Below, piece by piece: positions 1 through 34,236 of a stretch of DNA of 34,236 nucleotides. A program made the translations under genes and the position numbers. The notes under the pieces were generated by a model. The model was given only the letters and a program-made list of their open reading frames with translations. It ran no database searches and was not told the DNA's origin. The stretch comes from a virus: positions 1 through 34,236 of the IMG/VR virus record IMGVR_UViG_3300017688_000001. The stretch is one strand, 5' to 3'. Every line of letters starts with the position of its first letter. Position 1 is the first letter of the stretch.

Positions 1-628
1 CATCACCCGGATCACCTTTGGGGCCTGGAATTCCGGGCGGACCTTGTGGCCCAACTTCACCAGTGCTGCCTTGAGCCCCCGGAATCCCGGGATCTCCTTT
101 AGCGCCAATAAACTCCCCAGCATTGGCGCGCTCCACAACGGTTAATACTTCACCGCTGGCATGATCGACTTTTTCCATTACCGATTGGGCATCTTCACCC
201 AGTTTTATCATTTGCTGCTCCCATTGCAAAAGGAGTGATGGTTCGATGGGTGGTTGGGGTGTATCAGCCTTAATTGATTGGTTGATCCGGATCAATCCTT
301 TTTCACTTTTCCAGACCGGGATGCCGGGATCCGCTTTGCCTTCCAACTGGATTTCAAAAGCCAAAAGCCCGGAAGTCTGGGTTGTCGTTGCGGTCAGAAT
401 CCAGATAAAACGAACAAAATCACCATCGATTACCGGTATCATGAGAATCCGATCGGTTAAACGACCAAGCTCTGTTTCGACATGAATATTAAAATCGGCC
501 ACATTAAGACCATCATTCATTCTGGGAATCTCAAATACCAAACACTGAACCAAGTGATCGTATTGACTCACGATCATCTCATCATAAAAAAGCTGCTTCT
601 CTTTGACAGTCACCTTAAAATTTCGCAT
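1..628 (-). CDS. Tail/baseplate protein with collagen-like repeats (partial, C-terminus outside window)
   Basis: An open frame runs from an ATG at 628 off the left edge, so only the first 209 residues are present. An AGGAG lies five bases before the ATG, 18 bases after the previous gene's stop. Residues 1 to about 150 form a beta-rich domain (starting MRNFKVTVKEKQ) that resembles the N-terminal part of Gram-positive phage baseplate upper proteins; this is an inference from position and style. A short helical stretch follows, and from about residue 176 the chain turns into Gly-X-Y triplets (GDPGIPGAQG and similar), a collagen-like fibre. Such repeats are common in trimeric phage tail fibres. 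The gene is last in the tail module, where host-recognition proteins usually lie. The C-terminal tip is not visible, so receptor-binding function is not shown. Confidence 0.75.
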   Translation of the reverse strand, partial: MRNFKVTVKEKQLFYDEMIVSQYDHLVQCLVFEIPRMNDGLNVADFNIHVETELGRLTDRILMIPVIDGDFVRFIWILTATTTQTSGLLAFEIQLEGKADPGIPVWKSEKGLIRINQSIKADTPQPPIEPSLLLQWEQQMIKLGEDAQSVMEKVDHASGEVLTVVERANAGEFIGAKGDPGIPGAQGSTGEVGPQGPPGIPGPKGDPGD

Positions 629-646
629 AGAATCTCCTTCCAATTT

Positions 647-1618
647 TTACTCCTCCTCCGAATAATCTGGCCATTCGGTGATAGTCTCAACCACATCCCA
701 GTTTTTATTCAGTGCCACACTCAGTTCGCTTTGAGAAAGCTTAGCGATATTGGCGGCGCCCAAACCAATGGCCAGCTTTTCCTGACCGGTTCTATCTTTT
801 AGCCCTGCCAGCACATTTCGCAGACTGCTTTTGGTCAGATTGGTACAGGGCGATAGGTCAATGGCAATATTGATATTTAACAGTTTAAGTTCTTTTAGAT
901 TAACCGATCCATCAAACATTCCCATTCCGTATATGGCGTTGGTCATATCCAGATACGGCACCGACACTAAGGCGGCACAACCAGAAAAAATCCCCTGCAA
1001 GCGGCAGGCGCTAAGTTTCATCGTAAATTCTTGAGGGACGGCTTGAAGTTTTCGACAGCCGTTAAAAAACCCGAGATAAAGGGCCACACTGTTATCATCA
1101 ATGAAGACTGTTGCCTGGTTTAACAGATCAAAGTAGGCGATATCCGTCCAGAGACAGGGGTACCAATCCGCAGAAACGCCATCAAAACAAAAATAGGTCT
1201 CCCCATATTCAATTGTACTGGGATAAACCGTTGGATTATTGGGAAAATACATGGTCCAAACGACCTTGGTGGTCGGATATACTGCACTGACCCGGCTGTT
1301 GGAATAATTCCAGATATGTTCAACGCCGTATGTTGCCGCTGAATTATGATAGGTCTGTCCATCAGAGGTGACAACGGTGCCTTCTTCGAAGAAGAAATCA
1401 TTGACCAGGTCTTTGGCATAGTGCATCCGCAGATAGCCGATTCGTCCATCAGAGAGGGCTTCCCACTGACTTCTGGCCCAGACCATATCGGGGTTGGGCT
1501 GCCACTGAAAGTCGCTTTCTTCCGGCCAGACAATCCGGCCATTTATCATTGCTTCAATAATCGTATAGCCCTTTGCTTTAAGGCTTTCTATTTCACAACC
1601 CTTAAATTTCATTCCCAT
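647..1618 (-). CDS. Tail-associated protein with BspA-like leucine-rich segment
   Basis: This 323-residue protein lies between the tail structural genes and the collagen-like gene. The start at 1618 is preceded by GAGG at a six-base distance; a second in-frame ATG at 1612 is also possible. Residues about 185-260 contain repeated 'phi-x-GC..L..VP' units (FNGCRKLQAVP, FSGCAALVSVP) that look like BspA-type leucine-rich surface repeats, a fold found in bacterial surface and phage adhesion proteins. The N-terminal 150 residues are rich in Trp and Tyr and are not recognised. The next gene's ribosome site starts only a few bases after its stop, so the two are probably translated together. A receptor-binding or tail-tip accessory role is inferred from position only. 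Confidence 0.6.
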   Translation of the reverse strand: MGMKFKGCEIESLKAKGYTIIEAMINGRIVWPEESDFQWQPNPDMVWARSQWEALSDGRIGYLRMHYAKDLVNDFFFEEGTVVTSDGQTYHNSAATYGVEHIWNYSNSRVSAVYPTTKVVWTMYFPNNPTVYPSTIEYGETYFCFDGVSADWYPCLWTDIAYFDLLNQATVFIDDNSVALYLGFFNGCRKLQAVPQEFTMKLSACRLQGIFSGCAALVSVPYLDMTNAIYGMGMFDGSVNLKELKLLNINIAIDLSPCTNLTKSSLRNVLAGLKDRTGQEKLAIGLGAANIAKLSQSELSVALNKNWDVVETITEWPDYSEEE

Positions 1619-1630
1619 CGCTTACCTCAT

Positions 1631-2779
1631 CTATCCGGATACATACTTCAGGTACAAGGTGTTCGCATCCATCACTTCGGGATACGCTTCAACACAGAGC
1701 CATTTTTGCCCACCAAAGTATTCATTCATGTATTCATTAACCGCTGGAGGGACAGTTTTATCAATCGCTTCTTTGATATCCTCCGTTTTAAGTTTGGTGA
1801 TGGTGGATTCAAAGTCGGTAGCCACCCGCCCTAACTCAGCAACATTCTTTTCTGGAGTATCGGGATAGCTGACCAGTTTGACAATCTGATGCTCCACTTC
1901 AATCCCACGAATCCGATCAATCAAAGTGACCTTATCGCCAATGGCAATGGCCAGGTTTCTATAGTCATCCGGCAACAGGCTGGACAGATCAACCACTGAT
2001 GCAGTATAGACCCGATTGGGGATGGATAACCCAGCCACTTTTTTCTGAGCTGCCGCCAGCAGTTCTTCTTTTAATTCATAACGCTCATCCACCCATACCT
2101 GGGTGATCACCTTGCTGGTGTACTGAAAATTTTCGACATAGGCTTTGCCGCCGTTGATGTCCTCAAAAGAAAGCCCATCTTTGCCAAAGGCATACAAGCG
2201 AGTGACCAGATCAAAGCTGTCACCACGGAGTTCGCATTCTTTGATGTTGAGTTCGTCGGAAAAATGAACGCCTTTGTTGGTGTAACCTTGAGTGGTGGTT
2301 ACGCGGATAATCTTTCCAATGCAATCATAGCGAAAGATCACGCCATAGGTTTTTTCAGCCAGTCGCAGCAGATCCAGGGTATTTCCGGATTCTAAGGATA
2401 CTGTTTTTGCAGAAGTGATACTCTCATCACCGGTGAAAGACCAGCCAGTCCCTGCAAGCACTTGATTGAGATATGCAGATAAAGTGATCTCTTCAACAAA
2501 AAACAAATGATACCCTGCCACCATAAAGTCAGATAAATCCAAACTGCAACCAAAGATGGTGGTTTGACCGCGTTCATCAATGCTTTTGATAACGTAGCGG
2601 TTGTCATCGGTCAAAATCAGGTTCTCTTCAATCAGATCTTTATACAGCAGGTGTTTGACGTAGATTTCAAAGGATAAGGTATCTTCTCCGGTTTCCAGCA
2701 ACTCCGTGATGTAACAATTATCCAGCTGATCGAGTTCACCAATCGGCGTTTTGTTTTGATTGAGTAAGTTTAATATCAT
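1631..2779 (-). CDS. Phage tail protein, prophage-tail (Tal/Gp37-like) family
   Basis: About 382 residues with the look of the siphovirus tail-tip 'prophage tail' family. The N-terminal MILNLLNQNKTPIGELDQL and the segment with GNTLDLLRLAEKTYGVIFRYD are typical of the baseplate hub protein that follows the tape measure and distal tail protein. The open frame extends upstream to 2818, inside the previous gene. The paired ATGs at 2782/2779 follow AAGGTG and are better starts; 2779 has the better spacing. No peptidase or lysozyme domain is visible in the C-terminal part, which is short compared with Tal proteins that carry cell-wall hydrolases. Role: part of the tail tip/baseplate hub, from family resemblance and gene order. 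Confidence 0.7.
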   Translation of the reverse strand: MILNLLNQNKTPIGELDQLDNCYITELLETGEDTLSFEIYVKHLLYKDLIEENLILTDDNRYVIKSIDERGQTTIFGCSLDLSDFMVAGYHLFFVEEITLSAYLNQVLAGTGWSFTGDESITSAKTVSLESGNTLDLLRLAEKTYGVIFRYDCIGKIIRVTTTQGYTNKGVHFSDELNIKECELRGDSFDLVTRLYAFGKDGLSFEDINGGKAYVENFQYTSKVITQVWVDERYELKEELLAAAQKKVAGLSIPNRVYTASVVDLSSLLPDDYRNLAIAIGDKVTLIDRIRGIEVEHQIVKLVSYPDTPEKNVAELGRVATDFESTITKLKTEDIKEAIDKTVPPAVNEYMNEYFGGQKWLCVEAYPEVMDANTLYLKYVSG

Positions 2780-2793
2780 CATTTCACCTTTTT

Positions 2794-3174
2794 CTATACT
2801 GCGGTTAGGATCACACAATCAAAAACGAAAACAGCACTATAATGGCGGCTTGAGATTTGATTGATCTGGGTACTCACCAGCATGCAATCAAAGCTTAGGC
2901 CTTGGATGAACCGATTATTGATCGTAATTACACATTTTTTAAGAGCGCGTTTTAATGTTTCGATATCGGAAAGCTTGCCGTTTTTAAAATAACATTCCAA
3001 CGCCAGCTTGCTGAACCGTTCCTTGGTTTTAAAATAGATCGGCTTCTCAGCGTTTTCAGGCCAGAAATAAGATGGGCTGTAATCACCCGGCGTATAAAGA
3101 CTATTGGCATAGGTCGCTTTGAAGGTTGATAATACTACCGGTCCACTGCTATTGTTAATGTCGCATACTGCCAT
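2794..3174 (-). CDS. Small tail protein at the distal-tail position
   Basis: A 126-residue protein whose ATG overlaps the stop of the tape measure gene (TAATG), which points to coupled translation. It sits between the tape measure and the tail-tip hub gene, where siphoviruses place the distal tail protein. It is much shorter than a canonical Dit (200-300 residues) and I do not recognise a Dit motif. Visible features are aromatic-rich beta segments in residues 20-50 and a Cys-containing hydrophobic C-terminus (YSAVFVFDCVILTAV). Best description: small tail structural protein, function inferred from position only. Confidence 0.55.
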   Translation of the reverse strand: MAVCDINNSSGPVVLSTFKATYANSLYTPGDYSPSYFWPENAEKPIYFKTKERFSKLALECYFKNGKLSDIETLKRALKKCVITINNRFIQGLSFDCMLVSTQINQISSRHYSAVFVFDCVILTAV

Positions 3175-5477
3175 TAGATTTTACCTCCTCGTAAGCTAAA
3201 GGCCAGATCTCGTGAAACAATCGGGGTGATCGAATGACCCACGGCTTTTTTATCCAGCTCGACGGTGGTGTAGATATAAATCGGTGCGGTACTGCCACCA
3301 TCCAGCATACCGTTTGAGCTGTTTCCAGCTGATGTTCTCCCGGTTAACCCGTTTGATTGGGTACTGACATCCAGGGTGGTCGGGATGGCACCGAGCATAT
3401 CCCGGGTGACCGTCGCCATTTTTCTGACAAAACCAATCCCAACGCCAGCACCCATGTTTTCTCCAATATCCGCGTACACTGTCGATGGTGAGTGCATCCC
3501 TAAGAGATTTCTGACACCGTCCGTAACGCCACCAAAGAAACCGGTGACCTTATCTGAAAGCCACTGTCCCATGGACATGATCCCGTCCCATAAGCCTTTG
3601 ACGATGTTGATCCCCACATCATAGATCACCTCAGCTGCCTGTCCTAGACCGCTTACCAGAGCGATAATAATTTCAGGCAGCGCCGCAATCAGTGTGGGAA
3701 TGGCGGCAATCAGTCCGGTGACCAGGGATATGATTAAGTTGATCCCGGTTTCAATAATCAGCGGCAGGTTATTGACAAAGTAGTTGATAAACGAATTGAT
3801 CAGCTGGGGCAGGGCTTCAATCAAAATCGGTAAGGCATTAATCAGTCCTTGGGCCAATCCCGTGATTAAAGCGAGAGCCGCTTCAATTAAAAGCCCGGCA
3901 TTGTCCATCAGGGTCTGAGCCATCAGGATGACGCACTCGACAATCTTTGGCACCAGTTCGGGCAGCGCCTCAGCAATCCCGGTAATCAGGGTGGCCACCA
4001 TCACCATGGCGCTTTCCAAAATAGCCGGAAGGTTATCGAGAATCCCCTGGGTGAGAGCCAGCACCAATTGCAGGGCGCCATCGGTGAGTTGCGGCATGGC
4101 TGAGATCAAACCTTCCAGAAGGGTGAAGATTAATTGGTTGGTGGTATCAATGAGCATCGGCAGATTTTCAAGGAGTGAACTGCCAACTGCTCCAACAATA
4201 TCCATCCCTACCTGAACCACGGCTGGCATGTTGCTCAGGACCATATCGGCAATGCCGCCAACGGTACTGCCAATGACCTGGGATATTTTGGTAAAGTCGC
4301 CACCGGCATCTTGGAGACCTTTGGTAAAGTCACCCAGCAGAGCCACCCCCTCATCGGCCAGGATCTGGAGCTGTGGCAGTAGCACCGTGCCAAGAGCATT
4401 TTTTGCTGCATCGCTGCCGGATTTTAAGCGCTGGACGCTGTCGTCAAATTTCCCCAACTGGGCCAGGGTTTCATCACTGAGCACAGCGCCCATGCGTTTG
4501 GCTTCGTCGGTCAGTTCGGCAATACCGGCTGAACCCTGGGCAATCAGCGGATTTAATTCCTGAGCCGATTTCCCGAAGATCTTCATAGCCAAGGCATCCC
4601 GCTCCGCTCCTTCTTCCATTTTGCCAAGGGCGTCAATAGTCTCCCAATAAACCGTTTCGCCATTTCGCAAGGAGCCATCGGCATTAGAAACAGCTACCCC
4701 CAAGCGACCATAGGCTTCAATCATATCGGCTGAGCCATCCCGGGCCGAAGACATCGAACGGATCTGTTTGGCCATCGAGCCGGTGAGGGTTTCCATCGAG
4801 ACATCGACTAACTCTGCGGCATATTTGTATGCTTGTAAGCTTTCGGCGGAAACTCCGGCAACGGTTGCCGTCGTTAGGATTTCATCGGCATAGGCAGCAG
4901 CACCTACCGTCATATCGGTGAGTGACTTGGCTGAAGAAACCGCTACCGCACCAACGGCGACAAAGGCGGTACCCATGGCAATGCCGATCCCTTTTAGCGT
5001 CCCACCTAACGCACTAAATTTACTGCCAGAGCTTTCTGCTTTAATCGCGGTGTCATGAAGGGACTTGCCAAACTGCTCGGCCTGTTTTTCGGCATCATCA
5101 AACTCATCTCCGATTTCAGTCAGGGCTTTTTCATTCTGTTTGATTTCATGCTCTAGCCCATTGAGATGCGTCTTGGCGTTGTTGAGTTGGATCGCCCAGT
5201 TTTGGGTACGACGATCATTCTCACCAAAGGAGGTGGCGGCATTGTCCAGAGCTTTTTCCAGGGCCTTGATCTTATCCTTTTGGGCATCCATCTCCTTGTT
5301 CAACAGCTGGTTTCGGGCGGTGACCGCTTCGATACTCTTATCCTGTCGGTCAAACTGGGACTCGACCAGCTTCATTTCACTGCCCAGTACCTTAAAGGAT
5401 TGATTGATATCCCGGAGGGCATTCTTAAATTCTTTTTCGCCCTCAACCCCAATTTTTAAGCCGAAATTATCTGCCAC
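3174..5477 (-). CDS. Tail tape measure protein
   Basis: At 767 residues this is the longest protein of the tail module, and it follows the tail assembly chaperones (with an accessory gene inserted). The start is a GTG at 5477 with AGGAGG nine bases upstream; an ATG nearer the SD is out of frame and stops at once. Residues 1-140 are charged coiled coil, followed by a hydrophobic segment near 165-185, and residues about 400-650 are a long run of hydrophobic 'LxxALPxLI' helices that can insert in membranes. The C-terminal part carries GMHSPSTVYADIGENMG, often seen in Bacillota tape measures. The protein sets tail length and sits in the tail lumen; its size suggests a tail of roughly 110-120 nm using the usual 0.15 nm per residue rule. 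Confidence 0.93.
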   Translation of the reverse strand: MADNFGLKIGVEGEKEFKNALRDINQSFKVLGSEMKLVESQFDRQDKSIEAVTARNQLLNKEMDAQKDKIKALEKALDNAATSFGENDRRTQNWAIQLNNAKTHLNGLEHEIKQNEKALTEIGDEFDDAEKQAEQFGKSLHDTAIKAESSGSKFSALGGTLKGIGIAMGTAFVAVGAVAVSSAKSLTDMTVGAAAYADEILTTATVAGVSAESLQAYKYAAELVDVSMETLTGSMAKQIRSMSSARDGSADMIEAYGRLGVAVSNADGSLRNGETVYWETIDALGKMEEGAERDALAMKIFGKSAQELNPLIAQGSAGIAELTDEAKRMGAVLSDETLAQLGKFDDSVQRLKSGSDAAKNALGTVLLPQLQILADEGVALLGDFTKGLQDAGGDFTKISQVIGSTVGGIADMVLSNMPAVVQVGMDIVGAVGSSLLENLPMLIDTTNQLIFTLLEGLISAMPQLTDGALQLVLALTQGILDNLPAILESAMVMVATLITGIAEALPELVPKIVECVILMAQTLMDNAGLLIEAALALITGLAQGLINALPILIEALPQLINSFINYFVNNLPLIIETGINLIISLVTGLIAAIPTLIAALPEIIIALVSGLGQAAEVIYDVGINIVKGLWDGIMSMGQWLSDKVTGFFGGVTDGVRNLLGMHSPSTVYADIGENMGAGVGIGFVRKMATVTRDMLGAIPTTLDVSTQSNGLTGRTSAGNSSNGMLDGGSTAPIYIYTTVELDKKAVGHSITPIVSRDLAFSLRGGKI

Positions 5478-5506
5478 AATGCATCACCTCCTTGATTTTG
5501 GGCATG

Positions 5507-5535
5507 AAAAAACCACCTTATACAAATAGGTGGTT
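5507..5535 (-). terminator. Intrinsic terminator after the AAAEQ membrane-protein gene
   Basis: On the minus strand an eight-base perfect stem (AACCACCT with AGGTGGTT) and a nine-base loop are followed by a run of six T. It lies downstream of the gene ending at 5583 and only about 30 bases upstream of the tape measure start, so tape measure transcripts coming from the right must read through it. Confidence 0.8.
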
Positions 5536-5582
5536 AGTTGAAATTATATTTTATTAACTGATTTCTATTTCATTCAGAAAAA

Positions 5583-6392
5583 TTACTGCAAGTGTGGATC
5601 ATCTGCTCTTATGTGAAGAAAATCCCCTATGAATTGCGGATCTTTACGATTGAATATTTTAATAGTATCACTTTCATACATATAACATTCAACCTTTTGC
5701 CCATCTTCATAAAAGCCTACTACCGTCGCATATTTTATCCCCTCATTATCACTATTTAAATAGTATAAATCAACACCCACATAAAAATGACCCAAAGGTC
5801 TTACCCATTTCGTATCAGCTGGCATAATTTCATTTGAATTATGATCAGTTTGAGTACTAGTTGTTGCTTGTTCTGCTGCCGCCTGTTCTGCTGCCGCCTG
5901 TTCTGCTGCCGCCTGTTCTGCTGCTGCCTGTTCCGCTGCTGCCTGTTCTGCTGCCGCCTGTTCTGCTGCCGCCTGTTCTGCCGCTGCCTGTTCTGCTGCC
6001 GCCTGTTCAGTTACAGTTTGCTCAGTTGCGGTTTGCTCTGAAGTGGCCGTCGCTTGTTGACTTTTATTATTTTCAACTGTTGAACTATATGAGCTGCTAT
6101 TAATCATAAAAAATAGCAAAATAATAGATATTGTGATAATCGGTGTTTTAATTGGCTTATCTTTAGTGCCAAAATATGCTAAAATACCAAAAGTTGTAAA
6201 TAAACTTATCAACAAGATATAACCAAACGCATTTGTTGTAAAATCAGCCATACTCAACAATAGCAGGCTTACAAAAAAAACCAACCAAATAACTGCTTTC
6301 TTATAAGGTTTCTTTGTTTGAACGTTCATTATCAGAAATAATGAACAAAAAACGATACCCGGAAACGCAATTATACCTAATAAAACCCCCAT
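5583..6392 (-). CDS. Membrane protein with AAAEQ pentapeptide repeats (probable moron)
   Basis: I do not recognise a family. The 269-residue protein begins with about four hydrophobic segments (roughly residues 1-20, 27-45, 50-70 and 80-96). Then come degenerate xxxEQ units, nine consecutive AAAEQ pentapeptides, and a soluble C-terminal domain of about 75 residues (from KWVRPLGHFYVG) with a small beta-barrel look. The ATG at 6392 has AAGGTG six bases upstream; a GTG at 6401 is also in frame. The gene has its own near-consensus promoter and its own terminator, its flanks are more AT-rich than the tail genes, and it interrupts the chaperone-tape measure order. These are the marks of a moron expressed from the prophage. 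A superinfection-exclusion or host-surface role is possible but not shown. Confidence 0.75.
   Translation of the reverse strand: MGVLLGIIAFPGIVFCSLFLIMNVQTKKPYKKAVIWLVFFVSLLLLSMADFTTNAFGYILLISLFTTFGILAYFGTKDKPIKTPIITISIILLFFMINSSSYSSTVENNKSQQATATSEQTATEQTVTEQAAAEQAAAEQAAAEQAAAEQAAAEQAAAEQAAAEQAAAEQAAAEQATTSTQTDHNSNEIMPADTKWVRPLGHFYVGVDLYYLNSDNEGIKYATVVGFYEDGQKVECYMYESDTIKIFNRKDPQFIGDFLHIRADDPHLQ
5869..6007 (-). repeat. 15-bp tandem repeat encoding (AAAEQ)9
   Basis: Nine head-to-tail 15-base units, nearly identical apart from third-position changes, encode the AAAEQ pentapeptide. Three degenerate units (ending SEQ, TATEQ, TVTEQ) precede them in reading order. The almost perfect units suggest recent slippage, so copy number is likely to vary between strains. 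Confidence 0.9.
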
Positions 6393-6455
6393 ATACCCCA
6401 CCTTATTTCTAAATAATGATAAACTAAAATAATTTTAAACCTTTTCTTAATAGAC

Positions 6456-6484
6456 ATTATAGCTATTAAATTAAAATATTACAA
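6456..6484 (-). promoter_or_regulatory. Promoter of the AAAEQ membrane-protein gene
   Basis: On the minus strand TTGTAA (6484-6479) and TATAAT (6461-6456) are separated by 17 bases, in an AT-rich gap of about 160 bases. This is a near-consensus vegetative sigma promoter about 65 bases before the gene. The rest of the 6393-6557 gap holds no further gene that I can see. Confidence 0.65.
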
Positions 6485-6557
6485 CTGTATTTTACAGCAA
6501 TAAAATCAACTGATTGAAACATAAATCATTTTAATTATTTCAGATATATTATTAGTT

Positions 6558-6752
6558 TTATGGAATAATATCATCAATGGTCCATTCCCGTTTTGGTTTC
6601 TCCATGCCTAAAAACTGTTTATGACAAGTCCAAAGATCAAGTAGCTGACCCAATGGCATCAGCCAGACCTGATCCTCAGAACGGTTTAAATGGACGGTGC
6701 CATAATATAAAAGTCGAGTAAATAATGTTTCATCATCTACTCGACTTTCACG
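6558..6752 (-). CDS. Tail assembly chaperone, frameshift extension (-1 frame)
   Basis: This 64-codon open stretch has no start codon of its own with a ribosome site. It continues the chaperone gene in the -1 frame from the slippery site. The peptide (RESRVDDETLFTRLLYYG ... ending KREWTIDDIIP) is charged, helical and compact, with a Trp-rich 'WLMPLGQLLDLWTCHKQF' core as in the second part of Bacillota tail chaperone pairs. By analogy with lambda gpG-GT, the fusion of about 194 residues recruits tape measure and tail tube protein. The reading was made by hand; all 64 codons are open up to the TAA at 6560-6558. Confidence 0.75.
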   Translation of the reverse strand, partial: RESRVDDETLFTRLLYYGTVHLNRSEDQVWLMPLGQLLDLWTCHKQFLGMEKPKREWTIDDIIP

Positions 6753-6758
6753 TTTTTT
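6710..6758 (-). promoter_or_regulatory. Programmed -1 ribosomal frameshift signal (slippery A AAA AAC plus hairpin)
   Basis: At 6758-6752 the minus strand reads A AAA AAC in the chaperone frame (CTA AAA AAC), a classic X XXY YYZ slippery heptamer. An 11-bp perfect inverted repeat (6748-6738 with 6720-6710; core GTCGAGTA/TACTCGAC) follows after three bases, or six bases if only the eight-pair core is counted. The zero frame stops at 6737, inside the hairpin, and the -1 frame is open to 6558. Confidence 0.8.
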
Positions 6759-7141
6759 AGGGGTTCACCCTCAGCGGTATTATCCTCACTTTCCACATGG
6801 CGCTTAGTACCGTTGACCATCGCCTCGGTAATGGCATTTTTATAATCAGCCAGCTCCATCGGGGTGGTTAGCAGCTCGACCGCTTCTTCGGTGAGTAGGG
6901 GTTTCTGTTCTTCATTCTGAAGATTATGAATCAGGATGCTTTGGTTGGCCAGCAGGGCAATCAGCCAGGTCACCTCATCCAGAGCCATTTCAAAGTTTTC
7001 ATTCTTCATTAGGGTTTCACCCAGGTTGGCAAGCCCGCCATAGCGCTTGGCAATTTCCTTGGTGGCTTTGGTGGTAAAAATCAGCGGATATTCCACACCA
7101 CCGATTTTTACCTTTGCCATTCGATCAGTATCCGTCATCAT
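6737..7141 (-). CDS. Tail assembly chaperone (short form)
   Basis: A 134-residue protein directly after the major tail protein, at the position of gpG-type chaperones. The start at 7141 has GGAGG six bases upstream and overlaps the previous stop (ATGA). The protein begins with a small beta domain (AKVKIGGVEYPLIFTTKA) typical of Bacillota chaperone families, followed by helices and a charged tail. Codons 128-130 form the slippery site, so part of the ribosomes should make the longer fusion with the 6558-6752 frame. The chaperones bind the tape measure during tail assembly and are normally absent from the virion. Confidence 0.8.
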   Translation of the reverse strand: MMTDTDRMAKVKIGGVEYPLIFTTKATKEIAKRYGGLANLGETLMKNENFEMALDEVTWLIALLANQSILIHNLQNEEQKPLLTEEAVELLTTPMELADYKNAITEAMVNGTKRHVESEDNTAEGEPLKNVKVE

Positions 7142-7713
7142 GGTGTACCTCCAATACTGGCCATGGTATTAAGCCAGGTCTTTGCTTCAGCTTCGGTCGG
7201 AAAAGTCGCTTCTTCTTTCCAGACATCCAGCACATCGGTTAGGATGGTGCCTTCAATGGTAGGGGTCTGAAAATTTATGGATTCCCCTCGTGTTTCCATA
7301 CTCTCTGATGGAACCCCGAATTTTACCTTGGTGAGCCAGATCGCTCGAAAACCACGGATGTTATTTTTAATACTGGTGGCATAAAAGCCGACCCCCACAA
7401 AGGCGCCATCGTCAGAGCCTTTGGCGGTCATTTTTTTATTGGTACCACTTTCAATGGTCGTCAGGGTATGCCCTAAGATAAGCGCCCGGGTTTCATAATC
7501 GAGATGATCGCCGTTGAGGGTGAGCTTACCTGATTTAAACTCTTTGACATTTTCGATGATCCGGTCATCGCCCCGCAGCACCCCTTCATTGACTTCGATA
7601 TTCATATCGGCTTTAATGGCATAAGCCATGATTCGGCCTTCAGCGTAGCTGGTATCGGTTTCGGTTTCTGTCAGTTTTGAACAGATGAGATATTTAAGTC
7701 CTATTTGTGCCAT
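7138..7713 (-). CDS. Major tail protein (phi13-like family)
   Basis: A 191-residue protein starting MAQIGLKYLICSKLTETE, a pattern of the phi13-type major tail proteins of Bacillota siphoviruses. Residues 20-150 are a beta-rich tail tube domain with the family-like stretch 'GVGFYATSIKNNIRGFRAIWLTKVKF'-type core (residues about 105-130), and residues about 130-170 include the usual 'FQTPTIEGTI' strand. GGAGG precedes the ATG, which overlaps the previous stop (TAATG). It forms the tail tube by stacked hexamers. No C-terminal Ig-like domain is present. Confidence 0.85.
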   Translation of the reverse strand: MAQIGLKYLICSKLTETETDTSYAEGRIMAYAIKADMNIEVNEGVLRGDDRIIENVKEFKSGKLTLNGDHLDYETRALILGHTLTTIESGTNKKMTAKGSDDGAFVGVGFYATSIKNNIRGFRAIWLTKVKFGVPSESMETRGESINFQTPTIEGTILTDVLDVWKEEATFPTEAEAKTWLNTMASIGGTP

Positions 7714-8057
7714 TATTCTTCCTCCACTTCATAGTCTTTTGCCACATCGATGGCATAATGGTAATAGCCGGTGTCATCCTCATGACCGACATAGCGCCGA
7801 TCGGTAATGACAAACCCGGCTTTAATCAGGGCAGTCGTGAGTCGATTTTTTAAAGCGATGTAATTATTCTTACAAAAGATCGAAATCCGCACCTCCTCAA
7901 CGTTGCGGAGGGGCAGATCGTCGCCGTAGAGTGCAAAGGTATCGGTTAGCGGTGTCACCACCATATACTCATAGGCTGGTTCTTCAGAGAATTTCCCGGT
8001 TTCTACCGAAATGTTCAGAGCACTAATGATCTGATTGAGTTCGATTAAACTGTTCAT
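7713..8057 (-). CDS. Tail terminator-like / minor structural protein
   Basis: A 114-residue protein in the slot between the HK97 gp10-like protein and the major tail protein, where the tail terminator is usually encoded. It has an alpha-beta pattern (N-terminal helix IELNQIISALNI, strands VEEVRISIFCKNN and YHYAIDVAKDY) that fits the tail-terminator fold, but no motif is decisive. Its first bases overlap the end of the previous gene and its stop overlaps the next ATG, so translation is coupled. Confidence 0.6.
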   Translation of the reverse strand: MNSLIELNQIISALNISVETGKFSEEPAYEYMVVTPLTDTFALYGDDLPLRNVEEVRISIFCKNNYIALKNRLTTALIKAGFVITDRRYVGHEDDTGYYHYAIDVAKDYEVEEE

Positions 8058-8485
8058 AAGCTTTCAATCTCACTTTCCAGTTTATTTTTCATCGCTTCAA
8101 CACAAGCCTTACGAGACTTTGCTTTTGCTGGTTTTAGAAAAGGTTTCGGCAGTTGGCCGCTTTTTCCGTATTCCAGAATATTGGCGATCTTGGCATTGCT
8201 TTCGCCACCGGAGCGGGGTTCGGAAAAGCCGACTTTAAGATTGTAATTACCAGCACTGTCTTTTTTCACCGGGGATATCCCCAGGGCCGCTTCCAGCTCG
8301 CCGGTGGAGCGACTCTTAAGTTTCGTTTCACTGCCAATGACCGCGCTGAGATTGCTTTTGACTTTTTCAAGCACCACGTCACCGCCTGCTTCCAAAACTC
8401 TGGGAATGATTTCATCGGATTTTTCTGCCAGTTGTGAGATCTTAAGCAGAAAATCGTCCGGCATTTTAATCGTAATTTTAGCCAC
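8054..8485 (-). CDS. HK97 gp10-like head-tail protein
   Basis: The protein begins with an amphipathic MPDDFLLKISQLAEKSDEI helix, and the C-terminal 'NILEYGKSGQLPKPFLKPA' segment is the hallmark of the HK97 gp10 family. It runs to 143 residues from the GTG at 8485. The frame opens earlier (GTG at 8503), but GTG 8485 has AAAGGA about nine bases upstream and gives the usual family start (AKITIKMP). Its start overlaps the stop of the upstream adaptor gene. Family members take part in head-tail joining or act as neck proteins. Confidence 0.75.
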   Translation of the reverse strand: MAKITIKMPDDFLLKISQLAEKSDEIIPRVLEAGGDVVLEKVKSNLSAVIGSETKLKSRSTGELEAALGISPVKKDSAGNYNLKVGFSEPRSGGESNAKIANILEYGKSGQLPKPFLKPAKAKSRKACVEAMKNKLESEIESL

Positions 8486-8810
8486 TGGTTTCCATCCTTT
8501 CACAGAGCACTTCGGTGTACATCCCGCGGCCTTTCACATCCTCAACAGAGACGATGTTATACCGCCCGATATCACAGACGATTACCATACTGGTTTTAAC
8601 GACAATGCCGGGAATGGCTCTAAATCTGAAAAGCGCTGAAGCATTGGTAAAGATGGCACGGTTTTTCCAGCTTTCATTACCATGGCGATCTTCTTTATAA
8701 GCTCTGATTGAAGCAATAATGGTATCGCCTTTGTTTGCAAACCCTTCCGCATCTTTGATCGGTTGGGTGGTGATCAGATCGATCAAAGTATTCATTTTCC
8801 CAAAACTCAT
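8478..8810 (-). CDS. Head-tail adaptor (SPP1 gp16-like / head-tail joining family)
   Basis: A 110-residue beta-barrel-type protein. MSFGKMNTLIDLITTQPIKD at the N-terminus, the central 'ASIRAYKEDRHGNE' and a C-terminal DIGRYNIVSVEDVKGRG strand pair are characteristic of phage head-tail joining proteins, which form the stopper ring below the portal. It lies between the gp6-like connector and the gp10-like gene, the normal order of HK97-type modules. Confidence 0.8.
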   Translation of the reverse strand: MSFGKMNTLIDLITTQPIKDAEGFANKGDTIIASIRAYKEDRHGNESWKNRAIFTNASALFRFRAIPGIVVKTSMVIVCDIGRYNIVSVEDVKGRGMYTEVLCERMETSG

Positions 8811-8811
8811 C

Positions 8812-9123
8812 TTATACCTGCCAATCCTTGTTCATGCTAAGCAGTCCATTGACCACCGTCCAGACCTGGCTGCTGGCCTGAACGTTATCAGCAAAAAAGC
8901 CCCCGGTGCTGCCATCCCGGCTTTCATAGAAATGAGAGGACAGCATAATCACTGCCTGTTCAGTGGTGGGGTGCATGTCATGCTTTGAATAATAGCCATC
9001 TTCCTTTTTTTGATAGCTTTCGGCATATGCGGTGGCAGTAAAGATTAGATTTTGTAGGAGCTCATCATCCTCGTTGTGCTGTAGAATCAGATTGGCTTTG
9101 ACTTTTTCCAGGAGTGTCTGCAT
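8812..9123 (-). CDS. gp6-like head-tail connector
   Basis: An all-helical protein of about 103 residues. LLEKVKANLILQHNEDDELLQNLIFTA with the following AESYQ helix is the pattern of the HK97 gp6/phage connector family, which adds the first ring under the portal. The open frame begins at 9132 (GTG), but the ATG at 9123 has GAGGTGG at good spacing and gives the usual short N-terminus. It follows the capsid and head-fibre genes. Confidence 0.8.
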   Translation of the reverse strand: MQTLLEKVKANLILQHNEDDELLQNLIFTATAYAESYQKKEDGYYSKHDMHPTTEQAVIMLSSHFYESRDGSTGGFFADNVQASSQVWTVVNGLLSMNKDWQV

Positions 9124-9141
9124 CACTGCCACCTCATTTCA

Positions 9142-9354
9142 TTATTCGTTTTTCATTAAACCAGCTGCTTTAAGCTTTGCAAGCAGGGCATTAAAATCCG
9201 TCACCAGTCCCGCAATGGTCGTCGCGGTACTATCGGCTTGATAGGCGGCTTGGGGTAAACCCAATAAAACAGCACCCTCTTTAATTTGGAGGGTGCCGCC
9301 AATCACGGTTTTATCGCCGCCATCAGTTGTGTAGTTCTTTGTCGTATAACTCAT
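9142..9354 (-). CDS. Head fibre-like protein
   Basis: A 70-residue protein directly after the major capsid gene. The pattern 'GGDKTVIGGTLQI' near the start and 'QADSTATTIAGLVTDFNALLAKLKAAGLM' in the C-terminal half (residues about 39-67) matches small phage head-fibre proteins of the phi29 gp8.5-like family, as I remember them. These decorate the capsid and are usually dispensable. The ATG at 9354 follows AGGTGG. Confidence 0.65.
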   Translation of the reverse strand: MSYTTKNYTTDGGDKTVIGGTLQIKEGAVLLGLPQAAYQADSTATTIAGLVTDFNALLAKLKAAGLMKNE

Positions 9355-9361
9355 GATCCAC

Positions 9362-10558
9362 CTATGCCTTTTGTTTCAGGGTTTTAATGGCTTCTGGTAA
9401 GATCAGCTTGCCATCGACCCGCTGGGTGGCCATAAAGCCCACCTGGCCAGTGGTGGCATAAAGTTCATTGAGCCGTTTAAAAGACCGGCCTTGACGGTCC
9501 GCCACCCAGTAATAGCTAAAGTCACCAAAGGCGATGGTCTTAGCGCCAGCTGCGATGTTTGGCACATAAGCTGATGTTTTAACGGGACGGTTGAGAATCG
9601 TATCTGGGGTTCCAGCGGTAATCGATGGCTGCCAGATATAATTGCCATTGCCATCTTTGAGTTTCCGGATGGCTTTGACGGTGGCATCATTGAGAATAAA
9701 GGTGGCGCTTTTTCGATAAGGAGATTTAAGGGCGTAAAACAGATCCATGATCTCATCCACCGTAATAGCGGTGGCACTGGCTGCGGTGATCCCGTCCTGG
9801 GCACCGCCGGTGGCATTGAAGATCCCGGTTGGTTTACCGTTGCCATCACCAATAAAGAAGGATTCTTCCTCTTTGGCACCGATCCGACGGGCGAATTCTT
9901 TGGCGATATAGGCTTCCAGGTTAAAGATCGAATCATTGAGCAGTTCTTCGGACACTTTTAACATCGTTCCCAGCTTATAGGCACTGATGGAAACCTGTCC
10001 AAAGGAGTCATCACTCTCAGGGACAGCCCCTTCTTCATCAATCCAGGAAGCCGTCCCCTTAGTGGCCACTACGGGGATTTTGCGATCGCCGCTGGCGGTG
10101 GTGATGACCTTGGCCAGGGTTCTGAAGATATTTTCTTCTTCGAGACCTTCCACCAGGGTGCGTTCAAACTCATCGGGGACCAGATAACCGCCTTCACTGT
10201 CGCTACCAATTTGTAGGGCATTGGTGATGTCAAAGCTCAAGGATTTGTTTCTCATGGCATTCCAGAAGGAAGTCGCATACTCATCGCTGCCACGACCGGT
10301 TTTAGGTTCTGCCATGCCGGTGGGTTTTCCGGTGATCGGGGTATTGATCGGTTTTGAAAACTCCAGATCCAGGGTCTGCTGACGCTCGAGGCGATCGATT
10401 TCCTTGCCGAGGTTCACCACATCAGCTTCCATTTTTTCATAGACTTCAATATCAGTAGCCGCTAAGATTCCATCTTGCCCCCGTTTCTGATCCAGAAAGG
10501 CTTTCGCATCATCCCAGATTTTGGCTCGTTTTTCACGTAATTCTAAAATTCTTTTCAT
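9362..10558 (-). CDS. HK97-type major capsid protein
   Basis: About 398 residues from the ATG at 10558, which has GGAGG eight bases upstream; a GTG at 10573 is in frame but poorly placed. Residues 1-65 are a charged coiled coil, the delta/scaffold domain normally removed by the prohead protease. The HK97 core follows: 'GGYLVPDEFERTLVEGLEE' near residue 125, 'GDRKIPVV', 'WIDEEGAVPESD', 'LKVSEELLNDSIFNLEAYI' and 'FFIGDGNGKPTGIFN', all standard landmarks of the family. It sits right after the ClpP-type protease, the usual pairing. Confidence 0.95.
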   Translation of the reverse strand: MKRILELREKRAKIWDDAKAFLDQKRGQDGILAATDIEVYEKMEADVVNLGKEIDRLERQQTLDLEFSKPINTPITGKPTGMAEPKTGRGSDEYATSFWNAMRNKSLSFDITNALQIGSDSEGGYLVPDEFERTLVEGLEEENIFRTLAKVITTASGDRKIPVVATKGTASWIDEEGAVPESDDSFGQVSISAYKLGTMLKVSEELLNDSIFNLEAYIAKEFARRIGAKEEESFFIGDGNGKPTGIFNATGGAQDGITAASATAITVDEIMDLFYALKSPYRKSATFILNDATVKAIRKLKDGNGNYIWQPSITAGTPDTILNRPVKTSAYVPNIAAGAKTIAFGDFSYYWVADRQGRSFKRLNELYATTGQVGFMATQRVDGKLILPEAIKTLKQKA

Positions 10559-10573
10559 AGTTGTTTCCTCCAC

Positions 10574-11260
10574 TTATTTAATCAAATTTAATCGTGTTTC
10601 AAACACGTCGACCGGTATTCCTACTGCTTTGGGTAGTTGGGGTATTAGTTTATCCAGCAGGGAGCTGGTCACTGCCTGCCGGGAAAAACTGTAATTCATC
10701 ACGTCATCCTGAGTCTCATTTTTCTCAAAGAGCATTTCATCGGCAAAGCCAAGCTCTAAAGCTTTATTGGCATTGAGCCAGGTTTCACCATCCATCAACT
10801 TTGACAGCTTCGCCCGGGGTTGGCCGGTTTTAAGCTCATAGGCGTTAATAATACTTTCCTTCACTTCATCCAGCATCTGAATGGCTTTTTTCATTTCAGC
10901 ACTATCGCCAATCGCCACCGTCAAGGGGTTGTGAATCATCATCAGGCTGGTGGGTGAGACCTTAACCGTTGTTCCCGCCATGGCGATCACCGATGCGGCG
11001 CTGGCGGCAATCCCATCAATCTTGATGGTAACGTTGCCTTTATAGTCCATCAGCATGTTGTAGATTTGACTGGCGGCAATGCAATCGCCACCAGGGCTGT
11101 TAATCCAGATATCGATGTCGCCTTCACCAGAAACCAGTTCTGATTTAAACTGCTTGGGGGTTATTTCGTCACCGAACCAGCTTTCTTCCGCAATGGCTCC
11201 GTTGAGGTACAGGGTCCGTGAACCATCTTCATTCTTAATCCAATTCCAGAACTTCTTCAT
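10574..11260 (-). CDS. ClpP-like prohead protease (S14)
   Basis: A 228-residue protein from the ATG at 11260 (GAGG six bases upstream), overlapping the end of the portal gene by 26 bases. It has the ClpP fold signatures: 'IDIWINSPGGDCIAASQIYN', the nucleophile motif GIAAS (Ser about 87) and the His motif MIHNP (His about 110), followed by the 'LGFADEML' segment with the likely Asp. Phage versions replace the HK97 U35-type protease and mature the capsid by cutting the delta domain. The last 30 residues form an unconserved charged tail. Confidence 0.9.
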   Translation of the reverse strand: MKKFWNWIKNEDGSRTLYLNGAIAEESWFGDEITPKQFKSELVSGEGDIDIWINSPGGDCIAASQIYNMLMDYKGNVTIKIDGIAASAASVIAMAGTTVKVSPTSLMMIHNPLTVAIGDSAEMKKAIQMLDEVKESIINAYELKTGQPRAKLSKLMDGETWLNANKALELGFADEMLFEKNETQDDVMNYSFSRQAVTSSLLDKLIPQLPKAVGIPVDVFETRLNLIK

Positions 11261-12482
11261 TCGTTTCCTCACTTTCATTTGTATTTGCAAAGGCACCAGC
11301 ATCCTCCAGTTTTGTCATGGCACCGTTAATCAGGTAAAGATCGCCGCCCAATGCTTCTGGGATGCGATTGAGGTTTTCCAGCTCTCTAATATCGTTGGTG
11401 GACAGCCAGCCGTTTTGCCTGCCAGTGGCATAGCCGGCCATGCGGGAAGCGTAGTCACCACGCAGAAGGCCATCCACCGAGAAGCGGATAAAGTATTGGC
11501 TTTTTTCGCTGTCACTCAGCAGCGCTTTTTGCATCGATTGTTCCCAGCGAATGACCCAGGGATCCAGGGTATATTTGACAAACTCCAATGACTGTTGCTC
11601 GATGTTTGAAAAACTGGACTTCTCCAAGTCTCCAATCATATGGGGTGGAATCCTGAAAATCCGAGCGATTTCATTGATCTGAAACTTTCGGGTTTCCAGA
11701 AATTGGGCCTGTTCCGGGGGTATGCCAATGGAAGTAAACCGCATTCCTTCTTCAAGGACTGCAATCCGATGAGCGTTGCTGCTGCCCTGATAAACAGCGT
11801 TCCAGCTTTCCCGGACCCGTTTGGGATCTTTGACTACACCAGGATGCTCAAGCACACCCCCGGGATTTGCGCCATTGGAAAAAAACTTAGAGCCATACTC
11901 TTCGGTGGCAATGGCCATCCCAATGGCGTTTTTGGCCATGGCTATCGGTGAATAACCGATTAAACCATCAAAACCAAGGCCAGGAATATGCAGAACCATT
12001 TCTTTGCGCATCACCACTTCGCCCTTATCACTCTGATATTTGTAAAAAAGCTCACCATTGGCGGCTCGATCAACCGTTATTTTGTCTGGCATTAAGGGAT
12101 ACAGCGCCAACACCTGTCCCCTTCCATCCCGAATAATCTGAGCATAAGCATTGCCCCAAAGCAAAAGATGACTCATCAGTGTTTCTCGAAACACGAAAGA
12201 AGTCATCTCCGGATTTGGTTCATGCTGGAGGAGCTGGTATAAGCAGTGCCCCTCGGCTTTTTCTTTGCCATTGTCAGTGTAATGATAGGTATGAAGCGGT
12301 AAGCTGGCGATGGTTTCGGCCAGGATCCGCACACAGGAATAGACGGCTGTGGTCTGCATCGCCGTTCGTTCATTGACCGTTTTTCCGGCGGTGGTGCCAC
12401 CGAAGAAAAAACTGAAGGGGTTATTATCAAGATAGTTTTTGGGTTTGTCGCGGGAATGGAATAGGTCTCTTAATCGACTCAT
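11235..12482 (-). CDS. HK97-family portal protein
   Basis: A 415-residue protein with the family's landmarks: 'VYSCVRILAETIASLPLHTY' near residue 50, 'LLLWGNAYAQIIRDGRGQVLALYPL' near 107, 'HIPGLGFDGLIGYSPI', 'FKINEIARIFRIPPHMIG'-type helix and 'IEQQSLEFVKYTLDPWVIRWEQ' near 305. The dodecameric portal is the DNA channel of the head and docks terminase. AAGGAGG precedes the ATG at 12482. A terminator lies immediately upstream, so expression depends on read-through or antitermination from the terminase side. Confidence 0.95.
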   Translation of the reverse strand: MSRLRDLFHSRDKPKNYLDNNPFSFFFGGTTAGKTVNERTAMQTTAVYSCVRILAETIASLPLHTYHYTDNGKEKAEGHCLYQLLQHEPNPEMTSFVFRETLMSHLLLWGNAYAQIIRDGRGQVLALYPLMPDKITVDRAANGELFYKYQSDKGEVVMRKEMVLHIPGLGFDGLIGYSPIAMAKNAIGMAIATEEYGSKFFSNGANPGGVLEHPGVVKDPKRVRESWNAVYQGSSNAHRIAVLEEGMRFTSIGIPPEQAQFLETRKFQINEIARIFRIPPHMIGDLEKSSFSNIEQQSLEFVKYTLDPWVIRWEQSMQKALLSDSEKSQYFIRFSVDGLLRGDYASRMAGYATGRQNGWLSTNDIRELENLNRIPEALGGDLYLINGAMTKLEDAGAFANTNESEETNEEVLELD

Positions 12483-12505
12483 GAGTTCCTCCTTAAAAAT
12501 GGGCG

Positions 12506-12531
12506 TAAAAAAAGCACCTCGGTTGAGATGC
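12506..12531 (-). terminator. Intrinsic terminator after the RHH accessory gene
   Basis: A seven-pair stem (GCATCTC/GAGGTGC, one G-U) with a four-base loop is followed on the minus strand by seven T. It lies between the accessory gene ending at 12551 and the portal start at 12482. A T-rich stretch on the other side could also let it work on the plus strand. Confidence 0.75.
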
Positions 12532-12550
12532 GTTATTATTTTTTTTTAGT

Positions 12551-13444
12551 CTATATTAGGTCATCAATAACTGCTTGAATACTATTGAGATTTCCATGGC
12601 CTAATGCGTTATAATATTTCACGTGCTCAGTAACCGCACGTATGGCATTTTTGAAAACCGCTTCACCATAATCTTTTTTGATACTCTCAAGATAGAATCT
12701 TGTGGCAAAAGTGTTAAGAGTCCTTGTGTACTTTTGACCATCGATCATTGCCATGAAGTTGGTAATAAAATCGCCAGCTGATCCCTCATTCATGCCAGTT
12801 TTTTGTGCGATCTCCAGTTTCCCTTCGGTTCTGCCAATTTTCCCTTCATAAACCTTCTTTGCAATTTCATAAGAACTTATTACCATCTCATCTGTGATAG
12901 TTTTTCTCATGCTATCCTCCTCTACAGAATTTAAAAACTCATATCGATAACGATCAACGCTTTCATAAACTTCACTCCAAATTTCAACGATATCACCATT
13001 AGTAATAAAGACTTTTCCGTGTGAGTTACTTGAATCAGTCTTCATTTGAGCAAAATTACCTCTAAAGTCTGTGACAAAAGTTCCTGGGTAATCGACTTTG
13101 TTAGAACACCTCTTGACCAACTCATCTAGAAGCACAACCCCTTTTTCGCTTTCAATCTGCAAAAAAGCTTTGATGATTCGATGATTGTTTTGCTTTGGAC
13201 GATGTACCCAAGCTGGAATCTTTCGATTCGCTTTGGCATAATTTTGGTCGTAATGTATAACAGGGGTTACGGGTTTAGGAGTGTTATTAACTGAGAGATT
13301 TTTAGCTGCTTGCATAAAGCTATCACTCACATATGCAGCAATAATCTGTTCACCTACTTCATCCAAACTATTTTTGTTTAGGGTAAGAGCAATCTGAAAT
13401 TGTTCATATAAACTATCGGGGATAATCAGTTCAAGTTTTGCCAT
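12551..13444 (-). CDS. Accessory DNA-binding protein: RHH-like N-terminus plus McrA-associated-type C-terminus
   Basis: From the ATG at 13444 (AGGAGG nine bases upstream) the protein has 297 residues. Residues 1-45 (AKLELIIPDSLYEQFQIALTLN ... QIIAAY) look like a ribbon-helix-helix/CopG-type strand and two helices. The middle, with 'VLLDELVKRCSNK' and 'FRGNFAQMKTD', looks like a small winged helix. Residues about 185-297 (YEIAKKVYEGKIGRTEGKLEIAQKTGMNEGSAGDFI...) resemble the helical head domain found before HNH nuclease domains in McrA-like enzymes, but no HNH follows here. The gene has its own promoter with a palindrome over the -35 and its own terminator, and it is inserted between large terminase and portal. 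I infer an autoregulated moron; the function is unknown. Confidence 0.7.
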   Translation of the reverse strand: MAKLELIIPDSLYEQFQIALTLNKNSLDEVGEQIIAAYVSDSFMQAAKNLSVNNTPKPVTPVIHYDQNYAKANRKIPAWVHRPKQNNHRIIKAFLQIESEKGVVLLDELVKRCSNKVDYPGTFVTDFRGNFAQMKTDSSNSHGKVFITNGDIVEIWSEVYESVDRYRYEFLNSVEEDSMRKTITDEMVISSYEIAKKVYEGKIGRTEGKLEIAQKTGMNEGSAGDFITNFMAMIDGQKYTRTLNTFATRFYLESIKKDYGEAVFKNAIRAVTEHVKYYNALGHGNLNSIQAVIDDLI

Positions 13445-13468
13445 ATCGTAAATCCTCCTTTTGGATTT

Positions 13469-13520
13469 ATTATACGACACATATTATTATTTGTAAATAC
13501 ATATTTGCAAATTTGTATTT
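13469..13520 (-). promoter_or_regulatory. Promoter with overlapping 26-bp operator-like dyad
   Basis: On the minus strand TTTACA (13497-13492) and TATAAT (13474-13469) are 17 bases apart. A near-perfect 26-bp dyad (13495-13520, 12 of 13 positions symmetric, centred on ATTTGCAAAT) overlaps the -35. It serves the accessory gene starting at 13444, whose N-terminus looks like a ribbon-helix-helix domain, so autorepression is a reasonable inference. Confidence 0.7.
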
Positions 13521-13538
13521 TGCATTATTTAGAAATAA

Positions 13539-15140
13539 CTAAAGAACTAATATCCCTCGCTCATCATAAACACTCCCTCCCATATTGCCACCACAGCGAA
13601 TTGCCCGATCCAGCGCCATAATAGTGGCCACGGCCCCATCAATCCGCTCGGTGGATTTCTCCTTATCCGGTTTGATATTTCCAGCCGGGTCAGTCCGGAC
13701 AAAAATGTTGTCCATCATCCACCTGAGCACCGGATGCCCGCCATGGGCGATCTTCTCTTCCAGGGTCAGCTTCATCAGCTCTTTGGTTGGGGGCGACATA
13801 TCCTTAAACCCCTGTCCGAAGGGAACCACGGTAAATCCTAAACCTTCGAGGTTTTGTACCATCTGAACTGCTCCCCAGCGGTCAAAGGCGATTTCTCGGA
13901 TATTATACTTGGTACCCAGTTCATCAATGAAGCTCTCAATAAAGCCGTAATGGACCACATTTCCTTCGGTGGTCTGCATGTGGTTTTGCTTTTCCCAAAC
14001 GTCATAAGGTACATGATCCCTCCGGACTCGCTGTTCGATGTTTTCCTCTGGAATCCAGAAAAAAGGCATAATGACATACTTTTCATCATCATACTTGGGT
14101 GGAAAGACCAAGACGAAAGCCGTGATGTCAATCGAACTTGAGAGGTCAAGGCCGCCATAGCATTCTCTACCGAGAAGATCGTCTGGATCAATTGTCTCTC
14201 TGCATTTATCCCACTTTTCCATCGGCATCCACCTGACGGATTGTTTGACCCACTGATTGAGCCGCAGCTGTCGAAAGAGGTTCTCTTCAGCTGGGTTTTC
14301 TTTAGCGTTTTCGCAGGCGACCTCGATCTTTTCGATGTCAACGGTGATGCCCATGGAAGGATTGGCTTTTTGCCATACCTTGGGATCCGTCCAATCTTCA
14401 TTTTCTCCGGCACCATAGATAACCGGATAAAAGGTCTGGTCAATCTTTCTTCCAGCCAAGATATCCTCGGCTTTCTGATGAACCTCCCAACAGATGGAGT
14501 GGCGATCGGTTCCAGCGGTGGTGATTAAAAAATACAGCGGTTGCTTTCTAGCATCACCGGAGCCATGGAGCATGACGTCATAGAGGTTTCGATTGGGTTG
14601 GGCATGCAGCTCATCAAAGACCACGCCATGAACGTTCAGACCATGCTTGGTGTATGCTTCAGCCGATAAAACCTGGTAGAAGCTACCCAGCGGTTTATAA
14701 ATCAATCGCTTTTGAGAAAGAACCGGCTTAATTCGTGATTTAAGGGCTGGGCATTGGTCTACCATATCCACCGCCACATCAAAAACAATCGAAGCTTGCT
14801 GACGATCCGAGGCACAGCCGTAAATCTCACCGCCATGTTCATAGTCACCACAAGTTAAGAGCAGTGCCACTGCGGCAGCCAGCTCACTCTTACCTTGTTT
14901 CTTGCTGATTTCTACATATGCAGTATTAAACTGTCGGGCCTGGTTTGGTTTTAGAATCCCGAAAACATCCCGGATGATCTGCTCCTGCCAGTCGATCAGT
15001 TCAAAGGGCTGACCATGCCATTGGCCTTTGGTGTGCTTGAGGCAATTGATAAATGAAACCGCCAGATCGGCACGGTTTTGATCAAAGATGGATGTCTTTT
15101 GTTTAAACGGGGTTGGTTGATAATTGTCCAGATAACGCAT
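13539..15140 (-). CDS. terL: Terminase large subunit
   Basis: A 533-residue packaging motor. The ATPase domain has an adenine-side 'IDWQEQIIRDVFG' motif, a Walker A-like KKQGKSE (residues 80-86) and Walker B with VVFDE (D176/E177), followed by the coupling motif LITTAGTD (near 205). The nuclease domain begins near GGLDLSSSIDITAFV (D332), with later acidic residues around 'AFDRWGA' and 'ERIDGAVA'. The size and motif style fit the Terminase_1 type that pairs with P27-like small subunits. AGGAG precedes the ATG. Unusually, about 5 kb of methylase, amidoligase cassette and endolysin genes separate it from the small subunit. Confidence 0.95.
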   Translation of the reverse strand: MRYLDNYQPTPFKQKTSIFDQNRADLAVSFINCLKHTKGQWHGQPFELIDWQEQIIRDVFGILKPNQARQFNTAYVEISKKQGKSELAAAVALLLTCGDYEHGGEIYGCASDRQQASIVFDVAVDMVDQCPALKSRIKPVLSQKRLIYKPLGSFYQVLSAEAYTKHGLNVHGVVFDELHAQPNRNLYDVMLHGSGDARKQPLYFLITTAGTDRHSICWEVHQKAEDILAGRKIDQTFYPVIYGAGENEDWTDPKVWQKANPSMGITVDIEKIEVACENAKENPAEENLFRQLRLNQWVKQSVRWMPMEKWDKCRETIDPDDLLGRECYGGLDLSSSIDITAFVLVFPPKYDDEKYVIMPFFWIPEENIEQRVRRDHVPYDVWEKQNHMQTTEGNVVHYGFIESFIDELGTKYNIREIAFDRWGAVQMVQNLEGLGFTVVPFGQGFKDMSPPTKELMKLTLEEKIAHGGHPVLRWMMDNIFVRTDPAGNIKPDKEKSTERIDGAVATIMALDRAIRCGGNMGGSVYDERGILVL

Positions 15141-15175
15141 GGCCGACCGCTCCTTTCTGAGAACTGGTGCTGTTT

Positions 15176-16153
15176 TTAACTGTTAAAATAGGCCAGGATT
15201 CCTTCCAGAATGCCCTGGGCTTCCAGTTCAGCGCCGCCATTATTAAAGAAATGACAGTCGCTGGGTGATGAGGCAAACAGCCCTTCGGTGATAATGGCGG
15301 GCATGTTGGAATAGGTGACGTCGGAATCATCACGCTGGATAATGCCCCGGTTGGCTAAACCCATGCGATTGCACAGCCCATTGAGCACCAGCTGTGCCAA
15401 TCTTAAGCCGTTGGTACTCCCGGGATAACAGATGACCAGGGTACCGCTGGATTCCGGACTGGCGGAACCATTGTGATGGATGCTGACAAAAATATCGGCA
15501 TTGCTTTCATTGGCAATGGCCGGACGGTCACTTAAAGCCATCCAACTATCATCGGTCCGGGTATAAACAACGCTGAAATCGCGCTCCTTAAGCAATTGCC
15601 CCAGTCTCAGGCTCACCACCAAGTTCATATCCTTTTCCTGCAGGTTGCCGCAGGCACCGGGATCAGAGCCGCCGTGACCGGGGTTGATGCAGACCAGCTG
15701 GCCGTTTCCCGTGCCATTAGGGGGAGTGGTAGGTGTTGGTTTTGATATGGGTGTGGTCGTTTCGGTCTGGTTTGCCGCCGATGGTATTTCAATTCCCAGT
15801 GCCTTCAGCGTTTCGTTCCCAACAATCCCATCGACGGTTAGACCTTTTGATTTTTGAAAATCTGTGATGGCTGCCAGGGTCTCCGAACCAACAGCGCCAT
15901 CGATTGCGAGGTGGTAGCCATTCTTTATGAGTGCTTCCTGAATCACCCGGATTTCTCCCATTAAGGCAGCATCGGATTGGTCTCCGTAAATGCCATCCGG
16001 CTCCAAACCGTGGTAGGTTTGTAGGGCCAGTACGGCTTCCTGGGTTTGGCTTCCAAAGTCGCCATCAATCGTTCCGGCGTCATAAGCACAGAAATTTAAA
16101 TCCCGCTGTAATTGGGCCACAGCGGTACCCATGGTTCCTATTTCAAGATTCAT
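15176..16153 (-). CDS. Endolysin: N-acetylmuramoyl-L-alanine amidase with two peptidoglycan-binding domains
   Basis: From the ATG at 16153 (GGAAAAAC upstream) the protein has 325 residues. Two PG_binding_1 repeats come first (about residues 5-60 and 65-120; 'AGTIDGDFGSQTQEAVLALQ' and 'GAVGSETLAAITDFQ'). A Thr/Pro linker of about 30 residues follows, then an Amidase_3 domain. Zinc ligands are visible: His160 in NPGHGGSDPGA, Glu173 in QEKD and His226 in SIHHNGS; Glu290 in ITEGLF is the likely catalytic residue. It cuts the amide bond between muramic acid and the stem peptide. There is no signal peptide and no holin nearby. Its place between an accessory cassette and the large terminase is unusual, since lysis genes normally follow the tail module. 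Confidence 0.92.
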   Translation of the reverse strand: MNLEIGTMGTAVAQLQRDLNFCAYDAGTIDGDFGSQTQEAVLALQTYHGLEPDGIYGDQSDAALMGEIRVIQEALIKNGYHLAIDGAVGSETLAAITDFQKSKGLTVDGIVGNETLKALGIEIPSAANQTETTTPISKPTPTTPPNGTGNGQLVCINPGHGGSDPGACGNLQEKDMNLVVSLRLGQLLKERDFSVVYTRTDDSWMALSDRPAIANESNADIFVSIHHNGSASPESSGTLVICYPGSTNGLRLAQLVLNGLCNRMGLANRGIIQRDDSDVTYSNMPAIITEGLFASSPSDCHFFNNGGAELEAQGILEGILAYFNS

Positions 16154-16190
16154 GTTTTTCCTTTCCTTGTTGCCGGTAAAAACAGACAAC

Positions 16191-16216
16191 AAAAAAGCAC
16201 CCCGCAAGAGATGCTT
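16191..16216 (-). terminator. Intrinsic terminator after the amidoligase-GGCT operon
   Basis: On the minus strand AAGCATCTC pairs with GGGGTGCTT (two G-U pairs) around a four-base loop, followed by six T. It closes the two-gene unit ending at 16244 and stands just before the endolysin ribosome site. Confidence 0.75.
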
Positions 16217-16243
16217 AAAAATTTGATATGTTGTTAAACGATA

Positions 16244-16693
16244 CTATCCAATTGCAGCTTCGGTTGAATCACTGACCGCCTGCCGCAGGATGCCAACATC
16301 AAACCCGGCGGTCTTGTAGCCTTCTAGAATAACGCTGTAGTAATAACAGCTTGGCAGCCCCAAGGGCCGGTTCTCGTTCATCAGGTAAACCATGGCTTTT
16401 GTCAGCCGTTTGCCGATGCGAACGGTGATGGTTTCTTTTCGATATAGAATCGGCCAGCCTTCGTAATGGTCCAGGGCGGATTCATCTTCCGGGGTGATTT
16501 CCCAGACCAGCACTGGCACCCGGCTGCCTTGTTGGGGTTTGATGGTGGCCACCGCGCCATCGTGGGGGCCTTTAAAGAGCAGTTGATAGCCGTCAAGGGT
16601 GAGCGTGTCAACCACCCGGGCAGTGGGGCAGCGTTTGCCCATTTGGGCTAGATTTAAGTTTGAGCCATAGGCCAGATACAATTTAGTCTTCAT
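16244..16693 (-). CDS. Gamma-glutamylcyclotransferase-like (AIG2/GGCT family) protein
   Basis: A 149-residue protein from the ATG at 16693, which has AGGAGG eight bases upstream; the open frame extends to 16738 inside the previous gene. The family's substrate loop YGSNLN is at residues 9-14, and the catalytic glutamate is probably in DHYEGWP near residue 75. Strands 'AVATIKPQ' and 'VPVLVWEI' fit the GGCT fold. Known members release a gamma-glutamyl group as 5-oxoproline or remove gamma-glutamyl protection (BtrG-type). Here it directly follows the amidoligase and shares its terminator, so it probably processes or reverses a bond formed by that enzyme. The substrate is unknown. Confidence 0.85.
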   Translation of the reverse strand: MKTKLYLAYGSNLNLAQMGKRCPTARVVDTLTLDGYQLLFKGPHDGAVATIKPQQGSRVPVLVWEITPEDESALDHYEGWPILYRKETITVRIGKRLTKAMVYLMNENRPLGLPSCYYYSVILEGYKTAGFDVGILRQAVSDSTEAAIG

Positions 16694-16724
16694 GTCTTTT
16701 TCCTCCTTTTGAACCGGGGGCAGC

Positions 16725-17624
16725 TCATGCCACCCCATACCGCCATGCTGCCGACCCGGTGAGGGCTGCGGTTAAGTGCTCGCGGCAGTTGGCAAACTCG
16801 CTGCCAATGAAGCCGATGCGGTTTAAGTAGGTTCGCATGGCAAACTTTTCATTTTCAACCTGGGGCTTTTTTGAAGAAGCACACTTTTGGGTTAAGGCCT
16901 GGTTGTTGATGGCCAGGGCTAAAACAATGTAGCTTCTGATTTTTCCGGCGTGGAGGATGCTGTTGAAGCCCCGTAACTCGACCGTGTGGTGGCCGGTAAA
17001 AAAGCTGTGCAGGTTCAGGAAATGGTAGCGGCTGTTATGGTAGTGAATCCGGCGGCTTTCGTTGTAGCCGTCGTACCAGATATCCTCAATTTCTGCCATG
17101 GTGGTGGGCTTTTGTTTTTTCAGCTTTTCAATCAGGATGCCGTCCATCTTTTTGCAGTAGCTCATCCGCTGGGGGGCAATCTCCAGAGCTTTGTAAAAAA
17201 GGTCGTTCTTGCTGGCAATGATGTTGATGAAGTTTCGGATGCTGCGGGGTGAGTGGTCTTTACCATCCAGATGGATGTGGATGCCGCAGGAGCTGTTGGT
17301 AAAGGCCCCGGCGCGTCTGAGCAGCCGTACCAACTCCTGCAGGGTCTTAATGTCCTCCCCGTAGGAAAGGATCGGGCTGACCAGCTCAACGCTGTAGTCT
17401 CTACCAGCGGCGACCCTGCGACCCTGTGATTTGCGCTGGCAGTTGATGCTGCCGTCGCTCATGAACTTCCACACCCGACCATCCGGGGCGGTGACCTTTT
17501 TGGTGTCGTAGTAGGTCCCGCCTTCTGCGTAGGTTCCGTTTAGGAAGCTGGCGGCAATCGCAGCGGCCTTTTCTCTGTTAATCCCGGTGAACTCAATTTC
17601 AATTCCGAATTTTGCTGTTAACAT
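16725..17624 (-). CDS. Amidoligase (COOH-NH2 ligase-type) family protein
   Basis: A 299-residue protein with the Amidoligase_2 landmarks: FGIEIEFTG at residues 6-14, YSVELVSP near 78, 'SSCGIHIHLDG' near 112, 'YHFLNLHSF' near 203 and 'HTVELRGFN' near 216. Members have a glutamine-synthetase-like fold and are predicted to join carboxyl and amino groups of peptides using ATP. The last 60 residues (with NEKFAMRTYLNRIGFIG and LTGSAA) form an extra module shared with the protein encoded at 17725-18435. AGGAG precedes the ATG, and a promoter-like 34-bp element lies about 45 bases upstream. Substrate is unknown; peptidoglycan peptide or a phage/host protein are candidates. Confidence 0.88.
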   Translation of the reverse strand: MLTAKFGIEIEFTGINREKAAAIAASFLNGTYAEGGTYYDTKKVTAPDGRVWKFMSDGSINCQRKSQGRRVAAGRDYSVELVSPILSYGEDIKTLQELVRLLRRAGAFTNSSCGIHIHLDGKDHSPRSIRNFINIIASKNDLFYKALEIAPQRMSYCKKMDGILIEKLKKQKPTTMAEIEDIWYDGYNESRRIHYHNSRYHFLNLHSFFTGHHTVELRGFNSILHAGKIRSYIVLALAINNQALTQKCASSKKPQVENEKFAMRTYLNRIGFIGSEFANCREHLTAALTGSAAWRYGVA

Positions 17625-17667
17625 CGTTTCGTACTCCTTTAAAATGCATTTGTTCCGTTTGTATGTA

Positions 17668-17701
17668 CATATATCACTCTAAACGACATTAATAGCAAGT
17701 C
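17668..17701 (-). promoter_or_regulatory. 34-bp promoter-like element, copy 1 (before amidoligase)
   Basis: On the minus strand GACTTGCT, 14 variable bases, then GAGTGATATATG. It fits a promoter with TTGCTA and GATATA 17 bases apart. The same conserved ends and spacing occur at 18913-18946. Confidence 0.6.
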
Positions 17702-17724
17702 AATTCGGAAGAAACACAAAAGAA

Positions 17725-18435
17725 TTACTCAGCATTTGCTTTTTTACCGCTTTTAAAAGCCGCACTGCCTGACAGCTTTGAAAGCAGAATCTTGCGGGTG
17801 GTTTTGTAGTCGTTCCCGATAAACCCCAATCGCAGCAGGAAGCAGCGGAAGGCGTACTTTTCATTATCGACGGCCTTGGCTGTAGCTGAGATGCGCTTTT
17901 GCGTTTTGGCCATCTCACAAATGGCGGCAATGAATTGGGTATAGGCCTGGACGGCTTCTGGTTCAGCATTCGCTTTGAACCAGGGGAAGGAAATGCTATT
18001 CTCGGACATCTCAACCGGTAGGGTTTCAATGCCAAGGGCTTTTTTAATCAACTCACCTTTGCCTTTGATCAGGTTTTCAAGGTTGGTCATGGCTTCATCG
18101 GTGAAGCCTTCCTTGGGCATTTCAATGGTAAGGACTTCATCGCTTTCGGTATCAGTTTGGATTTGGTTCTCAATTTCAGTTTGGTTTTCGGTTTGAATTT
18201 CTTCTTTTTCATAAGTGAATCCTCTTAGCCGCAGGTCTTCCAGTAAGGTATCAACCTCCGTATCGGTAGTCGTTTCAGCAATAATCAGGGTTCCTTGCTT
18301 ATCCACCTCAAAGCCCCCAATGATGTAGGCAAAGGATGGTACCCCTTGGTAGACGGGCTGAATCTGGAGGATTTCACCAATGGCTGCTACTAAGATTTTT
18401 CGATCGCAGTCGTTAAATTGGTATTGCATCGTCAT
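17725..18435 (-). CDS. 'Virulence-related' family protein of the amidoligase cassette
   Basis: A 236-residue acidic protein. The N-terminal 75 residues (NDCDRKILVAAIGEILQIQPVYQG...YIIGGFEV) form a small alpha-beta domain, then comes a Glu/Thr/Gln-rich linker, then a domain with 'MPKEGFTDEAMTNLENLIKGKGELIKKALG' (about residues 109-140) and 'ISFPWF'. The last 55 residues (DNEKYAFRCFLLRLGFIG, LSGSAAFKSG) closely match the C-terminus of the neighbouring amidoligase. From memory, proteins of this layout are annotated as 'virulence-related protein' in Bacillota prophages without a known activity. It overlaps the DUF4314 gene by ATGA. Most likely it works with the amidoligase, through the shared module. 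Confidence 0.72.
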   Translation of the reverse strand: MTMQYQFNDCDRKILVAAIGEILQIQPVYQGVPSFAYIIGGFEVDKQGTLIIAETTTDTEVDTLLEDLRLRGFTYEKEEIQTENQTEIENQIQTDTESDEVLTIEMPKEGFTDEAMTNLENLIKGKGELIKKALGIETLPVEMSENSISFPWFKANAEPEAVQAYTQFIAAICEMAKTQKRISATAKAVDNEKYAFRCFLLRLGFIGNDYKTTRKILLSKLSGSAAFKSGKKANAE

Positions 18436-18671
18436 GGTCTTTCACCTTGCTTTTCATTTTCGCTGCTGTTTTCAATCATCACCCAGCGATCTACCCCGGG
18501 GATTAACCCGAGGCGACTCCCTGAGTCCCATATAACGTGGATGGTTCCAATGTCGTCGATGCAATCGACAGTGCCAGTCGCCCCTTCGCCAGGATCCGAG
18601 TAGGGGTCATTCATGTAAATCAGCCGAACCCGATCGCCTTTTTTGACATTTGTTAAGTTTCGAAGTTTCAT
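18432..18671 (-). CDS. DUF4314 family protein
   Basis: A 79-residue small beta-barrel protein. The pattern 'GDRVRLIYMNDPYSDPGEGATGTV' followed by 'DDIGTIHVIWDSGSRLGLIPG' is the DUF4314 signature. It is common in Bacillota phages and mobile elements, often near amidoligase genes, and its function is unknown. Overlaps at both ends (ATGA at the start and at the end) place it in a coupled three-gene unit with the 84-residue protein and the virulence-related family protein. Confidence 0.8.
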   Translation of the reverse strand: MKLRNLTNVKKGDRVRLIYMNDPYSDPGEGATGTVDCIDDIGTIHVIWDSGSRLGLIPGVDRWVMIENSSENEKQGERP

Positions 18672-18877
18672 TTTTTTCCGCCGCTTTTCTTTTTACCGTC
18701 GAGAACCAGCTCAAAGTGCTTTTCATCTATCAGCCCTTGCAGTTCTGTGGGTCCGTAGATTAACACTTCATCACCATTTTCGCTCGTGTCCGCAAGAACA
18801 ATGTCTTTTCCGAAGCGGCCGACCACCTCGTAGACTTTCTTTCCGTTTCCAATTGTAAATAATGTACCTTTTTTCAT
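18668..18877 (-). CDS. Small hypothetical protein, first gene of the amidoligase cassette
   Basis: A 69-residue protein from the ATG at 18877, which has AAAGGAG eight bases upstream; the longer frame to 18922 runs into the promoter-like element. It has beta strands (GTLFTIGNGKKVYEVVGRFG, DIVLADTSENGDEVLIYG) and a Lys-rich end. No family recognised. A promoter-like element lies about 40 bases upstream, and the stop overlaps the next start. Confidence 0.65.
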   Translation of the reverse strand: MKKGTLFTIGNGKKVYEVVGRFGKDIVLADTSENGDEVLIYGPTELQGLIDEKHFELVLDGKKKSGGKK

Positions 18878-18912
18878 GATTTTTTCTCCTTTAAATGTAG
18901 TTTTGTTGTGTC

Positions 18913-18946
18913 CATATATCACTCAAAAGGTGCTAATAAGCAAGTC
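18913..18946 (-). promoter_or_regulatory. 34-bp promoter-like element, copy 2 (before the cassette's first gene)
   Basis: On the minus strand GACTTGCT, 14 variable bases, then GAGTGATATATG, identical in conserved ends and spacing to 17668-17701. TTGCTT and GATATA are 17 bases apart. Confidence 0.6.
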
Positions 18947-18968
18947 GTATTTGACAAAGTTGATGGGT

Positions 18969-20207
18969 TTATTCGACTGGTAAAAGTTCGGAATAAGGAA
19001 TCATCTTACCATTTCGGATGACTGAGATTCCATCATCGTAACCAATGGTTTCAGCATAGCGCTTAACAATCACATCGCAGTATTTGGGATCCAATTCCGA
19101 GGTATAACAAACCCGGCCCATCTGCTCGCAGGCGATCAGGGTACTGCCGCTGCCACCAAAAGAGTCCAGGACAATGTCGCCTTCTTTACTGGAGTTGCCG
19201 ATAAAGTAGCCACAGAGACCGACGGGCTTCATGGTGGGGTGCTCCCCGTTTCGCAGGGGTTTGTCAAACCGCACCAGGGTGGTTTGCTTTCGATCGCCAT
19301 ACCAGGCGTGGCCAGCGCCATCCTTCCAGCCGTAAAGAACCGGTTCGTGCTGCCATTGGTAATCCTGCCGGCCCATCACCAGGGAGTTCTTCACCCAGAC
19401 CAGGCATTGCCGCAGCACATAGCCGGCTTCTTTAAAGGCGGTTCTGAAATTGTAGCCTTCACTATCGGCGTGGAAAACATAAATCGGGGCACCTTTTTTC
19501 GACTGTTCAAACATTCGTTCAAAGGCAGCTGTTAAAAACTCCAGGAAGGCTGCATCGCCAAGCTTGTCATTTTGAATCTTGAGCTTCTCTTTGGTGCCAC
19601 CTTGATAGTCGACGTTATACGGGGGGTCCGTTAGAATGAGGTCAGCCAGCTGGCCATCCATCAGGGTATCCATATCTTCCTTAACTGTGGAATCCCCACA
19701 GATCAACCGGTGTTTTCCCAGGTGCCAAACATCACCGGTTTGGGTCATCGGGGTGGTGATCTCATCCAAAGCCTGATCGGGATCAAAGTCATCCTCCTGG
19801 GCATCGGGTTCGCCAAAGAGTTCATTGATCTCGGCCAGATCAAAACCAGTCAGTGAAAGATCAAAGCCGCTATCATCAAGATCTTTTAGTAGATCTGTTA
19901 ACAGCGGCATATCCCAATCTCCGGAAACCTTATTCAGGGCAACATTTAAAGCCTTTTCTTTTTCATCATCCATATCCACAACCACACAATCCACTTCTTT
20001 TTCGCCCAGCTGGGTTAACACCTTAAAGCGCTGGTGGCCCCCGACGATGTTACCAGTGCGCTGGTTCCAGATGACAGGTTCGACGTAGCCGAATTCCTTA
20101 ATGGAGCGCTTGAGTTTTTCATACTCCGCATCACCGGGTTTAAGATTTTTCCGGGGATTATATTTTGCATGTTTTATTTTCTTAATAGGTATTTTTTGTA
20201 GTTCCAA
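18969..20207 (-). CDS. ParB-like domain fused to DNA methyltransferase (N4/N6, beta-type)
   Basis: The best start is a TTG at 20207 with AGGAGG six bases upstream; the frame opens at 20234, inside the small terminase gene. It gives 412 residues. Residues 1-90 are a ParB/Srx-type domain (YNPRKN, 'FGYVEPVIWN', GGHQRF). After an acidic linker comes the methylase: DPPYNVDYQGG (motif IV, about residue 195) and later 'VLDSFGGSGSTLIACEQMGR' (motif I), so the permuted beta order. It transfers methyl from SAM to exocyclic amino groups of DNA. Such fusions are very common beside small terminases in Bacillota phages and probably protect phage DNA from host restriction; the target sequence is unknown. 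Confidence 0.92.
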   Translation of the reverse strand: MELQKIPIKKIKHAKYNPRKNLKPGDAEYEKLKRSIKEFGYVEPVIWNQRTGNIVGGHQRFKVLTQLGEKEVDCVVVDMDDEKEKALNVALNKVSGDWDMPLLTDLLKDLDDSGFDLSLTGFDLAEINELFGEPDAQEDDFDPDQALDEITTPMTQTGDVWHLGKHRLICGDSTVKEDMDTLMDGQLADLILTDPPYNVDYQGGTKEKLKIQNDKLGDAAFLEFLTAAFERMFEQSKKGAPIYVFHADSEGYNFRTAFKEAGYVLRQCLVWVKNSLVMGRQDYQWQHEPVLYGWKDGAGHAWYGDRKQTTLVRFDKPLRNGEHPTMKPVGLCGYFIGNSSKEGDIVLDSFGGSGSTLIACEQMGRVCYTSELDPKYCDVIVKRYAETIGYDDGISVIRNGKMIPYSELLPVE

Positions 20208-20223
20208 TAGGATCCTCCTAATT

Positions 20224-20766
20224 CTATTCGCCACGTCGGGCCGTCAGCAGCCGTTCCATCACATCATCGTGAGGGTTACTGCCTTTAAATTCTTGGGCAC
20301 AGTTTTCTTTTACCACCTGATAGATTTGATACCAGAGGTTGTTTGACAATTTCATAAAGCTTTGCGACATGGCTACGAAAGGAGATGGAATCGCATTGCC
20401 GGTGGTGGGGTGCTTGGCCAGAAAGCCAAACTCAGTAATTGATTCTTCACACTGAATCCAACGGGACACCGCCATGGCATACTGCTCGATTAATTGCGCT
20501 GAAACGTGTTGGGCGCAGCCCCGTTCGGCCAGCCATTGCCAGGTAATTTCATAAATGTCAGCCGCCATCAGCGGCTTGCCATTTTTCTGGGTGGCGCTGA
20601 GATATTCTTTAGGTGGCGGCATGTCCTGGCCTTCCAGCATGGCGGTGTCAGAAAATTCCAATACCGTCAGTTTACGTTTACCAGGGTTACCGTCCATCAG
20701 TTTATCCACTAATGCTTTCTTCTTTTTTCCGGCTCCAACTCGGGAACCGCCGTGACCGTTGGCCAT
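20224..20766 (-). CDS. terS: Terminase small subunit (P27-like family)
   Basis: A 180-residue protein starting MANGHGGSRVGAGKKKK, with 'MDGNPGKRKL' near residue 25 and a helical C-terminal half (EITWQWLAERG...LIEQYAMAVSRWIQCEE), the standard layout of P27-family small terminases. It recognises the packaging site and hands DNA to the large subunit. It lies between the HNH nuclease/cos candidate region and the methyltransferase, whose start it overlaps through that gene's upstream extension. Confidence 0.9.
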   Translation of the reverse strand: MANGHGGSRVGAGKKKKALVDKLMDGNPGKRKLTVLEFSDTAMLEGQDMPPPKEYLSATQKNGKPLMAADIYEITWQWLAERGCAQHVSAQLIEQYAMAVSRWIQCEESITEFGFLAKHPTTGNAIPSPFVAMSQSFMKLSNNLWYQIYQVVKENCAQEFKGSNPHDDVMERLLTARRGE

Positions 20767-20875
20767 CTGAATACACCGTCCTTTCTTTGCTTTTTCCTAT
20801 ATGGCCTCTTGAAATTGCGACTTTTCGCACGTGCCCCCCTACCCGTTGCATTTGCAACACGTTTTAGCGATTTGA
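20767..20875. other. Candidate cos (packaging) region
   Basis: This 109-base gap between the HNH and small terminase genes contains a perfect GCACGTGC palindrome (20827-20834) next to a run of six C/G (20834-20839), and a GTTGC/GCAAC hairpin (about 20844-20857). HNH-type packaging nucleases adjoin cos sites in many HK97-like phages. The gap is therefore the best place to look for cos, but the cut position cannot be read from sequence alone. Confidence 0.4.
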
Positions 20876-21229
20876 CTACCCCCACCGGCCACCTTCTCGA
20901 GCCGTGATGGTAGAGTGACAGCTGCTGCACAACGCCATCAGGTTCTTTTCATCGTGGGTACCACCCTTAGACAACGGTTTGATATGATGAACTTCCTGGG
21001 CTGGGGTCAGCCTTCCTTTTTTCAAACACATCTCACAAAGGGAATTGTTTCTAATGTAACGATCGCGGATGCGTTTCCAGGACCAGCCATAGCGTTTCCG
21101 GGTCTCTGGGTCACGCTGATATTTATTGTAATGTTGTTCCGATAATTTCTGGTGTTCCTCGCAGAACCGGCCATTGGTTAGTTCTTTACAACCGGGGTAG
21201 CTGCAGGGACGCTTAGGTTTTCTCGGCAT
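20876..21229 (-). CDS. HNH endonuclease (packaging-associated)
   Basis: A 117-residue protein from the ATG at 21229, with GAGGTG upstream (a GTG at 21238 is also in frame). Features in order: a basic N-terminus with Cys pairs (CSYPGC, CEEH), a helix around 'YGWSWKRIRDRYIRNN', the zinc-binding CEMC, the catalytic 'EVHHIKPLSKGGTHDEKNLMALCSSCHS', i.e. HH, N and CxxC of the HNH fold. Its position next to the small terminase is typical of HNH proteins that help terminase cut cos DNA. It is unrelated in detail to the HNH frame inside the polymerase intein. Confidence 0.92.
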   Translation of the reverse strand: MPRKPKRPCSYPGCKELTNGRFCEEHQKLSEQHYNKYQRDPETRKRYGWSWKRIRDRYIRNNSLCEMCLKKGRLTPAQEVHHIKPLSKGGTHDEKNLMALCSSCHSTITAREGGRWG

Positions 21230-21255
21230 AATGTTCACCTCGTTTTGGGCATAAG

Positions 21256-21287
21256 AAAAGCCACCATGAGATTTCTCCCGTGGTGGC
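21256..21287 (-). terminator. Terminator-like hairpin in the late leader
   Basis: A seven-base perfect stem GCCACCA/TGGTGGC with a 14-base loop is followed by TTTTCTT on the minus strand. It lies only about 20 bases after the predicted start of the transcript from the promoter at 21313-21340, so it could act as an attenuator of the late operon as well as ending early transcripts. Confidence 0.65.
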
Positions 21288-21312
21288 CTGTGCCTACTTT
21301 TTTCACAATACC

Positions 21313-21340
21313 ATTATACCACATTGGGTATTAACATCAA
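21313..21340 (-). promoter_or_regulatory. Candidate late promoter
   Basis: On the minus strand TTGATG (21340-21335) and TATAAT (21318-21313) are 16 bases apart, with TGG just before the -10 (extended -10). It lies between the ArpU-like regulator gene and the HNH/terminase genes, where late promoters of such phages are expected. Confidence 0.6.
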
Positions 21341-21347
21341 CTCTCAT

Positions 21348-21764
21348 TTACTCTCCACTTTCGTTGACGACGATTTTCTTTAAAGCTCGATCACGCATTC
21401 GATAGGTGTGCTGGATGCTAAAGCCCATCTTGATGGCTATTTCCTCCCAGGTACAACCGCAAAGGAATCGAAGCTCAAGCAAAGTCTGAAATTCCTTATT
21501 GTCCACAGCTTTAATGCTGGCAACAATCCGCCGCTTGATGTCGATCAACTGATGAATGTCCCGGTCAATTTCTATTTGAAGGTCAACGATCTTTGCAACG
21601 GTATCCGCCATCGAAGAAATGCTCTGGTTGGGGCTGCGGGGCATATCGCTGATGGTAGCGGTGCATTTTGTCGCCAGTTCATTTAAAGAATTAATCTGTT
21701 CCAGTTTACTGTCGATGCGAAGATCCAACCGGTAAGCTTGGCTTAAAAAATCCAAAGCGGTCAT
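21348..21764 (-). CDS. ArpU/DUF1492-like late transcription regulator
   Basis: A 138-residue helical protein from the ATG at 21764 (GGAGGAGG upstream). Residues about 1-90 are coiled, with 'IVDLQIEIDRDIHQLIDIKRRIVASI'. The C-terminal part, 'LLELRFLCGCTWEEIAIKMGFSIQHTYRMRDRALKKI', is a sigma-70 region 4-like helix-turn-helix. This layout is that of the DUF1492/ArpU-type regulators that end the early region and switch on late genes in many Bacillota phages. Its gene lies immediately before the late promoter candidate. Confidence 0.75.
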   Translation of the reverse strand: MTALDFLSQAYRLDLRIDSKLEQINSLNELATKCTATISDMPRSPNQSISSMADTVAKIVDLQIEIDRDIHQLIDIKRRIVASIKAVDNKEFQTLLELRFLCGCTWEEIAIKMGFSIQHTYRMRDRALKKIVVNESGE

Positions 21765-21765
21765 C

Positions 21766-22032
21766 TCAGCCCTCCTCCATTTCACAAACCTTTTTTAACA
21801 GAACCTCGCCATCCAGGGAGGAGAGCATCTCAAACCATCCAGACCGAAAGAAGCGCTCAGCAGCATCTCGTTCATTCTCATTTTTGATAACTTTATCTCG
21901 CAGCGTATTTTGTTGAGGATCGTTATCAAGCTCTGGTGTGTGGGGATGATGCTTCAAAAATCGAATTGCTTTTCGGTAGTCTTTAACTGCCTGAATAATA
22001 AGCGCATTGACTAAACTTTGATAGGGTTCCAT
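21766..22032 (-). CDS. Hypothetical helical protein
   Basis: An 88-residue protein starting MEPYQSLVNALIIQAVKDYRKAI, with 'ERDAAERFFRSGWFEMLSSLDGEVLLKKV' in the C-terminal half (about residues 55-83). I recall similar small proteins before ArpU-like regulators in Bacillota phages, with no assigned function. GGAGGT precedes the ATG, and the stop lies next to the next gene's start. Confidence 0.65.
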   Translation of the reverse strand: MEPYQSLVNALIIQAVKDYRKAIRFLKHHPHTPELDNDPQQNTLRDKVIKNENERDAAERFFRSGWFEMLSSLDGEVLLKKVCEMEEG

Positions 22033-22078
22033 AATCGTACCTCCGAATAATAGTTTCCTCGGATTGTCATTGATTGTC

Positions 22079-23440
22079 TCAGATTTTCAGATCAGCTTTC
22101 ACTGCATCAATCAGTGATTGCTGTGTCAGGTTCTTTTCAGATAGGGCTTTTAAGATCTGCTCGTCAATGGTGCCTTTTGTGATAAGGTGTAGGATGATCA
22201 CGGTTTTGCTGCTTTGACCCTGACGCCATAGGCGGGCGTTGGTCTGCTGATACAGTTCAAGAGACCAGGTCAGTCCGAACCAGATCAGGGTTGATCCACC
22301 AGACTGCAGATTCAGGCCATGCCCAGCCGAAGCCGGATGGATCACGGCGATCGGAATTTTTCCGGCGTTCCAATCAGCGATGTCCTGGCTGGATTTGATC
22401 TCCCTGACGGTAAATCGTTTTTTGATGCGGTTAAGGTCATGCTTAAACCAGTAGGCCACCAGTACCGGCTTTTCATTGGCTGCTTCGATTAAATCCTCCA
22501 AAGCGTCCAGCTTCCTGTCGTGGAATTTGATGGTATCGCCATTATCAGAATAAATGGCTCCATTGGCCAGCTGGCAAAGCTTCCCGGTAAGAGAAGCGGC
22601 ATTTGCTGCAGTCACATCGCCATCTGGGAGCTGCAATATCAAATCCCGTTTTAGTTCATCGTATCGGATCCGCTCGTCATCAGAGAGCTGCACTTCATAT
22701 TGGGATGAGACCAGTTCTGGCATTTGCAAGTGATCCGTCGATTTCATAGAAATTGTAATATCGGCGATTCTGGAATAGATCGCTTCTTCGGCATCGGGTA
22801 ATGGTTTATAGGAAAAAATGACCTGGCCATTACGCTTGTCTGGCTTAAAATAGCTGGAGCGGTACTGGCCAATGAACCTGCCGAGACGTTCGCCTAAGTC
22901 AAGCAGTCTAAATTCGGCGAATAAATCCATCAGACCGTTAGCACTTGGTGTACCAGTTAGACCGATGATACGTTTCACCTTGGGTCTGGCTTTCAAAAGT
23001 GCACGGAAGCGTTTTGATTGGTGATTTTTGAATGATGATAATTCATCTATGACAAGCAAATCGAATGTAAAGGGAACACCACTTTTTTCAATTAGCCACT
23101 GCACATTTTCACGGTTAATGATATAAATGTCAGCTTTTCTACTTAATGCAGCCAGTCTCTCTGGTTCCGTGCCGATTGCAATCGAATACTGCAGTTTCTG
23201 CAGATGCTCCCAGCGATGTATTTCATTTGCCCAGACGCTTCCTACTCGTAACGGGCATACCACCAACACACGCTGCACCTCAAAAGAATCAAACAGTAAC
23301 TCGTTGATTGCCGTGAGGGAGGTAACGGTCTTTCCAAGTCCGCAATCCAAAAAAATGGCTGCTACTGGATGTTCAATAATAAATTGGGCACTGAATTTTT
23401 GATATCTATGCAAATCATTCTTTTTTAACAAAGCTTCCAA
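22079..23440 (-). CDS. SNF2-like DEAD/DEAH-box helicase
   Basis: About 453 residues. The best start is a TTG at 23440 with AAGG six bases upstream; the frame extends to 23488 but overlaps the zinc-finger gene. Motifs: Q-like 'LHRYQKFSAQF', Walker A FLDCGLGKT (near residue 35), DEAH-type motif II VIDELSSFK, motif III GLTGTPSANG, then motif V 'HPASAGHGLNLQSGG' and motif VI 'NARLWRQGQ'. This two-domain SNF2 form without accessory domains is standard in Bacillota phage replication modules, after VapE and VRR-NUC. It probably remodels DNA-protein complexes or drives branch migration during replication. Confidence 0.9.
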   Translation of the reverse strand: MEALLKKNDLHRYQKFSAQFIIEHPVAAIFLDCGLGKTVTSLTAINELLFDSFEVQRVLVVCPLRVGSVWANEIHRWEHLQKLQYSIAIGTEPERLAALSRKADIYIINRENVQWLIEKSGVPFTFDLLVIDELSSFKNHQSKRFRALLKARPKVKRIIGLTGTPSANGLMDLFAEFRLLDLGERLGRFIGQYRSSYFKPDKRNGQVIFSYKPLPDAEEAIYSRIADITISMKSTDHLQMPELVSSQYEVQLSDDERIRYDELKRDLILQLPDGDVTAANAASLTGKLCQLANGAIYSDNGDTIKFHDRKLDALEDLIEAANEKPVLVAYWFKHDLNRIKKRFTVREIKSSQDIADWNAGKIPIAVIHPASAGHGLNLQSGGSTLIWFGLTWSLELYQQTNARLWRQGQSSKTVIILHLITKGTIDEQILKALSEKNLTQQSLIDAVKADLKI

Positions 23441-23568
23441 GACGATCCTTCTCTTTCTGCGTTTTCTTTTCCAAGACGCATTATGCAAAAATGATTTCTG
23501 GTATGGATATTTTTGCTGTCCCTATGAAATTCTTTTCCGCACCAATCACACTTAATCGATAATTTCAT
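23425..23568 (-). CDS. Small zinc-finger protein (47 residues)
   Basis: From the ATG at 23568 the peptide MKLSIKCDWCGKEFHRDSKN begins with a CxxC knuckle, followed by a later His and Cys (NHFC) that could complete a zinc site. The start lies inside the VRR-NUC gene's end and the stop overlaps the helicase start, giving a tightly overlapping string of three genes. I recall similar 45-60 residue zinc-finger proteins at this place in related phages. Probably DNA- or protein-binding; function unknown. Confidence 0.6.
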   Translation of the reverse strand: MKLSIKCDWCGKEFHRDSKNIHTRNHFCIMRLGKENAEREGSSWKLC

Positions 23569-23830
23569 CAAGCATCTCTCCAATTTTTCCCACATCATCC
23601 AGAACATAAACTGCAAAGCCCAGACGTTTTAACATCTCATGCCTTACCATTTGCAATGGCTGTGGTTTTTTACCGGGAGCCTTCACTTCGACAAATGCCA
23701 GTCTCCCACCGGGTAAAAGCACCAACCGATCCGGCATTCCATCTAAACCCGGAGATACAAACTTCGGGCAGATACCGCCCATCTTTTTTACAGTTACTGC
23801 CAATTTTCGTTCGATTGTTTTTTCTCTCAT
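23552..23830 (-). CDS. VRR-NUC domain nuclease
   Basis: A 92-residue stand-alone nuclease from the ATG at 23830 (AAGG nine bases upstream; ATG 23839 is also in frame). The PD-(D/E)XK-type core is clear: 'SPGLDGMPDRLVLLPGGRLAFVEVKAPGKKPQPLQ', with D in MPDR, E-V-K and the trailing Gln typical of VRR-NUC proteins. Stand-alone phage members act on branched DNA, so a role with the SNF2 helicase in processing replication or recombination intermediates is likely. Confidence 0.92.
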   Translation of the reverse strand: MREKTIERKLAVTVKKMGGICPKFVSPGLDGMPDRLVLLPGGRLAFVEVKAPGKKPQPLQMVRHEMLKRLGFAVYVLDDVGKIGEMLDEIID

Positions 23831-23857
23831 ACATTCCATCCTTCTTTTTTCAGCAAC

Positions 23858-23983
23858 AAGCAACAACTGGCAACACCATTTCCTATAATTTCTACGCGGG
23901 CGTATACAGGCACAACAAACCTATTCCCTATTATTTAAAGCCGATAACTAATATAAGGGATATAGTTGTTACAGTTGTTGCTT
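23858..23983. repeat. 12-bp inverted repeat flanking the VapE-nuclease gap
   Basis: AAGCAACAACTG at 23858-23869 and its exact complement CAGTTGTTGCTT at 23972-23983 flank a gap of about 100 bases between the VapE-like and VRR-NUC genes. Each arm is surrounded by further CAACA/TGTTG units. No gene is visible in 23867-23999. Confidence 0.6.
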
Positions 23984-23999
23984 ATCACCGTCAAACCCG

Positions 24000-26360
24000 C
24001 TATTTATCAGCGTTTTCCAACTGACAACAACTTCTTTCATAAAGGCGCTGCTTGCCGTAGATGGGTCGCTTTCTGACTTTTCCGGTTTTTACCCAGCCTT
24101 CCACCTTTGCCATCAGCGCCGCTATCGCATAAGAATCGGAGGGCTTCAAATCGGAAAGACCCCGCCCGAAGCATTCGCACCAAATTTCGGCATTGCTGAC
24201 AGTCGTTCGTTCCACCGTTCCTAACGGGCTTGTTGGTGAATTCGTTTCGGCCAGATAATTTCTGCGGGCATACGCATCCATGCTTTCCCAGCTTTCTGGC
24301 AGCAGCGTGTCGAGGTATTCCTCCACCATACCTTGGCGCTCGTCCACTTCCATTGCATCACGCTGGGCTTCTTCAGAAGCACGAAGCATCTCGCCCTCAA
24401 GAAACAGTTTCTCGCCGCCTTGATAATAGTGCTTTGCCTCAGACCAGATCTGGTCCCGTTCGACTTCTGAGAAATTCCAGGTCTTGATCTGCTCTTTACG
24501 GTTGCACTTCACCACCCAGAAACGGCGATTACCGGTAATATCGCGCAGATAACCACGCTCTCCGTTGACGGATGCGATAATAATACACTGCCTTGGATGG
24601 CTCTCCACGGTTCTACCATAGCTGGGCCGATACTTGTCATCGGTTGTCGAAAGGAACGCTTTGACTCTTTCAATGTCTGCTTTTTTCATCCCGGCCAGTT
24701 CGCCAATTTCGACAATCCAGAAGCCCTGCAGTTTTTCTGCGCCGGATTTATCATTCATATCGGTGAGTGACAGCGTATCCGAATAATATTCTTCGCCCAC
24801 CAGATCTTTAAAGAAGGTGCTTTTGCCGATCCCCTGGTCGCCGTCGAGGACAGGAATGCAGTCAAATTTTGTGCCTGGTTTATAGATTCTCGCCACCGCC
24901 CCTGCAAATGTTTTACGGGTAACTGCCCGGATATATGGGGTGTCTGCTGCATCAAAATATCGGATCAGCAGATTCTCCAATCGTTTAGTTCCATCCCATT
25001 CCGGGAGTTTATCAAGATAGTCACGGATGGGGTGAAAATGGCGATCATCGGCAACCTTCACAAAACTGACATCGTGGTTTCTGCTTGAAAACGAAACATA
25101 GCGTACATCAATTAAAGCTTTTAGCTGCGCTGTATCTGCATCCCTCCAGAATGGATTTCCGCTTGGTCGATCCCATGGAACAGTTCCGGTAATCTGGATC
25201 CTATTGGCCATTTCATTAAATGCAAAATTTGAAAAATCAGGGTCATTATTGAGAATCAGCACTTCATTCCAGACGCTATTATCCAACACACTGCTTTTGG
25301 GCTGGTATTTTAATCGGGTTGTCCAGTCATCCGTGTCAGCAAAATCTTCCTCAAGCAACGCTTCCCGCGCTTTTGAAAGTTCCGATTTCACTGCGTCATC
25401 GGCCACCGCAAACTCAGCCATTAAACTAAAGGACTTCTTTTCATCGACATCACTGAATTTATGAACACGCACCAGATCAAAGGCATTGAGTTCCTTTTCA
25501 CTGGCAGGATCAGTGCTGTGGTGGGAGTAAGCAAATTTGTCATCGTACACCACCACCCCGGCACTGCTGTCAGCTGGGATATAATCATACCGGCCCGGCA
25601 CCGCTGACGCTTCATAGACATCACCAAGAAATGTCTCAATGGCCTCCTGGATGCTATAAGCCCGGCAGAAGGCTCCGACCACACCGGCTTTTTCAAGCGG
25701 ATCCTGCTGGCGACGCTGCTTGTGATCGGAGGCCCTGCTTTCCCGTGAAGAGGTTGGCAGTAGCGAACAGTCACGCCAGTTGGGGTGGGCGCTGAGATAT
25801 CTGTCCGGATCAAGCCACTCCCCGTCGATACGTTTAAAAATATATTCTCCGTTTGACGGGGTGGTGGGCCAATACATCAGCTGATGGGGACGATATGAAC
25901 ATTCATCAAAACAGTCCATGTTCCACTCTTCGGCAAAATATCTGGCAATGGCCGTGTATTCATCCGGCGTCACATCCCGGGTCATGGGAATAATTATCCG
26001 GATTCTTGGTGCTTCCGGGGTATGACCATGGGTGGTATAAAGACAGGCGGTATATTTGCACAACATCTCAAAGCGCTCAATAAAGTCTTTATCTGCATGG
26101 TCGGCATCATGGGTCAGCATCGACCGACAAGCTACCGAATCCCGTTTACGGCTGCCGTTTTTAAGGCTGCCGCCGACAAAGCCGCCCTTGTCCTTGGTCC
26201 TATCCCGTTCAGTCTTGGGGAGTTTCGGGTATTCTTCCACCGTTTCCGAGGTACGCACGGTATGCTCCAATCTTTGGCATAAATCATCAAAGGGTATTTT
26301 CTTGTTTGACCATTTTTTCGCATAGCAGCTGTTGCCGTATGCGATTGGCAACTCACGCAT
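24000..26360 (-). CDS. Primase-helicase-like protein with VapE domain
   Basis: From the ATG at 26360 (GGAGG eight bases upstream; the open frame to 26483 overlaps the previous gene) the protein has 786 residues. The N-terminal 230 residues hold an acidic 'THDADHAD' motif (D85/D87) and 'YTTHGHTPEAPRIRIIIP', features of phage AEP-like primase domains. The C-terminal half is the virulence-associated E P-loop ATPase: GDQGIGKST (residues 507-515), 'GFWIVEIGEL' as Walker B region, and 'SVNGERGYLRDITGNRRFWVV' as sensor region. Together these fit a primase-helicase that opens and primes phage DNA for the polymerase encoded upstream. It is the only primase candidate in the window. Confidence 0.9.
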   Translation of the reverse strand: MRELPIAYGNSCYAKKWSNKKIPFDDLCQRLEHTVRTSETVEEYPKLPKTERDRTKDKGGFVGGSLKNGSRKRDSVACRSMLTHDADHADKDFIERFEMLCKYTACLYTTHGHTPEAPRIRIIIPMTRDVTPDEYTAIARYFAEEWNMDCFDECSYRPHQLMYWPTTPSNGEYIFKRIDGEWLDPDRYLSAHPNWRDCSLLPTSSRESRASDHKQRRQQDPLEKAGVVGAFCRAYSIQEAIETFLGDVYEASAVPGRYDYIPADSSAGVVVYDDKFAYSHHSTDPASEKELNAFDLVRVHKFSDVDEKKSFSLMAEFAVADDAVKSELSKAREALLEEDFADTDDWTTRLKYQPKSSVLDNSVWNEVLILNNDPDFSNFAFNEMANRIQITGTVPWDRPSGNPFWRDADTAQLKALIDVRYVSFSSRNHDVSFVKVADDRHFHPIRDYLDKLPEWDGTKRLENLLIRYFDAADTPYIRAVTRKTFAGAVARIYKPGTKFDCIPVLDGDQGIGKSTFFKDLVGEEYYSDTLSLTDMNDKSGAEKLQGFWIVEIGELAGMKKADIERVKAFLSTTDDKYRPSYGRTVESHPRQCIIIASVNGERGYLRDITGNRRFWVVKCNRKEQIKTWNFSEVERDQIWSEAKHYYQGGEKLFLEGEMLRASEEAQRDAMEVDERQGMVEEYLDTLLPESWESMDAYARRNYLAETNSPTSPLGTVERTTVSNAEIWCECFGRGLSDLKPSDSYAIAALMAKVEGWVKTGKVRKRPIYGKQRLYERSCCQLENADK

Positions 26361-26790
26361 TCTGCTGTCCTCCCTTCGCTTTCCGCCCAAACCATCTGAT
26401 TTTCTGGTTGCGTTTTGTAGCCACCGCAATCTCCTGTTCCATCCCCTTTGTGACCTGACTGCTAAACACCCATAATTCATCACACTTGCCCAGCAGCACG
26501 TAATTCATAAACATTGCCATATCCCGCTCCACCGGGTTATCATCATCCATAAACTGTGGAAACAACAGATGTGGTGCCAGGGGAATGCAGTTCTGCTCCA
26601 AGGCAAATCGGCAAAACGCTCTGGCATTCTTGACATTTTGATCCACATCGCCAGAGTACGGCGAACAGACATAAACCAGTGGTTTAAAATCGGCTCTCTT
26701 TTTAGCCTTTTCTGATTTCATTACGCTGGTTAATGCATCATAAGCAGTCGGATCATAATAGCCCTCGCCATTTTTCTTACTGATGCTCAT
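26353..26790 (-). CDS. Nucleoside 2-deoxyribosyltransferase-like protein (DUF4406/DUF7768 type)
   Basis: A 145-residue protein from the ATG at 26790 (GGAGG upstream). After a variable N-terminal 37 residues, the core reads 'LVYVCSPYSGDVDQNVKNARAFCRFALEQ', 'PLAPHLLFPQF', 'CDELWVFSSQVTKGMEQEI', the pattern of the deoxyribosyltransferase-like fold common in phages. Related enzymes exchange or remove bases of nucleotides; whether this one is active is not shown. It overlaps the genes on both sides. Confidence 0.75.
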   Translation of the reverse strand: MSISKKNGEGYYDPTAYDALTSVMKSEKAKKRADFKPLVYVCSPYSGDVDQNVKNARAFCRFALEQNCIPLAPHLLFPQFMDDDNPVERDMAMFMNYVLLGKCDELWVFSSQVTKGMEQEIAVATKRNQKIRWFGRKAKGGQQNA

Positions 26791-27025
26791 TACATTCACC
26801 TCCGAATTTTTCTGCCATCACAAGTGCCATTAAAAACTCAACTGAAAAAATGCCCAACTCATCAGTTTCAAGCCACAGCTTGCCATTCTCATCGACAAAA
26901 CCTCTGACCATCGTCGCTTCAAGCTCTGCCGATTGCGTCAGCTTTAACGGTAACAACCAATCAAGCAATTCGCTTAGATCAGCCGCACTATTCGTTCCCG
27001 CCTGATTAACTGATTCTTTATTCAT
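26777..27025 (-). CDS. Small hypothetical protein
   Basis: An 82-residue acidic protein from the ATG at 27025, with GGAGG six bases upstream. 'ATMVRGFVDENGKLWLETDEL' is a small beta pair, followed by a hydrophobic helix (FSVEFLMALVMAEKFG). No family recognised. It overlaps the antirepressor gene at its start and the next gene at its end, so it belongs to the same coupled string of replication genes. Confidence 0.6.
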   Translation of the reverse strand: MNKESVNQAGTNSAADLSELLDWLLPLKLTQSAELEATMVRGFVDENGKLWLETDELGIFSVEFLMALVMAEKFGGECNEHQ

Positions 27026-27800
27026 AAACTTCCTCCATTTCCAGCTCAATTAGAGGGATGATGCCGTCTACTTTTAACAGATCATAAATGAATAATCGTC
27101 CCTTTTGGGTCCAATAGGTGTGGGGTTTGATGTGCTGTTCTCCATCCGACCCGGCATAATTGTGCGTTTTCGTGCTGGTGTAGCCTTTTTCAGCATATTT
27201 CTGATACAACAACCAGATCTCGCCTTGTTTAAACTGAATTTTTTTGTCGTGAAGATAGCGGTTCATCCATCTGGCAGACTTACCGAAGTCTTTGGCAATG
27301 ACTGATATTGTGATAAGATCTTTGCAGTTTAACACCACATCATAGTAGCTGACCTTCGGCTTCATCTCGGTAATCTGCTGATTCTGGATGGCTACGGTAT
27401 CTGCCAGCTCAGTATTTTTAGATCGCATCAGCGCCAGCTGGGAATCGGCAAACTGCAATGCTCTTGCCATAATAGCTTCCGGACTATTCCAGGCTTTTTC
27501 CAGCTCCAGGAAATACTGGCGACATTTCCTGCCGATTGCACTGCGTTGAATCATACAGATTTCTTTGGCCATATCCAGTGTCAGCTGATGGTTATAATGC
27601 TGCTGTGGCATTTTTGTACCATCCACACGGATAACATTTTTGTGAACCGTCACAAAATCACTGTTTTCACTGAAACCATACTCTTTCATGCGTTCAAACC
27701 ACTGGGTGTAGGGTGTTTTGACCTGTAGGGTCTCACATAAATCCCGACCGTTTACTGTGGGGCGCTCACTGTCAAAATTGATTCTGACTAATTCGTTCAT
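27018..27800 (-). CDS. Phage antirepressor (AntA/B-like N-terminus, KilA-C-like C-terminus)
   Basis: A 260-residue protein. The N-terminal part 'PTVNGRDLCETLQVKTPYTQWFERMKEYGFSEN' with 'LTLDMAKEICMIQRSAIGRKCRQYFLELE' (residues about 14-102) is the AntA/AntB-type domain. The C-terminal part, 'LITISVIAKDFGKSARWMNRYLHDKKI...', is a KilA-C/ANT-type DNA-binding domain. A helical linker (MRSKNTELADTVAIQNQQI) joins them. TAGGAGG precedes the ATG. Antirepressors normally act near the immunity region against the repressor; here it lies in the replication module directly after the polymerase terminator, as in several Bacillota phages. Confidence 0.88.
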   Translation of the reverse strand: MNELVRINFDSERPTVNGRDLCETLQVKTPYTQWFERMKEYGFSENSDFVTVHKNVIRVDGTKMPQQHYNHQLTLDMAKEICMIQRSAIGRKCRQYFLELEKAWNSPEAIMARALQFADSQLALMRSKNTELADTVAIQNQQITEMKPKVSYYDVVLNCKDLITISVIAKDFGKSARWMNRYLHDKKIQFKQGEIWLLYQKYAEKGYTSTKTHNYAGSDGEQHIKPHTYWTQKGRLFIYDLLKVDGIIPLIELEMEEVYE

Positions 27801-27814
27801 CCGAATTACCTCCT

Positions 27815-27851
27815 AAAATAAAATAGACAGAGGTATCATCACCTCTGCCTA
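27815..27851 (-). terminator. Intrinsic terminator after the polymerase gene
   Basis: On the minus strand a ten-pair stem (AGGCAGAGGT/ACCTCTGTCT with one G-U) and a six-base loop are followed by ATTTTATTTT. The antirepressor ribosome site begins right after the T-tract. Confidence 0.75.
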
Positions 27852-27896
27852 TAAGCGAAGAATCCGCATCAATCGAACCCCCAAGATTAAGAAAGA

Positions 27897-30806
27897 TTAA
27901 TCTTTTTTATAAAAACTGCATTCATAACCCTCGGCATGAAGCAGCAGTCCCTTAGCCCAGAACGGTGTTTTTGCCATTTGCTTACAGATGGCTAAAAGAG
28001 ACATACGCATATCCGCCTCAATAATAATTTCATCATGGACATGGGCCACAATAAAACAATATCGGAGTCTTGTCATCGCTTCGGCCAAAATATCCCGGCT
28101 GATTGCCTGGACGATATTCTCAACAAACTTTGGCCCATAACTCTCAATCCGCTCCCATTTCTTTGTGCCACCCACCCCTTCATAGGTCACCGACTCACCG
28201 CCAAAGCGATTCTCACCGATACGGGGTTTTACATATGCCAGTTTTCTGCCGGAAGGAAGGGTGATAAATAAAAACCCACTCTGATAAGAAAAGTAAATAC
28301 CATGGGTCTCGGTTGGGATTTTTTGTTTGATGCATATTTTTACCGCACGATCCACCGCCCACCAGAAACGGACGATGTTGGGATTGGCCTGACGCCAGGC
28401 ATCAACCAGCGGCTTTAATTCTTCCTCTTTCATACCGAGCTCAAGAGCACCCATTGCTTTTAGTGCGCCGACTGATCCGCCATACCCGCAGTTGTGGACG
28501 AGTTTTCCCGATACGGTAAAACGGTGATGTGATCCGGCATTTCGTATGTCATAAAGTCGAGCCTTGCGCTGATCAATTTCCAATTTTTTCTTTTTTCGAA
28601 TACTGCTGTTTCGGCTCCCTGGATTATTTCGTCCCTGCTTAATCCGACCGATAATTTGCGAACGACCACATTTCTTACATAAGGCCAATATTCCTGAGAA
28701 AAATGGCTGAGCACCGTACACCTTTTGTTTTGGTTGTTTTCCAAATGTGTCACAAAACGAAGATTGCCTGGTGCATAATCCAGATCGTTGTTGATCCGGT
28801 CGATTTCTAGCTCTTTTGGTGGCAAGCCAAATGTTTTTATTAAATAAAGACCGGCTTCGGTAACACTTGTAAAAGCGAATTTTATTCCTCTCGCACCGTA
28901 ATTGTGATAACCTCCATCGTTTGGATTTTCGCATCGTTGTTTTGCTGCCGCAAGTCTTCGATCCAACCAGAACGGAATCTGCCTTGGCTGAGAACAACTT
29001 TGACATCCTTTCGATTTCCCGCTTTTTAAATTGCAATACAACTGCCACTGAATGCTTCCGCAGCCGGTACACTGGGTCAGCACATAACAATGATTCATTT
29101 TTTTGTTCCATCGTTTCTCGGATGAAATAATCTTCACCCAACCGAATTGCTGTCCCACAATCTCCGGTTTGTATGAGATGTGCGCCGCTGGCGGCGGCGA
29201 TTCCAAATTGTATCGGCTGCGATTGCCCCTCAACCCACACAAGGTGGTCTGCGGTTGCTGTAAGACCGTCATAGGTTATGACCTCTCTTTCTCCTTTGAA
29301 AACTACTCCTTCATGACTCACCCATTTTTCACCATCCCAAAGTTTATGATCGATTAAAATCTTTTCGATCGGCACCAGACCATCATTCGTTAAGACAAGT
29401 TGCCCTTCTGCAATACAGGCTAACTCGGCTTGCTTCCCTTTCTGACGGAGTTCACTATTTTCGCCATGTTTGACCACGTTGCAGTGAAACATCTTTGATG
29501 CGGTCGCACAATAGATGTCCCCGTTATCTGCAAAAACATCCATCCGCCAACTTTCACCCGCCAGCCAGGATAGAACTCTTGCTTCAATCGCTGAGAAATC
29601 GGCAACAATAAACTTCATGCCATCTCGTGGAATAAAGGCCGTCCGAATCAGTTCTGATAGTACTTCCGGCACTGAATGATAAAGCATTGAAAGTGCATCC
29701 TCATTTCCGCTTCGAACCAGGGCGCGCGCCTGTTCCAGGTCTGGGATGTGGTTCTGGGGAAGGTTTTGCAGCTGGATCAGGCGACCCGCCCATCGTCCCG
29801 TCCGGTTAGCGCCGCAGAATTGAAAAGTTCCCCGGACCCGGCTATCCTCGCAAACCGCATGGTGCATGGCCTGGTATTTTTTCACCGAGGATTTAGCCAG
29901 TTGCTGACGCAGCGAAAGCACTTCTGCCAACTGATCCGGAGCCGTTTTTAGCATCTCAGTGACCGCTTTTTTCCCAAGTGTATCGGTTTCCAGCCCCTTA
30001 TCCGCCAGCCAACTTTTCATCTGCTGGACTGAATTGGGGTTATCCAGATTGGTGAGTGCCTGCATCTGTATTGTCAGCTTTTCTCGAGATAGCTGATCAA
30101 TCGCAATCGCCTGTTTGACAAAGGTCATATCAAGGGCAATACCCCGGTCATTGATTTCCTGATCAAGATGATACTCATCCCAGACAAAATCAGGCACAGG
30201 GGTCTTAGTCAGTTTTTTCTGAATGGCTATCTCTACCTCAACGTCACGCCGATTATAGTTCGAAAATCGTTTCCATTTTTCTTGATCATGTTCCGGTAAA
30301 TTGCGAGTACGACCGCTATTTGCTTTGGTACTTTTACATGGCATACAGAAATACCGGATCAGATCTTTTCCTTCCTTCAGCTTCTGATCTTCCAGACCCA
30401 GCACTGCACCAACCCTTTCCAGCGACAGTGGCAACCCCATGTAGGCAGACCAGACCATCGTACATCGCCATGCCGACGGATCCAGATAACCCCTGACTGT
30501 ATCGGCTGCAATACTGTAGCTGCAAAAATCCTGGGGATAATTCCGTCTCAGCCATACCGACAGGCAGACCCGCTCAAACTGACTATTGAAGGCCCATTTA
30601 ATCACGGTATCATCCACCAGTGCGGCAATCACTTCTGGGGGTATTTCTTCACCACTGGCCAGATCAACCACCTGGACCTCGCCGCCATCCATCGCATATC
30701 CGAAAAGCAGAATGTCAAAATTTGGTGACTCTGAATATTTGTATACACCACCTTTTGACAAGTCCACATCAGAGAACGACTCAATATCAATTGATAAATT
30801 TTTCAT
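27897..30806 (-). CDS. polA: DNA polymerase I-type (family A) replicative polymerase, interrupted by an intein
   Basis: The precursor has 969 residues from the ATG at 30806 (GGAG eight bases upstream; a TTG at 30812 is in frame). A DEDD-type exonuclease comes first (SIDIES, D7/E9; NYNRRDVEVEI as the Yx3D motif). The polymerase domain has motif A VADFSAIEARV (D403), the motif B region KGKQAELA...CGYGGSVGALKAMG and motif C HVHDE (about residues 923-926). The intein, from Cys464 to Asn772, interrupts motif B between LA and CGYG. After splicing, the polymerase would be 660 residues, the normal size for this phage family. A terminator lies on each side, so the gene is a distinct unit in the early operon. 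Active polymerase requires splicing, since motif B forms the nucleotide-binding helix. Confidence 0.93.
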   Translation of the reverse strand: MKNLSIDIESFSDVDLSKGGVYKYSESPNFDILLFGYAMDGGEVQVVDLASGEEIPPEVIAALVDDTVIKWAFNSQFERVCLSVWLRRNYPQDFCSYSIAADTVRGYLDPSAWRCTMVWSAYMGLPLSLERVGAVLGLEDQKLKEGKDLIRYFCMPCKSTKANSGRTRNLPEHDQEKWKRFSNYNRRDVEVEIAIQKKLTKTPVPDFVWDEYHLDQEINDRGIALDMTFVKQAIAIDQLSREKLTIQMQALTNLDNPNSVQQMKSWLADKGLETDTLGKKAVTEMLKTAPDQLAEVLSLRQQLAKSSVKKYQAMHHAVCEDSRVRGTFQFCGANRTGRWAGRLIQLQNLPQNHIPDLEQARALVRSGNEDALSMLYHSVPEVLSELIRTAFIPRDGMKFIVADFSAIEARVLSWLAGESWRMDVFADNGDIYCATASKMFHCNVVKHGENSELRQKGKQAELACIAEGQLVLTNDGLVPIEKILIDHKLWDGEKWVSHEGVVFKGEREVITYDGLTATADHLVWVEGQSQPIQFGIAAASGAHLIQTGDCGTAIRLGEDYFIRETMEQKNESLLCADPVYRLRKHSVAVVLQFKKREIERMSKLFSAKADSVLVGSKTCGSKTTMRKSKRWRLSQLRCERNKIRFYKCYRSRSLFNKNIWLATKRARNRPDQQRSGLCTRQSSFCDTFGKQPKQKVYGAQPFFSGILALCKKCGRSQIIGRIKQGRNNPGSRNSSIRKKKKLEIDQRKARLYDIRNAGSHHRFTVSGKLVHNCGYGGSVGALKAMGALELGMKEEELKPLVDAWRQANPNIVRFWWAVDRAVKICIKQKIPTETHGIYFSYQSGFLFITLPSGRKLAYVKPRIGENRFGGESVTYEGVGGTKKWERIESYGPKFVENIVQAISRDILAEAMTRLRYCFIVAHVHDEIIIEADMRMSLLAICKQMAKTPFWAKGLLLHAEGYECSFYKKD
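28460..29272 (-). CDS. HNH homing-endonuclease-like gene nested in the intein, +1 frame
   Basis: This frame is offset +1 from the polymerase and is open for 270 codons from an ATG at 29272. The recognisable protein starts at about codon 39 (GTG at 29158): VGQQFGWVKIISSE, the usual N-terminus of phage HNH proteins ('IGQRFGRL'). Then come a zinc ribbon (CTGC at 68-71, CQSC at 90-93), 'WLDRRLAAAKQRCENPND', NYGARGI (124-130) and the HNH core 'EIDRINNDLDYAPGNLRFVTHLENN' (156-180). Codons 186-238 look like a normal C-terminal domain. The frame stops at 28460, 31 bases past the intein end, inside polymerase coding DNA. GAGAGG lies nine bases before ATG 29272, and a GGAG three bases before the GTG; the true start is uncertain. 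The enzyme probably cuts intein-free polymerase genes to spread the intein. Confidence 0.8.
   Translation of the reverse strand: MTVLQQPQTTLCGLRGNRSRYNLESPPPAAHISYKPEIVGQQFGWVKIISSEKRWNKKMNHCYVLTQCTGCGSIQWQLYCNLKSGKSKGCQSCSQPRQIPFWLDRRLAAAKQRCENPNDGGYHNYGARGIKFAFTSVTEAGLYLIKTFGLPPKELEIDRINNDLDYAPGNLRFVTHLENNQNKRCTVLSHFSQEYWPYVRNVVVRKLSVGLSRDEIIQGAETAVFEKRKNWKLISARLDFMTYEMPDHITVLPYRENSSTTAGMADQSAH
28491..29417 (-). other. Intein (309 residues) in polymerase motif B
   Basis: Block A begins at Cys464 (29417-29415): CIAEGQLVLTNDGLVPIEKI. Block B has VITYDGLTATADHLVW, with the T-x-x-H motif at T518/H521. Blocks F and G are ARLYDIRNAG, HHRFTVSGKLVHN (H771, N772), followed by Cys773 as the +1 residue. 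All catalytic residues for splicing are present. There is no LAGLIDADG domain. Between residues about 563 and 743 the polymerase frame gives a Lys/Arg/Ser/Cys-rich sequence with no domain look, exactly opposite the +1 HNH frame. Confidence 0.9.
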
Positions 30807-30827
30807 TTCCAAATCTCCGTCCTTTTA

Positions 30828-30863
30828 TAAACAAAGGCGGCTGGGATTAATCCCATTGCCGCC
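30828..30863 (-). terminator. Intrinsic terminator before the polymerase gene
   Basis: On the minus strand GGCGGC pairs with GCCGCC, enclosing a perfect TGGGATTAATCCCA palindrome, then TTTGTTT. It lies after the small membrane-protein gene (stop at 30879) and about 20 bases before the polymerase start. Confidence 0.7.
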
Positions 30864-30878
30864 CGGTGATGTTTTTTG

Positions 30879-31019
30879 CTACTGGTTTTGCTGTTCTCTT
30901 TTCTTTTTGCGTTCGGAACGGATATCGTCACGAATGAAGGTTAAAAACATATAGGCGCTACCACTCATATAAATAATGGCGAGTCCCACCAAAAAAATTG
31001 TTAAAATTTGATTGACCAT
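30879..31019 (-). CDS. Small single-span membrane protein (46 residues)
   Basis: An ATG at 31019, with AGGT six bases upstream, opens a 46-codon frame. Residues 4-27 are hydrophobic (QILTIFLVGLAIIYMSG...), followed by a charged tail rich in Arg/Lys/Glu (DDIRSERKKKREQQNQ). This is a typical single-pass protein with a cytoplasmic basic tail. It fills most of the gap between the ssDNA-binding and polymerase genes and is followed by a terminator. No family recognised. A membrane anchor for replication or a host-takeover peptide are possible roles; neither is shown. Confidence 0.6.
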   Translation of the reverse strand: MVNQILTIFLVGLAIIYMSGSAYMFLTFIRDDIRSERKKKREQQNQ

Positions 31020-31085
31020 CGATTTACCTGCTTTCTATATTTGTCTTTGTTGACCAATTTCCACCATTCTGATTATTTGTCCGTA

Positions 31086-31655
31086 TTAAGCCAGGAAGTC
31101 ATCATCGTCTTGGGTTGCGAAATCGTCCTCAGCTCGTGATTTCCCGCCAAGATTTTCCCCATCTTTAATCTTCTGCAGATTATTCAAGTTACAGGCAATG
31201 CCTTTATTACCGTTGGTATTGAATGCATAAAAGTTTATACTCGCCCGACCATAAACGCCACTATAGACTTCAGAACGGTCGATGATTTCCTGGCGATCAG
31301 CATCCACGATGCCGGGAGCAGTGGTACTGTTAGCATTCAGGAAATAGCAGTTTTCATAGGCGGGATCATCGGGTCTTTCAGTATCGCCGTCTCTAAGTGG
31401 TGTCTTTAGAACTGATAACGCCGGAACGCTTCTCCCCGTTCCCTTCAGTTTAGATTCACCTTCCTTGTAAGCTGCTTCAATCGCGACTTTAATTTTTGTC
31501 ACGGTTTTTGTGTCTGACTTCGGAATAATGACGCTGACACTGTACTTCGGTGTGCCGCCATTAATGCTCTTTGGCTCCCAGACGTTCGCATAACTCCAAC
31601 GGGTGTCGGGTCCGGTAATTACTTTCATGGGATTTACATTTTTTACATTTGACAT
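31086..31655 (-). CDS. DUF2815 family protein, single-stranded DNA-binding-like
   Basis: A 189-residue protein with the DUF2815 pattern: 'VITGPDTRWSYANVWEPKSINGGTPKYSVSVIIPKSD' at residues 12-48, 'YFLNANSTTAPGIVD' near 104 and 'SGVYGRASINFYAFNTNGNKGIACNLNNLQKI' near 132. An OB-like beta core is followed by an acidic tail ending DDDDFLA, as in SSB proteins that recruit partners through their tail. AGGAG precedes the ATG. It lies between the DUF2800 nuclease and the polymerase, the standard order in this replication module. Confidence 0.88.
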   Translation of the reverse strand: MSNVKNVNPMKVITGPDTRWSYANVWEPKSINGGTPKYSVSVIIPKSDTKTVTKIKVAIEAAYKEGESKLKGTGRSVPALSVLKTPLRDGDTERPDDPAYENCYFLNANSTTAPGIVDADRQEIIDRSEVYSGVYGRASINFYAFNTNGNKGIACNLNNLQKIKDGENLGGKSRAEDDFATQDDDDFLA

Positions 31656-31667
31656 AATATTTTTCTC

Positions 31668-32834
31668 CTATTCTTCTATAAAATCATTTTTGGCTGTATT
31701 CATTGCCGGTCGCTTGTCACTCTCCGGCGCGAGTGTTGGTTTACCCTGGGGCCGGCAGACGAGCTGACCGAGGACTTCTTCAAATTGCTTCTTACCAAGT
31801 GCAGATGTCATGGCGGTTATACCAAGTAGTTTCTGTTCATAGGGGTTAACCCCAGCTGCAACAACCGCATCCGCAACTACCGTTTCATCGATATATTTGC
31901 GGTTGGCTCGGCCTTCGACCAGTTTCCAGCCTGCCCATTCTTTACCAGAAATTGCAGCTTGTAGTGCAAATGCCTTGATGTCCGATGCCCAGGACACCAG
32001 ATCATCCACTTTGAGAAGAATGGCTTCAATTTCTTCATCTTCCAGGGTGGCAGGCTTCTCAAAATCATAACGGGCCAGTTCCATATTGTTTTCGGCACGT
32101 TTTCTGCAGGTCGCTTTTGCCTTACAGAAATAGCAGTGTTCTCCAGATTCAAATTCACCGTCGCCTTTATTGGCCAGTCGGGCGGCTGGAGCAAGAACAT
32201 CGTCGGCCCACTGTAGCAGTTCAGCTTTCGACAACGTATCGATGCTGATGTTTTCCCGTCTCGGCTGGTAAATTATAGTGTTGATGGTGTCAAAATCAAA
32301 AATACCATCAAATAACTCGACTGCCCCAAGTGAATAACAGAGCATTTGTGGGTTGTTCTCGGCTTCCACTAGGATTCCTTTTCCGTGCTTATAGTCAATT
32401 ACGGATAATGTACCGTCTGCGATAATGACACAGTCGCCAGTGCCGAAGCCTGACTCGACCCACCTGCTAAAATCCAGTCGATGTTCAATTAATACCACCG
32501 GATCGGAGCAGGTTTCTTTGGCTTTGGCCACCTGTTCCATCACATAGAGGGCATAATTTTCGGCACAGTTTTCCATTTCCTCATCGTAAAAAGAAAGATC
32601 TGCCGTTGGATCTGTTGTTTTCATGCCAAGCATCGACTCCAGTTTAAACTGGCAAAGGCTGTGGGCTTCACTTCCCTGTTTTGCGTAGTCACTGCCCTTA
32701 TCTTCGAAATTTTCACAGAGTCTGGCCGATGGCGGACATCGGATCCATCGATGGCTTGATGATGCCGATAATAAGGCATGACCTGGCTCTGCAGGCTGTG
32801 TGCTTCTGTCATTGATTACTTTTTGCTTTTTCAT
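31668..32834 (-). CDS. DUF2800 family PD-(D/E)XK-like nuclease
   Basis: A 388-residue protein with 'HALLSASSSHRWIRCPPSARLCE' at residues 19-41. The nuclease core is 'GTGDCVIIADGTLSVIDYKHGKG' (about 135-157; the D and D-x-K residues are visible), followed by a conserved Gln region (NNPQMLCYS). A Cys cluster, CYFCKAKATC with an earlier Cys in the region, resembles the iron-sulfur site of Cas4/AddB-type nucleases. It is common in Bacillota phages and likely processes DNA ends in recombination-dependent replication. The start overlaps the previous stop (TAATG). Confidence 0.88.
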   Translation of the reverse strand: MKKQKVINDRSTQPAEPGHALLSASSSHRWIRCPPSARLCENFEDKGSDYAKQGSEAHSLCQFKLESMLGMKTTDPTADLSFYDEEMENCAENYALYVMEQVAKAKETCSDPVVLIEHRLDFSRWVESGFGTGDCVIIADGTLSVIDYKHGKGILVEAENNPQMLCYSLGAVELFDGIFDFDTINTIIYQPRRENISIDTLSKAELLQWADDVLAPAARLANKGDGEFESGEHCYFCKAKATCRKRAENNMELARYDFEKPATLEDEEIEAILLKVDDLVSWASDIKAFALQAAISGKEWAGWKLVEGRANRKYIDETVVADAVVAAGVNPYEQKLLGITAMTSALGKKQFEEVLGQLVCRPQGKPTLAPESDKRPAMNTAKNDFIEE

Positions 32835-33160
32835 TAGAGCAACTCCGCATCTTTTAGCAGCGCCGGATATTTTTCTGGATCGATCTCCGACAGCTTGGAT
32901 GCCCCGTACTTCGTCAGTAGTTCTCTTACGGATGCAGTATGGCCCATGCGGGATTTGTCAGCGAGCACCGCTCTCACATCTTCCATTTTGATTTCTGCCG
33001 GTTCTTCGAAATTCTCAACGATCGGTTCTTCCGCAGGAACAGCTTGACTTGCCACTTCAACTGGCTCATTTTCCAGCATCGCATCAACAACCGCCTGTAA
33101 GCTGTCTGCTAGGGATCGGACATCGGAAATAACGTCAAGCAGTAGTCTTGTTCGACTCAT
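32834..33160 (-). CDS. Hypothetical phage protein with conserved C-terminal helical motif
   Basis: A 108-residue acidic protein. The N-terminal helix (residues 1-30) is followed by a Glu/Pro/Val-rich linker. The C-terminal 'MEDVRAVLADKSRMGHTASVRELLTKYGASKLSEIDPEKYPALLKDAELL' (about 59-108) is a SAP-like helical segment that I recall as common in Bacillota phages, sometimes mislabelled 'rRNA biogenesis protein'. AGGAGG lies eight bases before the ATG. It may bind DNA or a replication partner. Confidence 0.7.
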   Translation of the reverse strand: MSRTRLLLDVISDVRSLADSLQAVVDAMLENEPVEVASQAVPAEEPIVENFEEPAEIKMEDVRAVLADKSRMGHTASVRELLTKYGASKLSEIDPEKYPALLKDAELL

Positions 33161-33359
33161 GGCCTTTACCTCCTCCTATCTGATGGATTTCCACCGTTTC
33201 AACCGAATCTCCGGGCGTGAGTACCAGCACGTTTACTTTTTCGCCAAACAAAAATTTTAACAATTTGTTGCGAATCTGCATTGACCCACTTTTAATAACG
33301 GAAGATGTTCTACCGTCAGGTTGTGCAATACTAATTGACACCTTATGTTTCAGACTCAT
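33135..33359 (-). CDS. Small hypothetical protein
   Basis: A 74-residue protein from the ATG at 33359, which has AAAGGAG nine bases upstream; the open frame extends to 33404 but without a ribosome site. 'KHKVSISIAQPDGRTSSVIKSG' and 'EKVNVLVLTPGDSVETVEIHQIG' are beta strands around a basic helix (RNKLLKFLFG). No family recognised. It overlaps the next gene by 26 bases and is first in the replication string after the sigma-like gene. Confidence 0.65.
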   Translation of the reverse strand: MSLKHKVSISIAQPDGRTSSVIKSGSMQIRNKLLKFLFGEKVNVLVLTPGDSVETVEIHQIGGGKGHESNKTTA

Positions 33360-33409
33360 TTTTTGTCGCTCCTTTCCGGGAATGTTAATCATTCCTCTGT
33401 CCATATGCG

Positions 33410-33448
33410 AAAATCTGGGGGGATTCGAACCCCCCTTTTTCAGATTTT
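33410..33448 (-). terminator. Two-part hairpin with tRNA T-arm-like inner stem
   Basis: On the minus strand an eight-pair outer stem (AAAATCTG/CAGATTTT) and a five-pair G/C inner stem enclose a GTTCGAAT loop, with a five-A bulge on one side. It overlaps the stop codon of the sigma-like gene. It can act as a terminator after that gene, but the T-tract is short, and the inner part looks like a tRNA T-arm. Confidence 0.45.
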
Positions 33449-33922
33449 TTTGCGTAGATTGTTAAATATCTTTTTCAGTCTATTTCTTATTGCTGCTTCA
33501 GTGACACCTTCCTCGGCTGCAATATCCACGTAGGTGCGTCCTTCATAAAACACTTTTTGAATTAAAGCCTTTTGCTGTGGCTGCAGGGTTTCAATCGCTG
33601 ATCTTAATTTTGCCAACCGTTCTTCGTGCTCATTTGCGTCAATTGACTGAATGAGACTCTCCATCGGGTTGGGTTCTGGGTCAATTAGATAGGGATTTCG
33701 GTCGGCGGTGTCTTCATCACTCGCATCTTGGTAAGATTCGAGATGCACCGGAGCATGGTAATCTTCTCTGCGACTAGCATCAACGGCTCTATCATCTTCG
33801 CCATGCAAAATTGCAATCCAGGTGCTGTCCACATCGTCCGGTGAAAGAACATACTTTTTGTTCTCTGCAGTGTAATAAACATAGTTAGTCCGATTCTTTT
33901 CTGGGGTTTTAAACTTTCTCAT
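33440..33922 (-). CDS. Sigma-70 region 4-like regulator
   Basis: A 160-residue protein from the ATG at 33922 (AAGGA upstream); the longer frame to 33994 enters the leader hairpin region. The N-terminal 90 residues are polar and unlike sigma region 2 (with 'NYVYYTAENKKYVLSPDDV'). The C-terminal 60 residues, 'LRSAIETLQPQQKALIQKVFYEGRTYVDIAAEEGVTEAAIRNRLKKIFNNLRKKI', are a clear sigma-70 region 4 helix-turn-helix. Proteins of this kind are frequent at the start of such phage replication modules. Without region 2 it is more likely a transcription activator or sigma-appropriating factor than a full sigma factor. Confidence 0.82.
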   Translation of the reverse strand: MRKFKTPEKNRTNYVYYTAENKKYVLSPDDVDSTWIAILHGEDDRAVDASRREDYHAPVHLESYQDASDEDTADRNPYLIDPEPNPMESLIQSIDANEHEERLAKLRSAIETLQPQQKALIQKVFYEGRTYVDIAAEEGVTEAAIRNRLKKIFNNLRKKI

Positions 33923-33967
33923 AAAGTTCCTTGCCTTTCCCCTGGATGGTTTGGGCAGCAAGGATAC

Positions 33968-34000
33968 AAAAAGAGCCGATGCACTGGTACGCACCGACTC
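33968..34000 (-). terminator. Terminator-like hairpin in the leader of the sigma-like gene
   Basis: On the minus strand GAGTCGGTGC pairs with GCATCGGCTC (ten pairs, two G-U) around an eight-base loop, followed by five T. It stands about 50 bases before the ATG at 33922 and follows the long hairpin at 34030-34092. Confidence 0.65.
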
Positions 34001-34027
34001 CGATACCTAAAAATGGCATAGTAAAGC

Positions 34028-34096
34028 ACGGTGGGTACATCAGTAGCTTGTCCACAGCTAAGCTGTGTTCAAGACTCTTGATGTATCCCGCCGCCC
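34028..34096 (-). ncRNA. Structured leader RNA candidate
   Basis: On the minus strand the segment from 34092 to 34030 folds into one long imperfect hairpin: an outer stem (GGCGGG-A-TACATCA with TGATGTA-CCCACC; one mismatch, one bulge), a middle CTTG/CAAG and AGT/ACT part with purine-rich internal loops, and a six-pair CACAGC/GCTGTG tip. The terminator at 33968-34000 follows at once. Leader plus terminator before a regulator gene suggests an attenuator or stand-alone RNA. No clear promoter is seen in 34097-34236 (a TTGACA near 34185 lacks a matching -10), and no gene is visible there. Confidence 0.5.
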
Positions 34097-34236
34097 TAAT
34101 GCGCATCTCAGGCTTTGAGATAATTTTTTATGAGAAGATTCAACCTCCGGATTTTTTCGTTCAAGACAAAAATTAACATGTCAAAACGCTGATTAGATTA
34201 TCGCGTGTAAATTTTTGATGTTTCGTATGTTTTCAC

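Follow-up and report, generated by a model that had tools for sequence, protein, structure and literature searches.

We consider it quite likely that the minus strand of the window, the whole 34,236-nt stretch of viral DNA that was analysed (IMG/VR record IMGVR_UViG_3300017688_000001), carries a cis-acting, bistable phage leader that acts on the early (replication) operon as a coupled attenuator. The sequence-only reading of this DNA had proposed an attenuator, a riboswitch-like leader or a small RNA at this place; our analysis supports that proposal and favours its attenuator version, because the competing partners are conserved, strand A' for the 5' arm of the terminator and strand A for strand B. 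By its sequence features, the leader appears to be a new RNA family of the terminator/anti-terminator leader kind, with an unusual double gate. The parts of the leader and the genes that follow it are, in window coordinates:

33915..34123, minus strand: whole two-state leader, 209 nt (fold z -7.10, 0 of 200 shuffles; covariance-model match; homologues)
34093..34113, minus strand: 5' dyad S0, in which GCC...GGGC arms flank the palindrome ATGCGCAT (34099-34106)
34080..34096, minus strand: strand A, pairing with A' (OFF) or B (ON) (own-versus-swapped test)
34042..34079, minus strand: apical region of the main hairpin, variable (folds; length and sequence differ among homologues)
34026..34041, minus strand: strand A', pairing with A (OFF) or T (ON, anti-terminator) (swap test, compensatory changes)
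34099-34113 (5' arm) and 34005..34019 (3' arm), minus strand: outer stem P1 (folds; weak covariation, z -2.3)
33968..34001, minus strand: intrinsic terminator T:T' with U-tract (fold, scan, swap test)
33983..34000, minus strand: strand T, terminator 5' arm and loop, complementary to A'
33953..33967, minus strand: strand B, pairing with B' (OFF, ribosome site buried) or A (ON)
33928..33942, minus strand: strand B', including the Shine-Dalgarno site (sequence; B:B' swap test)
33909..34106, minus strand: 65-codon frame, not conserved as a gene
33440..33922, minus strand: sigma-70 region-4-like regulator, 160 aa (Pfam Sigma70_r4, E 1.8e-10; phrog_11138, E 4.8e-15)
31086..33404, minus strand: next early-operon genes, phrog_7234, phrog_408, phrog_69 exonuclease and phrog_112 ssDNA-annealing protein

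The window is the terminal part of a prophage contig, with the leader and the early genes on the minus strand. The leader runs up to the start codon of the sigma-like gene (ATG at 33922), and a DNA polymerase A gene follows phrog_112 at 30812 (minus strand). Upstream of the leader lies an open frame of opposite direction (2-715 of L001, which is the same DNA as the window), and since this frame points the other way, the leader probably stands near the 5' start of the early operon in the window. It heads early genes there, a position at which it could gate the decision of the prophage to replicate. Phage NatCom_991 has genes of the same strand upstream of the leader as well.

The hairpin of more than 60 bases that had been described from the letters is real and lies on the minus strand at 34097-34025, with the claimed terminator directly 3' of it (a 12-bp hairpin and a U-tract, 34001-33968, minus), and the order of hairpin, terminator and ribosome site of the sigma-like gene is borne out on that strand. 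Positions 33960-34110 of the minus strand fold at -66.0 kcal/mol (z -5.97, 0 of 200 shuffles equally stable), and the plus strand was rejected as the RNA strand, its fold being weaker (z -3.98). A consensus scan of L001 recovered the terminator at 1110-1139. The leader exceeds the extent first given to it, taking in a further hairpin, in which the Shine-Dalgarno site is buried and which reaches the start codon, about 17 nt more upstream with the 5' dyad (to 34113), and a second fold. Across the homologous loci, a script located a terminator hairpin with U-tract in 125, taking a wrong hairpin in L014 and L199, and found none in five, namely L177 and L185, which end too early, and L184, L155 and L187. 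The terminator of L152 is weak (-4.6 kcal/mol).

The strands of the leader can be arranged in two mutually exclusive folds. The OFF fold consists of A:A', T:T' and B:B', with the Shine-Dalgarno site buried, while the ON fold consists of A':T nested inside A:B, an enclosing geometry that involves no pseudoknot. In the commonest type, strand A GGCGGCGGGATACAT is complementary to A' ATGTACCCACCG and even better to B, which lies just 3' of the terminator U-tract and is also complementary to the Shine-Dalgarno strand B'; A' is in turn complementary to the 5' arm and loop of the terminator CGGTGTACATC.

To quantify these pairings, we set the duplex energy between strands of one and the same leader against the energy obtained when strands were exchanged between clusters, in 5000 permutations. 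The leaders of 119 loci formed 19 clusters below 80% identity (7 of them single sequences); these clusters are related, and the permutations leave that kinship in place. Own strands, counted as better when they surpassed the median swap, prevailed for A:A' (z -6.0, 0/5000, 18/19 clusters), A':T (z -6.0, 0/5000, 19/19), T:T' (z -6.6, 0/5000, 18/19), A:B (z -5.6, 0/5000, 16/19) and B:B' (z -6.9, 0/5000, 17/19). As controls, ten other pairings of these segments gave z values from -1.9 to +1.7, the lowest being A':T' (136/5000). Stem P1 reached z -2.3 (61/5000), level with the unproposed pairs S0a:A (z -2.3) and S0b:B (z -2.0), and a further stem at the 5' end, UCUC:GAGA (z -2.9, 14/5000, own better in 11/19), is absent in several types and was dropped. 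Because unproposed pairs of the 5' part score about like the proposed ones, neither P1 nor UCUC:GAGA is counted as support, and P1 is a possible part of the structure.

Changes on both sides of a helix were found at 9 of 20 positions in A:B, 10 of 22 in A':T, 6 of 18 in A:A' and 19 of 20 in B:B'; these positions were taken from optimal duplexes and are hence biased towards pairing, with the swap test as the control. For example, L223 has A GGACGATGGGATGCA with B TGCGTTCCATCGTTC, and L192 has A GGGCAAAGGATAC with B GTATCCTTTGCC, as well as A' AGAAGTAC with T GTACTTC, versus GATGTA with TACATC in the main type. The sequence-only reading had suggested examining homologues for covariation, with stems broken without compensation as the outcome that would speak against it; in the homologues the stems are kept by compensatory changes, and such uncompensated breakage did not occur.

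Comparison with shuffled strands points the same way for the two ON helices. A:B has at least 11 bp in all 94 distinct leaders (median -24.3 kcal/mol versus a shuffled mean of -12.3), and reaches -20 kcal/mol or lower in 97% of them versus 1.8% with B shuffled. A':T has at least 10 bp in 93 of the 94 (median -15.8 kcal/mol versus -8.4 shuffled), and reaches -12 kcal/mol or lower in 98% versus 15% with T shuffled. Within the window, A:B comprises 14 bp at -26.0 kcal/mol, which none of 5000 shuffles equalled, and A':T taken alone is unremarkable (-15.1 kcal/mol, 315 of 5000 shuffles as good).

The tested loci were chosen with a profile that stops short of the terminator, so that T, B and B' had no influence on their selection. 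Most of these loci came from searches with A/A' patterns or with models of that same portion. T and B were covered by the DNA queries that brought in L001-L005 and by the profile that sorted the early pattern matches, and the loci of L003-L005 were also recovered by an A/A' pattern (L167, L172, L153). The swap test left out L177, L185, L184, L155, L187, L250 and L256, where the script did not find a segment, L014 and L199 with their wrong hairpins, and L166, L188, L189 and L231, where the ribosome-site motif was not found; in L188 and L189 no such motif was recognised after the terminator, and hence no B or B'. L094, L098 and L107 were dropped as weak.

Computed energy favours the OFF fold in 16 of 19 clusters, with a median difference of 5.1 kcal/mol over all 19, and in the window it gives -85.5 kcal/mol for OFF versus -81.4 kcal/mol for ON. 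The constrained energy favours ON in three clusters (L152, L011 and L062), although the pair probabilities of L062 still favour OFF. In a transcript that ends at the terminator, before B, forcing A':T costs a median of 17.6 kcal/mol. Since OFF is favoured and A':T is costly before B exists, a helper or trigger that keeps A from A' would be required, and the energy models suggest OFF as the default state.

We can postulate how such a leader might work. By default, A:A' would form first on the emerging RNA, leaving T:T' to terminate transcription, and in any transcripts that escaped, the Shine-Dalgarno site would be buried in B:B'. If A:A' were opened, A' could take the 5' arm of the terminator and RNA polymerase would read on, while the freed A would pair with B, releasing B' and allowing ribosomes to start, such that a single event would open the transcription and translation gates together. 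We infer that the leader regulates both termination and translation in the cell, and that a trigger acts on its 5' part, the S0 dyad and stem P1. A leader of this kind would give Clostridia prophages an RNA control point.

The 5' site itself offers a concrete hypothesis for the trigger, being self-complementary. A palindrome of at least 6 nt is found at S0 in 41 of 41 distinct S0 stretches (from 119 loci), in five sequences (TGCGCA, TTGCAA, GTCGAC, TGGCCA and AGCGCT), and among shuffled stretches, on average 9.3 of 41 contain a palindrome at any position. TGCGCA is mostly shared by descent, so the independent changes are few (at least four). In homologues, the arms GCC...GGC and GTCC...GGAC flank the palindrome, 5' of A; the flanking helix gave z -3.45 (0/5000), but own strands were better in 8 of 19 clusters only, which leaves it weakly supported. 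Because a self-complementary loop is needless for a plain hairpin, and is needed for RNA dimerisation or a dimeric protein, S0 may be the sensor through one or the other. A more specific version, in which the leader would be a copy-number sensor whose S0 loops kiss between nascent and terminated RNAs and so open or lock A:A', is speculative and in our judgement quite doubtful. If true, the early operon would switch cooperatively with its own transcript level, and the leader would be an RNA-only switch, working by RNA homodimerisation and controlling transcription and translation at once. The retroviral DIS is a kissing-loop dimerisation hairpin. S0 resembles kissing-loop hairpins (PMC7357161, PMC5874298) in that it varies yet stays palindromic, and is unlike them in that its dimerisation is hypothetical and its flanking stem short and weakly supported.

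The same switch could conceivably be set by a small molecule bound in a pocket of S0 and P1, which would make the leader a riboswitch proper. Conservation of the sequence of S0 and of the linker between A' and T fits that explanation, as does the terminator/anti-terminator platform, but the downstream genes are mostly phage regulators (sigma-like, and one Rha) and not metabolic genes. Moreover, Rfam families (T-box, 6S RNA and others) gave no match in the whole window at gathering score, and none to the leader at E<=10 in window 33300-34236 and nine homologous loci or at E<=1 in eight more loci, and we regard a riboswitch proper as unlikely. Alternatively, S0 could act at the DNA level as the operator of a dimeric phage or host protein, with the RNA fold secondary, as the palindrome in every distinct S0 would allow. 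An operator would cover S0 only, however, and not the five RNA helices; S0 is present once in the window; and the U-tract after T' and the Shine-Dalgarno site within B' point to RNA, so that this explanation, too, strikes us as unlikely. It is quite improbable that the terminated leader, which measures no less than about 146 nt between S0 and the U-tract, is a trans-acting small RNA directed at other RNAs, since, although it has its own terminator directly 3' of the structured part, this would leave unexplained both the competing helices A':T and A:B and the kept position directly before the start codon.

That a small protein gene overlaps the region can be dismissed as extremely improbable: the 65-codon frame noticed earlier (34106-33909) exists, is open in the window and crosses the leader, but no ribosome site was seen before it, and although S0 holds a start codon in 92 of 94 distinct leaders, the frames vary in length between 2 and 130 codons and use three registers relative to A. 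The protein-like conservation of this frame that the sequence-only reading had named as counter-evidence to an RNA did not appear, and we rejected the leader as protein-coding, the frame from S0 being conserved neither in length nor in register. No conserved leader peptide was found in the frame starting from S0 (94 distinct leaders). Small hypothetical genes have been annotated over the leader in phage records (L007 43262-43469, L261 4085-4210 and L262 4040-4201), and these are probably not genes.

Homologues of the leader occur in prophages of many Clostridia, in one Erysipelothrix phage and in one Streptococcus phage. The first blastn match, to phage NatCom_991 (73% over 165 bases), covered the RNA rather than the sigma-like gene, and 3 of 40 genomes of the same family carry the leader, the window's own counted. 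The A/A' patterns yielded 18 viral contigs (17 real) and 31 genome contigs (27 real), and patterns for two diverged types added 41 and 16 viral contigs; the covariance model matches each of these 57 at E<=1.8e-9. Searching with a covariance model built from homologues, as had been recommended for this locus, recovered the leader without patterns in 13 of 391 genomes of the class and, with a second model version, in 10 of 398 genomes of the phylum, the window's own counted each time and G199 appearing in both searches. The window matches the model with 122 bits over 34124-34003, its own sequence being in the model's seed. Named phages confirmed by the model are NatCom_991, NatCom_38182, NatCom_21982, NatCom_43819, Erysipelothrix phi1605 and Streptococcus Javan630, the weakest being NatCom_21982 (E 1.4e-4) and NatCom_43819 (E 1.2e-5); NatCom_11393 has the leader by blastn only. 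Plasmids gave no match for the one leader type sought there. We dropped L025, L160, L164, L169 and L174 as chance pattern matches, and likewise most of at least 120 pattern stretches as well as L140, L142-L147 and L149; L258 (E 0.0038) escaped the profile and was left aside.

Downstream of the leader we found 96 frames, of which 95 were analysed, L165 being omitted; no downstream frame was recovered after L188 and L189, and the loci L173 and L214 ended. Among the 95 proteins, 86 match phrog_11138, 82 a phage sigma-factor family and 73 Pfam Sigma70_r4_2. A given leader does not go with a given protein: among 652 pairs of leaders at least 80% alike, 189 precede proteins less than 35% alike, in counts that related pairs enter many times. 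Without three doubtful proteins, those of L032 (unlikely frame), L020 (methyltransferase hybrid) and L202 (truncated), the figure is 157 of 613 pairs, from 70 loci. The leaders of L190 and L247, for example, are 98% identical and their proteins 25% identical, and the leader of L184 precedes a Rha regulator gene. That near-identical leaders precede very different proteins indicates, at the level of sequence comparison, that the leader is a portable cis cassette not tied to a protein, and common to phages with very different downstream proteins. For the same reason, and given the Rha gene after L184, autoregulation by the cognate sigma-like protein is not favoured, though it could conceivably work through a domain that the downstream proteins share. 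The sigma-like family greatly outnumbers the leader: 84 of 148 genomes of the class have phrog_11138, and 6 of the 30 phrog_11138 loci kept carry the leader, the window's own counted. When viral contigs were scanned with the sigma-like protein, a single relative came up, L006, and it lacks the leader.

L202, considered as a leader before an unrelated gene, was rejected, its protein being cut off by the end of the locus. At about 6480-6530 of L165 there is a ribosome site without a start codon at the usual distance, and this locus is perhaps a decayed prophage. In L020 (5913-6464) a sigma-like frame runs into apparent DNA-methyltransferase sequence, and one downstream protein matches methyltransferase families; L020 is perhaps a recombinant or a chimeric contig.

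Attenuators and riboswitch platforms use competing hairpins to choose between an intrinsic terminator and read-through, and some also control the ribosome site. The leader shares with transcription attenuators an intrinsic terminator before the gene and a conserved competing strand, A', for that terminator, and by its sequence it would resemble terminator/anti-terminator attenuators in having competing hairpins at an intrinsic terminator. It is unlike them in that one hairpin links the anti-terminator (A' to T) and the anti-sequestor (A to B), and in having neither a conserved leader peptide nor a known aptamer. The put RNA of phage HK022 acts on RNA polymerase at distant terminators. Going by description, the leader is like put in being a structured phage RNA that heads early genes and affects termination, and is set apart from it, also by description, by a local terminator with its own competing strand.

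The nearest Rfam family by place is DUF2800 RNA (RF02960, Cis-reg), likewise a cis-regulatory RNA, which is located near phage exonuclease/replication genes. The phrog_69 exonuclease gene, which we take to be DUF2800, lies downstream of the leader. The leaders themselves are not matched by RF02960 (cut-off 60.2 bits) in window 33300-34236 and nine homologous loci at E<=10 or in eight more loci at E<=1. A search for RF02960 in 99 genomes carries no weight, since it gave no match even in the 14 controls. A weak DUF2800 RNA match (31.5 bits) does occur in L188 at 1676-1801, on a separate stretch behind the leader and before the sigma-like frame, so that the two stand side by side there, perhaps as two different leader RNAs in tandem. 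The sigma-like frame of L188 lies further on, beyond the leader, and L189 has nearly the same letters as L188 at the DUF2800 RNA-like stretch.

A 2017 paper reportedly comprises 224 motifs. No description of the leader was found in the literature searched, which included no preprints and few subscription papers, nor in passages of PMC2864571 and PMC11109978. As far as that search goes, the leader is an undescribed, widespread phage RNA family.

Some minor features adjoin the leader and its operon. In homologues, the stretch about 45 nt upstream of S0 folds at -4 kcal/mol or lower in 80 of 94 distinct leaders (mean z -1.8); several have hairpins with GAAA loops there, and no such hairpin is obvious in the window. 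The DNA polymerase A frame (27897-30812, minus) seemingly contains a long insertion, presumably intein-like judging by its end motifs, and nested in it in another register is a 270-aa frame (28460-29272, minus) that has no Pfam match at E<=0.01. A second hairpin, GGGGGGUUCGAAUCCCCCC (-17.3 kcal/mol, z -2.2), is found at window 33395-33450 (minus), in the gap that separates the sigma-like gene from its downstream neighbour. It is tRNA T-arm-like and followed by AGAUUUU, ARAGORN finds no tRNA there, and it is possibly a second terminator within the operon.
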